Assembly (NCBI RefSeq): GCF_000012325.1
Contig: NC_003910.7
Span: 3,782,001 to 3,846,000, forward strand
DNA: 64,000 nucleotides
From: Colwellia psychrerythraea 34H
Lineage (GTDB): Bacteria > Pseudomonadota > Gammaproteobacteria > Enterobacterales > Alteromonadaceae
Direction of reading: 5' to 3'
The stretch's first letter is position 1. Every line of letters starts with the position of its first letter. The notes under the pieces are model-generated. The model did not search any database. It was not told where the DNA came from and saw only the letters and a program-made list of their open reading frames with translations. Positions 1-64,000 of this stretch are shown here, piece after piece. The translations under genes and the position numbers were made by a program.

Positions 1-1272
1 TGCTCCTAACGCTAATGAACCATGACGCATAGTCGATGGAATGCGTGATAAGCCTTCCTCTGTTGAAACAATAACTACCGGTAAGGTTAATATGGCTAAC
101 GTTAACGCTGACCATAAAACACCCGGCGTACCAAAAGTAGGGCTAGGTAAGTTTTCTGAATAAAATAGTTGGTCGAGTGAGCCACCCACCATATAAACAA
201 AGAACCCTAAACCAAATACCCCGTAAACAATAGAGGGAACGCCGGCTAAGTTGATAACCGCAATGCGTAGCAGCTTAGTAAATGCATTTTTACCGGCATA
301 CTCATGTAGGTAGATAGCCGCGATAACACCAAACGGTGAAACAATGACTGTCATTAATAACACCATAAGCACGGTACCAAAAATAGCAGGGAATACACCG
401 CCTTCTGTATTAGCTTCGCGAGGGTCTTCGATGAGAAATGAACCAATATGGCTAAAGAATAATGCCGTTTTCTCAAAGGTATTAAGTTGATTATTAAATG
501 TGACTTTAAGAATATATTCAAAGTTAATAGTAACGAGTTGACCGTCCATAGCACGCATCACGATATGATCACGTGATATCTGCTCTCGATATCCCATCAG
601 CTCGTTTTCTAGTATTTCGTAGTCCTGGTTCAGTGCCGCTATTTCGCTATCAATTTTTACTTGTAACTCAGCCGTTAGCTTATCTTGCAATTGATATTTA
701 CGCGTTTTTAATCGCAAACGTTCTAATTGATAGTTGATAGCACCAATATCTGACTTTTGTAAATCATCGATCTGGTCTTGAAAATTATCAACACGCGTTA
801 ATAATTCATCCAACTTGTTTTTATCTACTTCTTTTCCATCAACCACTACACTTTCAATGAAACCGTAAAAGTTACCATGAGTACGACGTTCAACCACAAC
901 TAAATCTTTTGGTGTTTGTGTCTTTTGAATGTTATGACTTAACAACCAACGAAAATCTAAACTCACCAGCTCGCGGTTACCTGTTTTGATTAACAGTCGC
1001 TCTAATATTTCTTGTTCTGGATCAAGCGCCAAATTTAAATGTGCTAATTGGCTTACCGGAATTTGCTCTCTATCGTAGATTTCACCAATGACAACACTCT
1101 TAGCGCCATGTTGATCGGTAAGATCAAATTGATATAACTCACTTGGCCAAAAATATGACAAGCCCCGTGAAGCGATAAGCCATAATAGGCCTAACACTGA
1201 AATTAAACTGATACTTACGCCACCTGCCGATAACCATATCCACGGTGAACCTGATTTAAACCACTTATTCAT
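1..1272 (-). CDS. pstA: Phosphate ABC transporter permease PstA (partial, runs off window edge)
   Basis: Inner-membrane permease subunit of the high-affinity phosphate importer PstSCAB. The first 424 codons are visible and the C-terminus lies beyond position 1. The protein starts MNKWFKSGSPWIW, then has one membrane segment (about residues 12-35), a long extracytoplasmic region with a Lys/Gln/Glu-rich coiled coil (about 165-230), and then the permease core with PFGVIAAIYLHEYAG and the end SLALGA. The long N-terminal half resembles Vibrio/Shewanella-type PstA, not the short E. coli form (family knowledge). In-frame ATGs also occur at 1287 and 1305; 1272 was chosen because family members begin just before the FKSG/PWIW segment. 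It lies downstream of pstC on the same strand, separated by 185 bp that hold a structured repeat. Confidence 0.93.
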   Translation of the reverse strand, partial: MNKWFKSGSPWIWLSAGGVSISLISVLGLLWLIASRGLSYFWPSELYQFDLTDQHGAKSVVIGEIYDREQIPVSQLAHLNLALDPEQEILERLLIKTGNRELVSLDFRWLLSHNIQKTQTPKDLVVVERRTHGNFYGFIESVVVDGKEVDKNKLDELLTRVDNFQDQIDDLQKSDIGAINYQLERLRLKTRKYQLQDKLTAELQVKIDSEIAALNQDYEILENELMGYREQISRDHIVMRAMDGQLVTINFEYILKVTFNNQLNTFEKTALFFSHIGSFLIEDPREANTEGGVFPAIFGTVLMVLLMTVIVSPFGVIAAIYLHEYAGKNAFTKLLRIAVINLAGVPSIVYGVFGLGFFVYMVGGSLDQLFYSENLPSPTFGTPGVLWSALTLAILTLPVVIVSTEEGLSRIPSTMRHGSLALGA

Positions 1273-1320
1273 AAAGTAACTCGTCATTGGTGAGTGACTT
1301 TTCATCTTGTTGCTGTAAAG

Positions 1321-1386
1321 CCCAACTTATGCGTCAAATGTACTCATTGATACTTATCAACTCCGTACATTTTCCTTTAAATTGAA
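1321..1386 (+). repeat. Structured hairpin repeat, copy S1 (pstC-pstA gap)
   Basis: This is one of two copies in the window; the other is at 40297-40363, in the same orientation. It folds into nested stems. The outer stem pairs 1323-1329 with 1378-1384 (one mismatch). The middle stem pairs AAATGTAC (1336-1343) with GTACATTT (1365-1372) perfectly. The inner stem pairs TTGAT (1347-1351) with ATCAA (1356-1360) around the loop ACTT. The unpaired TCA and CTCC between middle and inner stems and the TTTCCTTT after the middle stem are shared with the other copy. The sequence differences from that copy mostly preserve pairing. Function is unknown. Confidence 0.75.
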
Positions 1387-1457
1387 CTCTACAGCTTAAA
1401 GCTGACTAGCCACTTATATATAAATTATTGTTTGTTTTCTAAATTCAATACGATTAA

Positions 1458-3794
1458 CTACATTGAGCTGTATTTTTCGCGTAATCGTTGACGAACAAAT
1501 TCTGCTGCGGTATTGAAAATAAAGGTGAAGATAAAGAGTACAAATGCTGCCAAGAATAATATTCGGTAATGGGAACTGCCTACTTCAGATTCGGGCATTT
1601 CTACCGCAATGTTTGCTGCAAGTGTTCTCATACCTTGGAAGATACTCCAATCTAAAATCGGCGTATTACCCGTTGCCATCAAGACAATCATTGTTTCACC
1701 AACTGCACGACCAAGGCCCATCATCACAGCAGAAAATATGCCGGGACTGGCAGTTAGAAGTACCACACCGATTAATGTTTGCCATTGTGTTGCCCCTAAT
1801 GCTAATGAACCGCTTGTTAAATGACCTGGCACACTGAAAATAGCATCTTCAGCCATAGAGAAAATAGTAGGTATAACAGCAAATCCCATCGCAATACCAA
1901 CAACTAGAGCGTTACGTTGATCAAAGTTGATACCTAGGTCATTGGTTAGGTATTGGCGCATATCACCATTAAAGAAACTGTTTTCAAGCAGTGGTGATAA
2001 AGAAAAGGCCGCATAGGTGGCTAGTATTATCACAGGAATTAACAAAATGGGTGCTAATGTTTCTGGCAGTTTGTCTTTGAGCTGGTTTGGTAATTTATGC
2101 CAAGAAAACGCAGTGATTAGTGTTGCTAAAGGTAAGAAAATAAATAACAGGAATATTGCTGGTAAATATTCTTCCATTAACGGCGCTAACCATAAACCTG
2201 CTAAAAACCCTAAAATAACGGTAGGTAATGCTTCCATCATTTCAATGGTCGGTTTAACTTTTTTACGCATTCCCGGTGTCATAAAGTAGGCGGTATATAT
2301 CGCAGCAGTTAAGGCAATAGGTACTGCAAATAACATCGCATATAAAGCCGCTTTAATAGTACCAAAAGAAATAGGTACTAGAGAAAACTTACCTTCAAAG
2401 TCATCAGAGCCTGATGTTGATTGCCAGATATAGTCTGGCTCAGGGTAACCTTCATACCAAACCTCCTGCCATAGCGCTTGCCAAGTAACTTCTGGATGCT
2501 CATTATGAACACTAAAAGCCTGTAAACTTTTATTAGAAGCATCAAGAGGGTCATTACCAATAATAATCAAACCATTAGCACGAGGCGCTATCGAAAATGC
2601 TTCGGGTTGAGTTGAGGCAAGTTTGCCTTGCCAAAGATGTGCTGAGCTGGTGGTATAGAAAACATTAACCATACCTGAATTGGTCATGGTGTAAAAACTC
2701 TTTCTGTATTGCTCAGTATAAATAGCGGTTATCGCACTTGATGTTTTGTTGTTTTTGTCATAACTCGCTTCGCCATCATTAGCGTTGAAGCTTCGAATTT
2801 GCTTAAACTGGCGACCTGATTCCGTTGCGACTTCAAACCACTGACTGATTCGACCACTACTATCACCTAATAAAACAGAACTACTCCCTGAAAGCAGTGC
2901 CATTGAGGTAAGGTAAGTATTGCTATTATCGAGAGTCGGTGTAATTGTTGCTTTAAGGCTGACTTCTTCGTCATCATTTAGCGAATATACATACACCGTT
3001 GAAGCACTTCGAATAAAAGCTAAACTTAAGTCAGGTGTCACTTTTATTTCATCAATGACATCATCAGTAAGCTCAATTTGTTGAAAAATAGTTTCGTATT
3101 CAACATCATCACCATCACTAGAAGAACTGAAGTCATCTTCAGCAATAAAGCTTGTTTTTATTAAACGTTTATCTTCAGTAAAAGCAACAAAAACAATTCT
3201 TTCATCATCCATTGCAAAGGCTAATTGAGAAAGCGGTGTTTGTTGTTCATCAATAACTAGTGAATTTTGACCGAGAGGATAATTTACTTGAGGGATTATT
3301 TCACGGGTATCATTAGCGTATTTAGCATAAAAGCTTGGCTGAATTAATAACGTTTTACCCTTGATGGTATGAAGTAATTTATTCGCTGAAAAAGAATTAA
3401 CTACATTAACCACTTGTTCTTGATTGAAGTCTTCACTTGAAAATAAAGACATAGAAAGCGCATTATCACCAACAGCAAACTGGTTGTCTGATTCAGAGGC
3501 GCTGGCTTTTAAATAATAGAAATCAATGTTACCAGCTTCTGTAATTTCATAAGCCACTTCTTGTAACTCATCAACGCCAGTACTTAACACTTTTTCATTA
3601 CTTGTTAAGTCTAGACTAATACTAACCTTTGGCTCAATTTTAGCAGAGTCAAAAATAGGTTTTACTACGTAAAGTAAATACAAAAAAATCAGCACTAGGG
3701 TAAATAAAACGCTAATACCACCGAGGGTTATTAACCATTTTGCCAATGAATTTTTAACCCCACGGCTTCGGTTCGAACTAATAAGACTTGCCAC
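1458..3794 (-). CDS. pstC: Phosphate ABC transporter permease PstC, long form
   Basis: Inner-membrane permease of the Pst phosphate importer, 778 aa against about 320 aa in E. coli. There is one membrane helix at about residues 18-42. A large extracytoplasmic domain of roughly 420 residues follows, rich in Asp/Ser and probably beta-structured. The C-terminal 300 residues form the permease core with several helices, the EALPTVILGFLAGLW stretch and an EAA-type loop (SLALGATQWQT). Long PstC proteins of this kind are usual in Vibrio and Shewanella relatives. The gene precedes pstA in an operon. A possible Pho box lies 80-100 bp upstream of its start. pstS and pstB are not in the window. Confidence 0.95.
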   Translation of the reverse strand: MASLISSNRSRGVKNSLAKWLITLGGISVLFTLVLIFLYLLYVVKPIFDSAKIEPKVSISLDLTSNEKVLSTGVDELQEVAYEITEAGNIDFYYLKASASESDNQFAVGDNALSMSLFSSEDFNQEQVVNVVNSFSANKLLHTIKGKTLLIQPSFYAKYANDTREIIPQVNYPLGQNSLVIDEQQTPLSQLAFAMDDERIVFVAFTEDKRLIKTSFIAEDDFSSSSDGDDVEYETIFQQIELTDDVIDEIKVTPDLSLAFIRSASTVYVYSLNDDEEVSLKATITPTLDNSNTYLTSMALLSGSSSVLLGDSSGRISQWFEVATESGRQFKQIRSFNANDGEASYDKNNKTSSAITAIYTEQYRKSFYTMTNSGMVNVFYTTSSAHLWQGKLASTQPEAFSIAPRANGLIIIGNDPLDASNKSLQAFSVHNEHPEVTWQALWQEVWYEGYPEPDYIWQSTSGSDDFEGKFSLVPISFGTIKAALYAMLFAVPIALTAAIYTAYFMTPGMRKKVKPTIEMMEALPTVILGFLAGLWLAPLMEEYLPAIFLLFIFLPLATLITAFSWHKLPNQLKDKLPETLAPILLIPVIILATYAAFSLSPLLENSFFNGDMRQYLTNDLGINFDQRNALVVGIAMGFAVIPTIFSMAEDAIFSVPGHLTSGSLALGATQWQTLIGVVLLTASPGIFSAVMMGLGRAVGETMIVLMATGNTPILDWSIFQGMRTLAANIAVEMPESEVGSSHYRILFLAAFVLFIFTFIFNTAAEFVRQRLREKYSSM

Positions 3795-3874
3795 TTAATT
3801 AACCTTATTATCAACAAGCTAAAAAATAGCTCATTCAATATAGAGAATATGATAAAAATAACTGAGCGAAGTAT

Positions 3875-3892
3875 AAGTCAGTTATGTGACAA
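3875..3892 (-). promoter_or_regulatory. Candidate Pho box upstream of pstC
   Basis: Read on the minus strand, the site is TTGTCAC-ATAA-CTGACTT: two direct 7-mers separated by 4 AT-rich bases. Each 7-mer matches the PhoB half-site CTGTCAT at 5 of 7 positions. It lies about 80 bp upstream of the pstC start, a typical place for PhoB control of pst operons. The match is imperfect, so this is an inference. Confidence 0.4.
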
Positions 3893-3951
3893 TTTTATTA
3901 CAACGGAAAATCGATTAGATAAAAAATTGTTTTGGGAGTACCAGGGGGAAT

Positions 3952-3984
3952 AAAAAAGCAGCTTTAAATGAGAGCTGCTTTTTT
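3952..3984. terminator. Bidirectional intrinsic terminator-like hairpin
   Basis: A perfect 12-bp inverted repeat, AAAAAAGCAGCT (3952-3963) and AGCTGCTTTTTT (3973-3984), has a 9-nt loop and U-runs in both directions. It sits between the pstC promoter region and the end of wbpP, which lies downstream on the same strand. It may be the terminator of a short leader or a transcriptional barrier between the two blocks. Confidence 0.7.
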
Positions 3985-4035
3985 AATATTATGACTACCT
4001 AGCCTTGCGACTATGAATTAACAGGGAGTTATTCG

Positions 4036-4121
4036 TTTTACATAAGTAATGAAAATAAATGTTCCAAAACAAGGAGCTTGATTGAGTAATAGTTGGCTAT
4101 TGTGGTTGATTTCAACGATGT
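4036..4121 (+). repeat. Degraded copy of 158-bp repeat family A (core only)
   Basis: The core (CAAGG-GCTTGATTGAGTAATAG-TGGCTATTG and flanks) aligns with the full copies at 16264-16421 and 22293-22450 (the latter reversed). No TACCA/TGGTA ends are visible, so this looks like a decayed remnant. The rest of the 3795-4140 gap holds the candidate Pho box, the hairpin at 3952 and nothing else recognised. Confidence 0.6.
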
Positions 4122-4140
4122 TAGGGGGTATTAAGCCCCT

Positions 4141-5175
4141 TTAATTCAAGAATTTAATATACCAAGGCATCGCTTTGTCTATACCTTGTTGAATTTTAAA
4201 CTCAGGCTCAAAGCCAATCAAAGATTTTGCTTTAGAAATATCAGCCTGTGAATGTCTAACATCACCTGCTCTAAAATCTTGATACGTTGGCGACTTTTGA
4301 TAATCAACACCATTTGCTTGTAAGGCAACTTTCAAGCTATTAAATAAGGTATTTAAACTCGTTCTATCACCGAGGGCAACATTATACACTTGGTTTTTAC
4401 CTGCATCATTGGCCGTTGCAGCTAAAATATTAGCTTGTACGGCATTTTCAACAAAACAGAAATCGCGACTCGTTTCACCATCACCATTTATAAGTAATTC
4501 TTCATTAGCGATCATTGCAACTGTCCACTTAGGGATTACCGCAGCATAAGCGCCGTCAGGGTCTTGTCTTTTACCAAAAACATTAAAGTAGCGTAAGCCA
4601 GTGCAATTCAAACCATAGGTTTTATGAAACACATCGGCATAAAGCTCATTTACATATTTAGTTACTGCATAAGGAGATAGCGGTTTACCGATAGCATCTT
4701 CAACTTTAGGTAATGCTGGGTGATCTCCATAAGTAGAACTTGATGCAGCGTAAACGAAGCTTTTAACTTGAGTTTCTTTCGCTGCCGTTAACATAGTCAA
4801 AAAACCGGTAATATTTGCTGAGTTAGTTAATAGGGGATCAGCAATTGATCTAGGTACTGAGCCTAACGCTGCTTGATGAAGGATATAATCAACACCACTT
4901 TTGTAATGGCTTAACGCGGTTTGACAGTCTTCCAATTGGCGAATATCACCTTTAACAAAATAAAAATTTTGCCATTGCTCAGCCGAAACCTGTGTTTGAA
5001 CTTCATCAAAGTTGTGCTGATGACCCGTAGCGAAGTTATCTAAACCGACAACTTTCTGATTTAATAAAAGTAATGTTTCTAAAAGATTCGAACCAATAAA
5101 ACCAGCACAACCTGTGATAAGCCAAGTCTTTGGTGAATTGAGTAGTTCTTGTTTAATTTTTTTAAATTGAGTCAT
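4141..5175 (-). CDS. wbpP: UDP-N-acetylglucosamine 4-epimerase WbpP/TviC type
   Basis: Cytoplasmic short-chain dehydrogenase/reductase of 344 aa. It interconverts UDP-GlcNAc and UDP-GalNAc, or their uronic acids, for surface polysaccharide. Visible motifs are the Rossmann [11 protein letters not shown] near the N-terminus, the Ser/Tyr-Lys catalytic set (AASSSTYGD and PYAVTKY), the NVFGKRQDP segment, and [17 protein letters not shown]. Similarity to Pseudomonas WbpP is very strong from memory and the length matches. An upstream in-frame ATG at 5265 was rejected because the extension is made of an intrinsic-terminator hairpin (5198-5235). The gene follows wbpO on the same strand. Confidence 0.92.
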
Positions 5176-5197
5176 TTGTTTAAATAGTCCTTTCTTT

Positions 5198-5235
5198 AAA
5201 AAGACACCCTTAGCTGAATCTTCAACTAAGGGTGT
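5198..5235 (-). terminator. Hairpin with U-run between wbpO and wbpP
   Basis: On the minus strand a perfect 10-bp stem (ACACCCTTAG with CTAAGGGTGT, 5204-5213 and 5226-5235) has a 12-nt loop and is followed by CTTTTT. It looks like an intrinsic terminator or attenuator inside the wbpO-wbpP transcript. If functional it would lower wbpP expression relative to wbpO. Confidence 0.65.
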
Positions 5236-5270
5236 TTTATCTATATCTAAGTAAGTTATAGTCAAATAAT

Positions 5271-6551
5271 TTATAAGCGAATATCAGCTAATTCTTTGTC
5301 TAGCATATATTTCAAATCATAAATCACATGATCTTTTTTCATCAATAACTTAATATCATCTGCGGATAATGCTTTAAATTGATCATGAGCTACTGCAAAA
5401 ATAACCGCGTCATAGAAGCTATGCTTAGGTGCTGATATTAAGTCAACATCATATTCATGTTTTGCGTCTTTAGGATTAACCCAAGGATCGTATACATCAA
5501 CATTAATATCAAATTCAGCTAACTCAGACAAAATATCAACAACTTTGGTATTTCGCACATCAGGGCAGTTCTCTTTAAAGGTCAAACCCATAACGAGAAC
5601 ATTAGCGCCATTAACTGGTAACTTCCTTTTAAGCATAGTTTTCACTAACTGTGAAACCACATATTCGCCCATAGAGTCATTAATGCGACGACCAGCAAGT
5701 ATGACCTCGGGATTGTAACCTATAGATTGTGCTTTATGAGTCAAATAATAAGGATCAACACCAATGCAGTGACCGCCGACAAGACCAGGTCTAAATGGTA
5801 AGAAGTTCCATTTAGTACCGGCTGCTTTTAATACTTCTTCAGTATCAATATTCAATTTATTAAAAATGACGGCAAGCTCATTGATCAAAGCAATATTTAG
5901 ATCTCGCTGAGTATTTTCAATGACTTTTGCCGCTTCAGCCACTTGAATACTTGATGCTTGATAGGTACCTGCTGTAATAATTGATTTATATAAACTGTCA
6001 ATAAAGTCGCTAATCTCTGGCGTTGAGCCCGAAGTTACCTTAAGGATATTCGTTACTCGATGTTCTTTATCACCCGGGTTAATGCGTTCAGGGCTATAAC
6101 CGGCATAAAAATCTTGGTTAAACACTAAACCAGAGTGACGCTCAACTTCCGGTAAACAAACTTCTTCGGTTGCTCCCGGATATACCGTAGATTCATAAAT
6201 GACGATATCACCTTTATTAATCACTTTAGCAAGCATAGCACTCGCCTTTACTAATGGGGTTAAATCAGGTTGTTTATGTTTGTCGATAGGCGTCGGCACG
6301 GTAACAATATAGATATTACAATTTTTTAAATCGTCAACGTCAGCAGAATATGAAATAAATTCAGAATCAGCTAATTCTTCACTCGATACTTCTAAAGTAA
6401 AGTCATGTCCTTGCTTTAATTCGCCAACACGTTTGGTGTTGATATCAAACCCCAAAGTAGGGTATTTTTTACCAAACTCTACTGCGAGAGGTAAACCAAC
6501 ATAACCTAAACCTATAATGCCTAGCTTCACGTTTTTTAATGAGTGCAACAT
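5271..6551 (-). CDS. wbpO: UDP-N-acetyl-hexosamine 6-dehydrogenase WbpO/TviB type
   Basis: Cytoplasmic NAD-dependent nucleotide-sugar dehydrogenase of 426 aa, in the UDP-glucose/GDP-mannose dehydrogenase superfamily. It oxidises UDP-GlcNAc or UDP-GalNAc at C6 to the uronic acid. Visible motifs are the N-terminal [10 protein letters not shown] nucleotide-binding loop, [28 protein letters not shown], the catalytic-cysteine segment [20 protein letters not shown], and the C-terminal [15 protein letters not shown]. It is close to Pseudomonas WbpO over its whole length. It lies between a polysaccharide export gene and wbpP, which fits synthesis of a GalNAcA-containing polymer. Confidence 0.93.
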
Positions 6552-6603
6552 ACTATGTCCATTTATTGTATTTTGATTAATCTTTCTTTTAAATTTTTGG
6601 TAA

Positions 6604-6633
6604 TAGATAATGCTATAAGTTGAGCATTATCTA
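6604..6633. other. Hairpin between the SLBB export gene and wbpO
   Basis: A perfect 10-bp stem, TAGATAATGC and GCATTATCTA, has a 10-nt loop. There is no clear U-run on the minus strand. It sits in the 94-bp gap between the two genes, so both junctions in this three-gene block carry a strong hairpin. Confidence 0.5.
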
Positions 6634-6645
6634 TTGTCGCTTTAT

Positions 6646-9408
6646 TTAAATACCGCTGATAGCAGCAATTGCCACTGCCGAATTGTAGATGATGCCTGTT
6701 ACACTGGTCCACAATGCTAAGTTATTCATATACTCAGCATCAAGTGGTACAACGATGGTATCACCTGGTCTTAAGTTATCACCGGAATCACTGCTAAACC
6801 AATTACCGCTGTCCATCATTTTAATACTACCATTGGCAGAAATAATATAAATTCGGTCTTCATCTGCACGTTTTTTGCTACCACCACTTTGAGATAAATA
6901 ATCATCTGCTGATAAATTAATATCGTATATATGTGATGAAGTGACTTGTACTTGGCCGACAACGTTAATAGAATTTTTCAAAGTAGGAACATATAACACA
7001 TCACCACCTTCAAGAAGAACGTCATAGCTTTTGTTATTCATTACCCTAGGTAAATCAAGCACTAGACGTCCAACGGGCTGTACATTAGCCATATCTGCTA
7101 ACATTTGCTGTACTTCAGCATAAGATTGCGAATAGTTTTGATCAGACATGGATTTAGAGGCCATTTCTATACGTAAATCTGCGGTCAATTTTAACAAGTT
7201 CTGTTGCTCAATTTCGCGTAATTGCACCCGCGTAAAAACAGAGCCTTCTTGATGGGCAAATTTGGTAAAACCACCGGCCTTAGTTATTAAGTCGGCCAAA
7301 CTCTCACCACGACGTACGGTATATTTACCCGGAAAGACAAATTCACCTCGTAGCTCAACAACGCTGTTTTCACTCCAGGCTGGAACTTGATGAATATTCA
7401 ACCTATCTTTTGAGTTTAATATAACATTATCTTTTTCATCACCAGCAAGAGCCCCACTTAAACTAAACATTAGCGACGTTTGTTGTGCTCTATTATTAAT
7501 AATCTGATTACGAGAAACCTCAGCACGTACCACATAAGCCGACTCAGTTAAGCCGCCTGCAGCGGCAATTAAATCAGATACACGGGCATTTTTAGCTAAA
7601 GGATATATCCCTGGAAACTTCACTTCACCGTCCGCTTCAACTAATTGAATTGGTTGACCGGACTTGCCTTGACGTTTTAATTTTTCAATAATAGGCATTA
7701 ATAAACGTTGACGAGAAAAAATTGTTAATTCTTTAGGATCAAGTTCTTCTTCTAATTCTCCACCACTAAACTGAGCTATAGATTGTTCAACTAATTTAGC
7801 TGCAGCAGCTTCTTCACTATCAAATTGAGCGACTTGCTCACTATCGCCGTATTTCAACCAAAATTGTTTTTGTTTATATTTCTCTTTCGCTAAATCTTGT
7901 TCTTTTTTGGTGAGGTTATCTTGAGTAAAAGCCAAAGAATCTAAGTTGATTTTACTGTCAATTAATTTAATGATGTTGGCAAAAACTATGATCTTATCGT
8001 TGCCTTGTAAAATAATATTATCTTTTGAGTTTGACGCTGAAATAGCTTTAGCTAAATCAAATTGTAAGATTTCAATATTACGGGCAATATCAATTTCACG
8101 CACAACAATAGAATAATTAAGGTCGGCCGAATGTAATAAATGAGAGTCGATATTAGGGAAGATATCCGTGATACGCTGACCGGTTTGCCATTGGTATTTT
8201 CCAGGACGGGTTACTGCACCGATAACAGTGATAGACTGTTCAAACATCTCAGCAGCTTTCATCACATAAACCGCATCACCTGCATGTGCTTTTTTAGCTA
8301 AGTCATTTTTTTTAGTCAGATCAATATTAACAACAGTACGTAAGGAGTCTTGATTATAACGTTCAACACGAGTTGTTTTAGCAAAGGCTGTAGGTAAAAG
8401 CCCACCGGACATAGCCAAAACATCATTAAAGTTTTCGTTTTGGCTTAATTCATAAATAGCTGGGCGTCGAACTTCACCTTCAATACTGATAGTATTGCCT
8501 TTAGGTGCAATGAAAATAACATCACCAGATTGCAATAGTACATCGCTACGTGAATCACCTTTAATCAACAAGTCATATAGGTCTAGGGTGGTAACTAACT
8601 TACCAGCACGTTTAAGTTGTATATTACGTAAACTACCGATATCACTAATACCGCCAGCCGCAAAAATAGCATGGGTAATACTAGATAATGAACTTAAAGT
8701 ATAAGGCCCTGGTTTATGAGCGTCACCTAAAACAAAAACACGCATAGAGCGCAAAGAAGCGATACCGACAACAACATCAACACCAATAACTTTTTCTTTA
8801 ATTCGTGCGGTCAACAAACGCTTCATTTCATTAAATGATAAACCTGAAACAGTAAAAGGCCCGTGAGAAGGAAAAATAATTTGTCCCTCACGGTTTACCG
8901 TTAATTCAAGTTCATCTTTTTCTTTACCAAATACTTGAATAGAAATGTTATCACCTGGACCAATGATATAGTCTGCAGGAATAGCAATATCCATCATAGG
9001 GGCAAAGGTTTGCGGTGAATTAGCAAAAACATCATAACCAAAAGGTTTGAGTTCATCGCTATTTTCTAGCTTCTCTAATTCTTCTTCAGAAATAGGGTTT
9101 CCTTCAGCATCAAATTGAGTTCCACGTGGGAAGGTCTCTGTATTCTTTTTTTCTTCACTAGAACCCCCTTTCGATAATTGACCTTTTATACTGTTTAGAT
9201 CAACGCCCATACTTTTAGCAAGCGCTTCTTGTTGCGAAGGAGGTAATTTTTTAAATTGCTCCATTTGCTGTTGGCTTATCTGATTTGCAGCAAGCGCTTT
9301 CAAAGGTAAATTAGCAAGGAGGAAAGTCGATATCAGTAAAATACCAAATAAAGATTTTACAACATTAACGTTGTTATTCTTAAAAAAATTTTCAATAGCG
9401 GTTATCAT
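6646..9408 (-). CDS. SLBB-domain polysaccharide export protein (Wza-related, long)
   Basis: Predicted envelope protein of 920 aa for capsule or exopolysaccharide export. After an N-terminal hydrophobic signal segment (SIIL-like core ending LKALAAN) and a Gln/Glu-rich stretch comes the polysaccharide export domain (DYIIGPGDNISIQVFGKE, NREGQIIFPSHGPF, about residues 143-220). Several SLBB repeats follow, recognised by GDAHKPGPYTL, GEVRRPAIYELS, GAVTRPGKYQW, GEVKFPGIYPL and GEFVFPGKYTV. A C-terminal GDTIVVPLDAEYM region precedes a final hydrophobic segment. It is about twice the length of E. coli Wza. It is first in the block, upstream of wbpO and wbpP. Wzc, Wzx and Wzy homologues are absent from the window. 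Confidence 0.9.
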   Translation of the reverse strand: MITAIENFFKNNNVNVVKSLFGILLISTFLLANLPLKALAANQISQQQMEQFKKLPPSQQEALAKSMGVDLNSIKGQLSKGGSSEEKKNTETFPRGTQFDAEGNPISEEELEKLENSDELKPFGYDVFANSPQTFAPMMDIAIPADYIIGPGDNISIQVFGKEKDELELTVNREGQIIFPSHGPFTVSGLSFNEMKRLLTARIKEKVIGVDVVVGIASLRSMRVFVLGDAHKPGPYTLSSLSSITHAIFAAGGISDIGSLRNIQLKRAGKLVTTLDLYDLLIKGDSRSDVLLQSGDVIFIAPKGNTISIEGEVRRPAIYELSQNENFNDVLAMSGGLLPTAFAKTTRVERYNQDSLRTVVNIDLTKKNDLAKKAHAGDAVYVMKAAEMFEQSITVIGAVTRPGKYQWQTGQRITDIFPNIDSHLLHSADLNYSIVVREIDIARNIEILQFDLAKAISASNSKDNIILQGNDKIIVFANIIKLIDSKINLDSLAFTQDNLTKKEQDLAKEKYKQKQFWLKYGDSEQVAQFDSEEAAAAKLVEQSIAQFSGGELEEELDPKELTIFSRQRLLMPIIEKLKRQGKSGQPIQLVEADGEVKFPGIYPLAKNARVSDLIAAAGGLTESAYVVRAEVSRNQIINNRAQQTSLMFSLSGALAGDEKDNVILNSKDRLNIHQVPAWSENSVVELRGEFVFPGKYTVRRGESLADLITKAGGFTKFAHQEGSVFTRVQLREIEQQNLLKLTADLRIEMASKSMSDQNYSQSYAEVQQMLADMANVQPVGRLVLDLPRVMNNKSYDVLLEGGDVLYVPTLKNSINVVGQVQVTSSHIYDINLSADDYLSQSGGSKKRADEDRIYIISANGSIKMMDSGNWFSSDSGDNLRPGDTIVVPLDAEYMNNLALWTSVTGIIYNSAVAIAAISGI

Positions 9409-9790
9409 TTTAACAAAGAGTTCCTATATGGCCCGTGCGTAATACATATAAAGCGAAGGTTTCAATCTATCCCTGAATAATTCCAAGAAGCTAATGCCAA
9501 GAACCCTAAGTTTAATCACTAAATTTAGTGACGACAAAGTTTACCAGTATATCGTTATGCAAACAATATGTTAACTAAGCTAGCCGCCCTTATTATCGAG
9601 TTGTCATTCAGTGAGCACGAGGAAAGATTTCTCTACACCTCCCAAAGCAAGGTATTCATTGATTTATGCCAAAACTTGCCTTTATTTGTTCACACGGGTA
9701 TAACACTCGCGTAACTAAAAAAACTAAACTTAAAAAGTTACGGTAAAAACTAACGCTAATGATTATAAAAATAAAATCTAGGATAATGAT
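9409..9790. other. Divergent intergenic region (SLBB gene / POT transporter) with 16-bp palindrome
   Basis: This 382-bp gap between divergent genes contains the perfect palindrome TCACTAAATTTAGTGA at 9516-9531, a possible binding site for a dimeric regulator. Nothing else was recognised: no RNA gene and no copy of the repeat families found elsewhere in the window. Confidence 0.45.
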
Positions 9791-11230
9791 ATGACTCAAC
9801 CTAATGCAGGTACCTTGTTTGGCCACCCAAAAGGACTTTTCCTTTTATTTGGTACTGAAATGTGGGAACGTTTCGGTTATTACGGCATGCGTGCCCTATT
9901 GGTACTTTATCTTATTGCCTCTGTTCAAGACGGCGGTTTTGGCTGGACCAATCAAGAAGCGTTAAGGCTCTATGGCTTTTTCACTATGGCTGTTTATTTA
10001 ACACCGGTAATAGGTGGCTGGTTAGCTGATAACTATATTGGTCAGCGTAAAGCAATTATCTGGGGCGGGATAATTTTTTCATTAGGTTATTTTACCCTAG
10101 GTATTCCAAAGTCAATGATTGTTGGCATGGAAGAAACGGTATTTTACCTTGGTTTAGCACTTATTATTACGGGTAATGGTTTATTTAAAGCCAATGTTTC
10201 TAGTTTGGTGGGCGAGCTTTATGACGATGGCGATCACAGACGTGATGCTGCTTTCACTATTTTTTATATGGGCATCAATTTAGGTGCTTTTTTAGCGCCA
10301 ATAACTGTCGGTATATTAGGTGAGCAAGTTAACTGGCACTACGGCTTCATCTTAGCAGGTTGTGGTATGTTGATTGGTTTGGCCCTTCAGCTTACTTTAG
10401 CTAACAAATATTTAGGTGATATTGGCGTAGTTCCATCAGCTAAGCGCACTAAAGGAGAGCAAAAATCTCATGCACCATTAACGTCTCAAGATATGGACCG
10501 CATGAAAGTTATCTTGATCATGAGCATGTTCTCAGTTGTTTTCTGGGCGGGTTTTGAGCAAGCAGGTGGCTTATTCACTATCTATGCTTCTGATTTTACT
10601 GACCGTACTCTCTTTGGTTTTGAAATCGCTGCTTCTTCATTTCAATCATTAAACGCTATGTTCATTATTTTATTAGCACCTTTTGTTGCCTCAGTTTGGG
10701 TTAAGATGGGTTCAAATGAACCGACTTCTCCGAAGAAATTTGCTTTGGCGATGTTGTTTTTAGCCTTAGGTTTCTTCGTTATGTTCTGGGCTACTATGGT
10801 TCAAGGTGGTGATGTTGCTGTTAAAGTGAGCATGTTGTTTCTTGTTTTTGCTTACCTATTTCATACCTTGGGTGAATTATGTTTATCACCAATTGGTTTA
10901 TCGCTGGTAACGAAATTAGCCCCACTTAAATTTACGTCATTATTAATGGGTATTTGGTTCTTCTTTACAGCCTTATCTAACTTCTTAGCCGCATTTATTG
11001 GTTCATTCGTTGGTGAAGGTGAAGAAATGGTTAATAATGCAGCAAACATCTTTATGGGTGTTGGTGTCGGTGCTTTAATTACTGGTCTTATCATCTACCT
11101 ATCTGCTGGTAAGTTAGTTGAATGGATGCATGGTGCAGAAGGCGATATTCCTTCTAATTTAGAAGAGAAAATCGAACAAGAAATATCAGTTACCGGTACT
11201 CACGAAGGTGTTGCTGAAACTCATAACTAA
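9791..11230 (+). CDS. Proton-dependent oligopeptide transporter (POT/PTR2 family)
   Basis: Inner-membrane major-facilitator protein of 479 aa that imports di- and tripeptides with protons. It has the N-terminal family signature GTEMWERFGYYGMRALLVLY, the ADNYIGQRKAI loop after helix 2, FYMGINLGAFLAP (the PTR2 FYxxINxG motif), and GELCLSPIGLSLVTKLAP near the C-terminus. About 12-14 membrane segments are visible. The gene stands alone and ends at the terminator at 11263-11293. It resembles DtpA/YdgR; substrate preference cannot be read from sequence. Confidence 0.93.
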   Translation: MTQPNAGTLFGHPKGLFLLFGTEMWERFGYYGMRALLVLYLIASVQDGGFGWTNQEALRLYGFFTMAVYLTPVIGGWLADNYIGQRKAIIWGGIIFSLGYFTLGIPKSMIVGMEETVFYLGLALIITGNGLFKANVSSLVGELYDDGDHRRDAAFTIFYMGINLGAFLAPITVGILGEQVNWHYGFILAGCGMLIGLALQLTLANKYLGDIGVVPSAKRTKGEQKSHAPLTSQDMDRMKVILIMSMFSVVFWAGFEQAGGLFTIYASDFTDRTLFGFEIAASSFQSLNAMFIILLAPFVASVWVKMGSNEPTSPKKFALAMLFLALGFFVMFWATMVQGGDVAVKVSMLFLVFAYLFHTLGELCLSPIGLSLVTKLAPLKFTSLLMGIWFFFTALSNFLAAFIGSFVGEGEEMVNNAANIFMGVGVGALITGLIIYLSAGKLVEWMHGAEGDIPSNLEEKIEQEISVTGTHEGVAETHN

Positions 11231-11262
11231 TTAGTTTACGTTACAGGTTACAGAATAATATT

Positions 11263-11293
11263 AAGCTGGGTGAGCAATCTCCCAGCTTTTTTT
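11263..11293 (+). terminator. Intrinsic terminator after the POT transporter
   Basis: Stem AAGCTGGG / CCCAGCTT with a 10-nt loop, followed by a run of T (11287-11293). It is 33 bp after the transporter stop codon. Confidence 0.85.
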
Positions 11294-11369
11294 ATATTTG
11301 AAAACAGACGTTAAAGCAGATGTTAATGTTGGTAATAATAGTCGATAATTAATAGCCGTTAACTATTTA

Positions 11370-11963
11370 ATGATGACCCCTCTAATGAATGCACGTTCAC
11401 AATTGCGAAAAGAAATTAGACAACGCCGTAATGCGCTATCCGTAACGGAACAGTCTAATGCAGCGATAGCTTTGACCAAAAGATTGTCTAGTCATAGTCA
11501 GCTTCTGCTAGCTAAACGCATCGCAATCTACTTAAGTAATGATGGCGAATTATCAACGGATAACTTTATAAGTTGGTGTTGGCAGAATAACAAAGAGGTC
11601 TACTTACCAGTAGTACATCCTTTCAGTAAGGGAAACCTACTATTCTTGCATTACCAGCAAGATACTGAGCTAGTTAGCAACAGGTATGGCATTTTAGAGC
11701 CAAAGTTAGACGTTACTTTGGTTTGTCCACTTGAGCAGCTTGATATTATATGTACGCCTTTAGTCGCTTTTGATAACTCAGGCGCAAGGTTAGGCATGGG
11801 TGGCGGCTTTTATGACCGCAGCCTAGCTCACTGGCAACAAAATAAAACATACCCGCTCGGCTTAGCCCATGATTGCCAGCTGGTCGATACTGTGCCAGTA
11901 GAAGGTTGGGACATTCCCTTACCTGAAATAATTACGCCAAGTAAAAACTATCGATTTATTTAG
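11370..11963 (+). CDS. ygfA: 5-formyltetrahydrofolate cyclo-ligase
   Basis: Cytoplasmic enzyme of one-carbon metabolism, 197 aa, that converts 5-formyl-THF to 5,10-methenyl-THF using ATP. Visible motifs are the N-terminal RKEIRQRRNAL, IAIYLSNDGELST, and the conserved GARLGMGGGFYDRSL substrate-binding loop, then GLAHDCQLVD. The usual start (11370) has no obvious ribosome binding site; an in-frame ATG follows at 11385. In enterics this gene follows 6S RNA and zapA; neither is upstream here, where the 76 bp after the terminator hold no recognisable RNA. Confidence 0.9.
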   Translation: MMTPLMNARSQLRKEIRQRRNALSVTEQSNAAIALTKRLSSHSQLLLAKRIAIYLSNDGELSTDNFISWCWQNNKEVYLPVVHPFSKGNLLFLHYQQDTELVSNRYGILEPKLDVTLVCPLEQLDIICTPLVAFDNSGARLGMGGGFYDRSLAHWQQNKTYPLGLAHDCQLVDTVPVEGWDIPLPEIITPSKNYRFI

Positions 11964-12103
11964 CAATATCAGGAGGGAGTCGATATTTTATTCGTGCAAG
12001 TTAATTGCTAGCATACAAATTAAAGCCCGACTATTTTAGGCTATACATCAGTCAATGATGTGTTTAGCTAGCTTGGCTATTAGCAGTAACCAAAAGTATT
12101 TTC

Positions 12104-13027
12104 CTAACTTAGTGGCCATTCAAATGTAGTAAAAACCTGCTGCCATTGTTCATCAAACGGCGCTGATATTTTAATTCTATCATTGTTGATGGGGTGGTTA
12201 AATTCTAATGACTTGGCTATTAACATCAAGCGTTTAAAACCAAAGTGTTCGATGAAAAATGGGTTTTGCTTGTTATCGCCGTAGTTGATATCCCCTAGAA
12301 TAGGGTGACGTAAATGCGCTAAGTGACGACGAATTTGATGACGTCTGCCAGTAATAGGGCGTACTTCAATTAAAGAATACCTCACACTATCAAACTTACC
12401 GACTTTTATCGGCAAACTCGCTTGCTGCTTTACTTGATAATAACTCTGCGCCGATTGTGCTGGCTTGTCACGGCTAACATTTTTATCCCCCAATTTATCT
12501 AGCTTCTCTTTCAGTGGATGATCGATTAAATCTACCGGTACTGCCAAGTGACCACGTGCTAAGGCATAATAGGTTTTCACCATAGCTAAATCACTGCCAT
12601 CGATATTTTTATCCGTAGTAAGTCCTTCGGTCATACTCTGCTGGCCTTGTTGACCCGTCTGAGTCTTATCATGAACCTTGCCCTCAAGCTCAGTGTCAGA
12701 CTTAAACTCAGCTTGGCTACTTTTATTGGCAAAAGCTTCACTTAGTTTAGTCGCTACGTCTTTAGTTAAAGCAAAAAGAAGTACACCCGAAGTTGGTCTG
12801 TCTAATCGATGAACGGGATAAACATATTGCCCTACCTGATCTCGAACTAACTGCAAAGCAAAATAAATTTCATCTTTATCCATATAACTTCGATGTACAA
12901 ATAACCCCGCAGGTTTATCAACCGCTACCATATACTCATCTTGATATAGGATATCAAGTACAGGTTTTTCCGGCTCTATATCCTCGGAAATTGCTACTTC
13001 TAAAGTAGAATTATTCATATCATTCAC
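12104..13027 (-). CDS. truC: tRNA pseudouridine-65 synthase TruC with internal insertion
   Basis: Cytoplasmic RluA-superfamily synthase that makes pseudouridine 65 in tRNA. It is 307 aa against about 260 in E. coli. It has LYQDEYMVAVDKPAG, the catalytic HRLDRPTSG motif (Asp about residue 76), RPITGRRHQIRRHLAHLRHPILGD, and a C-terminal HFGFKRLMLIA. About 48 residues (roughly 102-149), hydrophilic and Gln/Thr/Asp-rich, are inserted between the catalytic half and the KTYYALARGH strand; this accounts for the extra length. The gene overlaps yqcC by 8 bp, the order seen in E. coli. Confidence 0.9.
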   Translation of the reverse strand: MNDMNNSTLEVAISEDIEPEKPVLDILYQDEYMVAVDKPAGLFVHRSYMDKDEIYFALQLVRDQVGQYVYPVHRLDRPTSGVLLFALTKDVATKLSEAFANKSSQAEFKSDTELEGKVHDKTQTGQQGQQSMTEGLTTDKNIDGSDLAMVKTYYALARGHLAVPVDLIDHPLKEKLDKLGDKNVSRDKPAQSAQSYYQVKQQASLPIKVGKFDSVRYSLIEVRPITGRRHQIRRHLAHLRHPILGDINYGDNKQNPFFIEHFGFKRLMLIAKSLEFNHPINNDRIKISAPFDEQWQQVFTTFEWPLS

Positions 13028-13367
13028 CTTTACTTACTTTTTCTGCTAATGCTTTATCGATTTTTTGGATAACATCAATCAAAGGCTTAGCACTCGTTGA
13101 TAAGTGTGTAAAAGCCTCTTCAGCCATTGGCGTTAAAGAAATCTTTGTCGGCAACGATTGTTGTTGATGTATCATCATAGTTATCTTAGGAATAAATATA
13201 AACTGTAACCATTGACCAAATGCTAAAGTATCACAGCAAAAAGGAGCGTTACTTGAAAGCTCTGCAGCACTTGGCTGCGGTATTTGCCAAAGATTAAGTG
13301 ATTTAAGCTCAAAAGCTAGGTCAGCCAGCAAAGTGCTGATATGTTCAGGGTCAGTTTTTATCATCAT
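13020..13367 (-). CDS. yqcC: YqcC family protein (DUF446)
   Basis: Small cytoplasmic protein of 115 aa and unknown function. The family pattern is visible as an N-terminal helix (HISTLLADLAFELKSLNLW), then PSAAELSSNAPFCCDTLAFGQWLQFIFIPKI. It lies directly upstream of and overlaps truC by 8 bp, as in many gammaproteobacteria, so the pair is almost certainly co-transcribed. No role is established. It starts MMIKTDP; the second Met is equally possible. Confidence 0.85.
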   Translation of the reverse strand: MMIKTDPEHISTLLADLAFELKSLNLWQIPQPSAAELSSNAPFCCDTLAFGQWLQFIFIPKITMMIHQQQSLPTKISLTPMAEEAFTHLSTSAKPLIDVIQKIDKALAEKVSKGE

Positions 13368-13514
13368 CTGTGATTATTTTAGGTCGGTTCTTTAAGGTGA
13401 TTAGTCAATGTCGATAATTACCAGTAAATTATCTCAGATAAATAATTTACTATGTTAATGGCGTCATTATCCTTATAATAACGCGCTATAACAAGCAGCA
13501 ATATTTTTGACTTT

Positions 13515-14567
13515 ATGACTGACACAGCACCAGCAGCTAACATAGCTACCCTATCAGAATTACTTAAACTTTCAGGTTCACAATACCGCCTTTATGATAT
13601 TGGTCGACTAGTTAGTGAATTACCTAAAGAGCAATTTGAAAAAGTTGAATTGAATCAATTGCCATACCCTACTCCTACTCAAGGGTGTGCTTGTATTGCT
13701 ATAGCATTTTGGCAGAAACAATCTTCTCAGCCTTATTTATGGTTATTGAAATTACCACTTGATGAACGTGGTTTATTAAACCAAGGGGCAAGAAATCACT
13801 TTATTGCTATTATTGTTGAGGCTTTAGGCGCTGACTTAACTCAAGAAACCTCTAAAAAACAGGAAGAATTACTCAGCAGTAATCCTTACCTTTTCACCCC
13901 AGCACAATATAAATTAGCTAGCTTAAACAGCAAAATAAAAGTGGATTTAAAACAGCAACCGAGTGCGTATTTCTCCCCTTTTAGAGAATATCTCAGCCAT
14001 GGTTCTGATTGGGGTAATTGGCAAGGTGTCGGCGTACAAGGTATCACCGATTTTATTGCGAGAATTAAACATGATAATCATAGTGAGTTGTTACTCAACG
14101 CGCTACCGCACTTGCCTGATGAAGTGCTATCTCCCGTTTGTAGCGCCTTAGAAAATGAGCAATATCCAGTCGTTTTAATTGACGCTTTGGTATCTGCATT
14201 AGAAAACGCATTAATAATCCCTGATAATTCAGTAAAAACGATGCAATTACTGCGATCACTAGCCGCTAATAGTGACCATACTCATGTGAGAAAAGTCGTA
14301 GGACAACTGTTGAGCAATCAAGAAGTCAGCAGCGAATTACTTATCACTTTGTCTGGTAGATGCTGGCAAGCGTTAGCTGATGAAAAAATGCTTATGTGTT
14401 ATTTTGAACATTTACTCAGTAATAATAACTTACCCCTATTTTCTAGCATTTTTAAAGACTTAGTGACTATCCCATTAATTAGACCTGTTGCTTTCCAGTG
14501 TATTCGTAGTGAGGATCGCTCACCAGCATTAGCACAAGCCATTGGGCAATTATTGAGCCAAACTTAG
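13515..14567 (+). CDS. DUF3549 family protein
   Basis: Soluble, probably cytoplasmic protein of 350 aa with no signal peptide or membrane segment. I recognise it as a DUF3549 protein by its N-terminal TLSELLKLSGSQYRLYDIGR and the mid-protein YLSHGSDWGNWQGVGVQGI. The C-terminal half is helical with HEAT-like leucine spacing (NALPHLPDEVLSPVCSALE and similar). It is divergent from yqcC-truC and followed 28 bp later by the DUF3301 gene; this pair recurs in Shewanella-type genomes. Function is unknown. Confidence 0.8.
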   Translation: MTDTAPAANIATLSELLKLSGSQYRLYDIGRLVSELPKEQFEKVELNQLPYPTPTQGCACIAIAFWQKQSSQPYLWLLKLPLDERGLLNQGARNHFIAIIVEALGADLTQETSKKQEELLSSNPYLFTPAQYKLASLNSKIKVDLKQQPSAYFSPFREYLSHGSDWGNWQGVGVQGITDFIARIKHDNHSELLLNALPHLPDEVLSPVCSALENEQYPVVLIDALVSALENALIIPDNSVKTMQLLRSLAANSDHTHVRKVVGQLLSNQEVSSELLITLSGRCWQALADEKMLMCYFEHLLSNNNLPLFSSIFKDLVTIPLIRPVAFQCIRSEDRSPALAQAIGQLLSQT

Positions 14568-14595
14568 TTATTATTAATTGTGGAAAGTATCATTT

Positions 14596-14898
14596 ATGGA
14601 AAATATTTATTATTTATTACTCTTTTGTTTATTCTGCTGGTACTTTGTTTACTTAAGACAGGTCTCTGAAGCAGCTAAACGTCATATTCATCGTTACTGT
14701 AAAGACGGTGGTTTGCAGTTTATTTCCCTCGCTAGACGTTCTAGTAGATTAAAGTTTACCAAGAAACACGGCCCCTGTATTTATAGCATTTTTGACTTTG
14801 ATTTTAGTGGTGACGGTGAATCCAACAATCAGGGCTGCCTAACACTTTATGGCTTAAAACTAGAAAAAATCGACTTACCCGCTTATCGAGTGAGTTAA
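14596..14898 (+). CDS. DUF3301 family membrane-anchored protein
   Basis: Protein of 100 aa with one N-terminal membrane helix (YYLLLFCLFCWYFVYL) and a cytoplasmic basic/aromatic tail (CKDGGLQFISLARRSSRLKF, then SIFDFDFSGDGESNNQGCLTLYG). This arrangement matches DUF3301. The ATG at 14596 is preferred over the in-frame TTG at 14578 because GGAAAG lies about 9 nt upstream of it and the extension is not hydrophobic. It follows the DUF3549 gene closely and ends at a strong hairpin. Function is unknown. Confidence 0.8.
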   Translation: MENIYYLLLFCLFCWYFVYLRQVSEAAKRHIHRYCKDGGLQFISLARRSSRLKFTKKHGPCIYSIFDFDFSGDGESNNQGCLTLYGLKLEKIDLPAYRVS

Positions 14899-14904
14899 TA
14901 CTGC

Positions 14905-14936
14905 CCGAGAATAACCATTGTTATGGTTATTCTCGG
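14905..14936 (+). terminator. Perfect 14-bp hairpin without U-run after DUF3301 gene
   Basis: CCGAGAATAACCAT and its exact complement are separated by the tetraloop TGTT. The hairpin begins 7 bp after the DUF3301 stop. No T-run follows, so it may act as a 3' end stabiliser or weak terminator and not as a standard intrinsic terminator. The upstream ATG of the next reading frame (14923) lies inside this stem. Confidence 0.6.
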
Positions 14937-15009
14937 TCATAAGTACCATCAACTAGTGTTATGCTATGAGCAATTAACACCTAGTTCAATTTATCTTTTT
15001 GGAGTTTTC

Positions 15010-16167
15010 GTGCCATTTTTACAAGCCGCTTTTTGTCTAAAAGGATTTGATGATCGTAATCGATTTTTTGCAACATCAATACTTACTATTTTGGGCTTTA
15101 TCTTTTGCTCTGCCATTTTATCTAATTATTTGGCAGTAAATTTTATCATGTTATTAATATTAACCGCGGTACTGAGCTGCAGCGCTAAACGTCGATTACA
15201 TGACGCTAAACTTAATAAAAACTGGCAATTAGTGCCTGGTGGTTTACTGTTACTTACTGGTATCTTGAGTTTACTTCTTGAAAACAGTGGTAGTTATTAT
15301 TTATTGATATTACCTCTATTAAGCGCCGCCCTTCTACTTACCTACCCAAGTAAAAATACAAAAGAAAAAAATAATTATATCTTGGGTTATTACGGTCCTG
15401 TTGACCTTAGTAGTTATAAACAAAAAACCGTCGTCATGAAAACTCATAATCAACGCATTGAGCCAACATTAGCTGCTGATGGTGCTAGTGAGCAGCTTTA
15501 TGCGTATAACACTACTGCTGAACAAAGTATTACACCTAACGACACATTTAATGATGAAATTGATCGTGAGGTTGATGGTAAACAAGCTGATATTGGCGAA
15601 CTTATTCGCTTAAAATTCCTTGGTAACCGCAAAATACAGCTTGGGCTTATCGCCAGTGTCGCGTTAATTTTTATCGGTGTACTAGTTAATAGTGCAATTA
15701 ATGCTATCCCCACAGAGCAGAATAATACTAACAACACCGAGTTGAGTGAGCCGCAAGTAGTATCTAACAATGTATCCGTTACCATTCTTGCCAATAAAAA
15801 TCATTTGCTCGCGATGCCTGATAATTTCAATTTATACTTATCAGAATACCAAGGCGTAATTATTCACTGGCAAGCCGATCAAGTTGCTAATGGCGAGCTA
15901 TGGTCACAATTATCCACAAACGGTGATAAAAGTTGTCAAAGTATTAAGTTTAACAAGGGCTCTTCAATACGTCCTTTAACTGTATTGGTTGAAAATGGTA
16001 GTGAATATTTTGCTAGTTTTTCTCCTCTTGATAGTGGCGAGTTAATTCAAGCGCTAGCTTTTCGCGGTAAATTTTCGCTGTGTGGTTATAGCTTTTCTCT
16101 TAAAGGCAGCCAAGCGGTATTGGGTAAGCACAACCTATACGCACCTTTCTTAGAACAAGACGCTTAA
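15010..16167 (+). CDS. DUF805-domain membrane protein with periplasmic C-terminal domain
   Basis: Predicted inner-membrane protein of 385 aa. The N-terminal part fits DUF805: FDDRNRFFATS, four hydrophobic segments, RRLHDAKLNKNW and NNYILGYYGP. A polar cytoplasmic linker follows. Another helix comes at about residues 213-236 (LGLIASVALIFIGVLV), then a soluble domain of about 145 residues ending in two cysteines (DKSCQSIKF, KFSLCGYSF), probably periplasmic. The GTG at 15010 was chosen because GGAG lies 5 nt upstream; the ATG at 14923 is buried in a hairpin. It ends at a terminator. I do not recognise the C-terminal domain. Confidence 0.72.
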   Translation: MPFLQAAFCLKGFDDRNRFFATSILTILGFIFCSAILSNYLAVNFIMLLILTAVLSCSAKRRLHDAKLNKNWQLVPGGLLLLTGILSLLLENSGSYYLLILPLLSAALLLTYPSKNTKEKNNYILGYYGPVDLSSYKQKTVVMKTHNQRIEPTLAADGASEQLYAYNTTAEQSITPNDTFNDEIDREVDGKQADIGELIRLKFLGNRKIQLGLIASVALIFIGVLVNSAINAIPTEQNNTNNTELSEPQVVSNNVSVTILANKNHLLAMPDNFNLYLSEYQGVIIHWQADQVANGELWSQLSTNGDKSCQSIKFNKGSSIRPLTVLVENGSEYFASFSPLDSGELIQALAFRGKFSLCGYSFSLKGSQAVLGKHNLYAPFLEQDA

Positions 16168-16195
16168 ATAAGCGGTTTACTCCAAAAAAAGATAC

Positions 16196-16230
16196 AAAAA
16201 AAGCTGCTCAATATATTTGGCAGCTTTTTT
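16196..16230 (+). terminator. Intrinsic terminator after the DUF805 gene
   Basis: The stem AAAAAAGCTGC / GCAGCTTTTTT has a 12-nt loop, and the right arm ends in a T-run at 16225-16230. It lies about 30 bp after the stop codon. Confidence 0.85.
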
Positions 16231-16260
16231 AATGTTCTTTAGGCTAAAAATAACTTTTAA

Positions 16261-16424
16261 TAATACCATTTACATTAATTTAGTGATCTAAATTCAACGA
16301 GGATAAATCTTCAAGTTCAAGGCGCGTGATTGAGCAATAGCTGGCTATTGGGATTGAGCGCAACGCAGAAATTGTAGATGTAGACCATTTGAAGATGGGC
16401 AATTAATTAGTGTAATTGGTATAA
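16261..16424 (+). mobile_element. MITE-like repeat family A, full copy (158 bp plus TAA duplications)
   Basis: The element spans 16264-16421, starting TACCATTTACATTAATT and ending with the near-complement AATTAGTGTAATTGGTA. TAA is present immediately on both sides (16261-16263 and 16422-16424), consistent with a 3-bp target duplication. It has no open reading frame. The core carries AATAGCTGGCTATT, a small palindrome. The copy at 22293-22450 is reversed and also exactly 158 bp. Confidence 0.8.
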
Positions 16425-16429
16425 AATAC

Positions 16430-16846
16430 TTATTGAGTAAAGCCAATACCTGCTTCTATTAAACTCGCATAGACACTTTTCATCGCAACGGTGTTCTCGG
16501 TAAGAGAGTCATCCCATTTGTCACGTTTCTCGAATCCTAAATCACTAATTTTAAAATAGTGATCGGTTTTTATGCCACTTTTATCTAAACAAGCTTTTGT
16601 ACAACCTAACGCACAACCATCAATGGCTATAATAGGTCGACCTGAATTAGCCATCGCCATAATAGGCTCTATTTTACCTACTACGCCAGCAACACAAGAC
16701 ATTTCAGCAATACCATCACCATCTAGAGTTAATGAAATATTATGCGCCATTTGTGCAAGGTTTGAGCACCCAGAACAAGAGTAAACTATTGGTTTACAAT
16801 TTTTTTCGTCACTGATTATTTTCGATAATTTATGTACATTCGACAT
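16430..16846 (-). CDS. DGC-domain putative zinc-binding protein
   Basis: Protein of 138 aa with cysteines spaced as in the DGC family: YSCSGCSNLAQ near residue 23, MSCVAGVVG near 50, and the name-giving IDGCALGCTKACLD near residues 75-88. These Cys pairs probably bind zinc. There is no signal peptide or membrane segment. It starts 136 bp after the end of cobQ on the same strand, so it could be read through from the cobalamin operon, but the gap and its own AGGAGTGAC-like ribosome site suggest separate expression. Its biochemical role is not known. Confidence 0.8.
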   Translation of the reverse strand: MSNVHKLSKIISDEKNCKPIVYSCSGCSNLAQMAHNISLTLDGDGIAEMSCVAGVVGKIEPIMAMANSGRPIIAIDGCALGCTKACLDKSGIKTDHYFKISDLGFEKRDKWDDSLTENTVAMKSVYASLIEAGIGFTQ

Positions 16847-16982
16847 TTAAGTCACTCCTAAGCTACCTATAGTTACCTTACTAGCGCTGGCAACATGACC
16901 AATAGGAGTATTTTAACAAGTAAACATAACGACGAATTGATTTAGATCATTACAGTAAATAATACCCATGATATATCTGTGG

Positions 16983-18593
16983 TTATTTGTACCATTCTGT
17001 AACTATTTGTTTTATTTTCACCATATCTAAGTGTACTTGACAGGCTTTACTTACCCGCTCAATGGCCTGCTCTTCAAGTATTTCTATGCTGGGCGCTTTT
17101 TTTACATCATAACCAAGCCAACCCATAAAGAGTTGTAACGCTTCAGGTTGATCAAATAGTCCATGTAAATAGCAACCAGCGATTTGACCATCATCGCTTA
17201 TTAACCCTTGCCCTTCTCCTGCGATAGTAATTAAATGAGACAGTTTCGCGCCAGAGTTATTGAGTGTGCTCACACCAGCATGAATCTCATAACCACTAAT
17301 ATCAGCCTTTTTGTCTGTTAATTCCAAAATACCTGAAACATTAATTAACGTTTTTTTCGACTCTAAAACGGTATTCATCGCAAAATAACTTAACCCTTCG
17401 CTTACGCCAGGTTGTCCTTCCAATCCTTCGGGGTCTGCAATCAACGCCCCTAACATTTGATAACCACCACAAACACCAATTACCTTGCCTTGATAGCGTA
17501 GATGTTTGGCAATATCGTCATCCCAGCCTCGTTGCCTTAAAAAATCAAGGTCGCCACGGACATTTTTACTACCGGGTAAAATAATAAGATCACACGCTGG
17601 GATAGCTATTTTTTCGGGATTAATCTCATCTTTCGACCCCTTAGCAAAAAGGAACTGGCAATCAATATCTTCATGATGGCGCAGAGCATCAAAGTCGGTA
17701 TGATTACTCATATGTGGATAAACTAAAACTACAATACGCACTTTTGATGAAGTCGATGTTCCCTCAACTAGCGCCTGTTGTGTGACTAAGGCATCTTCAG
17801 AAGATATATCTAAGCCATGTAAATAGGGTAAAACTCCCAGCACAGGTTTATTGGTCCTTTCTTCTAACCATGTCAGCCCAGATTCAAGTAATTTAATGTC
17901 CCCGCGAAAGCGATTAATCACAAAACCAACCACTCTGTCTTGCTCTGATTGTGACAGCAACATCAAGGTACCAACGAGCTGAGCAAAAACGCCCCCCTTA
18001 TCAATATCAGCAATAATCAATACAGGACAATCAACGGCTTCGGCAAAGCCCATATTAGCAATATCACCCTTGCGTAAGTTTATTTCTGCTGGACTTCCTG
18101 CCCCCTCAACAACAACTAAATCGTACTGCTGTGTTAAGCGTTGGTGCGAACTCAATACCGCTTGCATAGCCACTTTTTTATAATCTTGGTACTCACTAGC
18201 CTCCATATTAGACGATGATCTATGCATAAGTGCTTTACCGTGCACAATAACTTGCGCGCCAGTATCACTATTAGGTTTGAGCAATATGGGGTTGAAGTCT
18301 ACATCTAACGCTAAACGCGCCGCTTTAGCTTGCAACGCTTGTGCTCGTCCAATTTCACCGCCACATGGTGTCACGGCACTATTAAGCGCCATATTCTGTG
18401 GTTTAAAGGGTGCGACCTTAACCTGTAAATCAGCAAACACACGGCATAGCCCTGCCACGAGAGTTGTTTTTCCCGCATCAGATGTCGTTCCTTGTACCAT
18501 CAAGGTTTTACATTGACTCGCTTTGCCTTGCCTAATTTGAGCTCCCTCAAAAGTACTCGGTGTAGAATGGCTGTTACTTTGCTTAGTGTTCAT
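16983..18593 (-). CDS. cobQ: Cobyric acid synthase CobQ
   Basis: Cytoplasmic glutamine-dependent amidotransferase of 536 aa that amidates adenosylcobyrinate a,c-diamide to cobyric acid. The N-terminal P-loop-like ATPase part shows [29 protein letters not shown] and [14 protein letters not shown]. The C-terminal type-I glutamine amidotransferase part shows [14 protein letters not shown] and the nucleophile segment [14 protein letters not shown], with the late His in YLHGLFD. The ATG at 18593 is chosen because GAGG lies 8-9 nt upstream; an in-frame ATG at 18623 lies deeper inside cobC. It is last in the cobTSUCQ operon and overlaps cobC by 11 bp. Confidence 0.95.
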
Positions 18594-19416
18594 CTGATAT
18601 TTCCTCAAGAAACGGCATAGCAATGGTCGTCACTTGTTGGGTTAATTGTTGGTACTGTACTTGGTCTTTGGTTTGAGTTTGCTTTACGGCTTGATCTAGT
18701 TGTTTATCTTGATAAGGCTGACTAATTAAAATGCGGGAAATGCTGCCATGGCCAATCTGTAGTTTTTGATGCCAACTGGCTTGTTGCCAATCTAACTGCA
18801 ATATATGCGCTAAAATCATGCGAATAACGCCGCCATGCACGATAACTAAAATTCGCTTATTTTTTTGTGATTCTTTTTTCCCCTGGCCTTGCGCTAATAT
18901 AAGTGCTTCTTTTTGCTTAGTGGCAATGCTGACTTGCTGTTCTATCAGCTTTTTCCAAGCCAGTTTCACGCGAAGATGAAAATCAGGCAACGCTTCAGCT
19001 TGTGGTAATACAATGTTTGCAGGTGCCTGAAAAAAGCCTTCAAGTTGTGACCAATGCAGTTGAGTTTTCTCTACACCCTCTTGTTCAGTTTCAACAACAC
19101 TACCTTCGAAAACACTTTCTTCGAACAGAAGATCATCAAAAGGCACACCATCAAAACTGCCGAAGTTCATCTCTTGTAACTCAGGTGATATTTCTAAGGA
19201 TAATTGGCCTAACTGTGAAAATTCTCTTGCTAGGTTTTGGCAACGTATCAACGGAGAAGAAATAACTCCTTGATAGGCGTTAGAGGTTTTTTGTTGTGCC
19301 AGTAAACGTCCAAGCAAACGCGCATTTTCTGCAGCGATAGGGGCAACGTTAGTAGAGCCGTATAAGGCTGGCTTGCCCAAGACTTTAACATGTCTTATTA
19401 AGTCAATTTCAAGCAT
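18583..19416 (-). CDS. cobC: Histidine phosphatase, alpha-ribazole phosphatase-like (CobC)
   Basis: Phosphoglycerate-mutase superfamily protein of 277 aa, probably removing phosphate from alpha-ribazole-5'-phosphate or adenosylcobalamin-5'-phosphate. It has the N-terminal [15 protein letters not shown] (the RH dyad is present, the usual Gly after it is Val), [22 protein letters not shown], and the second catalytic His in [12 protein letters not shown]. It is longer than the typical 200 aa because of a Glu-rich insertion near residue 110, a basic stretch near 190 and a Gln-rich tail. Its place between cobU and cobQ supports the assignment. Confidence 0.85.
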
Positions 19417-19433
19417 ATTGAAAGCTCACTATA

Positions 19434-19994
19434 TTACTCACCATTACTTTTTATACAAAGCGGGATACCCGCAGTAACCAAGGTGACTTTATCTGAAACT
19501 TCTGCAACTTTCTGGTTTAACCAGCCACAATAATCAACATATAATCGGGTAGATTCACCCATGGGTATTACACCTAACCCTATCTCATTACTAACAATAA
19601 TAATGTCAGCATTTACTGAGGCTAAGCCCGTGGCTAATTTGTCTATTTCAGTTTGTAAATGTTGGGATTGCTGACCACGATTCTCTTCATGAACCGCATA
19701 AAGTTGATTGTTTAACCACAGCGTTAAGCAATCCAGCAAGTAGACATTATTGTTATCAAGATCACTCAATGTTTCTGCGAGGGCTAATGGGCATTCAATT
19801 AATTGCCAACTTTCACCCCGAGCACCTCTATCACTTTGATGTTGGGCTATTCTATTGTCCATTTCTGGATCAATGGCGGTTGCTGTTGCAATATAAACCG
19901 CTTGTTTTCCCTGCTTTACTGATAACTCGAGTGTCTGTTGCTCGGCAAATCGAGACTTGCCCGATCTAGCTCCACCTAAAACAAGATGAATCAT
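19434..19994 (-). CDS. cobU: Adenosylcobinamide kinase / adenosylcobinamide-phosphate guanylyltransferase CobU
   Basis: Cytoplasmic bifunctional enzyme of 186 aa that phosphorylates adenosylcobinamide and transfers GMP from GTP to it. It starts MIHLVLGGARSGKSRFAE, containing the P-loop. It continues with VYIATATAIDPEMDNRIAQHQSDR, where the His is the expected GMP-accepting region. It then has LLDCLTLWLNN and VSNEIGLGVIPMGESTRLYVD. The stop codon overlaps the upstream cobS by 4 bp, as expected for translational coupling. Length is normal for the family. Confidence 0.95.
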   Translation of the reverse strand: MIHLVLGGARSGKSRFAEQQTLELSVKQGKQAVYIATATAIDPEMDNRIAQHQSDRGARGESWQLIECPLALAETLSDLDNNNVYLLDCLTLWLNNQLYAVHEENRGQQSQHLQTEIDKLATGLASVNADIIIVSNEIGLGVIPMGESTRLYVDYCGWLNQKVAEVSDKVTLVTAGIPLCIKSNGE

Positions 19995-20878
19995 CCGACT
20001 ATTCCCATAAAACTGTGTCCTGTGAGGCTATGTCCCATAAAGTTGTGCCCCGTAAGAGCAACTTCTATGAATACATCTTTATTAATATAAGAAACGATCG
20101 TTAAATAGATAAGTAACTCAGAGAGTTGCTGCCCGGCACCTAAACAGTCACCAGTAAAACCTCCTATCCTCGCCATAAGCCATTGCTTAAAAAGCCAACG
20201 AAACAACACTAAAACGATCAACAACGAGAAAATCACTTCACTAGAATAAAAAATGAGCGGAGCGAGACCTATCAAGAGCAAAATAGTTAATTCTGATGAG
20301 GATTGTGCTTGGGCTAATGGTTTACTCTTACTTTGTTCAATATCACTTACATAGGGCATAGATGAGATTAAGCTGCCAGCAACCGCTCGGGATAAAACCT
20401 CTGCTAATAAAATAGCTAAAAGTAAGTGATTACTATCTTGCTCAGCTAGTTTTACCAGTAATGTAAATTTTAATAATAAAGCCATCACTAAGGTAACGGC
20501 ACCATAAGTGCCGATACGACTATCTTTCATAATAGTCAGTCGTTTTTCTATGGTGAAAGCACCACCGATACCGTCAGCCATATCAGCTAAACCATCTTCA
20601 TGAAAAGCGCCTGTTAATAACAAGCTTATCGTCATAGTTAACAATATAGATATATTGGCGGGTAAAAAGGTACTAAAACAGACATAACTTAACGCGAGCA
20701 GTAAACCAGTGACTAAGCCTACTAAGGAGAAGTATCGATTAGCTTTATTTAATAATGCTTCTGAATAATGCATGGTTTTAGGAACAGGCAAACGAGTAAA
20801 AAAGCTTAACGCTAAATAAAATAAATTCAGCTGCGCAGCTACTTTATTTTTTAGCGGCTCATTCACTGATACACTCAT
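19991..20878 (-). CDS. cobS: Adenosylcobinamide-GDP ribazoletransferase CobS, with repeated C-terminal tail
   Basis: Polytopic inner-membrane enzyme of 295 aa that joins adenosylcobinamide-GDP to alpha-ribazole (phosphate), the last step of cobalamin assembly. It shows SFFTRLPVPK near the N-terminus, GAFHEDGLADMADGIGG (Asp-rich, metal binding), KDSRIGTYGAVTLV and RIGGFTGDCLGAGQQLSE, with about six hydrophobic segments. The last 20 or so residues are an extra hydrophilic tail made of two copies of a 10-residue unit (LTGHNFMGHS / LTGHSFMGIV). It overlaps cobT upstream and cobU downstream by 4 bp each. Confidence 0.94.
   Translation of the reverse strand: MSVSVNEPLKNKVAAQLNLFYLALSFFTRLPVPKTMHYSEALLNKANRYFSLVGLVTGLLLALSYVCFSTFLPANISILLTMTISLLLTGAFHEDGLADMADGIGGAFTIEKRLTIMKDSRIGTYGAVTLVMALLLKFTLLVKLAEQDSNHLLLAILLAEVLSRAVAGSLISSMPYVSDIEQSKSKPLAQAQSSSELTILLLIGLAPLIFYSSEVIFSLLIVLVLFRWLFKQWLMARIGGFTGDCLGAGQQLSELLIYLTIVSYINKDVFIEVALTGHNFMGHSLTGHSFMGIVG
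20004..20063 (-). repeat. Two tandem 30-bp imperfect repeats at the 3' end of cobS
   Basis: Units 20004-20033 and 20034-20063 both begin CCCATAAA on the plus strand and encode the duplicated LTGH-FMG tail of CobS. The repeat length is a multiple of three, so the frame is kept. The copies differ at about a third of positions, so the duplication is not recent. Confidence 0.7.
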
Positions 20879-22053
20879 ACCGTAACACCTGCACTTTCAA
20901 AGCTGGCCATATTATTATAAAAACTTGCAGAGGCTTTTATTAAAGGAAAAGCAAGTGCGGCACCTGTTCCCTCTCCTAAGCGAAGACCTAAATTCAATAA
21001 AGGTTGGCTGCTTGACTCATTAAATGTTTGCGCCGAGATCAGTTCTTCAAGCAATTTTTGGTGGGCATTTTCTTGAGAAACGTGAGAGAAAATTAAATAG
21101 TTAGCCACATCTTTATCTAAGCGCAGTGCAACTAAAGCAGCGACACTGACAATAAAGCCATCAATAACAACCGGTATACTAGCAGTCGCCGCTGATAATA
21201 TAGCAGAGACCATTTGAACTATCTCAAAACCGCCTAACTCAGATAACAGCAATATAATCTCATCTTGAGTTAAATTTTCAACATTCTTCTCTGATACTTT
21301 AACGCGTTGAAGTGCGCTTTCAATTAAGGCTATTTTTTTCTCTAATTGCTCATCAGTAATACCGGTACCCCGACCAACACACTCAGGAACACTAGATAAA
21401 GTTAAAGCCGACATTAATGCAGCAGCTGAACTGGTATTGGCAATGCCCATTTCACCTAATAACAATATCTCAGCACCTTGCTTAACTTGTGCTTCAACCA
21501 GTTGTCTTGCATAGTCGAATCCTTGCTCTACCGCTATGATAGACATAGCGCTTTCAACTGAGAAATCATTTGTTCCTGCACCAAGTCGTTGCTCAATAAA
21601 GTTAACACTATTCATTGTTTTGCTTGCAACTTGAGGGACTTCATCAGCGGAAATAGGCTGTAATATACCGCAGTCGACCACAGTTAAAGCGATATCATTA
21701 CTTTGACAAAAACAATTTATCGCAGCACCACCCATTAAAAAATTTAGTACCATCTGTTTAGTAACTGCACTGGGCGCAATACTAACATTATTATCATTAA
21801 TACCGTGGTCACCAGAAAAAACTAACATAACAGGATTATTTATACTGATTTGGCTAGAACTCTCTAGCTCAGAATGACTAAAGTCTGAGTCATTACAATC
21901 TGAATTTTTTTGATGCCTTTGATTAGTGATCAAAGCAAGTTGCAGCGCCAAAGGCTCTAGTGCCCCTAATGCACCTAATGGTTTAGTTTTGTTATCAATT
22001 TGGGCTTGTATAAATTCTATGCTTTTTACATTTAAAGGCGTGATGGGGATCAT
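20875..22053 (-). CDS. cobT: Nicotinate-nucleotide--dimethylbenzimidazole phosphoribosyltransferase CobT
   Basis: Cytoplasmic enzyme of 392 aa that makes alpha-ribazole-5'-phosphate from nicotinate mononucleotide and dimethylbenzimidazole. It has IDNKTKPLGALGALE, VFSGDHGINDNNVSIAPSAVT, FLMGGAAINCFC, LLGEMGIANTSSAAAL, GRGTGITDEQL and VIDGFIVSVAAL. The catalytic-Glu region RLGEGTGAALAFPLI lies near the C-terminus. It is first in the operon and overlaps cobS by 4 bp. About 35 residues near position 45-75 (Ser/Asn-rich) are longer than usual. No cobalamin riboswitch was seen upstream. Confidence 0.95.
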   Translation of the reverse strand: MIPITPLNVKSIEFIQAQIDNKTKPLGALGALEPLALQLALITNQRHQKNSDCNDSDFSHSELESSSQISINNPVMLVFSGDHGINDNNVSIAPSAVTKQMVLNFLMGGAAINCFCQSNDIALTVVDCGILQPISADEVPQVASKTMNSVNFIEQRLGAGTNDFSVESAMSIIAVEQGFDYARQLVEAQVKQGAEILLLGEMGIANTSSAAALMSALTLSSVPECVGRGTGITDEQLEKKIALIESALQRVKVSEKNVENLTQDEIILLLSELGGFEIVQMVSAILSAATASIPVVIDGFIVSVAALVALRLDKDVANYLIFSHVSQENAHQKLLEELISAQTFNESSSQPLLNLGLRLGEGTGAALAFPLIKASASFYNNMASFESAGVTV

Positions 22054-22274
22054 TGGGATAGTCTAAATAGTTGTTGGATATAGAAAAAATAATGACAGTA
22101 TTTTAAGCTATTTAAATCACTAAAAATATAATTCTTTTTCACTATGATATGTCGTTAAATACATCATAATTTTATGTTCTGACATAAGATGTTAATATTT
22201 TACCTAATAACATTTACTCCGATGTTAACTAGGAAAAACTGTTAAAACTCTGTACCATCAGTACTAGAAAGTAT

Positions 22275-22466
22275 TTATACCAATCAAACAAATACCAATT
22301 GCACTAAATAATTGATCATTTTCAAGAGGTCTAAATATCCAATAACATTGTTGCTTTCAATCCCAATAGCCAGCTATTACTCAATCAAGCGCCTTGTTCT
22401 TGCAAATTTATCCTCACTGAATTATGTAACCTTAATTAATACAAGTGGTATTACTTATTGGTATTA
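22275..22466 (-). mobile_element. Family A repeat (158 bp, reversed) nested in a second TACCAA/TTGGTA pair
   Basis: The inner copy, 22293-22450, is 158 bp and aligns reversed to 16264-16421. It is enclosed by another end pair, TACCAATCAAACAAA (from 22278) and TTACTTATTGGTA (to 22463). The outer pair is flanked by TTA on both sides (22275-22277 and 22464-22466). The inner copy lacks matching flanks (AAA against TTA). The remainder of the 22054-22499 gap, between cobT and the lipoprotein gene, contains no recognisable gene or riboswitch. Confidence 0.72.
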
Positions 22467-22499
22467 CCTTAAAATTTTACGTCAGGCTGATATAGTTTT

Positions 22500-23048
22500 A
22501 TGAAAAAATATGCAAAATATACCCTTATCCTTTCTAGCATTTTATTAACAAGTTGCGTTAATCAAAATACAAAAATTGCCACAAACATCATGCCCACCAC
22601 TAATGCTTGTACTAAACTCGATTTACTTAAGAGTGCTTATTATGATGATTTTTCTTCATTAAAAGAGATTAAGGTTTCAGGGAGAGCCAGTAATATATGG
22701 AAAGCTAAATATCAGCTTTTTGGTGAAAACTGCCAGGTGTTCTCATGGGGTGGAAAACAGCATACCTATTCTTGCAACTTAGTAGCGCCGAATGAAGAAA
22801 CGGCTAAAAGCTATTACCAAAGTGCTAAAAGAGTCACCCAAGAGTGTTTAGGTGAACAATGGCAGTTGGAAGAAAGTAAAAGAAAACATGACGATGGTAT
22901 GAAAACGACCTTTACCAACCATGATGCTAAACCGAATGAGAAAGTGACTTTTTCAACGCACTTAGTACCTACTTCAGGTTTATTTTCCACAACATGGACA
23001 GTTTACTATTATGTTGGCAATAGCTCAAAGCCAAGTAATAATAAGTAA
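22500..23048 (+). CDS. Predicted lipoprotein of unknown function
   Basis: Protein of 182 aa with a clear lipoprotein signal: MKKYAKYTLILSSILLTSC, lipobox LTSC and Cys at about residue 19. The mature part has four further cysteines (ACTKL, ENCQVF, YSCNL, QECLG) that could form disulfides in the periplasm. A central charged stretch is rich in Lys/Glu. I do not recognise the family. The gene stands alone, starts 34 bp after the outer end of a repeat element, and ends before a strong terminator at 23128-23176. Confidence 0.75.
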   Translation: MKKYAKYTLILSSILLTSCVNQNTKIATNIMPTTNACTKLDLLKSAYYDDFSSLKEIKVSGRASNIWKAKYQLFGENCQVFSWGGKQHTYSCNLVAPNEETAKSYYQSAKRVTQECLGEQWQLEESKRKHDDGMKTTFTNHDAKPNEKVTFSTHLVPTSGLFSTTWTVYYYVGNSSKPSNNK

Positions 23049-23127
23049 TCATGAATTTGATTTTAAAACGTAGGCTAATGATTATCTAAAGATACTCTAT
23101 GATATAAGCATACGTATTTCATAGAGT

Positions 23128-23176
23128 AAAAAGCTGATATTTACCTAAGTTATACTGGGTAAATATCAGCTTTTTT
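23128..23176. terminator. Strong bidirectional terminator between the lipoprotein gene and pilU
   Basis: The stem AAAAAGCTGATATTTACC / GGTAAATATCAGCTTTTTT has 18 paired bases, a 12-nt loop and A/T runs at both ends. It separates two convergent genes and can serve both. Confidence 0.9.
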
Positions 23177-23204
23177 CATTCATAATCTAAAAACTTACTC
23201 GTTT

Positions 23205-24332
23205 CTAGTTATCTGTAGAGTCGAAGCCATCTAATGTGACACCTGATAAGCCGCCTGTACCACCCTGCTCATTACTGCGCAATTTAATCATTAAACGTAA
23301 ATCATTCGGCGAGTCCGCATGATGTAATGCATCCGCATAAGTAATCATACCCTGTTGGTAATGGTTGAATAATGCTTGGTCAAACGTTTGCATACCTAAT
23401 TCATTTGATTTTTCCATCACCTCTTTAATACCACCAATGTCACCTTTTTTAATGAGTTCACTAATATAAGGAGAATTAAGCAATACTTCGATGGCGGCAA
23501 CTCGGCTATGACCATCTTTTGTCGGTACCAGTTGCTGGGCAATAATACCGCGCAGATTTAACGCTAAATCAAACAACAACTTTCCATGCTGGTCCGCTGG
23601 CACTAAGTGCATAATCCGGTCAATAGCTTGGTTAGCATTGTTTGCATGCAAGGTAGCTATACATAAATGCCCCGTTTCTGCAAAACTAAGCGCATGCTCC
23701 ATTATCTCTTGGTTTCGAATCTCACCAATTAAAATGACATCAGGTGCTTGGCGTAATGAGCTTTGCAGTGCCGCATCAAAGGATACGGTATCTAAGCCAA
23801 CTTCACGCTGAGTGACCATACTCTTTCCGTGCTCATGAACAAACTCCACTGGGTCTTCAATAGTAAGAATATGCCCACAAGAGTTACGGTTACGATAACC
23901 TATCAATGAAGCCATCGATGTCGATTTACCAGTACCGGTACCACCCACAAAAAGCACTAAACCACGTTTAGACATAACCACATCTTTTAAAATCGGAGGT
24001 AAGCCTAAATCATCAACATCAGGAATATCTGTAACAATACGACGAACAACCATGCCCGCCATATCTCGTTGCCAAAAAGCAGAAATACGAAAACGACCGA
24101 TGTCATCAATTTGAATGGCAAAATTACATTCTTTTTCAGTATCAAATTGATTTTTTTGCTTCTCATTCATGGAGTCATAAACTAAAGCTAATGACTGTTC
24201 AGCAGTCAGTACCACGTCATCTATAGGCTGTAAATCACCATTTATTTTAGCGCTCACTGGTAATTTTGCCGTAACGAACATATCTGAGGCGTCTTGCTTT
24301 ACCATCCTTTCTAATAATTCATGAAGATTCAT
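23205..24332 (-). CDS. pilU: Type IV pilus retraction ATPase PilU
   Basis: Cytoplasmic hexameric ATPase of 375 aa that works with PilT in pilus retraction and twitching. It shows the N-terminal MNLHELLERMVKQDASDMFVT, Walker A GGTGTGKSTS, the Asp box ILTIEDPVEF, Walker B VILIGEIRN and the His box HLCIATLHANNANQA. The C-terminus is extended and Gly/Asp-rich (NEQGGTGGLSG), as in PilU and not PilT. It follows pilT by 46 bp on the same strand, the usual pilTU arrangement. Confidence 0.93.
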   Translation of the reverse strand: MNLHELLERMVKQDASDMFVTAKLPVSAKINGDLQPIDDVVLTAEQSLALVYDSMNEKQKNQFDTEKECNFAIQIDDIGRFRISAFWQRDMAGMVVRRIVTDIPDVDDLGLPPILKDVVMSKRGLVLFVGGTGTGKSTSMASLIGYRNRNSCGHILTIEDPVEFVHEHGKSMVTQREVGLDTVSFDAALQSSLRQAPDVILIGEIRNQEIMEHALSFAETGHLCIATLHANNANQAIDRIMHLVPADQHGKLLFDLALNLRGIIAQQLVPTKDGHSRVAAIEVLLNSPYISELIKKGDIGGIKEVMEKSNELGMQTFDQALFNHYQQGMITYADALHHADSPNDLRLMIKLRSNEQGGTGGLSGVTLDGFDSTDN

Positions 24333-24378
24333 TTATTACCCTCTATTCCTGTCAGTTCTACATTTACAAAACACCATG

Positions 24379-25422
24379 TTAAAAGCCTGAAAATTGATTT
24401 TTATCAACTGCTTTTTCCATCGCATCTTGTTTAGTAATCATGCCTCTGTTAACAAGGCCCTGTAGACATTGATCCATAGTCTGCATGCCATGTTGCATAC
24501 CTGTTTGAATCGCTGAGTACATTTGGGCAATTTTATCTTCACGAATAAGGTTTCGAATAGCGGGAACCCCAATCATAATTTCATGAGCAGCAACACGACC
24601 ACCACCGACTCTTTTAATTAGGCATTGTGAAATTACCGCGCGAAGTGACTCTGACAGCATTGAGCGAACCATAGATTTTTCTTCGCCTGGAAATACATCA
24701 ATAATACGGTCAATAGTTTTTGGTGCTGAGGTTGTATGCAAGGTGCCAAAGACTAAATGGCCTGTTTCTGCTGCTGTCATAGCTAAGCGAATCGTTTCTA
24801 AATCTCGCATTTCACCGACTAAGATCACATCTGGATCTTCACGCAAGGCTGAACGTAATGCAGCTGAAAAGCTTAACGTATCGCGGTGAACTTCACGCTG
24901 ATTAATAAGACACTTTTTATTTTCATGTACAAATTCTATTGGATCTTCAATGGTGAGAATATGATCGTGTTTATGATCATTAATATAATCAACCATCGCA
25001 GCTAACGTGGTTGATTTTCCTGAGCCGGTAGGCCCAGTAACTAACACCAAGCCACGTGGTGTATCTGATATTTCACGAAATATTTCAGGACACCCTAAAT
25101 CATCAAGTGAAAGGATTTTACTCGGGATTGTACGAAATACGGCTGCGGGGCCTCTATTTTGATTAAAAGCATTAACCCTGAAACGTGCTAAGTTTGGTAC
25201 TTCAAATGAGAAATCGACTTCCAAGTTTTCTTCATATTCTTTACGTTGACGATCATTCATAATGTCATAAACTAACGCATTAACATCTTTGCCATCAAAG
25301 GCTGGAATATTCAGTTTACGTACGTCACCATCAACACGAATAGCGGGCGGTGTACCTGTTGATAAATGTAAATCTGATGCGTTATGCTCCACACTAAATG
25401 CGAGTAGTTCGGTAATATCCAT
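24379..25422 (-). CDS. pilT: Type IV pilus retraction ATPase PilT
   Basis: Cytoplasmic ATPase of 347 aa that powers depolymerisation of type IV pili. It shows MDITELLAFSVEHNASDLHLS, Walker A GPTGSGKSTT, the Asp box ILTIEDPIEF, Walker B VILVGEMRD, the His box HLVFGTLHT, and the PilT-specific AIRNLIREDK near the C-terminus. The C-terminal DKNQFSGF is compact. It lies upstream of pilU, and divergent from yggS across a 115-bp gap that probably holds both promoters. Confidence 0.96.
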   Translation of the reverse strand: MDITELLAFSVEHNASDLHLSTGTPPAIRVDGDVRKLNIPAFDGKDVNALVYDIMNDRQRKEYEENLEVDFSFEVPNLARFRVNAFNQNRGPAAVFRTIPSKILSLDDLGCPEIFREISDTPRGLVLVTGPTGSGKSTTLAAMVDYINDHKHDHILTIEDPIEFVHENKKCLINQREVHRDTLSFSAALRSALREDPDVILVGEMRDLETIRLAMTAAETGHLVFGTLHTTSAPKTIDRIIDVFPGEEKSMVRSMLSESLRAVISQCLIKRVGGGRVAAHEIMIGVPAIRNLIREDKIAQMYSAIQTGMQHGMQTMDQCLQGLVNRGMITKQDAMEKAVDKNQFSGF

Positions 25423-25537
25423 AAAAGCCTCTTTTTATAAAGTGATAAAAAATAATAATATTATCTTTTATCGGTAATAATTTAATAGGTTATACTAACC
25501 AGAAAATAAGATAAGTTAACATAGCTCAATATTTAAT

Positions 25538-26257
25538 ATGATAAATGTAAAAGATAATCTTAATAAAGTTAAAGCGCAAATTCAGCAAGCTTGTCAACAA
25601 AGTGGTCGATTAACTCCCCTTGCAGAATTATCAAAACAATCATCTCCAGTATCGCTACTAGCCGTGAGTAAAACTAAGCCAACTTCACTTGTTGAACAAG
25701 CGTACCTGGCTGGTCAACACGATTTTGGTGAAAACTACCTGCAAGAAGCAGTAGAGAAAATAGCAGAGTTAGCAAATTTACCTGAGATAGTTTGGCACTT
25801 TATTGGTCCTATCCAATCAAATAAAACAAAACAAATTGCCAGTAACTTCTCTTGGGTTCATAGTGTTGACAGAGAAAAAATAGCCTTGCGTCTTAATCAA
25901 CATCTCACGGATGATAATTGTCACGATACTCCGCTAAACATTTGTTTACAAGTCAATATTAGCAATGAAGAGTCAAAGTCAGGTATAAGTATTGAGCAGG
26001 TTTTTTCTCTTGCTAAAATTGTTGATAGTTGTGATAAACTCACCCTAAGAGGCTTAATGGCTGTTCCTGAAAAAAATGCCCCTAAAGCCTGTTATGAGCA
26101 AATGCAGCAATTGTTTACCCAACTTAAAAAGCAATATCCCAGCGTTGATACTCTCTCTCTTGGCATGTCTAATGATTTAGATAACGCTGTAGCCCACGGT
26201 TCAACCATGGTGAGAATTGGCACCGCCATTTTTGGCGCCAGAGAAAATAAAATTTAA
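25538..26257 (+). CDS. yggS: PLP homeostasis protein YggS/YlmE
   Basis: Cytoplasmic pyridoxal-phosphate-binding protein of 239 aa with a TIM-barrel alanine-racemase fold. It maintains vitamin B6 balance and has no known catalysis. It shows LLAVSKTKP (the PLP Lys), GQHDFGENYLQEA, WHFIGPIQSNKTK, LRGLMAVPE, LSLGMSNDLDNAVAHGSTMVRIGTAIFG. It starts a run of genes (yggS-proC-yggT-DUF4426) known to cluster in gammaproteobacteria next to pilT. Confidence 0.95.
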   Translation: MINVKDNLNKVKAQIQQACQQSGRLTPLAELSKQSSPVSLLAVSKTKPTSLVEQAYLAGQHDFGENYLQEAVEKIAELANLPEIVWHFIGPIQSNKTKQIASNFSWVHSVDREKIALRLNQHLTDDNCHDTPLNICLQVNISNEESKSGISIEQVFSLAKIVDSCDKLTLRGLMAVPEKNAPKACYEQMQQLFTQLKKQYPSVDTLSLGMSNDLDNAVAHGSTMVRIGTAIFGARENKI

Positions 26258-26283
26258 CCATTAATCGTTTAGGAATCCCTTTT

Positions 26284-27105
26284 ATGAATAAAATAGCCTT
26301 TATAGGTGCCGGCAATATGGCACGTGCCATAATTATTGGTTTAGTTAATTCTGGTATCACTCCCCAAGACATTATAGTAGCCAACCCTTCTGAAACTAAG
26401 AGACTCAATTTAGCGACAGAGTTTGGAGTGTTACAAACAAACGATAATATCAAAGCCAGTGAGTTCGCCGATGTTATTGTGCTTTGTGTTAAACCACACT
26501 TTATCACTGATGTTTGTTTTCAAATAAGCCAAGCAATCGATATAGCAGGAAAACTATTCATTTCTGTTGCCGCAGGTACTACCGTTGCACAAATTCAATC
26601 AGCGTTATCAAAAGACGACACTTTAAACCTTGCTCCTGTAGTCCGTGTCATGCCAAATACCCCTTCTCAACTTGGTTTAGGCATGAGTGGTCTATTTGCT
26701 TCAAAAGAAGTGGCGGTAGAGCAAAAGGCTAATGCAGAAAAAATTACTAACGCGGTTGGCAAAAGTATTTGGCTCGACACAGAAGATAAGATTAATAATA
26801 TTATCGCTGTTGCTGGTTCTGCTCCAGCCTACTATTTCTTATTTATGGAAGCGATGGAACAGCAAGCAAAGCAGTATGGTTTTTCTGCAGAAGAAAGCCG
26901 TATGCTAGTGCAACAGACCGCGCTTGGTGCTGCCCAAATGGTCGCTCACAACAGCGCCCCTATCAGTGAGTTGCGCGCTAATGTCACCTCAAAAGGCGGT
27001 ACAACACATGCCGCAATAGAACGTTTTAAGGCTGATGGTATAGAAGAAATAGTTAAAAATGCCATGAATGCTGCAATTGCTCGTGCTGTAGAAATGGCTA
27101 AATAA
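26284..27105 (+). CDS. proC: Pyrroline-5-carboxylate reductase
   Basis: Cytoplasmic NAD(P)H-dependent enzyme of 273 aa, the last step of proline synthesis. It has the N-terminal Rossmann loop IAFIGAGNMARAI, VVRVMPNTPSQLGLGMSGL, and the C-terminal dimerisation signature GSAPAYYFLFMEAME with LRANVTSKGGTTHAAIERF. It starts 26 bp after yggS with AGGAATCCC before the ATG. Length and motifs are complete. Confidence 0.96.
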   Translation: MNKIAFIGAGNMARAIIIGLVNSGITPQDIIVANPSETKRLNLATEFGVLQTNDNIKASEFADVIVLCVKPHFITDVCFQISQAIDIAGKLFISVAAGTTVAQIQSALSKDDTLNLAPVVRVMPNTPSQLGLGMSGLFASKEVAVEQKANAEKITNAVGKSIWLDTEDKINNIIAVAGSAPAYYFLFMEAMEQQAKQYGFSAEESRMLVQQTALGAAQMVAHNSAPISELRANVTSKGGTTHAAIERFKADGIEEIVKNAMNAAIARAVEMAK

Positions 27106-27165
27106 AAACGTATTAAACTAATTCTAACGAATTCAAAGTAACCAAAATTAAGTAGAGGAAAAAAA

Positions 27166-27711
27166 ATGGAAGCAATTATTTATTTGCTTAGATTCGCCTT
27201 CGACGCCTTGTTAATGATTTTAATCATGCGTGTATGGCTACAATGGGTTAAAGCTGACTTTTATAATCCATTAAGTCAGTTTATTGTCAAAGTAAGTAAT
27301 CCATTAGTGATACCACTGCGTCGAGTTATTCCAGGCTTAGGTGGTTTTGACTTAGCAACAATACTCATTGCTTATGTAGTAGCAACGCTGAAGTTTGTTT
27401 CCCTCGCCGCTTTATCCGGTGAGAGTTTAGGGGTGTTAGCTTTTTATATCGGTTTATTAGTGTTATTAAAACAAGCTGGATTTCTACTTTTTGTTATCAT
27501 GATTATTATGGCGATCATGAGTTGGGTTGTTCAAGGTTATAATTCAACGTTAATGGTGCTTAGCCAATTGACTGAACCTTTTTTAAATCCTATTCGCAAA
27601 ATAATACCAAATATGGGTGGTTTAGATTTATCAATGTTGCTGGCCTTTTTGCTGATGAATGTCATCAATATCTTACTTTCAAACTCATTACCTTACTGGG
27701 GTGCGTTGTAA
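27166..27711 (+). CDS. yggT: YggT family membrane protein
   Basis: Inner-membrane protein of 181 aa with two YGGT domains in tandem. Each has a hydrophobic helix, a conserved Asn-Pro turn and a downstream amphipathic segment: DFYNPLSQFIVKVSNPLVIPLRRVIPG in the first, and TEPFLNPIRKIIPNMGG in the second. The molecular role is not firmly known. It starts after a good AGAGGAAAA site, 60 bp downstream of proC, in the yggS-proC-yggT order seen in related genomes. Confidence 0.92.
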   Translation: MEAIIYLLRFAFDALLMILIMRVWLQWVKADFYNPLSQFIVKVSNPLVIPLRRVIPGLGGFDLATILIAYVVATLKFVSLAALSGESLGVLAFYIGLLVLLKQAGFLLFVIMIIMAIMSWVVQGYNSTLMVLSQLTEPFLNPIRKIIPNMGGLDLSMLLAFLLMNVINILLSNSLPYWGAL

Positions 27712-27797
27712 AACAATAGTATTTTTTTTGGTCTGTTCTATACTAAAGATATGTAATAGAACAGTACCGATTCCTCTATATTTCTTTGGAGCACCAC

Positions 27798-28238
27798 ATG
27801 AAAACGTCAATCATCAAATTACTTATTGCCTTTAGCCTTAGCTTGTTTTTGATGAGCAATGTTAGTGCTGAAAACATGAAAAAACTAGGCAATATGAATG
27901 TGCATTATATGGCTATTGGTTCAACTTTTTTTACGCCTGAAATAGCTAAAGTCTATGGCATTACGCGTAGTCGATATAATGGTTTAATCAATATTTCAGT
28001 ATTAGATAATACCCAGAAAAACACACCATCGAAAACGGTTAGTATTACGGGTAAAGCCAAAAACAATCTAGGCCAATTTAAAGATTTAGCGTTTAAAGAA
28101 GTCAAAGAAGGTGGCGCTATTTATTACCTTGCACAGGTTAACTATAGCAATGAAGAGACAATTCATTTTGATATCATGATTAATGATGGCAAAGAAAAAC
28201 AGCAATTAAAATTCTCGCAAACTTTCTACGTGGATTAA
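27798..28238 (+). CDS. DUF4426 family secreted protein
   Basis: Predicted periplasmic protein of 146 aa. The signal peptide is MKTSIIKLLIAFSLSLFLMS followed by NVSA and likely cleavage before ENMKKLG. The mature domain has NVHYMAIGSTFFTPEIAKVYGI and a beta-rich remainder, which fits DUF4426. The ATG at 27798 is preferred to the in-frame TTG at 27786 because GGAG lies 6 nt upstream of it. It follows yggT and ends at the terminator at 28278-28305. Confidence 0.83.
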   Translation: MKTSIIKLLIAFSLSLFLMSNVSAENMKKLGNMNVHYMAIGSTFFTPEIAKVYGITRSRYNGLINISVLDNTQKNTPSKTVSITGKAKNNLGQFKDLAFKEVKEGGAIYYLAQVNYSNEETIHFDIMINDGKEKQQLKFSQTFYVD

Positions 28239-28277
28239 TAGTCTGACATAGTTTAATTATTAACATATATTCAGATT

Positions 28278-28305
28278 AAAAGAGCTTTTAAAAGCTCTTT
28301 TTTTT
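28278..28305 (+). terminator. Intrinsic terminator after the DUF4426 gene
   Basis: The stem AAAAGAGCTT / AAGCTCTTTT has a very short TT/AA centre and is followed by a run of T to 28305. It lies 40 bp after the stop codon. Confidence 0.85.
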
Positions 28306-28353
28306 GCTGTTAACTTTAGCGAAACATCCAATTCTAGGATAGAATAGCGCGAT

Positions 28354-28381
28354 TAATACCAAGTTTATTAAATTGGTATAA
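28354..28381. repeat. Empty (22-bp) TACCAA/TTGGTA palindrome with TAA flanks
   Basis: TACCAA (28357-28362), ten bases, then TTGGTA (28373-28378), flanked by TAA on each side. It matches the ends and flanks of the larger repeat families but has no internal cargo. It lies 40 bp upstream of the rdgB start, probably within its 5' untranslated region or promoter. Confidence 0.65.
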
Positions 28382-28421
28382 GCCCCATCAATAAAACTCA
28401 AAATAGCCACAGGTACCCATC

Positions 28422-29039
28422 ATGTCAAAAGTTGTATTAGCCACAGGAAATCAAGGTAAAGTTAAAGAATTAGCCCATTTACTGGCTGAGCAATCAATAG
28501 AAATAGTACCGCAGAGTGAGTTTGATGTTCCTGAAGTTGCCGAAACTGGCAGCACCTTTGTAGAAAATGCCATTATTAAAGCGCGCCATGCAGCAAAGAT
28601 CACTGGTTTACCCGCTATTGCTGATGATTCTGGTTTGGAAGTTGATGCACTAAATGGTGCTCCTGGTGTTTATTCGGCTAGATACGCGGCAGATATCACT
28701 GAAGGTGAGGTCACTGATGATGACAATACCAACAAACTCTTAACTGCGTTAGCCACTACTCCCGACGAATTACGCACTGCGCGTTTCCACTGTGTTTTGG
28801 TTTATATGAAACATGAGAATGACCCAACACCACTTATCTGTCATGGTATATGGGAAGGAACTATCTCTAGAACTAAGCAAGGTGAGCAAGGCTTTGGCTA
28901 TGATCCTGTTTTTTGGCAACACGATTTACAAATGTCTTCCGCGCAGCTATCACGCGAAGTGAAAAATAAACTAAGTCACCGTGGTCAAGCATTAGCTAAG
29001 TTAGTTGAAAAACTAGCGCTAGCTACCTCATCAAAGTAA
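28422..29039 (+). CDS. rdgB: Non-canonical purine NTP pyrophosphatase RdgB
   Basis: Cytoplasmic Ham1/ITPase family enzyme of 205 aa that removes dITP, ITP and XTP from the nucleotide pool. It shows LATGNQGKVKEL at the N-terminus, ETGSTFVENAIIKARHAA, LPAIADDSGLEVDALNGAPGVYSARYA, and EQGFGYDPVF followed by LSHRGQALAKL near the C-terminus. All family motifs are present. It is followed 17 bp later by hemW, as in E. coli. Confidence 0.96.
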   Translation: MSKVVLATGNQGKVKELAHLLAEQSIEIVPQSEFDVPEVAETGSTFVENAIIKARHAAKITGLPAIADDSGLEVDALNGAPGVYSARYAADITEGEVTDDDNTNKLLTALATTPDELRTARFHCVLVYMKHENDPTPLICHGIWEGTISRTKQGEQGFGYDPVFWQHDLQMSSAQLSREVKNKLSHRGQALAKLVEKLALATSSK

Positions 29040-29056
29040 GTTCGAGTCCTTTACTT

Positions 29057-30223
29057 ATGTTAGAACTGTTAGAAAATCAGCCCTTATCACTTTATATTCA
29101 TATTCCATGGTGTGTGGAAAAATGCCCTTATTGTGACTTTAATTCACATGCCGTTAAAAGTGCTATCCCTGAGCAAGATTATGTCGCAGCGCTGATCAGA
29201 GATTTAGACGCAGATATTGCACGTTTTGGGTTAAGCACTCGCTCCTTACATTCGATATTCATTGGTGGTGGTACGCCGAGTTTATTTTCTGCTGCGTCTA
29301 TTAAAGACTTGCTAGAACAAGTACTCAATCGTTTTGACCATAAAGCAGATATAGAAATCACTTTAGAAGCAAATCCTGGCACTGTTGAAGCAGATAAATT
29401 TATAGGCTTTTTCAAGGCCGGTGTTAATAGACTCTCTATCGGCGTACAGAGCTTTGCCTCTGATAAATTAATTAAGCTTGGCCGTATTCATGATAGTAAC
29501 CAAGCTAAAATAGCAGCAAAATTGGCTACAGAAAGTGGTGTCAGCAGTTTTAATTTAGATCTAATGCATGGCTTACCCAATCAATCGTTAGATAATGCCC
29601 TTGATGATCTAAAAACGGCTATCAGCCTAAATCCGAATCATATTTCTTGGTATCAATTAACGATTGAACCCAATACTATTTTTCACTCTAAACCGCCTAA
29701 GTTACCTGTTGATGATATTTTATGGGAGATTCAGGACCAGGGCGTTAAGTTACTCAATGAAGCGGGTTATCAGCAGTATGAGATTTCTGCATACGCTAAG
29801 CTAGGCTATCAATGTCAGCATAATTTAAATTATTGGCAATATGGTGATTACCTTGGCATTGGCTGTGGTGCCCATGGAAAAATCACTGATAGTCGAAGCC
29901 AGAAAATAATGCGTACCATTAAAGTAAAACACCCTAAAGGCTATTTAGATGATAATCGTGATTTCTTAGATAAATTATCTGAAGTTGATGAAAGTGAACG
30001 TCCTTTTGAGTTCATGATGAATCAGCTAAGACTGCACAGCGCTTTTAGCATTGAGCAGTTCCAAACAAGCACAGGGCTTAATATAAAGGTAGTATTACCT
30101 TTGCTTAAAGAAGCTCAACAAAAAAACCTCATGACCTGTGAAGTGATAGACAATGAAGAATATTGGCTGGTAACTCAGCTAGGACAACGATATTTAAATG
30201 ATTTACTGGAGATATTCTTGTGA
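29057..30223 (+). CDS. hemW: Radical SAM heme chaperone HemW
   Basis: Radical-SAM protein of 388 aa, related to oxygen-independent coproporphyrinogen oxidase, that delivers heme to apoproteins. It shows LYIHIPWCVEKCPYCDFNSH with the Cx3Cx2C cluster motif, IFIGGGTPSLFS, EITLEANPGTVE, RLSIGVQSF and GCGAHGKI. The HemN_C region lies in the last 80 residues. It lies between rdgB and tadA and overlaps the tadA start by 4 bp. Confidence 0.94.
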   Translation: MLELLENQPLSLYIHIPWCVEKCPYCDFNSHAVKSAIPEQDYVAALIRDLDADIARFGLSTRSLHSIFIGGGTPSLFSAASIKDLLEQVLNRFDHKADIEITLEANPGTVEADKFIGFFKAGVNRLSIGVQSFASDKLIKLGRIHDSNQAKIAAKLATESGVSSFNLDLMHGLPNQSLDNALDDLKTAISLNPNHISWYQLTIEPNTIFHSKPPKLPVDDILWEIQDQGVKLLNEAGYQQYEISAYAKLGYQCQHNLNYWQYGDYLGIGCGAHGKITDSRSQKIMRTIKVKHPKGYLDDNRDFLDKLSEVDESERPFEFMMNQLRLHSAFSIEQFQTSTGLNIKVVLPLLKEAQQKNLMTCEVIDNEEYWLVTQLGQRYLNDLLEIFL

Positions 30224-30768
30224 CAGAGCAATCCTCAGTACACTCACCATTGACGCAAAGTATAGAAGACCAAGAGCGACTTGATTTAACGTTTATGCGA
30301 AGGGCCTTTGAACTAGCGCAACAAGCTGAGCAACATGATGAAATTCCTGTTGGCGCCGTGGTAGTGCATCAAGGTAAAATCATCGGTGAAGGTTTTAACC
30401 AATCAATCATGCTTAACGACCCATCAAGTCATGCTGAAATGAATGCCATCAGACAGGCAGGAGAGTTTCTTAATAACTATCGCTTGCTTGACTGCACTTT
30501 GTACGTAACTCTCGAGCCCTGCCCTATGTGTGCTGGTCTGTTAGTGCATAGTCGAATCAATCGCTTAGTTTATGCTTGTAGCGATCTGAAAACAGGTGCC
30601 GCAGGCAGTGCTTTTAATTTAGTAAATAACCCACAGTTAAATCACCAATTAGAAGTATGCTCAAATATCCTAGAAGAAGAGTGCAGCCAGTTGTTATCTG
30701 CATTTTTTAAACGACGTAGAAAAGAAAAAAAACTAGCCAAAAAAGCCGCTAAAGATAGCTCGCTGTAA
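30220..30768 (+). CDS. tadA: tRNA-specific adenosine deaminase TadA
   Basis: Cytoplasmic zinc deaminase of 182 aa that makes inosine at the wobble position of tRNA-Arg(ACG). It shows DEIPVGAVVVHQGKIIGEGFN, the catalytic DPSSHAEMNAIRQA (His and Glu), and the zinc site LEPCPMCAGLLVHSRI. The start is GTG at 30220, overlapping the hemW stop (GTGA), so translation is probably coupled. The C-terminus is Lys-rich (KRRRKEKKLAKKAAKD), suitable for RNA contact. Confidence 0.95.
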   Translation: MTEQSSVHSPLTQSIEDQERLDLTFMRRAFELAQQAEQHDEIPVGAVVVHQGKIIGEGFNQSIMLNDPSSHAEMNAIRQAGEFLNNYRLLDCTLYVTLEPCPMCAGLLVHSRINRLVYACSDLKTGAAGSAFNLVNNPQLNHQLEVCSNILEEECSQLLSAFFKRRRKEKKLAKKAAKDSSL

Positions 30769-30918
30769 TCTCAATAAATTACATTGTAATGTTAATGAGC
30801 CATTTTGCTAACTTGTCAGCTAAAATTTGATATGCCACACGCTTTCAGGTATTAATAGAGGCATAACAACAGCAAAATAATAATAATACTAAGAAATAGC
30901 TAAAGGTTATCACTACAC

Positions 30919-33264
30919 ATGATCAAACGTTTTCTGCCCATCTATCATACGGGTTGGTTTTATCTACTTTTATTATTCTGGGGATTTTCCTTTTGGTATG
31001 CTTCTATCGGCGGCCTAAACCAGATAAATCTATTAAATATTCAATGGCTAAGCCAACTTGAATCATCTCCTGTTTTATCAGATAAAAAACCGACCTTAAA
31101 TGCTAATGACATTTTAACGTTACATTCCGAGTTCAATGGACAAGATATAAAATCAGTAACAACTCTTTTGTCGTATTACCCCAATAGTCAGATAACCCTG
31201 TTAGGTCAACAATCAAGCAGTTTTATGAATAAACTTGAGGCTTACCTATCCTCAAAACCCCGTAACAGTAAGATTGTTATTGGCTCAAGCCAAGTTAGCT
31301 CTGCATCACCATTAAAGTCTCAGGCAACAATGCATTTTTCACCATTACTTAATTGGTTTCGCTTTTCGTCAAAAATTGACACTGAATTGTTGAGTTCAAA
31401 GTACTTTATTTTTTCACCTTTCTTGCAAAGTAAACGACAAACTTTTCCGTTGATATGGCGAAAAGATGGGATGTTATATCTCACTTTACCAGGCGAAATA
31501 ATAAAACAGCTAAGTTCAAATACCGAACTATCCATCAAACAAGATTGGCAATTGAGTTTACTCACGCAGGTGAATACTTTAGCTCCTAAAAAATATCCTT
31601 TGGGTTTTTTTGGTGAGGTATTTATTTCAGAGAACTTACCCAGGGTTAATCAAATAAATCAAGAACGTCAAGAAAGATCGGAGACTGTTTTACCTAAGTT
31701 AAGCTCTGTAAGCCAGTTTATTCAACAATACTCTTCAAGCGCTAACACTAACTCTAGGCCTAACTACAAAGTCATCTTCATTACCGATAATAACTACTCT
31801 CAGGATAAAGTACTCAAAACATTACTTGGTAAATTGCTTCAAGAAGATTATGTTTATCAGAGTCTGGTTATTATTTTATTTGCTTGGCTGCTCTTGCTAC
31901 TAGGCATTTCCCTAACCTGGTTCATAGGTCAATTATCCTTAAAGCAGCAATCGATCAGTGTACTTAGTTACGTCGTATTGCTTTTCATTTTACAATATGT
32001 CTTTTTCAATCAAGGACAATGGCTTGAAGTTCCCCCGATAATAATCTCGATAATGGGGACATGGCTATTACTTCTTGCTTATCAAAAAGAATATAAGCTA
32101 TTTTTAGCTGCACTTAATTCCCAAAAAACGCCTTATAAAGAGACTAACGAATTTTTAGTACCGCCTAATTCCACTGTTGAGTCCAAAGTGAAGTCCAAGA
32201 TAAGAGCTAAGCTAAAAAGCCTACTAACTAACAAACGAGTGAAATCTCCTCAAGTAAAACACAGCAGCTTTTTACCAGAAGAAAATACCAATGCAGCGAG
32301 TCATAATCAATTTCCACCGATAAATAAACCTTCACCCGTATCTGGGAATGATATTAAACAAACATTAGTTATCGTTGATAACCCAGTAACAAATACTATC
32401 TCGACAACTCATCAAACTAGGGTTGAAAATTTTGGCCGCTACCAAGTCGAAGGGGTTTTAGGAAAAGGTGCGATGGGCATCGTTTATCAAGGCGTTGATC
32501 CTAAAATCAACCGTCATGTAGCTATAAAAACATTACAATTAAGTGATGACATTGATTCGCCTGAATTTGGTGAAGCTAAAGCGCGTTTCTTCAGAGAAGC
32601 GCAAACAGCAGGTGGTTTAAGCCATGCCAATATAGTCACGATTTATGACGTAGGTGAAGATAATCACCTAGGTTACATCGCTATGGATTTACTCACAGGC
32701 GCGCCATTATCATTATTTACCCAAGCGGACAAAATACTCCCTACGCCATTGGTTTATCAGTTATTGATTCAGATAACTGATGCGCTAGAATATGCCCATA
32801 ATCAAAATGTTGTTCACCGTGATATCAAACCCGCTAATATTATTTATGATGACGATTTGCTCAAAGTTACGGTTACTGATTTTGGAATAGCTTATGTCAG
32901 TGATAACAGTAATACCCGAACAGGTATCATTATGGGTAGCCCCTATTATATGTCTCCAGAACAAATATTAGGCTTAAAAGTGGATGGTCGCAGCGACATT
33001 TTCAGCTTAGGCGTGACTTTTTATCAATTGCTTTGTGGCCACTTACCTTTTGAAGGAGAGTCCATAGCAACGGTGGCCTATCAAATAACTAAAGCGAAGG
33101 CTATTGCCGTTAATCAACGCAATACTAATTTGCCAACAAGTGCGATGCGTATTTGTAGTAAAGCCATGCATAAAGATATTGATAAGCGTTTCCAATCAAT
33201 GTCAGAATTTAAATTGGCATTAACCAATGCACTTAAACGTGATTTTAAGATCACAGCAAACTAA
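30919..33264 (+). CDS. Membrane Ser/Thr protein kinase with CHASE2-like sensor domain
   Basis: Predicted inner-membrane Hanks-type kinase of 781 aa. One N-terminal helix (about 13-30) is followed by a periplasmic domain of about 280 residues, then three close helices (about 313-395). This topology fits CHASE2, though the sequence is divergent. A basic, low-complexity cytoplasmic linker leads to a kinase domain at about 508-770. The domain has the Gly loop LGKGAMGIVYQG, VAIKTL (Lys), HRDIKPANI, VTDFGIAY, GSPYYMSPEQI and the DIFSLGVTFYQLL helix, so it looks active. It is followed 65 bp later by a PP2C phosphatase. Targets are unknown. Confidence 0.88.
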   Translation: MIKRFLPIYHTGWFYLLLLFWGFSFWYASIGGLNQINLLNIQWLSQLESSPVLSDKKPTLNANDILTLHSEFNGQDIKSVTTLLSYYPNSQITLLGQQSSSFMNKLEAYLSSKPRNSKIVIGSSQVSSASPLKSQATMHFSPLLNWFRFSSKIDTELLSSKYFIFSPFLQSKRQTFPLIWRKDGMLYLTLPGEIIKQLSSNTELSIKQDWQLSLLTQVNTLAPKKYPLGFFGEVFISENLPRVNQINQERQERSETVLPKLSSVSQFIQQYSSSANTNSRPNYKVIFITDNNYSQDKVLKTLLGKLLQEDYVYQSLVIILFAWLLLLLGISLTWFIGQLSLKQQSISVLSYVVLLFILQYVFFNQGQWLEVPPIIISIMGTWLLLLAYQKEYKLFLAALNSQKTPYKETNEFLVPPNSTVESKVKSKIRAKLKSLLTNKRVKSPQVKHSSFLPEENTNAASHNQFPPINKPSPVSGNDIKQTLVIVDNPVTNTISTTHQTRVENFGRYQVEGVLGKGAMGIVYQGVDPKINRHVAIKTLQLSDDIDSPEFGEAKARFFREAQTAGGLSHANIVTIYDVGEDNHLGYIAMDLLTGAPLSLFTQADKILPTPLVYQLLIQITDALEYAHNQNVVHRDIKPANIIYDDDLLKVTVTDFGIAYVSDNSNTRTGIIMGSPYYMSPEQILGLKVDGRSDIFSLGVTFYQLLCGHLPFEGESIATVAYQITKAKAIAVNQRNTNLPTSAMRICSKAMHKDIDKRFQSMSEFKLALTNALKRDFKITAN

Positions 33265-33329
33265 CTTGCTTACGAATAGATTAAACATCCACGCTTGCAT
33301 AATAAGGTAAAGGTAAACAGTTAACCCCT

Positions 33330-34070
33330 ATGAATTATCACATTAAATCCCTTTGTCATCAGGGCTCGATTCGAGACAATAACGAAGATGCTATTAGTTA
33401 CGGCATTCATAAAGAGCTAGATGTTGTTTGGATGCTAATTGCTGACGGTATGGGCGGCCACAATGCCGGTGAAATTGCTAGCGCCATGTTAGTCGACCAT
33501 ATCAAATATGCCTGGGGTAAAGTATCCATAACTAAACAAGCTAATTGGCTGACATGGATTACAGAGCAACTTAATGCCGCTAACTTGAGTATTTTTAAGC
33601 AAGCCAAAAACACAGTAGGGCAGCAAGGAATGGGGACGACAGGCGTATTAATGGTTATCGAAAATAATAAATGCCACCTTGGTTGGGTTGGTGACTCTCG
33701 AGCATACACATTAAAAAATAAAAACTTAGTACAAGAAACCATTGATCACTCCATGCTACAAGAATTAGTCAATAAAGGTGCGATCAGCGCTGAAACAGCA
33801 AAGAGTGCTAAGACTAAAAACTTACTTTCACAAGCAATAGGTGTTCGAGAAAAAATATCTGTCGATACTGCAACTATTGCGATAGAGAGTGGTGATACTA
33901 TTATGCTTTCGACCGATGGCTTACACGATTATTTAACTGATCGAGAAATCAATCACTACTTATCTGAATTCTCTACTGAAAAAAACGTATGTGATGATAT
34001 GGTTGAGCAAGCTATAGCCCAAAATAGTAGAGATAATCTCACGGTAGGTTTGATCTATTTGAACAATTGA
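33330..34070 (+). CDS. PP2C-family Ser/Thr protein phosphatase
   Basis: Cytoplasmic metal-dependent phosphatase of 246 aa. It shows the PP2C motifs in order: SIRDNNEDAI, LIADGMGGHNAGEIAS, GMGTTGVLM, HLGWVGDSRAYTL, DHSMLQELVNKGAI, IMLSTDGLHDYLTD and SRDNLTVGLIYL. All metal-binding Asp residues are present. It is paired with the upstream kinase and likely reverses its phosphorylation. No forkhead-associated or type VI secretion genes lie next to the pair. Confidence 0.92.
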   Translation: MNYHIKSLCHQGSIRDNNEDAISYGIHKELDVVWMLIADGMGGHNAGEIASAMLVDHIKYAWGKVSITKQANWLTWITEQLNAANLSIFKQAKNTVGQQGMGTTGVLMVIENNKCHLGWVGDSRAYTLKNKNLVQETIDHSMLQELVNKGAISAETAKSAKTKNLLSQAIGVREKISVDTATIAIESGDTIMLSTDGLHDYLTDREINHYLSEFSTEKNVCDDMVEQAIAQNSRDNLTVGLIYLNN

Positions 34071-34305
34071 ATATAGATTAATTAGGCATTTATTTGGTTT
34101 ATTTAACCTAAGTGGTGATGATGTCATCAATAATAAAGGCAGTTGTTCGAAGATGTTTTACTTATCAGGTGTTTAAATAGCGATGATATTCAATCTGGCG
34201 AAAAATCAATATTGATAAATACCTACCACAAGCTTTAGCTAATTCCATCTGATGGAATAGCTATCAACTAAGGTTGATTAAGTACTCTTTGCTTTAAGTT
34301 TTTCT
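34071..34305. other. Intergenic region with palindromes between the PP2C gene and a small ORF
   Basis: It contains two clear symmetric sequences: ATCAATATTGAT (34205-34216) and the near-perfect 26-bp palindrome at 34237-34262 (arms AGCT and ATTCCATC / GATGGAAT and AGCT). Neither has a U-run. No terminator, RNA gene or copy of the repeat families was recognised. Confidence 0.4.
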
Positions 34306-34446
34306 CTAGTTTGCTGGGTTACTGACTGGTGATTCATGTAATTCAGTTATTGCTTGGTTAAAATGAGACTGTCTACGTGAGATCATTTTATGATGCTGGC
34401 GGTTTAACTGTTTTCTACGTTGATTACTTTTTAATGGTCTTTTCAT
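34306..34446 (-). CDS. Candidate small basic protein (46 aa)
   Basis: Reading on the minus strand, ATG at 34446 opens a 46-codon frame that begins MKRPLKSNQRRKQLNRQHHK and ends ESPVSNPAN before TAG. It is rich in Arg, Lys, Gln and His in the first half, with no membrane segment or cysteine. GGAA lies about 10 nt upstream of the ATG. It sits 104 bp downstream of mltF on the same strand. I do not recognise it. It could be a nucleic-acid-binding small protein or a chance frame. Confidence 0.4.
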   Translation of the reverse strand: MKRPLKSNQRRKQLNRQHHKMISRRQSHFNQAITELHESPVSNPAN

Positions 34447-34550
34447 GTTAATTATTTCCAATTGGCTGTTAAATAGTCAGATAACTATAGCCTGCTATCA
34501 TGACAGTTTTATGACATCGACAATGAAAAGTATAGCAGGGAAACTGCGAT

Positions 34551-36107
34551 TTATTGAGCCGTTTCAGCTGTTACCTCTTCCTCTTTTAAAATACTTTCAG
34601 TAGCATTTTCCTCTGAAGTCGATTCATTGACTGAGTCATTTACAATGTCATTTAATAATAAAGCTTGTGACTTCTCTTGTGCTAGCTGTAATGCAATTGC
34701 TTGCTCTTTGGCTTTTTCATCTAGCCAACTTAAGGTATCGTAATATCGACGAATATTATCGACGTATTGAACTGGCTCCTCACCGCGAGCATAACCGTGT
34801 TTAGTGTTCTTGTAATATTTTTTCTGTTGTAATAATGGCAATCGACTTTTCACTTCAACCCAACGGTCTGGATCACCACCTTGGCGTTGGGTGATAATTC
34901 TCGCATCATTTAAGTGACCAAAACCAATATTATAAGAAGCTAGCGCAAACCAAATTCGATCTGGCGTCGGAATTCTATCAGGCATCATGGCAATCATACG
35001 TTTAAAGTACTTTGCCCCCCCTTGAATGCTTTGCTCAGTGTCTAAACGGCTTTTTATACCCATTTGTTTCGCTGTTGCTAATGTCAACATCATCATACCG
35101 CGAACTCCCGTGTATGAACGTGCTGTTGGGTTCCAGTGTGACTCTTGATAGCTAATAGCGGCTAATAAACGCCAATCGAGCTCTTGCGCATACTTCTCAA
35201 ACAGCGGTTGATACTCAGGTAAGGTTCCAGCCACCGCTTTAATAAAGGTTCTCGTTTCCACATAATTAAACTGTTCAATATGACCATAGTATTTATCATC
35301 CAGCGCCAGCAAAGTGCCATCGTGATGAACGGTGCCAAAAAACTCAACCAAGCTTGCTAAGATATCATCGTGGCTATTTTCACTTACCATCCAAGCTAAC
35401 GGCTCAGGTTCATTAATACTAAAGCCAATACTTATCTCAGGGTAATAACGACGGTTAATCGCTAAATTATTACTATCAATAATGGTATAATCTATCTCGC
35501 CGCTTAAAACCTTTCTCAGTAGTTCTTCACTATCAAACTCCGTTGATTCTTGCCAAGCTAATTCGCTATTTGTTTGTTTTAACTTTTCAAGATTTTCTAC
35601 GTAACTTGACCCTGAAGTAACCATCAGCGTACCTGTTAAATCAGCCACTTTCCTAGGTCTAACATTGCCTTGTTTAAACACTAACTTTTGACTAATGGTT
35701 TCATAGCTAGGCGCAAACCTAAAACGTTGTAAGCGTTTATCCGTAATTGATAATCCCGAAGCAAGTAAATCTACCTCTCCGGTATTTAATTTAATAAAAA
35801 GTTCATCAAGGCTATACGTTGGGACAATGCGTAATTCAACATTAAGTGAATCTGCATACTGTTTTGCTAACTCATATTCAAAACCAGCAAAGCCATTAGC
35901 TGTAGTGTAATAATTTGTTGGGCCAAAAATTGTGCCTACATTGATATAACCTCTAGCCAAAATTCGAGATAAACTTGAAGAATCATTTTCTTTATCACAA
36001 GCACTTAATAGTACTGTGGTGAAAATAACCAAGAGCAACGAGGTAAACTTAGTCACTAACTTACTAGTGAGCTTAGTTTTTATTGAAAAAGATAAATATT
36101 TAGTCAT
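34551..36107 (-). CDS. mltF: Membrane-bound lytic transglycosylase MltF
   Basis: Outer-membrane-anchored peptidoglycan lyase of 518 aa. The lipoprotein signal is visible as [19 protein letters not shown]. An SBP_bac_3-like sensing domain follows ([39 protein letters not shown]). The C-terminal SLT domain has the catalytic Glu in [35 protein letters not shown] and [19 protein letters not shown]. The ATG at 36107 was chosen since it places the signal helix normally; an in-frame ATG at 36161 would add 18 residues. A Glu/Ser-rich tail ends the protein. It is divergent from purL, as in E. coli. Confidence 0.92.
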
Positions 36108-36191
36108 GGTCTCAATTGTGTCGTGTATTGTTCTATTAGCCAAGTACTTTTTACCTGACACTAGTGTTAAGTTATTACTTGACTTTTTCCG

Positions 36192-36220
36192 TTAACAAAA
36201 GCCTTATTTTCAACTATAAT
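36192..36220 (+). promoter_or_regulatory. Sigma-70 type promoter for purL
   Basis: TTAACA (36192-36197), a 17-bp spacer, then a perfect TATAAT (36215-36220). It lies about 90 bp before the purL ATG. No convincing PurR operator was found, only an imperfect CGAAATTTTCG just downstream of the -10 element. Confidence 0.65.
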
Positions 36221-36308
36221 ACGCGCGAAATTTTCGATTAGCATTTACTATGCAAATTTAGCATATAGAAGCCAATCCAAACCTTACATAAAACTTGGTG
36301 ATTACCCT

Positions 36309-39300
36309 ATGACGATGTTGATTAAAAACCTTCGTGGCGCTCCAGCACTATCTGACTTCAGAGTTAAAAAACTATTAGCTCAATGTGAACAGTTACAACT
36401 GCCAGTAAATGATATTTATGCTGAATTTGCCCATTTCACTAAACTTAATGAAGAATTAAGCACAAGTGAAGAGAAAGTTTTACAGCAATTACTTACTTAC
36501 GGCCCAACAATTGAAGAACATCAACCTGCTGGTTTGTTTTTATTAGTGACTCCTCGTCCAGGCACTATTTCTCCTTGGTCATCAAAATCTACCGATATAG
36601 CGCACAATTGTGGTTTAGCTAAAGTGGAGCGTTTAGAGCGTGGTATTGCTTATTACGTGACATTAGAAAATGATGCACAATTAAGCACCAGTCAAGAAGC
36701 ACAGTTAAACACGCTATTACACGACCGTATGATGGAAAGTATTTTTAATGACTTCGCCCAGGCAAGCACCTTATTCGCAAGCAGTGAACCAGGCGAGCTA
36801 ACGGCAATTGATATTGAAAGCGGCGGAAAAAATGCGTTAGTTCAAGCCAATATTGAATTAGGTCTCGCCTTAGCAGAAGACGAAGTTAATTATTTATTCG
36901 AAAACTTCACCAAATTAGGTCGCAACCCTCACGACATTGAGCTTTATATGTTTGCACAAGCAAACTCTGAGCACTGTCGCCATAAAATTTTCAACGCAGA
37001 ATGGACTATTGACGGCGTTAAACAAGAAAAATCTTTGTTTAAAATGATCCGTAATACTCATGAAATCAATCCTGATTATGTTCTTAGTGCTTACAAAGAT
37101 AATGCTGCAGTAATGGTTGGCAATAAGGGTGGTCGTTTCTTCCCTAATCCTGAAACAAATGTTTATGGTTATAACCATGAAGACATTCAAATATTAATGA
37201 AGGTTGAAACCCATAACCATCCAACGGCAATTTCACCTTACCCAGGTGCTGCAACAGGCTCCGGTGGTGAGATTCGTGATGAAGGCGCAACCGGTATTGG
37301 TTCAAAACCTAAAGCTGGTTTAGTAGGCTTTTCTGTATCTAACTTACGTATTCCTGACTTTGTACAACCTTGGGAAACTGATTTTGGCAAACCAAGCCGT
37401 ATTGTTACTGCTTTTGATATCATGATTGAAGGCCCATTAGGCGGGGCAGCATTTAACAATGAATTTGGTCGTCCTGCTATTTTAGGTTACTTCCGTACCT
37501 ATGAAGAAGAAGTTAACTCGTTTAACGGTAAAGAAGTACGTGGTTACCACAAACCAATTATGCTTGCGGGTGGTTTAGGCAACATTCGTGATGAACATGT
37601 ACAAAAACGTGAAATCATCGTTGGCGCTAACCTTATTGCTTTAGGTGGCCCTGCCATGAACATTGGTTTAGGTGGCGGTGCTGCTTCATCAATGGCATCT
37701 GGTCAATCAGCTGAAAGTTTAGATTTTGCTTCTGTTCAACGTGAAAATCCTGAGATGGAACGTCGTTGCCAAGAAGTTATCGATAAATGTTGGCAGCTAG
37801 GCGAAGAGAACCCAATAGCTTTCATTCATGATGTTGGCGCGGGCGGTTTATCAAATGCTTTCCCTGAGTTAGTTGCTGATGGCGGCCGTGGTGGTATTTT
37901 TGAACTTCGTAACGTACCAAATGACGAGCGTAGCATGGCGCCTCATGAAATCTGGTGTAACGAGTCTCAAGAACGTTATGTTATTGCGGTATCTGACAAA
38001 AATTTAGCAACTTTTGAACAAATATGTCAACGTGAACGTGCGCCTTATTCAGTTGTTGGCCGTGCTACAGAAGAAGAACACTTAACCGTTACTGATTCAC
38101 ATTTTAGCGACAATGAAAAATTAAATACGCCAATTGATTTACCTCTTGACGTATTACTAGGTAAAACACCTAAAATATATAAAGACGTTAAAACAGCAAC
38201 GGCGGCTGGTGATTCATTAGATCTTAGTACAGTGACATTAGCTGATGCTGCTGACAGAATTTTAAGCTTACCAACCGTAGCTGAAAAAACGTTCTTAATT
38301 ACCATTGGCGATCGCTCGGTAACCGGTATGGTTAATCGAGATCAAATGGTTGGTCCTTGGCAGGTTCCTGTTGCTGACTGTGGTGTCACTGCCTCAGCAC
38401 TTGATTCATACCACGGCGAAGCAATGTCTTTAGGTGAACGTACTCCCGTTGCTTTACTAAACTTTGGCGCTTCTGCTCGTTTAGCCGTAGCTGAATCACT
38501 AACGAATATTGCTGGTACTGATATTGGTGATTTAAACCGTATTAAGCTTTCAGCTAACTGGATGTCTCCAGCAGGTCACCCAGGCGAAGATGCTGGTCTT
38601 TATGAAGCAGTTAAAGCGATTGGTGAAGAGCTTTGTCCAGCCCTTGGTTTAACTATTCCAGTGGGTAAAGACTCTATGTCGATGAAAACCCAATGGGAAG
38701 AAAATGGCGAACAAAAATCTGTAACCTCTCCTCTTTCTTTAGTTATTACTGCTTTTGGTGTTGTTGAAGATATCCGTAAAACAGTTACACCTGAGCTAAG
38801 AACTGATAAAGGTGACACTCGCCTTGTTGCTATCGACTTGTCAAAAGGTAAAAAACGTTTAGGTGGTTCATGTTTAGCACAAGTTTATAAACAACTTGGT
38901 AGTGAAACTCCTGATGTTGACGATGCAGAAGTCTTAAAAGGTTTCTTCAATGCGATGCAAACACTTGTTCGCGCTGAAAAGGTTATTGCTTATCATGATA
39001 TTTCTGATGGTGGTTTATTCACTACCGTTACTGAAATGGCTTTTGCTGGTCATACCGGTGTTGATATTGACATCAGCAAGTTATCAAACGGTGCAAACGA
39101 TGATTTAGCCACTTTATTTAATGAAGAGCTTGGTGGTGTAATTCAAATTCGTGAAAGCGATGTTGATGCCATTCACGCTATTTTAGCTCAGCACGGCATT
39201 TTAGAGAACTGTACTGATATTGGTCGCCTTAATAACGAAGATACTATTCGCTTTAGCCGTGATGGTGAAGTGGTTCTAGAAAACTCTCGTACATATTATC

Positions 39301-40280
39301 GTACCGTTTGGGCACAAACGACTTACAGAATGCAGTCGCTTCGTGATAACCCAGAATGTGCACAGCAAGAGCATGATGTTAAATTTGATACTGAAGATCC
39401 AGGTTTAAACACTGAATTAACCTTTGATATCAACGAAGATATTGTTGCCGACCTTATTATTAGAGATGCTGTTAAAGATGCAGAAAACTCTGCAAACGAC
39501 ATAACTAACCCACGTGTTGCTATTTTACGTGAGCAAGGTGTTAACTCACATGTTGAAATGGCAGCCGCTTTTGATAGAGCAGGCTTTGTTGCAATCGACG
39601 TGCATATGTCTGACATTTTATCTGGCCGCGCTGATTTAGCAGACTTTAACGGTTTAGTAGCTTGTGGTGGTTTCTCATACGGTGATGTATTAGGTGCTGG
39701 TGAAGGTTGGGCAAAATCAATCTTATTTAATGCTAACGCACGCACTATGTTTAAAACATTCTTTGAGCGTGAAGATACTTTCACCTTAGGTGTTTGTAAC
39801 GGTTGTCAGATGTTGTCTAACTTAAAAGACATTATCCCAGGCTCAGAACATTGGCCTCACTTTGTACAAAACAAATCTGAGCGTTTTGAAGCACGCTTCT
39901 CATTAGTTGAAATTCAAGAGAGTCCTTCAGTGTTGTTTAAAGGCATGGAAGGTTCACGTATGCCTATCGCTGTTTCACACGGTGAAGGTCATGCCGAGTT
40001 TAGCTCTGATGCTGCTATTGATGCTGCAAACAACTCAGGTACGGTATCAATGCGTTATGTAAATAACTACGGTGACGTTACAGAAACTTACCCAGCTAAC
40101 CCGAATGGCTCTGTTGATGGTATAACCTCATTAACAACCACTGATGGTCGTGTAACTATTATGATGCCTCATCCTGAGCGTGTATTTAGAACGGTTGCTA
40201 ACTCTTGGCATCCAGATAGCTGGGGTGAAGATTCACCTTGGGTGCGCATGTTCCGTAACGCGCGTGCTTTCATTGGTTAA
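36309..40280 (+). CDS. purL: Phosphoribosylformylglycinamidine synthase PurL
   Basis: Cytoplasmic enzyme of the fourth step of purine synthesis, converting FGAR and glutamine to FGAM with ATP. It is 1323 aa, the large single-chain form. The N-terminal domain is followed by the synthase core ([56 protein letters not shown]). The C-terminal glutaminase has [19 protein letters not shown], the nucleophile in [12 protein letters not shown] (about residue 1162), and HGEGHAEF with MPHPERVFR. Codon use looks highly optimised compared with neighbours. It is divergent from mltF and followed by a structured repeat and a terminator. Confidence 0.98.
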
Positions 40281-40296
40281 TCTTTTTGCTATTAAG

Positions 40297-40363
40297 CCCA
40301 AATCATTTGTCAAAAGTACTCACTGACATTCGTCAGCTCCGTGCTTTTTCCTTTGATTTGGAC
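40297..40363 (+). repeat. Structured hairpin repeat, copy S2 (downstream of purL)
   Basis: It aligns with the copy at 1321-1386. The outer stem CCAAATCA (40298-40305) pairs with TGATTTGG (40354-40361). The middle stem AAAAGTAC (40312-40319) pairs with GTGCTTTT (40341-40348), one pair being G-T. The inner stem CTGAC (40323-40327) pairs with GTCAG (40332-40336) around the loop ATTC. The unpaired TCA and CTCC are identical to the other copy. It starts 16 bp after the purL stop and before the terminator, so it would be part of the purL 3' untranslated region. Confidence 0.75.
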
Positions 40364-40395
40364 TAACTAGCTGCAAGATAAACAATAAAATATAG

Positions 40396-40429
40396 CCGGA
40401 AATTTCTAATAAGAGATTTCCGGTTTTTT
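40396..40429 (+). terminator. Intrinsic terminator for purL
   Basis: The stem CCGGAAATTTCT / AGAGATTTCCGG (one wobble pair) has a short AATA loop region and is followed by TTTTTT. Confidence 0.88.
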
Positions 40430-40476
40430 ATTGCCTTTTGTTCCTGGCTAAAATATTGTTACCGTAAGCGATTAAG

Positions 40477-40491
40477 ACCAATCGGACTCAT
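40477..40491 (+). repeat. Single end of repeat family B (solo terminal repeat)
   Basis: ACCAATCGGACTCAT is identical to the complement of the right end of the 264-bp element at 43959-44222. TAAG precedes it where TAAT is expected. No second end or core is nearby, so this looks like a relic of an excised or deleted element, 31 bp before the nitroreductase start. Confidence 0.5.
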
Positions 40492-40521
40492 AAAATAAAA
40501 ACAATAAAGGCCATCTAACGT

Positions 40522-41196
40522 ATGCAACAACATGACTGCTCTCCCCTTGATGATTTCATTGAATACCCAGAAGCTGAAATGCTAAGTAGATCGCAAAGTT
40601 TCTATGATCTGGTTAAACGCCGTCATTCTATTCGTAGCTTCAGTGATAGAGCAGTCGATAAACAAGTTATTGAGAACTGCTTAAAAACTGCTGGAACAGC
40701 CCCTAGTGGCGCTAACCATCAACCTTGGCACTTTGTTGCGGTTAATTCTATAGAGATTAAAAAACAGATCAGAGAGCAAGCAGAATTTCACGAACGTGGT
40801 TTTTATGAGGGCCGAGCAGGTAAAGAATGGCTTGATGCTTTAAAAGACTTAGGTACCGATGCTAATAAACCTTATTTAGAGCATGCACCTTGGTTAATAG
40901 CTATTTTTAGTCAAAAAAAGGGCGGCGTATGTGAAGAAGATAAACACACTAATTATTACGTCCATGAATCAGTGGGTATCGCCACTGGAGTATTGATTAC
41001 CGCACTGCATAATGCCGGTTTAGCTACTTTAACGCATACACCTAAGCCGATGTCTTTTTTAAATAAGGTTTGCCAACGTGGCGATAATGAGCGTGTTTAT
41101 ATGTTACTCATTGCTGGCTATCCTGCCGATGATGCTACCGTACCTGCTCATGCACAAGTTAAAAAGGGCTTGGAAGATATAGCAACTTTTTTATAA
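40522..41196 (+). CDS. Nitroreductase family flavoprotein
   Basis: Predicted FMN-dependent oxidoreductase of 224 aa. It shows VKRRHSIRSFSDRAVDKQVIENCLKTAGTAPSGANHQPWHFVAV, the typical FMN-binding start (Arg-Arg-Ser-x-Arg and the PSGANxQPW motif). It continues with HESVGIATGVLITALHNAGLATLTHTPKPM and LLIAGYPADD. Substrate cannot be predicted. The N-terminal SPLDDFIEYPEAEML extension resembles the iodotyrosine-deiodinase-like branch of the family (inference). It stands alone and is convergent with the zinc-ribbon gene. Confidence 0.88.
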   Translation: MQQHDCSPLDDFIEYPEAEMLSRSQSFYDLVKRRHSIRSFSDRAVDKQVIENCLKTAGTAPSGANHQPWHFVAVNSIEIKKQIREQAEFHERGFYEGRAGKEWLDALKDLGTDANKPYLEHAPWLIAIFSQKKGGVCEEDKHTNYYVHESVGIATGVLITALHNAGLATLTHTPKPMSFLNKVCQRGDNERVYMLLIAGYPADDATVPAHAQVKKGLEDIATFL

Positions 41197-41210
41197 TGCC
41201 TGATACTCAG

Positions 41211-41426
41211 CTAAGCAAAATCTAACGCAATATCAGTGCAACCTTTTGCGCAACGAATGCCAGTAAGTTCACCTTGCTCTGGCGTATAAAGTTTTAATGG
41301 TTGCTTGCAAGTACTACACGGGACTGTTCTTCCTGACATGACTTGCTTAAGCAACTTTTTTTGCTCAAAGAATGACTCTTTACTCGCCTTTTGTAACGCT
41401 GCGAACTGTTTAAGATCTATATTCAT
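41211..41426 (-). CDS. Small zinc-ribbon-like protein
   Basis: Protein of 71 aa with two Cys pairs, CSTC and, about 24 residues later, CAKGC, in the arrangement of a zinc ribbon. The N-terminal half is helical and basic (ALQKASKESFFEQKKLLKQVMSGRT). No signal or membrane segment. The family is not recognised. It lies 106 bp downstream of the RraB-like gene on the same strand and may share its transcript. Confidence 0.65.
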   Translation of the reverse strand: MNIDLKQFAALQKASKESFFEQKKLLKQVMSGRTVPCSTCKQPLKLYTPEQGELTGIRCAKGCTDIALDFA

Positions 41427-41532
41427 AACCTTCCAAACTTATACATAATGAAGCCAACAACCTATTTATTTAACTTGAATAAAGTTACTAAACGAAAAGG
41501 TAGTGGCTTTAACCTCTTTAGAGTCGTTGACT

Positions 41533-41880
41533 CTAAACAAAGTAAACACCATCAAACTGCCCTTTTAAAGGTGCAGCGCTTGATTCTAACAACTCTTGAT
41601 AACTGGTAATATTTTCATAGCTCACCGGCATTTGTGGGTAAGCGGTAATTTCCCAGGGTAAATCTGGATGTGCTTCTGATGGTGTAAAAGACAGTTTTTG
41701 GTTATTTTCTAATAATAACTGGCCGAACTTAAGCGCGAGCTCCTGATTGGGAAATAATATTGAGAATTCTATTTCACGCTCACTAAGTAAATCTTCACCA
41801 CTTTCTTGCATCTGCCAAAGGGTATTGCCAATTTCATCTTCAGGGTAAAGCGCTAAATCACGTGTCATAGTTATTCTCAT
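41533..41880 (-). CDS. RraB-family protein (ribonuclease E inhibitor type)
   Basis: Cytoplasmic protein of 115 aa that fits the RraB family: an acidic N-terminal EDEIGNTLWQMQESGEDLLSEREIEFSILFPN, a central QELALKFGQLLLEN helix, and a C-terminal SYQELLESSAAPLKGQFDGVYF. In E. coli RraB binds RNase E and inhibits it; this protein is somewhat divergent, so that activity is an inference. No ATG better than 41880 was seen. Confidence 0.7.
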   Translation of the reverse strand: MRITMTRDLALYPEDEIGNTLWQMQESGEDLLSEREIEFSILFPNQELALKFGQLLLENNQKLSFTPSEAHPDLPWEITAYPQMPVSYENITSYQELLESSAAPLKGQFDGVYFV

Positions 41881-41992
41881 TTATTTATATTTAATATTAT
41901 TTAGGATTATTATCCTCATTTGGATATTTTAGCTTTGCTAAGTGAATAAACCTAGTAAAATAAGTGCAAAGCCCACGTTACTCATTTGAAAT

Positions 41993-42949
41993 ATGCCCGT
42001 AGATAACAAGTGTTCAGACACCCAAGGTCAAAACCCGACTCAAAACCATGAAAAGTTTGAATGGCATATTAAAATTGACGAACAAGTTAATACTACTGCC
42101 ATTGCATTATTAGAAAACTATGGTTATGAGCAAAATATTTCTTTGTCAAAAGCGCAGCTAAAACAGGCAATAACTAAAGGCGCATTATGGTTAACGCCTG
42201 CTAAAAATAAAAAACAAACACAGCGACTACGCCGCATTAAGAAGCAGTTAGTAAAAGGCGATGAACTGCACTTTTATTTTAATAGTGAAGTGCTCTCATC
42301 ACCTGTTCCACAAGCATTGTTAATTGCCGATTTAATTGATTACAGTGTCTGGTATAAGCCCTACGGTATGTTGTCACAAGGCTCTAAATGGAGTGATCAT
42401 TGCACCATCGCTCGTTTCGCTCAGCAAAACTTACCGAACGAACGCCCTGCCTTTATTGTGCATCGATTAGATAGAGCGGCAACTGGCTTAATTATTGTTG
42501 CTCATAGTAAAAGCGCAGCAAGGGCGTTGTCTCATATGTTTGAGCATCATCAACTTGAAAAGCATTACCAAATTATTGTCCATGGTGATCACCGCAAAAG
42601 AGCCCAACCAGACATTATTGATAGTGACGTTGATGGTAAAAAAGCACGAAGTACTTTTACTTGTTTGGCCTATGATGAAATGACAGACCAATCATTAATT
42701 AAGGTTAAAATTGATAGCGGCAGAAAGCATCAAATACGACTACATGCTGCAAGTATTGCAATGCCCGTAGTTGGAGATAGATTACATGGAATAGCTGATA
42801 AAGATGAACAGCGTAATTTGCAATTGTGCGCAGTAAGCTTACGCTTTGTTTGCCCTCTAGCCACCGAAATTTCGCCCGAAAATGACAAAGCATTAATCGA
42901 ACAAAAACGTTTATTTGAATTGCCAGAAACATTAAAGCCCCAGTTATGA
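41993..42949 (+). CDS. RluA-family pseudouridine synthase
   Basis: Cytoplasmic RNA-modifying enzyme of 318 aa. An S4-like N-terminal region (SLSKAQLKQAITKGALWLTP, then KGDELHFYF) precedes the catalytic domain with VWYKPYGMLSQG, the active-site motif VHRLDRAATGLIIVAHS, LEKHYQIIVHG and IKVKIDSGRKHQIRLHAASIAMPVVGDRLHG. The RNA target cannot be assigned from sequence. It is divergent from the RraB-like gene and its stop codon lies inside a terminator-like hairpin. Confidence 0.88.
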   Translation: MPVDNKCSDTQGQNPTQNHEKFEWHIKIDEQVNTTAIALLENYGYEQNISLSKAQLKQAITKGALWLTPAKNKKQTQRLRRIKKQLVKGDELHFYFNSEVLSSPVPQALLIADLIDYSVWYKPYGMLSQGSKWSDHCTIARFAQQNLPNERPAFIVHRLDRAATGLIIVAHSKSAARALSHMFEHHQLEKHYQIIVHGDHRKRAQPDIIDSDVDGKKARSTFTCLAYDEMTDQSLIKVKIDSGRKHQIRLHAASIAMPVVGDRLHGIADKDEQRNLQLCAVSLRFVCPLATEISPENDKALIEQKRLFELPETLKPQL

Positions 42950-42961
42950 CTGAGGCTTTAA
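42932..42961. terminator. Hairpin at the convergent ends of the RluA-like and DapA-like genes
   Basis: TTAAAGCC and GGCTTTAA flank an inner CAGT/ACTG stem with a TATG loop. The U-run is weak on both strands. It spans the stop codon of the RluA-family gene. Confidence 0.5.
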
Positions 42962-42997
42962 CTTTATACGTATACCTAACTTACTAGGGTATAGCGA

Positions 42998-43918
42998 CTA
43001 AATACAGTAGTTAAAATCACTGTCTTCAAGTAAAGACAAGCTGTCACCAACCAAGTCTTTTGTTTCTATCGCTTTTAATAATTCAAGACCAACCTCACGT
43101 TGCTCCTTCGTAAGCGCGATGTAAGGTAAGCGGAAGTTATTAGGAACAGCATCAGTCATGATCATGGCGGTGTTAATGGCAATAGGATTAGGCTCACAAA
43201 ATAGCCATTTCATTAACCCCTGCAATTTATCATTAAGCTTAGCTGATTCTTCTACATTATCTTTATCCATTAATTGGCGCATAAAACCAGGAATGATATT
43301 AGAAGCAACAGAAATAACGCCATGAGAACCGTGCACATGACGTCCTACATAACATTCATCATCGTTACCTGACCAACAAGAAATACCTCGTTTTTCATAA
43401 TAGGCAATGCGATCGTTACCAGAACATTCTTTCACACCAATAAAGTTTTTATGCGTTGATAACGGTTCGATAATTTCTGGTGTTAAATCTTGTCCTGTTC
43501 TTCCTGGCACGTTATAGATAAAGGCAGGGCCTATATCAAGAACACGTTTAAAGTGCTCGCTAACACCTCTAATTGAAGTACGACCATAGTAAGGATTAAT
43601 TTGTAGAGCGGCATCCATACCCATAGCAAACCCATTTTCAGTGGCTTTTATTGCTTCGCGGGTATTATTACTGCCAGTATTACCAACAATAATTAATTTA
43701 TCACCAAAGTTATTTACACAATGAGCAATTAGCATTAAATGCTCTTCCCAGCTAAGTAAATGCCCTTCACCGGTAGTACCGCCAACAATTATGCCGTCTA
43801 CACCAGCAGAAATTTGTTGTTCTATCAAGAAATCATAAGTTTTTAAACAAACCTCTCCTTTATCTGTGTAAGGAGTTTTTATTGCGGTCATTAAACTTGC
43901 TGCTTTTAATCGTTTCAT
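42998..43918 (-). CDS. dapA: 4-hydroxy-tetrahydrodipicolinate synthase (DapA family)
   Basis: Cytoplasmic class-I aldolase of 306 aa, DHDPS/NAL superfamily. It shows TAIKTPYTDKGEV, GIIVGGTTGEGHLLSWEEH, AALQINPYYGRTS, FIYNVPGRTGQDL (catalytic Tyr) and NFIGVKECSG (Schiff-base Lys about residue 161). These match DapA of lysine and diaminopimelate synthesis. The sequence looks closer to the plant-like DapA branch than to E. coli DapA, so a second paralogue elsewhere in the genome is possible. It stands alone; a repeat element lies just upstream of its start. Confidence 0.82.
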   Translation of the reverse strand: MKRLKAASLMTAIKTPYTDKGEVCLKTYDFLIEQQISAGVDGIIVGGTTGEGHLLSWEEHLMLIAHCVNNFGDKLIIVGNTGSNNTREAIKATENGFAMGMDAALQINPYYGRTSIRGVSEHFKRVLDIGPAFIYNVPGRTGQDLTPEIIEPLSTHKNFIGVKECSGNDRIAYYEKRGISCWSGNDDECYVGRHVHGSHGVISVASNIIPGFMRQLMDKDNVEESAKLNDKLQGLMKWLFCEPNPIAINTAMIMTDAVPNNFRLPYIALTKEQREVGLELLKAIETKDLVGDSLSLLEDSDFNYCI

Positions 43919-43955
43919 TAACTATCTCTAATTCTTTTATTTAACTTCAATAGGG

Positions 43956-44225
43956 TAATACCAAACGGATTCGTTTATTGTACAACTTAGAGTGTTAGTA
44001 GCGAGCTTATAACAAGTAAAATAATGTAAACATAGTTATTCTATATTTCATTAATTTTGTGATGTTATCAGTTTGCTAATACGCTCCCGAAGGGCGAGTT
44101 TAAAAGCTTTATATGCGGCGTTATTAATTTTGACAAAGGAATAACCATTCTCTTCAATCAATGCCTTGCCTAATAAGCCTTTTAATTCTCGCTAAGTGAC
44201 CAATAAATGAGTCCGATTGGTATAA
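43956..44225 (-). mobile_element. MITE-like repeat family B, copy B1 (264 bp plus TAA duplications)
   Basis: The element spans 43959-44222. Its ends are imperfect inverted repeats over about 22 bases (TACCAAACGGATTCG... and its near-complement ending CGAATC-type bases before TTGGTA). TAA flanks both sides (43956-43958 and 44223-44225). A core of about 110 bp (44083-44195) is strongly similar, reversed, to the copy at 54614-54877, which is also exactly 264 bp. There is no open reading frame. It fills nearly all of the gap between dapA and the next gene. Confidence 0.82.
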
Positions 44226-44249
44226 ATCAGTAAATTCTTGTCGAACATT

Positions 44250-44639
44250 CTAGCAATGACCGGGGTTATCAACAACCCGTCTCATGATATATTCATCATT
44301 CGTTAACCTATGCTGGTAATGGAATATCTGATGGTCTAATGATAATACCTTATATGCTTGATAATTATCATCATTATTTAAATCAGCAGCATAGAGTTCT
44401 TCATTAATAAGTTCATTCTTAGTGAGTGTAAAATGAATGTCTGCCACGAGTCCCCAATCACCCAACTCAGTGATTTGTTCAATAACATTCCCTTTTTTAT
44501 CAAGTGTTATAAAGGTAAACTCAAAACTACCATCGCTACTAAGTTGAGCATATTCAACGGTTTCATTGCCATGCTCATCAATATCATTTCGATACCAGCG
44601 TCCAAAGAGCAAGGCTCGGGGATAACTAGATTTACTCAC
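44250..44639 (-). CDS. Hypothetical protein, 129 aa
   Basis: Soluble protein with no signal peptide or membrane segment. It is acidic and predicted beta-rich, with ALLFGRWYRND near the N-terminus, then alternating strands (YAQLSSDGSFEFTFITLD, ITELGDWGLVADIHFTL) and a C-terminal NDEYIMRRVVDNPGHC. The GRW...GDWGL pattern recalls small lipocalin-like folds, but I do not recognise a family. Codon use is like that of its neighbours. It stands alone. Confidence 0.65.
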   Translation of the reverse strand: MSKSSYPRALLFGRWYRNDIDEHGNETVEYAQLSSDGSFEFTFITLDKKGNVIEQITELGDWGLVADIHFTLTKNELINEELYAADLNNDDNYQAYKVLSLDHQIFHYQHRLTNDEYIMRRVVDNPGHC

Positions 44640-45050
44640 TATGTGTTTTCCTAATATTTTGCAATGTGGAACTAAAAGATTAAGTTATTACTTAACCATC
44701 TAAAAACCACAGTTCTTATCAACAAGTTTGTGACTATTTTAATGTAAAAAGTGGTGTTGTGAAAAGTTATTATATTGTCAAAGTAGATAACACTGTATTT
44801 TCTTATTAGACAAGTTTCATTTAGGGAACTCAATAACAAACTGAAATATCCTGAAATTAATTAAATGTTATGTCTCTATGTTTAGCTTATTTCAATTCTT
44901 ATCTCGTTCAACACTTGTTGCTGCACTTACTCGTTATACAATAACTTAATCCATTTGACACTTTCATGATCCTCACAGAAAAATTAGATATAAGTTTAAC
45001 TAAAAAAGGTTTAAATTTATCAGCAATTAAACCATTTAGGAAAATGAACT
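44640..45050. other. Divergent intergenic region before cinA
   Basis: This 411-bp AT-rich gap contains TTGACA at 44955-44960 and TAGATA at 44985-44990, but the spacing (24 bp) is too long for a standard promoter. No LexA box, repeat-family copy or RNA gene was seen. Confidence 0.35.
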
Positions 45051-46349
45051 ATGTCGGCCCCAAAAGTACAGTTATTATTAACAGGCAATGAGTTGATGAC
45101 AGGTGATATTGTTGACAGTAACTCAGCTATGATGGCACAAGTACTGAAAGACATTGGACTTGGGGTCAACCGTAAGGTGACGGTAGCTGATGATTTAGCG
45201 CTCCTTGTTAATGAGATAACTTACATGGCTAGTACCAGTGATATATTAATTATCAACGGTGGCTTAGGACCAACAGTGGACGATTTAACCGCACAAGCTT
45301 TAGCACTAGCCATTGAAGACGAATTAAGCCAACACCCACAGGCGCTTACTCATTTAACCAACTGGTGTCACCAACGGGGCGCGGAGTTAAATGGCCCTAA
45401 CTTGAAACAAGCTATATTACCTAAAAGTTGCCAAATAATAGCGAATAAAAATGGTAGTGCTGTTGGTTTTTACGTACGTTTTAATCATTGTGATATTTAC
45501 TGCACACCGGGCGTTCCTCATGAGCTAGAAACAATGCTTATAAAGCAAATAGTACCTGCTATCTCTGCAGACTTACCAAGCGATTTGATCACTGACGTTA
45601 CGCGCTTACAGGTTTTTGGCCTTGGCGAATCTAGTTTGCAAAAAATAATTAATGAACAACTCCCCCAATGGCCAACAGCAATTGATTTGGGCTTTCGCGC
45701 AGGAATGCCGTTACTTGAAGTTAAACTCACCACAAATACTAAAAAAGGTTTAGCGTTGAAGCCAATATGGCACAACAAACTAGCCGACGTTCTTGGAGAT
45801 CATTTAATCTCTGAAATTCAAGACAAACCCAAATCGCTTGCAGAACATCTTCTTCATCAATTACAACAACATAATTTAAAGGTCACCACCGCAGAGTCAT
45901 GTACTGGTGGCTTGATTGCTAGTAAGTTAACCGAGATTAGCGGTTCATCCATGAACTTTGAAGCAGGTTATGTGACCTACAGTAACAAAATGAAAACAGC
46001 CATGCTTGATGTCCCCGCGAAGCTGTTTGAGCAATATGGTGCTGTGAGTGAGCAGGTGGTTGTTGCTATGGCAAAAGGTTCATTGATAAAATCTACTGCA
46101 GATCTTACTATTGCAGTATCAGGTGTCGCAGGTCCAAACGGCGGAACTGAAGAAAAACCGGTAGGTACCGTGTGGCTTGCTTGGGGTAGCATTGATAACA
46201 TCAAAACTCAATGTTTACTTCTACCTTACAAAAGAGTTAAATTTCAAGAGTTTGTAGCGGCCATTGGCTTAGATTTACTCCGCCGTTATCAACAAAACAT
46301 AACGTCGATTCCTAACTATATAGCAGAGCGCGCCTTTACCGATCAGTGA
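45051..46349 (+). CDS. cinA: CinA family protein (nicotinamide-nucleotide amidase)
   Basis: Cytoplasmic protein of 432 aa. The N-terminal MoaB/MoeA-like domain (LLTGNELMTGDIVDSNSAMMA, ILIINGGLGPTVDDLTAQAL, IYCTPGVPHELETML) is the pyrophosphatase-type part. The C-terminal domain (about 265-425) is the NMN deamidase PncC type, with TAESCTGGLIASKLTEISGSS, YVTYSNKMKTAMLDV, GAVSEQVV and AVSGVAGPNGGTEEKPVGTVWLAW. Both domains are complete. It probably recycles nicotinamide mononucleotide. It stands alone rather than next to recA, which is not in the window. Confidence 0.93.
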   Translation: MSAPKVQLLLTGNELMTGDIVDSNSAMMAQVLKDIGLGVNRKVTVADDLALLVNEITYMASTSDILIINGGLGPTVDDLTAQALALAIEDELSQHPQALTHLTNWCHQRGAELNGPNLKQAILPKSCQIIANKNGSAVGFYVRFNHCDIYCTPGVPHELETMLIKQIVPAISADLPSDLITDVTRLQVFGLGESSLQKIINEQLPQWPTAIDLGFRAGMPLLEVKLTTNTKKGLALKPIWHNKLADVLGDHLISEIQDKPKSLAEHLLHQLQQHNLKVTTAESCTGGLIASKLTEISGSSMNFEAGYVTYSNKMKTAMLDVPAKLFEQYGAVSEQVVVAMAKGSLIKSTADLTIAVSGVAGPNGGTEEKPVGTVWLAWGSIDNIKTQCLLLPYKRVKFQEFVAAIGLDLLRRYQQNITSIPNYIAERAFTDQ

Positions 46350-46505
46350 AGTGTCAACAAGGATAGACAAAAAGTTAACAAATTGATGAACTAGAATAAT
46401 GTATAGCCGGATAGAAGCCTGCTTATCCATTGCTTAGTTTAGTAAAAATTTATATATTAAGACTAATAACAAATAGAAATGATAGATTAATTTCAGGAGC
46501 CTATT

Positions 46506-46832
46506 TTGATAGAGAGAAATTTTATAACCAGTGGTCGAAATACCGTTATTCACAAAGTAAAAAAGTTCGATTTACTTATAATCAATGGTGATAAGTCCAT
46601 TGTTATTATTAGCCACCGCGGTATAGGCATATATAAGGGTGAAATACCTGCAAAACGCTCTATTGCTAAGAAGGCTTACCAAGATATTGTGGATATTTCG
46701 TCCTCAGAATTATTTGGTGAAGAAAAAACACTTTTGTTTGTTCAGGCACTTGATGGCATTGAATATAAAATAGATTACTCTAAAGAAGGTACTAGCAGCT
46801 TCATTAAAATTCATCAAAATCATTATATGTAA
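46506..46832 (+). CDS. Hypothetical protein, 108 aa, TTG start
   Basis: Soluble protein with no signal peptide. The start is TTG at 46506, supported by AGGAG 6 nt upstream. The sequence has a beta-rich first half (KKFDLLIINGDKSIVIISHRGIGIYKG) and a charged second half (PAKRSIAKKAYQDIVDISSSELFGEE, then IEYKIDYSKEG). I do not recognise it. It lies 104 bp upstream of the FapA-type gene on the same strand and could be co-transcribed with it. Confidence 0.6.
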   Translation: MIERNFITSGRNTVIHKVKKFDLLIINGDKSIVIISHRGIGIYKGEIPAKRSIAKKAYQDIVDISSSELFGEEKTLLFVQALDGIEYKIDYSKEGTSSFIKIHQNHYM

Positions 46833-46935
46833 CAAAGTCCATAAACTACATACTCATAATAATTATATAGTAAAAGAACAGCACCTAACCGTTATTTGGC
46901 TCAGCAGTACTTAACGGTTTGGGGGAGCCCGCGCA

Positions 46936-48624
46936 ATGACCAAAGCCAGTTTAATCTGTAATAAAAAAAATAATATAGATTTAGTCTTAGAGCCAATCAA
47001 AGGTGGTGACACTATATCCACCTTGAGTATCAAAGAATTAATTGATGCATCAGAATTTGCAAAACTTCGCATTAATAACGGTAATATTAAAAATGCTGTT
47101 GCTGAGTTAAATGATGTTTTAAAACCCCTACAAGATAAAAAAGTAGGCAGAACAATTCGCTATCAAGTACTCGAACGGGTTGATGCGAAAATTAGTATCA
47201 CTATAGAATCCGATGAGATGGGGGCTACCGCTGAAATTACTAGCGCTCAAGGTGGTAAACATCTTTCTGCAAAAGCGATATTAAACGCCGCACAAGAGGC
47301 AGGTGTAAAAAAAGGCTTTAGTAAAGAGCATTTAATTCAACTTGCACAACTTGCTGCAAAACAAATTCCCAATAGCCAGATTGATATGCAAATTGCTACC
47401 GGGAAAATCGCAGTTAATGGCAAAGATGCCCTAATACAGCCTTTAGTTGAAAGTGCCCAAGCCAGAATTTTAAAGCCTAAAAAACGAGAAGATGGTAGTG
47501 TCGACATGCGAGACTTAGGCGATATTATCTGTGTAAATATAGGTGATGCTATTGCAAAAAAAGTGCCTTTAACCCAAGGGAAGCAAGGCTATACTGTTAC
47601 TGCTACCCCTCTATCACCAGAGCCTGGTAATGATGTTGAACTCGTCGCGGGAGAAGGAACAAACATAAGTCCTCAAAATACTAATATTCTGGTTTCTGAA
47701 AAAGTTGGCTTACCTAAACTTATTAATAATGGTATGGAAGTTGATGAGATTTATAAAATTAAAAATGTCACTGTTGCCACCGGTAATATCAACTTTACCG
47801 GTAGTGTTATTATTGATGGTGATGTTACTGAAGGTATGAAAGTAACTGCTTCAGGTGATATTACGGTAGGTGGTTTTGTTGAGTCAGCAACCCTTGAAGC
47901 CGGTGGTGACATCACTATATCTGGTGGGATTATTGGCCGAAAACATGATGTTGAAAAAAAACATATTACCAATATCACCATGAGTGTCAATATCAGTGCA
48001 AAAGGCAGTATCTATGCAAAGTATGGGCAATATGCCCAAATTACTTGTTACCAAGATGTTCGTATTGAAAATCAATTACTGCACAGCATTTTAGATATAA
48101 GTGGCCGATTATGGATAGGAAAAAATGAGCAAGCTAACGGAAAACTAATTGGTGGCTACACCAAAGCAGGGACATCGGTTCATGCAGGTATTATTGGCGC
48201 AACAGCGGGTAGTAATACCATTATTAATTTTGAGCATAAAATACTCAAGTTTAAAGATGAAATTCACCAATTAGAAGAGCGACTTAAAATAGAGTCTGAT
48301 AAAACAAACGAATTGAAAGTAGCAATCAATAAATTAAAAAAATTACCAAAAGAAAAAGCCAGGCCAGAATTAGTAGCTAAAATTGTACCAACCTATCAAT
48401 ATCATGCTAATCAAATGGGTGAAATACTTAACGAAAAGCTAATCCTCGAAGACAGTTTTCAAGGATATATAGTCAGTATTTATGTTGAAGCAACGGAGAA
48501 GCTTTATCATGGCGTAGAGTTAATTGTTGGCGACTATAATGACAGATCTCGTCGTGAATATGGTCCAAGCAAAATGAGATATCGAGAGCGAAAAATACTG
48601 ATTGATCCAATAGTGAATACATAA
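46936..48624 (+). CDS. FapA-type DUF342 family protein
   Basis: Cytoplasmic protein of 562 aa. The N-terminal region is helical (LSIKELIDASEFAKLRIN). The central DUF342 beta-helix region is visible from the alternating VTVATGNINFTGSVIIDGDVTEGMKVTASGDITVGG pattern (about 275-420) with repeated Gly-Asp-Ile units. A coiled coil follows (HKILKFKDEIHQLEERLKIESDKTNELK, about 430-475). This architecture matches flagellar assembly protein A family members in Vibrio and Shewanella relatives; the exact role is unclear. Its stop codon overlaps the next start (TAATG). Confidence 0.82.
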   Translation: MTKASLICNKKNNIDLVLEPIKGGDTISTLSIKELIDASEFAKLRINNGNIKNAVAELNDVLKPLQDKKVGRTIRYQVLERVDAKISITIESDEMGATAEITSAQGGKHLSAKAILNAAQEAGVKKGFSKEHLIQLAQLAAKQIPNSQIDMQIATGKIAVNGKDALIQPLVESAQARILKPKKREDGSVDMRDLGDIICVNIGDAIAKKVPLTQGKQGYTVTATPLSPEPGNDVELVAGEGTNISPQNTNILVSEKVGLPKLINNGMEVDEIYKIKNVTVATGNINFTGSVIIDGDVTEGMKVTASGDITVGGFVESATLEAGGDITISGGIIGRKHDVEKKHITNITMSVNISAKGSIYAKYGQYAQITCYQDVRIENQLLHSILDISGRLWIGKNEQANGKLIGGYTKAGTSVHAGIIGATAGSNTIINFEHKILKFKDEIHQLEERLKIESDKTNELKVAINKLKKLPKEKARPELVAKIVPTYQYHANQMGEILNEKLILEDSFQGYIVSIYVEATEKLYHGVELIVGDYNDRSRREYGPSKMRYRERKILIDPIVNT

Positions 48625-49430
48625 TGGCTATGGCTAACAAATCTGTACTTAAATCCAGTTTCTTTGCGCTAGCACTTATACCGTTCAGCCAGCAAGCATA
48701 CGCTCAACAATGCTCTATCAACCTTAATTATGGGGTCATCATTGACCCTAAACATATCCGGATTGTCGATAAAGCGAAAACCCAAGTACAAATAAATAAT
48801 GCCACACAACTGTTCATTAAAGGTAGAGAGATCGCCTTATCTAGTGAGCAACAGCAATTGCTGACTAGCTTTAGTGTTGGCATTCGTCAACAAGTACCTG
48901 AAATTGTATCTATTGCTATTGAAGGCGTTGATATCGGCTTAAAAGCAGTAAACGAAGTAGTTGCCGGCTTAACAGGTGAAAATAGCGCTTCACAACAAAA
49001 AGTACAGGCCAAATTTGAAGAACTAAAATGGCGAATTCGAGCGCGATTTAATCAAAGTGCTAATAATTATTATATAGCCCCACAAGATTTAAATAACTTG
49101 GATGAAATGTTTACTGGGGAGTTTGAACAAGAAATTGAAGCAATGATTTCAACATCTATCGGTACAATATTAGAAGCGGTTGGCCAATCAATTTTAGCTA
49201 ATGATAATAGCAATGAATTCGATGGTGAAACACGTATAACCACTTTTGATAAACGCTTAACAACACTCAGTAAAGGTTTGGAGTTAGAAGTCGCAGAAAG
49301 AGCTAAAGCATTAGATATAAAAGCAGAAAACTTTTGTCAACAACTGACTTACCTAGATCAACTAGAAACAAAACTTCACCAAGCCATACCAGCATTAAAA
49401 GAGTATAACCTAATCGAATCATCGAACTAG
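48624..49430 (+). CDS. DUF2884 (YggN-like) secreted protein
   Basis: Predicted periplasmic protein of 268 aa. The signal peptide is visible as KSSFFALALIPFSQQAYA with likely cleavage after AYA. The mature protein starts QQCSINLNYGVIIDPKHIRI and is mostly helical, with LLTSFSVGIRQQVPEIVSIAIEGVDIGLKAVNEVV, which matches DUF2884. It is translationally coupled to the FapA-type gene (ATG overlaps its stop). An in-frame second Met lies two codons later. Function is unknown. Confidence 0.8.
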   Translation: MAMANKSVLKSSFFALALIPFSQQAYAQQCSINLNYGVIIDPKHIRIVDKAKTQVQINNATQLFIKGREIALSSEQQQLLTSFSVGIRQQVPEIVSIAIEGVDIGLKAVNEVVAGLTGENSASQQKVQAKFEELKWRIRARFNQSANNYYIAPQDLNNLDEMFTGEFEQEIEAMISTSIGTILEAVGQSILANDNSNEFDGETRITTFDKRLTTLSKGLELEVAERAKALDIKAENFCQQLTYLDQLETKLHQAIPALKEYNLIESSN

Positions 49431-49472
49431 CTCGATATATTTATCCCCTCACATCGACACAATTTAACTCAT

Positions 49473-49520
49473 AACAACCTTTATAAGTAAGGATTCCCTT
49501 ACACAGGTTGTTTTATTTTA
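49473..49520 (+). terminator. Intrinsic terminator after the DUF2884 gene
   Basis: AACAACCT / AGGTTGTT enclose a second stem GTAAGG / CCTTAC with an ATTC loop, followed by TTTTATTTTA. Confidence 0.85.
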
Positions 49521-49574
49521 TAGCGACTATAACTTCTCAAATAGTGCACTTCTGATTTATCAAATCTTAGCAGC

Positions 49575-49614
49575 AAAAAGCCCAAGATACTTAGTAAGGT
49601 ACATTGGGCTTTTA
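49575..49614. terminator. Terminator hairpin after ETF-QO gene (minus strand)
   Basis: AAAAAGCCCAA / TTGGGCTTTT has a 19-nt loop with A/T runs on both sides. It lies 22 bp after the ETF-QO stop and can work in either direction. Confidence 0.85.
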
Positions 49615-49635
49615 TAATCAGTTGATTAGCGAATA

Positions 49636-51297
49636 TTACATGTTCGGGTAGTTTGGACCACCAGTGCCCTCAGGTGTAACCCAAGTAATATTTTGACTTG
49701 GATCTTTAATATCACATGTTTTACAGTGAATACAGTTTTGAGCATTGATGACAAACTTGTCGCCCTCTTCAGTTTTTTCAACCTCATACACACCAGCAGG
49801 ACAGTAAAGCTGTGCAGGTTCATTGTATTTAGTTAAATTAACTCTGATAGGAATATCTGCATCTTTAAGTTTTAAATGACAAGGCTGCTCTTCTTCATGG
49901 TTAGTATTTGACAAAAAAACTGAAGAGAGTTTATCAAAGCTTAATTTATTATCTGGCTTACTATAATTAATAACTGGCATATCGGCAGCCGGCTTTAATT
50001 GAGCATAATCTACACTATCATCTTTAAAATTAAACGGTAATTTACCAGCAAAAAAGTTTTGGTCTAACGTATTGTACGCGCCGCCCAACATGGTACCAAA
50101 CTTATGCATAGCTGGACCGAAGTTACGGGTATTGTATAACTCTTCATATAACCAAGAGTCTTTATATAACTGCGTAAATTGAGTTAAATCTTGCTTACCT
50201 TCTTCTGCGATAGCTTCTCCAACAATCAATGCTTGAGCAATAGCTTCAGCGGCAATCATGCCAGACTTCATCGCTGTGTGATTACCTTTAATTTTCGCAA
50301 AGTTAATAGTACCAGCATCACAACCTACTAATAATGCTCCTGGCATCGTCATTTTAGGTAAAGAATTAAAACCGCCTTTGGCCATAGCTCGAGCGCCATA
50401 GGAAACACGTTTACCACCTTCAAGGTACTGACTAATCTTAGGATGATGTTTGTAACGTTGGAATTCATCAAAAGGACTTAAATGCGGGTTGCTATAATTT
50501 AAGTCGATAATTAAACCAACAAAAACTTGGTTGTTTTCGGCATGATATAGGTAACCACCACCATTAGTCTTTTTATCTAATGGCCAACCGGCTGTATGTA
50601 CAACAAGTCCTGGCTGATGTTTTGCTGGGTCAATATCCCAAATTTCTTTAAAACCTAAACCATAATGTTGTGGAGAACTTTGCTCATCAAGGTTGAATTT
50701 TTCGATTAACTCTTTACCCAAATGACCTCGACAGCCTTCAGCAAAAACCGTGTATTTAGCGCGTAATTCCATACCCGGCATGAACGAATCTTTTTCTTTG
50801 CCTTCAGCATCTAAACCCATGTCGCCAGTGATAACACCACCGACACTACCATCGTCATTATAAATAACACTTTGTGCCGGGAAACCAGGGAAAATTTCAA
50901 CACCTAGCTGTTCAGCTTGTTCAGCTAACCAACGACAAACATTGCCCATACTAACAATGTAATTTCCGTCATTGTGCATAGTTTTAGGCACAGAAAAATT
51001 AGGTAATTTGATACCTGAATTTTCATTATTCAATAGATAAATATCATCGCCGGTAACTTTAGTCGTTAATGGCGCATTTCGTTCTTGCCAATCCGGAAAT
51101 AGTTCATTCAAAGATCTTGGTTCAAACACAGCACCCGAAAGAATGTGGGCTCCAACTTCAGATCCCTTTTCAACAACACAAACCATTAATTCTTGCTGTT
51201 TTTCTTGTGCTAATTGCATTAATCGACAAGCAGTTGATAGACCTGCGGGCCCTGCTCCAACAATGACTACGTCAAATTCCATCGATTCGCGTTCCAT
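49636..51297 (-). CDS. etfD: Electron transfer flavoprotein-ubiquinone oxidoreductase
   Basis: Membrane-associated FAD and [4Fe-4S] enzyme of 553 aa that passes electrons from ETF to ubiquinone. It shows MEFDVVIVGAGPAGLSTACRL (FAD loop), EKGSEVGAHILSGAVFEPR, FAEGCRGHLGKELI, GLGFKEIWDI, VGCDAGTINFAKIKGNHTAMKSGM, and the C-terminal cluster motif CIHCKTCDIKDPSQNI with CPAG earlier. A strong GGGAGA site precedes the ATG at 51297. It is divergent from etfBA, and two PsrA-type boxes lie in between. Confidence 0.96.
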   Translation of the reverse strand: MERESMEFDVVIVGAGPAGLSTACRLMQLAQEKQQELMVCVVEKGSEVGAHILSGAVFEPRSLNELFPDWQERNAPLTTKVTGDDIYLLNNENSGIKLPNFSVPKTMHNDGNYIVSMGNVCRWLAEQAEQLGVEIFPGFPAQSVIYNDDGSVGGVITGDMGLDAEGKEKDSFMPGMELRAKYTVFAEGCRGHLGKELIEKFNLDEQSSPQHYGLGFKEIWDIDPAKHQPGLVVHTAGWPLDKKTNGGGYLYHAENNQVFVGLIIDLNYSNPHLSPFDEFQRYKHHPKISQYLEGGKRVSYGARAMAKGGFNSLPKMTMPGALLVGCDAGTINFAKIKGNHTAMKSGMIAAEAIAQALIVGEAIAEEGKQDLTQFTQLYKDSWLYEELYNTRNFGPAMHKFGTMLGGAYNTLDQNFFAGKLPFNFKDDSVDYAQLKPAADMPVINYSKPDNKLSFDKLSSVFLSNTNHEEEQPCHLKLKDADIPIRVNLTKYNEPAQLYCPAGVYEVEKTEEGDKFVINAQNCIHCKTCDIKDPSQNITWVTPEGTGGPNYPNM

Positions 51298-51360
51298 AAG
51301 ATCTCCCAGTGTGATTATATTTATATTTTAATTTATATCTTAAAAGTCTATACTAAATTT

Positions 51361-51374
51361 CAAACGTGCGTTTG
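51361..51374. promoter_or_regulatory. PsrA-type operator 1 (CAAAC-N4-GTTTG)
   Basis: CAAACGTGCGTTTG is a perfect match to the CAAAC(N2-4)GTTTG pattern of the fatty-acid-responsive TetR regulator PsrA. It lies 64 bp upstream of the etfD start and overlaps a plausible -35 element (TTGAAA on the minus strand). Confidence 0.72.
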
Positions 51375-51379
51375 ATATT

Positions 51380-51393
51380 CAAACAAGTGTTTG
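51380..51393. promoter_or_regulatory. PsrA-type operator 2 (CAAAC-N4-GTTTG)
   Basis: CAAACAAGTGTTTG is a second perfect site, 19 bp (about two helical turns) from the first, so two dimers could bind on one DNA face. It lies 167 bp upstream of the etfB start. Confidence 0.72.
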
Positions 51394-51559
51394 ATAGTAT
51401 CCTACAACAGATGTCCAAGCAAGACACTGTTAAAGCATTTCGTTAGATTGTATCTTAGTTTAAAAGTTTTAACCAAGTTTACGTTGACGTTGACGTAAAG
51501 CAAGAGTATCTTTTAACTATTATTTATTTTTAAATTAACAACCCTTTTCAGAGGCTACG

Positions 51560-52312
51560 ATGAAAGTATTAGTTCCGATAAAACGTGTTATTGACTATAA
51601 CGTCAAAGTTCGGGTAAAACCCGATCAATCAAATGTAGATCTTGCCAATACAAAAATGGCTATAAACCCCTTTTGTGAAATTGCCGTTGAAGAAGCTGTT
51701 CGTTTAAAAGAAGCGGGTATAGCAACAGAAGTAATTGCAATTTCTGTCGGTAATAAATCTTGTCAAGAGCAGTTGCGTACTGCATTAGCTTTAGGTGCAG
51801 ATCGCGCCATACAAATTGACACTGATGAAAGCTTAGACGCACTAAATATTGCTAAATTATTACAAAAAGTTGTTGAAGAAGAACAACCGCAACTTATAAT
51901 TTTAGGTAAGCAATCTATTGATAGTGATAATAACCAAACAGGTCAAATGCTTGCTGCTTTAACAGGTATGCCACAAGGCACATTTGCTTCAGTTGTAAAA
52001 GTTGAAGGCGAAAAAGTTAATGTTACCCGTGAAGTAGATGGCGGTTTACAAACTGTTGCGCTTAACTTACCTGCTATTGTGACCACAGATTTACGTTTAA
52101 ATGAACCTCGTTACGCTTCATTACCTAATATTATGAAAGCTAAACGTAAACCATTAGCAGTGAAACCTGCAGCAGATTTTGGCATTGATTTAACAGCTCG
52201 TACTAAATTATTAAAAGTTACTCCTCCTGCACAGCGTCAAGCAGGTATTGTAGTAGAAAGCATTGATGAATTAGTTGAAAAATTAAAAAATGAAGCCAAG
52301 GTGATCTCATGA
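51560..52312 (+). CDS. etfB: Electron transfer flavoprotein beta subunit
   Basis: Cytoplasmic protein of 250 aa that binds AMP and pairs with EtfA to carry electrons from acyl-CoA dehydrogenases. It shows [71 protein letters not shown] (AMP loop), [11 protein letters not shown] and [29 protein letters not shown]. It overlaps etfA by 4 bp (ATGA). Confidence 0.97.
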
Positions 52313-53235
52313 GTATTTTAGTAATTGCTGAACACGATAACAGCTCGTTAAAAGCTGAAACTCTAAAAACAGTTGGCGCAGCACAAAAAATTGGTGGTGA
52401 TATAACATTACTAGTTGCTGGTTTTAATTGCCAAAATGTTGTTGAAGCTGCCTCAAAAGTAAATGGCGTAAGCAAAGTTTTAGTTTGTGACAATGCCGCT
52501 TATGAACATCAACTTGCTGAAAATGTTAGTTTGTTAGTTACTGAGTTAGCCGCTGACTATGAACATATTTTAGCAACAGCGCTAACTACCGGCAAAAATT
52601 TTATGCCTAGAGTTGCTGCTTTGTTAGATGTGTCTCAAATTTCTGACATTATTGACGTTGAGAGTAGTGATACTTTTGTTCGTCCTATTTATGCAGGTAA
52701 TGCTATTGCAACAGTACAAAGCTTAGATAACAAAAAGGTTATCACTGTTCGTACTACTGGCTTTGATGCCGTTGCGACAGATGGTACTGCTGAAGTAGTT
52801 AATCTTGATACGGTAACTGATGCAGGTATCTCAAGCCATGTAAGCGACGAATTAACCGTATCTGAGCGACCTGACTTAGGCGCAGCAGGCGTTATTATTT
52901 CTGGTGGTCGTGGCATGCAAAATGGCGATAACTTTAAATTACTTGATGGTATTGCCGACAAACTAGGCGCGGCTATTGGCGCATCACGTGCTGCTGTTGA
53001 TGCAGGCTTTGTTCCTAATGATATGCAAGTTGGACAAACAGGTAAAATTGTTGCTCCAGACTTATATATTGCGGTAGGTATTAGTGGTGCTATTCAGCAT
53101 TTAGCGGGTATGAAAGATTCAAAAGTTATTGTTGCTATCAATAAAGATCCTGAAGCACCAATCTTTCAAGTCGCTGATTATGGTATTGTTGCTGACTTAT
53201 TTGATGCGTTACCAGAGTTAGAAAGCAAGTTATAA
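52309..53235 (+). CDS. etfA: Electron transfer flavoprotein alpha subunit
   Basis: Cytoplasmic FAD-binding subunit of 308 aa. It shows [24 protein letters not shown] at the N-terminus and [23 protein letters not shown]. The FAD-binding C-terminal half has [81 protein letters not shown]. Length is normal. It is coupled to etfB and ends at the terminator at 53306-53343. Confidence 0.97.
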
Positions 53236-53305
53236 CTCAAACATTAGTCATTACTTTCAAGCAGTCCTTTAAACAGTACTAAGCACAAAGTAATATTGAT
53301 ATAAT

Positions 53306-53343
53306 AAAACCACGCTTATGGAAATAAGACGTGGTTTTATTTT
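53306..53343 (+). terminator. Intrinsic terminator after etfBA
   Basis: AAAACCACG / CGTGGTTTT with an inner CTTAT / ATAAG stem, followed by ATTTT. It lies 71 bp after the etfA stop. Confidence 0.85.
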
Positions 53344-53402
53344 GTCTAAAATTTGTGAAGTAAGTTTAGTTAATAGTGAAATTTAAGAATATTGAGTGAT
53401 TT

Positions 53403-53801
53403 ATGAAAAATAATTTATCGAGTTTAAGTGATTTAGCTGCTGCATTTGGTAAAGCGCCAATTGAGCAGGATAAACCTACACCCGTGAGTGATGACTCATT
53501 AGTCTACTCAACAGGATCAGGTCGCATCAACCAACAAAAAGAAAAAAGCATTACGCCAAGTGATGGTTATGCCAGGGTAAGGCGCGAAACTAAAGGCCGA
53601 AAAGGCAAAGGCGTTATTGTTATTAGTGGCTTAGGCTTAGATAATAAAGCATTAAAAGAGTTAGCAAAGAAACTTAAAAAAACTTGCGGTAGCGGTGGCT
53701 CCGTCGTTGATGAAACCATTGAAGTTCAAGGCGACAAACGCGACGTTATACAGCAAGTACTCGAAAAGGCCGGATTTAAAGTTAAATTTACCGGCGGTTA
53801 A
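53403..53801 (+). CDS. yciH: SUI1/eIF1-family translation factor homologue (YciH)
   Basis: Cytoplasmic protein of 132 aa. The C-terminal SUI1 domain is visible in VRRETKGRKGKGVIVISGLGLDNKALKELAKKLKKTCGSGGSVVDETIEVQGDKRD with the closing VLEKAGFKVKFTGG. The N-terminal 55 residues are disordered. In E. coli YciH affects start-site fidelity; here the role is inferred. It is convergent with recR. Confidence 0.92.
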   Translation: MKNNLSSLSDLAAAFGKAPIEQDKPTPVSDDSLVYSTGSGRINQQKEKSITPSDGYARVRRETKGRKGKGVIVISGLGLDNKALKELAKKLKKTCGSGGSVVDETIEVQGDKRDVIQQVLEKAGFKVKFTGG

Positions 53802-53848
53802 CGCTTTCCTTAACGTAAGCTATATCAATAGATGTCTGAATAAAGGTG

Positions 53849-54454
53849 TTAGATCTGATAGCTTTTTCTGCCAGATAAAGCATGTGAGAGTGTATTGCCA
53901 TCTACATATTCTAATTCCCCCCCAACAGGGACTCCGTGGGCAATTCTAGAGATATTCACTTGATGTTGCTGAGCCAACTCAGCAATAAAGTGTGCTGTTG
54001 CCTCCCCTTCCACCGTCGGATTAGTTGCCAAAATAACTTCACTAAACTGACCTGTAGCAAATTGCTTCGCTAATATATCTAAGCCTAGATCATCTGGTCC
54101 TATGCCATCAATAGGAGATAAATGCCCCATCAAGACAAAATACTTCCCAAAGAACTCACCTGTTTGTTCAATAGCAATAACGTCACCCGGCGTTTCTACA
54201 ATACACAAAGTAGTTGAAAGTTGTCGCTTTGGGCTTTGGCATATTTCACATAGTGCTTCTTCAGTAAAGTTTCGACACTGCTGACAATGACCAATATCAG
54301 TCATGGCTTTCGCTAAGGTATTGGCAAGCTTACTACCACCACGACGATTACGTTCAAGTAACTGAAATGCCATGCGCTGCGCTGATTTTGCGCCAACGCC
54401 AGGTAAACATTTTAATGAATCAATTAACTCTTGAACCAGTGGACTAAATTTCAT
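53849..54454 (-). CDS. recR: Recombination mediator protein RecR
   Basis: Cytoplasmic DNA repair protein of 201 aa that works with RecO and RecF to load RecA. It shows the helix-hairpin-helix [24 protein letters not shown], the four-Cys zinc finger [16 protein letters not shown], and a Toprim domain with [21 protein letters not shown] and [24 protein letters not shown] segments, then [20 protein letters not shown]. The ATG at 54454 gives the family length; the 20 codons upstream in frame are not conserved. dnaX and ybaB, usual upstream neighbours, are not adjacent here; a repeat element is. Confidence 0.95.
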
Positions 54455-54610
54455 AACTAACCATTTAATTTTATATTGTAATACGTGAATCTGAAAATTT
54501 ATTCGCAAACACAAACAAAAATTAATGATTCACCACTATTTAATGGCTAATTTTAATCAACTTAACCGGTAAATAGTAGTGACTTCTTGAAATATATACA
54601 CATCATTTAA

Positions 54611-54880
54611 TGATACCAAGTTGATTAAGTTCTTTCCCACTCAGCGAGAATTAAAAGGCTTAGAGGCAAGACATTGATTGAAGAGAATGGTTATTCCCTT
54701 GTCAAAGTCAATAACGCAGCATATAAGCCTTTTAAACTCGCCCTTTGGGAGTTTGTTCAATGCCTATTAACATCATTAAATTTATTTGATTTAGAATAAC
54801 TAGATCTAAACAAATTTGCCTTCTTATTGAACATTTAACATAGCTCTGAGTTGGGAAGAAGTTTAATCAAATTGGTATGA
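54611..54880 (+). mobile_element. MITE-like repeat family B, copy B2 (264 bp plus TGA duplications)
   Basis: The element spans 54614-54877, from TACCAAGTTGATTAAG to the near-complement TTTAATCAAATTGGTA. TGA flanks both sides (54611-54613 and 54878-54880). The core (AGCGAGAATTAAAAGGCTTA and on, to CTCGCCCTT-GGGAG) matches the reversed copy at 43959-44222. The end sequences differ from that copy but match each other. The rest of the 54455-54943 gap holds nothing recognised. Confidence 0.82.
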
Positions 54881-54943
54881 CTAGCTAATACTTAGCTAGT
54901 CCAGTCTTTAGAACCATGAATCCATTTGCTATAACACCAGTAA

Positions 54944-57601
54944 CTATTGCTCATATTTATTTTGGTAAGTAAAAGTCGCTTTTTGGCGAATGTTATCAAG
55001 TGAAGTTCCCAACAGTACTTCAAATTCCCCCACTTCAGCCAACCAGTCATTGGTGTGAACATCCCAAAAAGATAAGTCACGTTTATTTAAGGAAATACTA
55101 ACTCGCTTACTTTCTCCTGGCGCTAAATAAACTTTGGCAAACCCTTTTAACTCTTTTATCGGTCTTGAGACACTAGCCTTTTTATCGTGTAGGTATAACT
55201 GCACCACCTCAGCACCAGCGACAACACCAGTATTCTTAACCTCCACAGTCACAGTAATACTTTCATCAGCCACTATCGTTGATGCTGATAAGTTAACGTT
55301 AGTTAACGTAAACTGGGTATATGAAAGACCATGACCAAAGGTAAAGGTTGGTTTGATCTGTTGTTGTTCAAACCAGCGATAGCCAATAAAGACTCCTTCA
55401 CTATATAAACTTTCTTTAGCATTATAATCATTAAGCGCAATGGGTGCGGTGTCTTCCAAATGAGCTGGTAAGGTAATCGGCATTTTACCACTCGGGTTAA
55501 CATCACCTGTTAAGATATCAGCAAACGCATGGCCCGCTTCCATCCCGCCATACCAACCCCAAACAATCGCGTTGGCTTGTTTTGCCCAAGGCATTTCAAC
55601 GGCTGAGCCAGCGACAAGGAATATGACTGTTTTTTTATTGGCTGCAATCAACTTACTAATAATTTCATCTTGCGAGTTAGGTAGCTTCATATCCACGCGA
55701 TCAATTGACTCTCTGTCGTCACCGTGACTCAAGCCACCAAAATAGATCACAACATCGGCAGCTTTAGCAGCAGCAATATACTCGGCCTCACTACTGAATA
55801 ATTCACCTGGCGCATTCCAACCTAAAGTAAAATGTTCACTACCATCATATTCAATTTCAAACGAGTAGCTTTCACCCGCCGTTAACTCTATATCATGCGA
55901 CAACTCGGTAACTTTACTTTCATTAGTCGATGATGTTGATGATGTTGAATCAGTATCATCAACTTGATGAGTAATGACAATTTGGTCATTTATTTTTAAT
56001 TGAAAATCACCTAATGTTTCAACGTTCAATTGATGTGAACCTGTGCTTAAAGGTTTGATTGTTGCCGTCATCGTAATGAACTGAGTATTGGCTGAATTTT
56101 TGGCCGTAAAGTTAGAATCAACTATCCAAGATTGCTCCTGTAAATTCACCCTTGCTGATTCATTAAAGTAAGCTATATTCCAGGCTGGCGTTCCAGTCCA
56201 GTGACGACTCACAACATAATCACTGGCAATTGCAGACAGTTCACTACTACGTGCTCGCATCACGGTAATATTTACATTTTCACCAAACTTTGCTTTTAAA
56301 CCTTCTAGTGGCGTGATTTCATACAAAGATTTAACTTCTGATGAACCGCCACCCGTGCCGTGTTTTTTATCTGCATTAGGACCAAGCACTAAAATATTTT
56401 TGACTTGTTTTTTATCTAACGGTAATACCGTTTTAGAGCCGACAACTTCATTTTTTAATAACACCACACCTTCGGTAGCAATCTTACGTGCCGCAGCTTG
56501 ATGCGCTTTAGTATTCCTTGCCCCAGGAGAACGATTATCGTCATACATACCTATGGTATGTTGCACTCTTAAAATACGTCTAGCCTTTTCATCTGCCACT
56601 GATTCAGGAATTTTTCCTGCTTGGATCATTGCTAAAAAAGGCTTCGCCAAAAAGTAATCTTGATAATCAGCAACATCTGTACCCATTTCTAAATCTAAAC
56701 CATTAACAGCAGCATCATAGGTATTAATATCAACATGCCAGTCGGTAAGTAATACCCCTTGATAACCCCACTCGCCTTTTAAAATATCCATCACTAAATG
56801 CTTACTCTGATTAGCATTAGTGCCATAGTATTGATTATATGAACCCATCATGCCAAGCACGCCGCCCTCTTTAACCGCAGCTTCAAAGGCAGGTAAATAA
56901 ACTTCTCTTAAGGTACGCTCATCTGGCTTAGCATTGACGCCGACTCTATTTAACTCCTGCGTGTTTAACGCATAATGTTTAACAGTAGCGGCCACATCAT
57001 TTGCTTGAATAGCTTTAATCTGAGGTACTACCAACTTTGCCGCTAAGATAGGATCTTCCCCCATATACTCAAAATTTCTGCCATATAAAGGCAAACGCGC
57101 TAAATTAACGCCCGGACCTAGAATAAAATCTTTTTTTCTGTCGCGTGCTTCAGCGCCCAAGACTTGACCGTGTAAGTGGGCCATTTCAACATCCCAACTG
57201 GCCGCAACAGAGGTAAGGTGAGGCAAATAAGTGGCATGATCATCTGTCCAACCAGCCGATGCCCAAGTATGACGCTCAATTTGATGACGCACCCCATGAG
57301 GCCCATCAGACAACCACATTTCAGGAATGCCGACACGCTCAATTGCATTCACGTGGAATTTACCACTGGCATGCGCCAAAGATACTTTTTCTGGCAGCGT
57401 CATTTTTGACAGGAGCGTTTCCACATCTTGCTCTACTGTCACTAAACGATCCTCCGGCGCTGCAACATCCTGCTTTGTAATTAAGGTTTTATTGTCATTA
57501 ACACACGCAGTAAGGCCAGCACTAAGCGTGAGTATTACAGAAACCAACAGGGTATTTTTTAACTTGTTTTTCAGCTTTTTTGTCATAAATGTATTGTTCA
57601 T
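54944..57601 (-). CDS. GH3 beta-glucosidase lipoprotein with PA14-like insertion
   Basis: Predicted lipid-anchored periplasmic or surface glycosidase of 885 aa that hydrolyses beta-glucosides. The signal is LVSVILTLSAGLTACVNDN (lipobox LTAC). The GH3 N-terminal domain has LSDGPHGVRHQ, GPGVNLARLPLYGRNFEYMGEDP, and the nucleophile Asp in VLLTDWHVD (about residue 287). The GH3 C-terminal domain has EGVVLLKNE and ADVVIYFGGLSHGDDRESIDR. It is interrupted by a beta-rich insertion (about 460-600) with PA14 character. A fibronectin-III-like domain (VTVEVKNTGVVAGAEVVQLYL) ends the protein. It is last in the sugar cluster but separated from it by 104 bp holding a partial operator. Confidence 0.93.
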   Translation of the reverse strand: MNNTFMTKKLKNKLKNTLLVSVILTLSAGLTACVNDNKTLITKQDVAAPEDRLVTVEQDVETLLSKMTLPEKVSLAHASGKFHVNAIERVGIPEMWLSDGPHGVRHQIERHTWASAGWTDDHATYLPHLTSVAASWDVEMAHLHGQVLGAEARDRKKDFILGPGVNLARLPLYGRNFEYMGEDPILAAKLVVPQIKAIQANDVAATVKHYALNTQELNRVGVNAKPDERTLREVYLPAFEAAVKEGGVLGMMGSYNQYYGTNANQSKHLVMDILKGEWGYQGVLLTDWHVDINTYDAAVNGLDLEMGTDVADYQDYFLAKPFLAMIQAGKIPESVADEKARRILRVQHTIGMYDDNRSPGARNTKAHQAAARKIATEGVVLLKNEVVGSKTVLPLDKKQVKNILVLGPNADKKHGTGGGSSEVKSLYEITPLEGLKAKFGENVNITVMRARSSELSAIASDYVVSRHWTGTPAWNIAYFNESARVNLQEQSWIVDSNFTAKNSANTQFITMTATIKPLSTGSHQLNVETLGDFQLKINDQIVITHQVDDTDSTSSTSSTNESKVTELSHDIELTAGESYSFEIEYDGSEHFTLGWNAPGELFSSEAEYIAAAKAADVVIYFGGLSHGDDRESIDRVDMKLPNSQDEIISKLIAANKKTVIFLVAGSAVEMPWAKQANAIVWGWYGGMEAGHAFADILTGDVNPSGKMPITLPAHLEDTAPIALNDYNAKESLYSEGVFIGYRWFEQQQIKPTFTFGHGLSYTQFTLTNVNLSASTIVADESITVTVEVKNTGVVAGAEVVQLYLHDKKASVSRPIKELKGFAKVYLAPGESKRVSISLNKRDLSFWDVHTNDWLAEVGEFEVLLGTSLDNIRQKATFTYQNKYEQ

Positions 57602-57644
57602 TACCTAACCTTTTCAACTTGTTAATTTTGGGCACACAATTAAA

Positions 57645-57658
57645 TGTAAGCGCCTCTG
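57645..57658. promoter_or_regulatory. Partial LacI-type operator upstream of GH3 gene
   Basis: TGTAAGCGCCTCTG matches the operator TGTAAGCGCTTACA at 10 of 14 positions, with one half-site perfect. The 19-base context CACAATTAAATGTAAGCGC (57635-57653) is identical to that of the perfect operator at 62907-62920. It lies 44 bp upstream of the GH3 start. Confidence 0.55.
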
Positions 57659-57705
57659 TTTTGTTATTACCGGAATATCTGTAGAGTTTTCAGTAAGAAA
57701 TTTAA

Positions 57706-58473
57706 TTACCTTATTAGGGTCAGCTTTTGAAATACGTCAGCGGTGATATAACCTAAATTTTTACTACCATTTACTGCTTTGATATCTATTGAACCGATAA
57801 AATGTTCCCGTTCTTTACTGCCATCGTTATCACAGTAAGCCAGCATGAAACCCAATTTTTTACCCTCAAATAATGTCACTGCCACTGGGTTTTTAATCGC
57901 CATAGTAAAACTATCGTCATAAACTCGCACAGCCACTTCCCAAATAACTTTATTTGGTGCACTTTCGTTACGTCGCCACACACTGGTAATATGATCATTT
58001 AATAACACAAAGTTATCTGAGCCAGCGGCGTTCTTCTCGCCAATATCTACAGCCTGATTATCAAGCGCTATATGGTATGCAAAGGCATTAAAATTAAACT
58101 GATGATTTCCGCCGGAAGCATCTTCATCTAGAAAAATTTCTAAGCAATCATCATCCCAATATAAATGTCGTGGGTCGGCATGTTGATCGAATAAAATATC
58201 ATCGGTGATTTCTACCAGTAAATATAATTGCTTTTCATCCCACATAATTTTAAATTGCCCAGAAAAATCCTCAGCACTGGGTTGCATGCCCAGAATAAGC
58301 TTATCTATTGGCTGCCATTTAGCTAGCTGCCAACTGGCCTCATCAGCTAATCCATCAATCAGCATTTTTTCTGATGATTTGAGCGCTTCAAGGGCAGACA
58401 CATTAAGTGAGATTGCCACTAATATTGCGGTGATAAACTTCAACGGTGTAAAACAACTAACATATTTTTGCAT
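57706..58473 (-). CDS. Secreted CBM9-like carbohydrate-binding protein
   Basis: Predicted exported protein of 255 aa. The ATG at 58473 gives a good signal peptide (LKFITAILVAISLNVSA, cleavage before LEALKSS) and has AGGAAAA upstream; the in-frame ATG at 58533 would place the signal internally and overlap gluconokinase more. The mature part is one CBM9-like beta-sandwich: KMLIDGLADEASWQLAKW, FKIMWDEKQLYLLVEITDDIL, HLYWDDDCLEIFLDED, FNFNAFAYHIALDN and a C-terminal GKKLGFMLAYCDND. There is no catalytic domain. It overlaps the gluconokinase end by 17 bp. It may capture sugar in the periplasm. Confidence 0.83.
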   Translation of the reverse strand: MQKYVSCFTPLKFITAILVAISLNVSALEALKSSEKMLIDGLADEASWQLAKWQPIDKLILGMQPSAEDFSGQFKIMWDEKQLYLLVEITDDILFDQHADPRHLYWDDDCLEIFLDEDASGGNHQFNFNAFAYHIALDNQAVDIGEKNAAGSDNFVLLNDHITSVWRRNESAPNKVIWEVAVRVYDDSFTMAIKNPVAVTLFEGKKLGFMLAYCDNDGSKEREHFIGSIDIKAVNGSKNLGYITADVFQKLTLIR

Positions 58474-59014
58474 TATTCTTTTTCCTAGTGATTTGCTTGG
58501 TGAGCTTATTAATTTCATCAGCAACCAATACAAAAGGTCGTTCTATGTTGATAGTGCTAACGTCTAGTTCACTTAACAAGGGTGGTTCCATTGCCTCAAA
58601 TTGGCTATCAAGAAGATCGGATGAAAAGAAATGATTTTTACGCTGAGAAATTCGGTTCGCAATAACATTCTTATTAGCAATCAGATAGAAGAAATGGCAA
58701 TAAAAAGGCAAGTCTCTAAATAAGTTTCGGTGGACCGATTTTAACCCTGAGTAAGCAAGCGCAATCGACTGACCTTGCTGTGAAAGCAAAACTAAGTGAT
58801 CAGTGATACTTGATAACCAAGGAGATCTCATTTCATCTGTTAAAGGTTTATTTGCTGCCATATGCTTTTTAGCTTCAGCGCTGTGAAAGTCATCTGCATC
58901 AATAAAAACCAATGAAAATTCATCGGAGATTTGTTTGGCTAAGCTTGACTTACCCGTGCCGCTAACGCCCATAACAATAAACAAATACGGCAACGGCTGT
59001 GAGGACTTTGTCAT
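58457..59014 (-). CDS. gntK: Gluconokinase (GntK family)
   Basis: Cytoplasmic kinase of 185 aa that phosphorylates D-gluconate to 6-phosphogluconate. It shows FIVMGVSGTGKSSLAKQIS (P-loop), FIDADDFHSAEAKKHMAANKPLTDEMRSPWL and ALAYSGLKSVHRNLFRDL, and a C-terminal SQFEAMEPPLLSELDVSTINIERP, all typical of GntK. It overlaps the GH94 gene by 4 bp and the CBM9-like gene by 17 bp, so it is a fixed part of this sugar operon. A gluconate-forming step is therefore expected in the same pathway. Confidence 0.9.
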   Translation of the reverse strand: MTKSSQPLPYLFIVMGVSGTGKSSLAKQISDEFSLVFIDADDFHSAEAKKHMAANKPLTDEMRSPWLSSITDHLVLLSQQGQSIALAYSGLKSVHRNLFRDLPFYCHFFYLIANKNVIANRISQRKNHFFSSDLLDSQFEAMEPPLLSELDVSTINIERPFVLVADEINKLTKQITRKKNNAKIC

Positions 59015-61419
59015 TTAACGTCATCCTCATTGGTCATGGGAACCCTCACTTGTAACTGATAATGTTGTCCTGCCTGTAAGCCAGTTAATATATTGCCAAC
59101 GATGACTTGCTTATCGAGTAATACTTCCATGATGCTAATATCGCTGGTTTGCTCAATATCAAAATTTACCATTGCTCCCCTAAACAGCCGCTGACCAGAT
59201 AAATTTGGCAAGGTTACTGGCATTTTCGGCGCTAGGTGTAAACCGCGAGCACAGCCCTTTAAGCCACACAACTCCTCCACTAAACAACGATATAACCAAG
59301 ATGTGGTACCGGTATTAAATAAATGACTCGAACGACCTGCTTTTTTCGGAAACTGGTGATAAGCCCCGCGATAATAGTTAGGTACATAGATAGGTAACTG
59401 CCCGGTTACTTCAGCATTATCAAGGGATGGCAACATTTTACTGAGCATTTCAAACGCTAAATTATTGTGCCCGGCTTGATAAAGCGCGTAAATATAAAAT
59501 ATTGCCGCGTGATTATAAACGGAGCCATTTTCAGACACCCCTGGATGTTTTTGCGTAATACGACCAATATCTTCCACCATACTGGTATAACTTGGCGCCA
59601 GCATCATTACGCCTTGCGGTGAAATTAACTGCTTAGCGATAGCCGTAATCATCTCGACTTGCTGAAACTCATTTGAGGCCCCGCTGAGCATGGCCCAACT
59701 TTGAGGGTTAAGAAATATTTTTCCTTCAACATCCTCATCAGTACCAAAAACACGGCCATCATCGGTAATACCACGAGCGAACCATTGACCATGCCATAAG
59801 TGCTTATTTACTGAGCTATTAATGGCTTTGGCTGCAAAACGATATTCATTATATTTTTGTCGGCTAATGGAAATGTCGTATTCTTCACAAAGTTCGCACC
59901 AAGTGTTTAGTGCATAGGCTGTTGCTAAAGATAACCAAGTAGAAACGCCCTTGCCTTTATAACCAACCATATTCATTGGATCGCACCAATCACCTTGCTC
60001 AATAAAACTCAAACCGCGATGATCGCTAGCATTAATCAGATAATCCAATGCTAACTCTATATGACGAGCAAAAGATTGCTTCTCTTCTGAATCAGCAAAA
60101 GTAATCATTTCACTGAGTAAGCTGACATCAGCCGTTTCGTTTAAATAAACTGACAGGCATATCGGCAACCAAACACCATGGTCCGCATGCGGTACTTGAT
60201 TAATATATTTAAGTTTCGCATCTGCATGTAACAACACCCCCTCTGGCATAGCACCATTAATGGTTTGTTGGGAAACCGCTAAGATATAAGCTTGACGAGT
60301 TCGCTCTGGATTAATAAAAGCCATGCCCATATTATCTTGGATATAGTTTCTCGTTTGAGGGTCCGTGCTTAATCGGTTAACCTCACCATGATAAAACATC
60401 TGTCTTGGTAACCAGTGATTAAAAAAATCATCAAAGCCGTCATTACCACTATTAATGCTTAAACATGCTTTGCCTTTAGCAATATAATCTCGATAGGATT
60501 GTTCTGCTTTATTTCGTTGCTGATGACCCAGATACTTTTCTTTAATATCAGCTATTTCTAACTCATTTTTTGCGGGTCCAAAGAGAAATTGATAGTTTTT
60601 CTGTTCACTAGGTAATAACGTCTGTTGAAACTGCATAACAGCAACTGGGGTTTCATAACGCGCTTCAACATTTTCTAATAGCGCAGCCTGTAATGCACTC
60701 GGTTGATGCAGGCCACCTTCCCCTTCAAAGTCTTTTTGATTGGCATGCCACGCCGTAGGAATGGTATCACTCAAAAAAAAGGTTTTATCTTTTAACTGCT
60801 TATTAGTAAAGTAATCCGCCACTTTTTGATAGGGCGTAACAGACTCAGCAACAATGGCATTTAACGCTTCGTTATAACAAGCCGATTGATTCATCCATGA
60901 CATATAACCAATAGAGAAATACGGATAGAGACTAATATTTCTAACGGTATCCGTTAAATTGGTTACCGAAAAAAACCAGCATTCAACTAAATCATCCTCT
61001 GTTAAATTAACTTTAATGGTTATCTTCAAACCATGGTGTTCAATTGACCAAATAATATCACTATTGCCTAACTCGAAAGAAAACTTATCAAGTTGAACGC
61101 GCATCGGCTCGTAAGGCAGTGAAATGATCTCACCACTGTCTTCATCCTTAAGGTAAAAAAATCGCCCAGGGTGATGACTGAAATAACTATGCTCTGGTTG
61201 AATAAAGCTTTTAGCTTCCATGTTCGGCGCGTAAGAGTATTTAGCAGGCTCTGGCTGCATAAACTGTGAATTGACATAACCCCGACAATTCACTTGCATA
61301 ACCATGGCGCGGTTCCATAAAAACCCGGTTGCATTAGGTAACGTCGTTGGACTGGTAAGCTTTATATTGCTCAAGCCATCAACTGCAGTATCAATACTGA
61401 ATAAAGGTAATTTAGACAT
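59011..61419 (-). CDS. GH94 phosphorylase (cellobionic acid or cellobiose phosphorylase)
   Basis: Cytoplasmic glycoside phosphorylase of 802 aa with no signal peptide. It shows the N-terminal beta-sandwich region (GFLWNRAMVMQVNCRGYVNSQF, SHHPGRFFYLKDEDSGEIISLPYEP). The catalytic (alpha/alpha)6 domain has HWLPRQMFYHG, IQDNMGMAFINPERTRQAYI, VPHADHGVWLPICLS, and the probable catalytic Asp in EQGDWCDPMNMVGYKGKGVS (about residue 480). NHAAIFYIYALYQAG and TGTTSWLYRCLVEELCGLKG follow. It uses phosphate to release glucose-1-phosphate. The 4-bp overlap with a gluconokinase gene favours cellobionate as substrate; cellobiose is the alternative. Confidence 0.85.
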   Translation of the reverse strand: MSKLPLFSIDTAVDGLSNIKLTSPTTLPNATGFLWNRAMVMQVNCRGYVNSQFMQPEPAKYSYAPNMEAKSFIQPEHSYFSHHPGRFFYLKDEDSGEIISLPYEPMRVQLDKFSFELGNSDIIWSIEHHGLKITIKVNLTEDDLVECWFFSVTNLTDTVRNISLYPYFSIGYMSWMNQSACYNEALNAIVAESVTPYQKVADYFTNKQLKDKTFFLSDTIPTAWHANQKDFEGEGGLHQPSALQAALLENVEARYETPVAVMQFQQTLLPSEQKNYQFLFGPAKNELEIADIKEKYLGHQQRNKAEQSYRDYIAKGKACLSINSGNDGFDDFFNHWLPRQMFYHGEVNRLSTDPQTRNYIQDNMGMAFINPERTRQAYILAVSQQTINGAMPEGVLLHADAKLKYINQVPHADHGVWLPICLSVYLNETADVSLLSEMITFADSEEKQSFARHIELALDYLINASDHRGLSFIEQGDWCDPMNMVGYKGKGVSTWLSLATAYALNTWCELCEEYDISISRQKYNEYRFAAKAINSSVNKHLWHGQWFARGITDDGRVFGTDEDVEGKIFLNPQSWAMLSGASNEFQQVEMITAIAKQLISPQGVMMLAPSYTSMVEDIGRITQKHPGVSENGSVYNHAAIFYIYALYQAGHNNLAFEMLSKMLPSLDNAEVTGQLPIYVPNYYRGAYHQFPKKAGRSSHLFNTGTTSWLYRCLVEELCGLKGCARGLHLAPKMPVTLPNLSGQRLFRGAMVNFDIEQTSDISIMEVLLDKQVIVGNILTGLQAGQHYQLQVRVPMTNEDDVK

Positions 61420-62815
61420 TAACAGCTCCTGTTATAGCTGGCTGACCATCATCAGTATTAGATTTGTCTTGTTGAGCTAATAATTCCTGCTGAATTTTTT
61501 CTAATTGTTGATCACCTAACGGATAAAAGTAGATTAACGGTACGGCAATAGCAGCAAAAATTGCCGGGATCAAAGTCATCAACAACACAATTCCCTCTTG
61601 GGAGACACCCGTTTGTACTTGATTAGCCACATACCCCATAGAGGCGAGTAACCAACCAATCATAGCCCCAGCCAAGGCACCGCCAAGCTTTTGAGCAAAT
61701 GCTGCCGCTGAAAAAATCATCGCGGTTGCCCGTCTTCCTGTTCGCCACTGCGAGTAATCCGCCGTATCGGCATACATAGAAAAAACTAACGGTGATTTTG
61801 GTCCCAATGCTAAACCAATCATTATTTGTAAAACGTACATCAAGGTAATACTGTCGTTTGGTACAAAATAGAAAATGATCGAAAGTAGCGCAACAATAGT
61901 CATCAATATCATCAACAAGCGACGTTTATCAACAAACTTGGTTAATAGGGGCGTGGATGCTGCACCAATGGCTAACGCAATCATATAAGCCATGGCAAAG
62001 CTGCCAATTAAGTCAGGACGTTCAACGTAATATTTAAAATAAAAAGTGCCCGTGCTACCTCTTAATGAAATGGTCATCATGATAATAAGGGCTAAAACAA
62101 ACAAGACTTTCCAAGGTTTATTCTGCGTTAAGTCTTTTAAATCCTGCAATACCGGTGTTTTTTGCTCTGCCGGCGGGGAAACACGCTCAGTAGTGGATAA
62201 GAAGGTAATTACAAAAAGTACCGCTGCAATTAAACCATAAACCAACATAGTATACTGCCAACCTAAGGCTTCATTGCCCTGCCCCAAATAATTGACCAAT
62301 TCAGGCGTCATATAAGCAACGAGACTTCCTCCTGAAAACGCACCAATAAAACGAAAGCTTGTTAACGTAGTTCTTTGTTGGCTATCAGGGGTGATAACAC
62401 CCAATAAAGCGCCATAGGGCACATTAATGAAGGTGTAAGCCAACATCATAAAGATGTAAGTGCCGTAAGCCCAAATTAACTTATTACCATCACTGACATC
62501 GGGTACGGTGAAAGTAAGTACGCCTGCGGCCACCATAGGGATAATTCCCCAAAGTAAATAGGGTCTGAATTTACCAAATTTTGTTTTAGTGCGATCAGCT
62601 ATTGCGCCCATCAGTGGATCAGAGAAGGCATCTATAAGCCGGGTAACCAGCATCATAGTACCGACAGCAGCCGGAGAAAGGCCAAATACATCGGTATAAA
62701 AGATAAACAGGAATACATCAAAGACCCGCCAATAAAAATTTGAGGCGATATCACCACAGGCGTAACCCATTTTCTCGCCTAAGTTAAGTTGATGCTGTTT
62801 TATTTTTTTTATCAT
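61412..62815 (-). CDS. GPH-family sugar:cation symporter
   Basis: Inner-membrane transporter of 467 aa in the glycoside-pentoside-hexuronide family. It shows LGEKMGYACGDIASNFYWRVFDVFLFIFYTDVFG, LIDAFSDPLMGAIADRTKTKFGKFRPYLLW (the family signature after helix 2), INVPYGALLGVITPDSQQRTTL and about 12 helices; SMYADTADYSQWRTGRRATAM lies in the second half. The ATG at 62815 is used; an in-frame GTG at 62845 could add 10 residues. It is first in the sugar operon and overlaps the GH94 gene by 8 bp. The substrate is probably a disaccharide or aldobionate. Confidence 0.9.
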   Translation of the reverse strand: MIKKIKQHQLNLGEKMGYACGDIASNFYWRVFDVFLFIFYTDVFGLSPAAVGTMMLVTRLIDAFSDPLMGAIADRTKTKFGKFRPYLLWGIIPMVAAGVLTFTVPDVSDGNKLIWAYGTYIFMMLAYTFINVPYGALLGVITPDSQQRTTLTSFRFIGAFSGGSLVAYMTPELVNYLGQGNEALGWQYTMLVYGLIAAVLFVITFLSTTERVSPPAEQKTPVLQDLKDLTQNKPWKVLFVLALIIMMTISLRGSTGTFYFKYYVERPDLIGSFAMAYMIALAIGAASTPLLTKFVDKRRLLMILMTIVALLSIIFYFVPNDSITLMYVLQIMIGLALGPKSPLVFSMYADTADYSQWRTGRRATAMIFSAAAFAQKLGGALAGAMIGWLLASMGYVANQVQTGVSQEGIVLLMTLIPAIFAAIAVPLIYFYPLGDQQLEKIQQELLAQQDKSNTDDGQPAITGAVNV

Positions 62816-62906
62816 TATAGGTTCGCTGTTATTGAAAAAATTCACATTGATTCTTTAAGGCACAAAAAACGTATTACATTTAGTTTTTAACCATTTCACA
62901 ATTAAA

Positions 62907-62920
62907 TGTAAGCGCTTACA
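62907..62920. promoter_or_regulatory. LacI-type operator O1
   Basis: Perfect 14-bp palindrome TGTAAGCGCTTACA with the central CpG-containing AGCGCT of LacI-family sites. It lies 92 bp upstream of the GPH transporter ATG, in position to control the minus-strand sugar operon. Confidence 0.85.
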
Positions 62921-63115
62921 AATATACTGTTATTTATAATTTTTTCAATGTGAATTTTGTCTAAAGATAAAAAGTAATGAATAAAGATTTGTTTAGTAAC
63001 AGTTTTAATATAAAAAATTAAAAATGCGATTGTATGTAAAACCTTCGTTTAGTGTATAAACTTTAATTTAAATTGAAATATTTATTGACCAATTTTTATT
63101 ATTAACTTACCTTTA

Positions 63116-63129
63116 TGTAAGCGCTTACA
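63116..63129. promoter_or_regulatory. LacI-type operator O2
   Basis: Second perfect TGTAAGCGCTTACA copy, 209 bp from O1 and 75 bp from O3 (start to start). These distances are close to whole numbers of helical turns, which would favour DNA looping. Confidence 0.85.
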
Positions 63130-63190
63130 TTTTACTTTAATTTGTAACTTGTTAAAAAATACTGGTTTGTTTTATTTTTTTGTATCATTA

Positions 63191-63204
63191 TGTAAGCGCT
63201 TACA
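63191..63204. promoter_or_regulatory. LacI-type operator O3 overlapping the receptor promoter
   Basis: Third perfect TGTAAGCGCTTACA copy. Its right end CTTACA (63199-63204) can serve as a -35 element, 17 bp before TATAAT (63222-63227). A bound repressor would therefore block the TonB receptor promoter directly. Confidence 0.85.
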
Positions 63205-63227
63205 CCAACACATAATTATAATATAAT
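63199..63227 (+). promoter_or_regulatory. Promoter of the TonB-dependent receptor gene
   Basis: CTTACA (63199-63204), a 17-bp spacer, TATAAT (63222-63227). A second TATAAT overlaps at 63217-63222. The -35 element is the right half of operator O3. Confidence 0.6.
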
Positions 63228-63253
63228 ATGGTCCACTCGACTGGGGATGTAAC

Positions 63254-64000
63254 ATGAGTAAGAAAATATTCACTAAGACAAGAATAGCGACAAGTTTATC
63301 ACTGATACTTGGAGTAACAGCACTGCCAGCAATATCAGCAGAAGAAGCAAGCTTGAAAGACAGTGATGAAATTGAAATCATTGCCGTAACTGGCATGCTT
63401 TCAAGTATTAAAGAATCGACAAGAATTAAGCGTGATGCTTCTGGTGTCGTTGATGCTATCTCAGCTGAGGATATTGGTAAATTTCCTGATACCAATTTAG
63501 CAGAATCTTTACAACGCATTACGGGTGTATCAATTGATCGTACTAATGGTGAAGGTAGTAAAGTAACCGTACGTGGTTTTGGTCCCGACTTTAATATGGT
63601 TACCCTCAATGGCCGTACAATGCCAGCATCTGGCTTACCTGCTGGTGGTGGTGTCGCAAATTCACGAGCCTTTGAATTCTCAAATTTAGCATCTGATGCT
63701 GTTAAATCTGTTTCTGTCTATAAAACAGGTAAAGCTAACATAGCTACTGGTGGTATTGGCGCAGTTATTGACATAGTAACAGGCAAACCCTTAGATAACC
63801 CGGGCATGCATGTTAGTGTTGGTGCAAAAGCACTCATGGATACAAGTAACCGTGTAGGTGATGATGTTACACCTGAGTTATCCGGTTTATTCAGCTGGAC
63901 TGATGATGATGAGATGTTTGGCGCCTCATTAACAGTTAATACACAAGAACGACATAGTTCTACCTCTGGTGCATTTGTTAATCAATGGCGAACCGGTGCC
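63254..64000 (+). CDS. TonB-dependent receptor (partial, runs off window edge)
   Basis: Outer-membrane receptor; 249 codons are visible. The signal peptide is SLSLILGVTALPAISAEE with likely cleavage after ISA. The plug domain follows with IEIIAVTGMLSSIKESTRIKRDASGVVDAISAEDIGKFPDTNLAESLQRITGVSIDR, VTVRGFGPDFNMVTLNGRTMP and the start of the barrel (FSNLASDAVKSVSVYKTGKANIATGGIGAVIDIVTGKPLD). This is the Xanthomonas/Alteromonadales type used for plant and algal glycans. GGGGA lies 7 nt upstream of the ATG. The divergent sugar operon and shared operators suggest a beta-glucan oligosaccharide or aldobionate as ligand. Confidence 0.93.
   Translation, partial: MSKKIFTKTRIATSLSLILGVTALPAISAEEASLKDSDEIEIIAVTGMLSSIKESTRIKRDASGVVDAISAEDIGKFPDTNLAESLQRITGVSIDRTNGEGSKVTVRGFGPDFNMVTLNGRTMPASGLPAGGGVANSRAFEFSNLASDAVKSVSVYKTGKANIATGGIGAVIDIVTGKPLDNPGMHVSVGAKALMDTSNRVGDDVTPELSGLFSWTDDDEMFGASLTVNTQERHSSTSGAFVNQWRTGA

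Follow-up and report, generated by a model that had tools for sequence, protein, structure and literature searches.

The hairpin that occurs twice in a 64,000-nt stretch of the Colwellia psychrerythraea 34H genome (contig NC_003910.7, positions 3,782,001 to 3,846,000; hereafter the window) belongs to a real and large family of structured repeats, for which the literature searched holds no description, and the surprising part of this family is its precise anchoring at stop codons. Most copies are stop-anchored and lie between co-directional genes or between a gene and a terminator. Here we document the presence of the family, its structure, its orientation, its phasing relative to the stop codon and its retention at the same genes, and we infer, with a probability of about one half, that it works in cis as a 3'-UTR or intercistronic hairpin clamp controlling mRNA decay.

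The two copies in the window

The same hairpin is formed by both copies (1308-1402 and 40284-40378, read off the sequence), as a sequence-only reading of the window had proposed, and the compensatory base pairs listed there are correct. By inspection, the middle stem has T-A at 1339/1369 against A-T at 40315/40345, and the outer stem T-A at 1328/1379 against C-G at 40304/40355; in the inner stem, T-A at 1347/1360 and 1351/1356 is replaced by C-G at 40323/40336 and 40327/40332. The stem extends beyond the limits first given, to about 1290-1417 in copy 1 and about 40276-40383 in copy 2. The whole hairpins have folding z-scores of -4.6 (plus strand) and -8.7 (minus strand) for copy 1, and of -4.0 and -5.4 for copy 2, with none of 200 shuffles as stable on either strand of either copy. 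In both, the minus strand folds better than the plus strand, and its internal loops can be read as tandem G.A pairs; a K-turn formed by these loops was considered and is not claimed, because the bulge has only 1 nt.

Both copies match the family model R2 described below (E 1.4e-19 for copy 1 and 8.5e-21 for copy 2), values that are not independent of the model since both are members of its training set. A 20-nt pattern derived from the right half of the two copies, searched with up to three mismatches, matched only these two in the window, against 0.03 matches expected. The PstC neighbour of copy 1 exceeds its curated cutoff and the PstA reading frame, truncated at the window edge, scores 149.7 bits, below the cutoff of 193; the PurL neighbour of copy 2 lies far above its cutoff, and copy 2 starts 3 nt past the purL stop codon. 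An intrinsic terminator was rejected as an identity, no U run being seen by eye behind the hairpin in either copy. The features of the two copies, all given on the plus strand, are as follows.

1290..1417, plus: copy 1, whole hairpin in the pstC-pstA gap, antisense to the pst operon (folds, R2 match at 1308-1402, neighbours)
1312..1329, plus: copy 1, helix 1, 5' arm, pairs with 1378-1395 (columns 5-22/71-88 of a 15-copy alignment)
1336..1343, plus: copy 1, helix 2, 5' arm, pairs with 1365-1372 (15-copy alignment)
1344..1364, plus: copy 1, core, with TCA at 1344-1346, helix 3 at 1347-1351/1356-1360, its loop, and CTCC at 1361-1364 (alignments)
1365..1372, plus: copy 1, helix 2, 3' arm (15-copy alignment)
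1378..1395, plus: copy 1, helix 1, 3' arm (same columns as 1312..1329)
40276..40383, plus: copy 2, whole hairpin, sense, directly after purL (fold, R2 match at 40284-40378)
40278..40280, plus: TAA stop of purL, located where the copy 2 hairpin has its base (end of the ORF, PurL match, paired in folds)
40288..40305, plus: copy 2, helix 1, 5' arm, pairs with 40354-40371 (alignments)
40312..40319, plus: copy 2, helix 2, 5' arm, pairs with 40341-40348 (alignments)
40323..40336, plus: copy 2, helix 3 and loop (alignments)
40396..40429, plus: separate hairpin resembling an intrinsic terminator, with a T run, in the purL 3' UTR downstream of copy 2 (sequence, fold)

A large family in Colwellia and related genomes

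The element is indeed multi-copy and structured, as first read, and the family is far larger than two copies. In the C. psychrerythraea genome, searched as one contig of 5,373,180 bases, DNA similarity gave 34 matches at E<=10 and the model R1 gave 38 copies at E<0.01. R1 had between 6 and 48 matches in every one of the 39 genus genomes searched, and it matched 46 of 118 genomes and 24 of 52 genera of the taxonomic family; no match was found with R1 in the other 72 of these 118 genomes, which indicates that the element is dispensable. The model R2, built from 117 matches (116 distinct rows in its alignment), had matches in 79 of the 394 order genomes sampled, spread over 17 of 114 genera and eight families (f1, f6, f7, f8, f11, f16, f20 and f21); ten candidates were scored per genome in this search, so that copy numbers are lower bounds, and the E-values of the models are rough. 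A scan of named genomes with the core pattern gave mostly Colwellia among the matches listed.

The structure-model search of genus, order and Rfam suggested with the sequence-only reading thus returned many copies and no Rfam match: nothing in the window scored above a gathering score, and around the purL copy the best E was 2.5, far below the gathering scores. In an open-access literature search we found no description of the family in Colwellia, nor of any stop-codon-anchored relative of ERIC; De Gregorio 2005, Wilson and Sharp 2006 and Zo 2011, the last of which reportedly deals with ERIC across Gammaproteobacteria, may cover part of it.

Covariation and structure

Read inwards, the element starts with an outer stem of variable sequence and an internal loop. 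An 18-bp stem containing mismatches (helix 1) comes next, followed by the internal loop RCRTC/TTCCT and by an 8-bp stem that includes a U.G pair (helix 2); the TCA/CTCC loop, a 5-bp stem (helix 3) and a 4-nt loop complete it. TCA and CTCC are near-invariant in a set of 98 copies, which is biased as it includes loci picked for their top score or for a particular gene (guaA, purH), and the U.G pair, at the position of 1341/1367 in copy 1, is kept in 119 of 131 distinct ungapped copies. Among the 116 distinct rows, helix 3 is 99.3% paired, and all 18 pairs of helix 1 change on both sides somewhere.

Covariation across genome-wide copies, which the sequence-only reading had named as its test, is strong and was confirmed by shuffle tests. 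In 15 oriented ungapped copies, the paired share of the cells is 85.6% (69.5% when shuffled), and changes on both sides occur in 23 of 31 pairs, neither figure being reached in 500 shuffles. In the 116 distinct rows, 88.1% of the cells are paired (64.5% in shuffles) and 886 are doubly changed (272 in shuffles, 0 of 500 reaching the observed value), while 30 of 32 pairs are doubly changed, a number of pairs that 9 of 500 shuffles reach. Sliding the pairing along the R2 alignment lowers the paired cells to 33-39%. A further covarying pair connects the loops (model positions 26/68), with G-C in 97, A-T in 26, A.C in 4 and G.T in 4 of 131 copies. Moreover, beyond the model the two flanks of one copy pair at -11.5 kcal/mol, against -7.9 kcal/mol with the flanks of other copies (z -15), the own flanks beating the median swap in 86% of the copies of the same biased 98-copy set. 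The outer stem is variable in sequence, yet it tends to self-complementarity as far as the stop codon.

Pair types were counted in 131 distinct ungapped copies, which remained of 171 after 34 with insertions or gaps and 6 identical rows had been dropped. The 1,572 cells of helices 2 and 3, without the fixed U.G pair, comprise 1,489 Watson-Crick pairs, 15 G.T, 14 A.C and 54 others; helix 1 on the plus strand has 144 A.C against 29 G.T, and hence more G.U on the minus strand. Selection on RNA usually leaves G.U more often than A.C. Because G.T and A.C are equally rare in helices 2 and 3, the paired changes look as if they had been made together, through recombination between copies or template switching. 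The structured nature of the element that was read from the two window copies is backed by covariation across the family; covariation alone does not prove stepwise selection on RNA. This calls for caution with palindromic repeats, in which compensatory changes may come from paired replacement as well as from RNA selection.

Placement at stop codons

The 3' and intercistronic positions noted for the window copies are borne out across the family. The 38 copies of the C. psychrerythraea genome form an unbiased set, for which genes were called by ORF heuristics. Relative to the element, the gene context is ++ in 30, +- in 3 and -- in 5, the last being antisense copies with copy 1 of the window among them; the upstream gene is thus co-oriented in 33 of 38 (binomial p 2e-6), or in 31 of 38 when a co-oriented frame of at least 90 codons ending at most 60 nt away is demanded. 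The 95-nt core begins 0-20 nt past the stop codon in 26 of the 33 co-oriented copies, against a mean of 5.7 and a maximum of 15 in 20,000 trials with uniform placement in the same gaps. The next gene is co-directional in 30 of 33, a count given without genome-wide background.

A larger set of 187 distinct copies, biased by loci picked on best score or gene, gives a similar distribution: 163 have a co-oriented frame of at least 90 codons ending within 60 nt, and 155 start 0-20 nt beyond a stop codon (TAA in 108, TAG in 41 and TGA in 6). At least two nucleotides of the stop codon are paired with the 3' arm in 85 of these 155, compared with 254 of 775 controls with swapped 5' flanks. Under the assumption that replication starts at base 1 and terminates halfway, copies after genes that oppose replication still follow the gene; we do not count this observation as evidence.

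Host genes and history of the sites

Thirty upstream proteins of the C. psychrerythraea copies were scanned, three of them without a match. The hosts named with NCBIfam include dnaB, dapD, cysN, glyA, guaA, guaB, purH, mreB, acnB, gspG, eno, lapB, flgI, iscA, infB, yajC, nqrF, both tuf genes, ilvE, argS, groES and a guanine deaminase gene. The element is located between guaB and guaA and, judged by a large next frame, probably also between groES and groEL. Elsewhere in the order, 24 of 26 loci examined lie behind a long co-oriented frame and two do not; the best matches in family f21 follow dnaK, secA, guaB, gyrB and glyA (named by eye from C-termini), and one match in f11 follows purH (also by eye). 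Some host genes are therefore common across species and families, namely guaB, purH and glyA, as well as dnaK and secA by eye.

The guaB and guaA ends were compared in 30 of the 39 genus genomes. The guaB end has a match in 30 of 30 loci and the guaA end in 27 of 30, three being without the element. Core-deleted remnants were seen at the guaA end of loci L164 and L167; by eye their outer arms remain able to pair, as though the small residual hairpin were retained. At purH, 11 of 30 loci from the taxonomic family have a match, 27 of the 30 ends being readable, and several ends without the element carry a plain terminator (by eye).

At one and the same site, different species have several unrelated arm types, self-complementary where folded or read. 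In L185, a guaB copy, two arm types are joined in a chimera, and whole tips are swapped among orthologues. Compared with a close relative that has 40 copies (30 compared, 10 outside the comparison), 25 of 30 sites share flanks with C. psychrerythraea copies. Among the five unshared sites, two retain the outer arms without the core in C. psychrerythraea (L225/L257 and L236/L255), one lacks the element there (L071/L253) and two are unclear; none of the five is a clean empty site. Between C. psychrerythraea copies behind different genes the best identity is 0.84, and between genomes such copies reach 0.95 (equal-length copies only in both cases), so that exchange between sites may have taken place. 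Recent transposition was rejected, near-identical copies behind different genes being absent among the equal-length copies compared in the genome, and no sign of recent movement was seen there. The picture suggested by these comparisons is one of old, mostly vertically inherited copies with loss and rewriting.

Relation to ERIC and other repeats

ERIC (IRU, RU-1), the closest relative known, is, like the hairpin family, an intergenic imperfect palindrome of about 110-130 nt present in many copies. Its E. coli consensus is given with a TCA - stem - loop - stem - CTC(C) core in the available part of PMC2759123, and comparison of alignment columns by eye shows the core layout and strand to be the same as in the hairpin family. 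The earlier statement that no described family could be recognised thus holds as far as Rfam is concerned and is incomplete as regards the core, the layout of which is that of ERIC. The hairpin family is separate from ERIC and probably shares a distant ancestry with it: the ERIC model R3 matches none of the C. psychrerythraea hairpin-family copies at E<=10, and ERIC copies coexist in this genome. BLAST of the genome with the 127-bp ERIC consensus gave no match at E<=1e-3.

Searches with each model on the loci of the other family gave weak matches, mostly in the expected places. On 32 ERIC loci, R2 gave eight matches at E<=10 and none at the remaining loci; seven lie on the ERIC copy and on the right strand (E 0.0016 to 1.1, two being one locus in two strains), while the strongest (9.5e-5) adjoins its ERIC fragment and is not on an ERIC copy. 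Conversely, R3 on 41 loci gave nine matches, comprising four hairpin-family copies (E 8e-4 to 0.55), three neighbouring ERIC copies (one on the reverse strand) and two elsewhere, the copies of the other 37 loci being unmatched. On 33 C. psychrerythraea loci, R3 found one palindrome on both strands, four weaker matches and three ERIC copies, which lie beside hairpin-family copies:

L126, 3834-3956: ERIC copy, on the strand opposite to the hairpin-family copies at guaA/guaB
L126, 5758-5883: ERIC copy, likewise on the opposite strand
L139, 5057-5181: ERIC copy

In two f21 genomes (L268 and L269, 2427-2571), an ERIC copy was seen about 0.8 kb downstream of the element copy that follows a gyrB-like gene, and it begins at the stop of a small ORF.

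Stop-codon anchoring is partly shared with ERIC, since the upstream gene is co-oriented in 16 of 24 ERIC copies and 6 of these 16 begin -5 to 20 nt from the stop. Phasing is tighter in the hairpin family (27 of 33 against 6 of 16, p 0.003, a rough comparison in which ends are measured differently), and the orientation bias is not clearly above that of ERIC (33 of 38 against 16 of 24, p 0.11, from a small, mixed and rough sample). To our knowledge, the function of ERIC-type palindromes is largely open, in part because their placement looks haphazard. Unlike these, the hairpin family is precisely placed, being mostly sense, at the stop codon and at some of the same genes across families. The bases of the element often read TA(A/G)...TTA; a TA duplication was looked for at the five unshared sites, which offered no clean empty one.

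In the accessible text of the relevant reports, ERIC at 3' gene ends in Yersinia is reported to change how stable the transcript is, through an RNase E site that becomes exposed (PMC2229807, PMC10969869), an effect for which orientation is crucial (PMC2229807), and V. cholerae ERIC is described as shorter and non-folding (PMC2267715). The same texts describe NEMIS/Correia, RUP, YPAL and other MITEs as transcribed palindromes, some of which affect mRNA via RNases (PMC2229807, PMC10969869). The hairpin family, also palindromic, is set apart from these elements by their descriptions, the available portions of which contain no fixed stop-codon anchoring.

REP and BIME with RAYT resemble the hairpin family in being palindromic, intergenic and 3' of genes. 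The REP tag is GTAG/GGAG, and the minus strand of the hairpin family has GGAG ahead of the inner hairpin, a possible likeness to that tag; the hairpin family is three times longer. A REP-type element, one of the two options of the sequence-only reading, is not supported, and a REP/RAYT origin was rejected, as the 6-kb neighbourhoods of the three Y1 transposase (Y1_Tnp) matches in the genome hold no copy at E<=0.1. An attC (integron) site and an IS200-like hairpin were also considered, and no box match was seen.

A proposed hairpin clamp at the stop codon and alternative explanations

According to the proposal that we favour, the hairpin would clamp the mRNA directly past the stop codon, and its base would be opened by the terminating ribosome. 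This opening would govern access of RNase E, RNase III or 3' exonucleases, RNase E being a candidate by analogy with what is reported for Yersinia ERIC, and would thereby set how stable the upstream cistron is compared with the one that follows. The two conserved internal loops (TCA/CTCC and RCRTC/TTCCT) probably either serve as contact points for a protein or give the helix its shape. The clamp is supported by co-orientation, stop phasing, pairing of flanks and stop codon, and covariation; by retention at guaB/guaA, at sites shared with the close relative and at the same genes in other families; and by the precedent of Yersinia ERIC. Against it count the five antisense copies of 38, copy 1 of the window included; the lack of a G.U excess over A.C and the better folding of the minus strand; the losses at 3 of 30 guaA ends and the 5 of 30 sites of the relative without a matched C. 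psychrerythraea copy; and the absence from 72 of 118 family genomes, together with an orientation bias not clearly above that of ERIC.

A rather unlikely alternative is that the element is a decayed ERIC-like MITE, once inserted at TA and preferably at stop codons, that persists neutrally and owes its pairing to template switching between arms and exchange between copies. It would explain the tens of copies per genome, the unrelated arm types at one site and the L185 chimera, the whole-tip swaps among orthologues, the paired changes without wobble intermediates and the 0.95 identity behind different genes of different genomes, and it agrees with the relation to ERIC, which the available excerpts of reviews place among the MITEs, with TA at its ends and a duplicated TA target (PMC2759123). 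It is harder to reconcile with a best identity of 0.84 within the genome, with five unshared sites of which none is clean and empty and two keep their outer arms without the core, with orientation and phasing far from random, and with the retention of the element at some genes across families.

It is improbable that the hairpin acts as DNA, for instance as a cruciform that is situated where transcribed genes end and is recognised by a recombinase or a DNA-binding protein. The Watson-Crick covariation of helices 2 and 3, in which G.T is as rare as A.C, is the same for both strands, as such a site would have it; a pure DNA reading is disfavoured by an orientation bias that tracks the upstream gene, which is difficult to explain for a site in duplex DNA, and also by the conserved U.G pair and by three Y1 transposase genes without a nearby copy. 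We give just as little credence to a transcription element that blocks Rho loading or terminates past the stop codon: the site directly behind the stop codon and the mostly co-directional next genes (30 of 33, without genome-wide background) would suit it, whereas a U tract is missing behind the hairpin in the window copies, the purL copy has a terminator-like hairpin of its own downstream, and simple masking needs no conserved core.

Extending the clamp reading, it is conceivable, if on the whole doubtful, that an ancient class of stop-codon clamps spans the order, with ERIC and the hairpin family as two of its branches. The base of such a clamp would hold the stop codon and be opened by the ribosome, coupling termination to mRNA processing at recurring housekeeping genes (dnaK, secA, guaB, purH, glyA), with arms that may be freely rewritten as long as they stay paired. 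The family offers a many-copy natural system for direct tests of translation-coupled mRNA decay.

Neighbouring repeats and insertions

On the minus strand of the window, a stretch of about 170 nt at 16250-16420 has the inverted ends ATACCAATTACACTAATTAATT and CTAAATTAATGTAAATGGTAT and lies about 20 nt past the stop of the ORF 16430-16846. It contains a weak R2 match (E 0.021), shuffled sequences fold as well as its inner part does (z -0.14), and it is possibly another repeat family. Two C. psychrerythraea loci, L021 and L148, have an element copy interrupted by a short hairpin of the same kind, TACCAATT...ATTGGTAT. In L015, L022 and L151 of the same genome, after flgI, an element copy contains an insert of another type, a hairpin of about 70 nt around CACATCCGAAGGATG.
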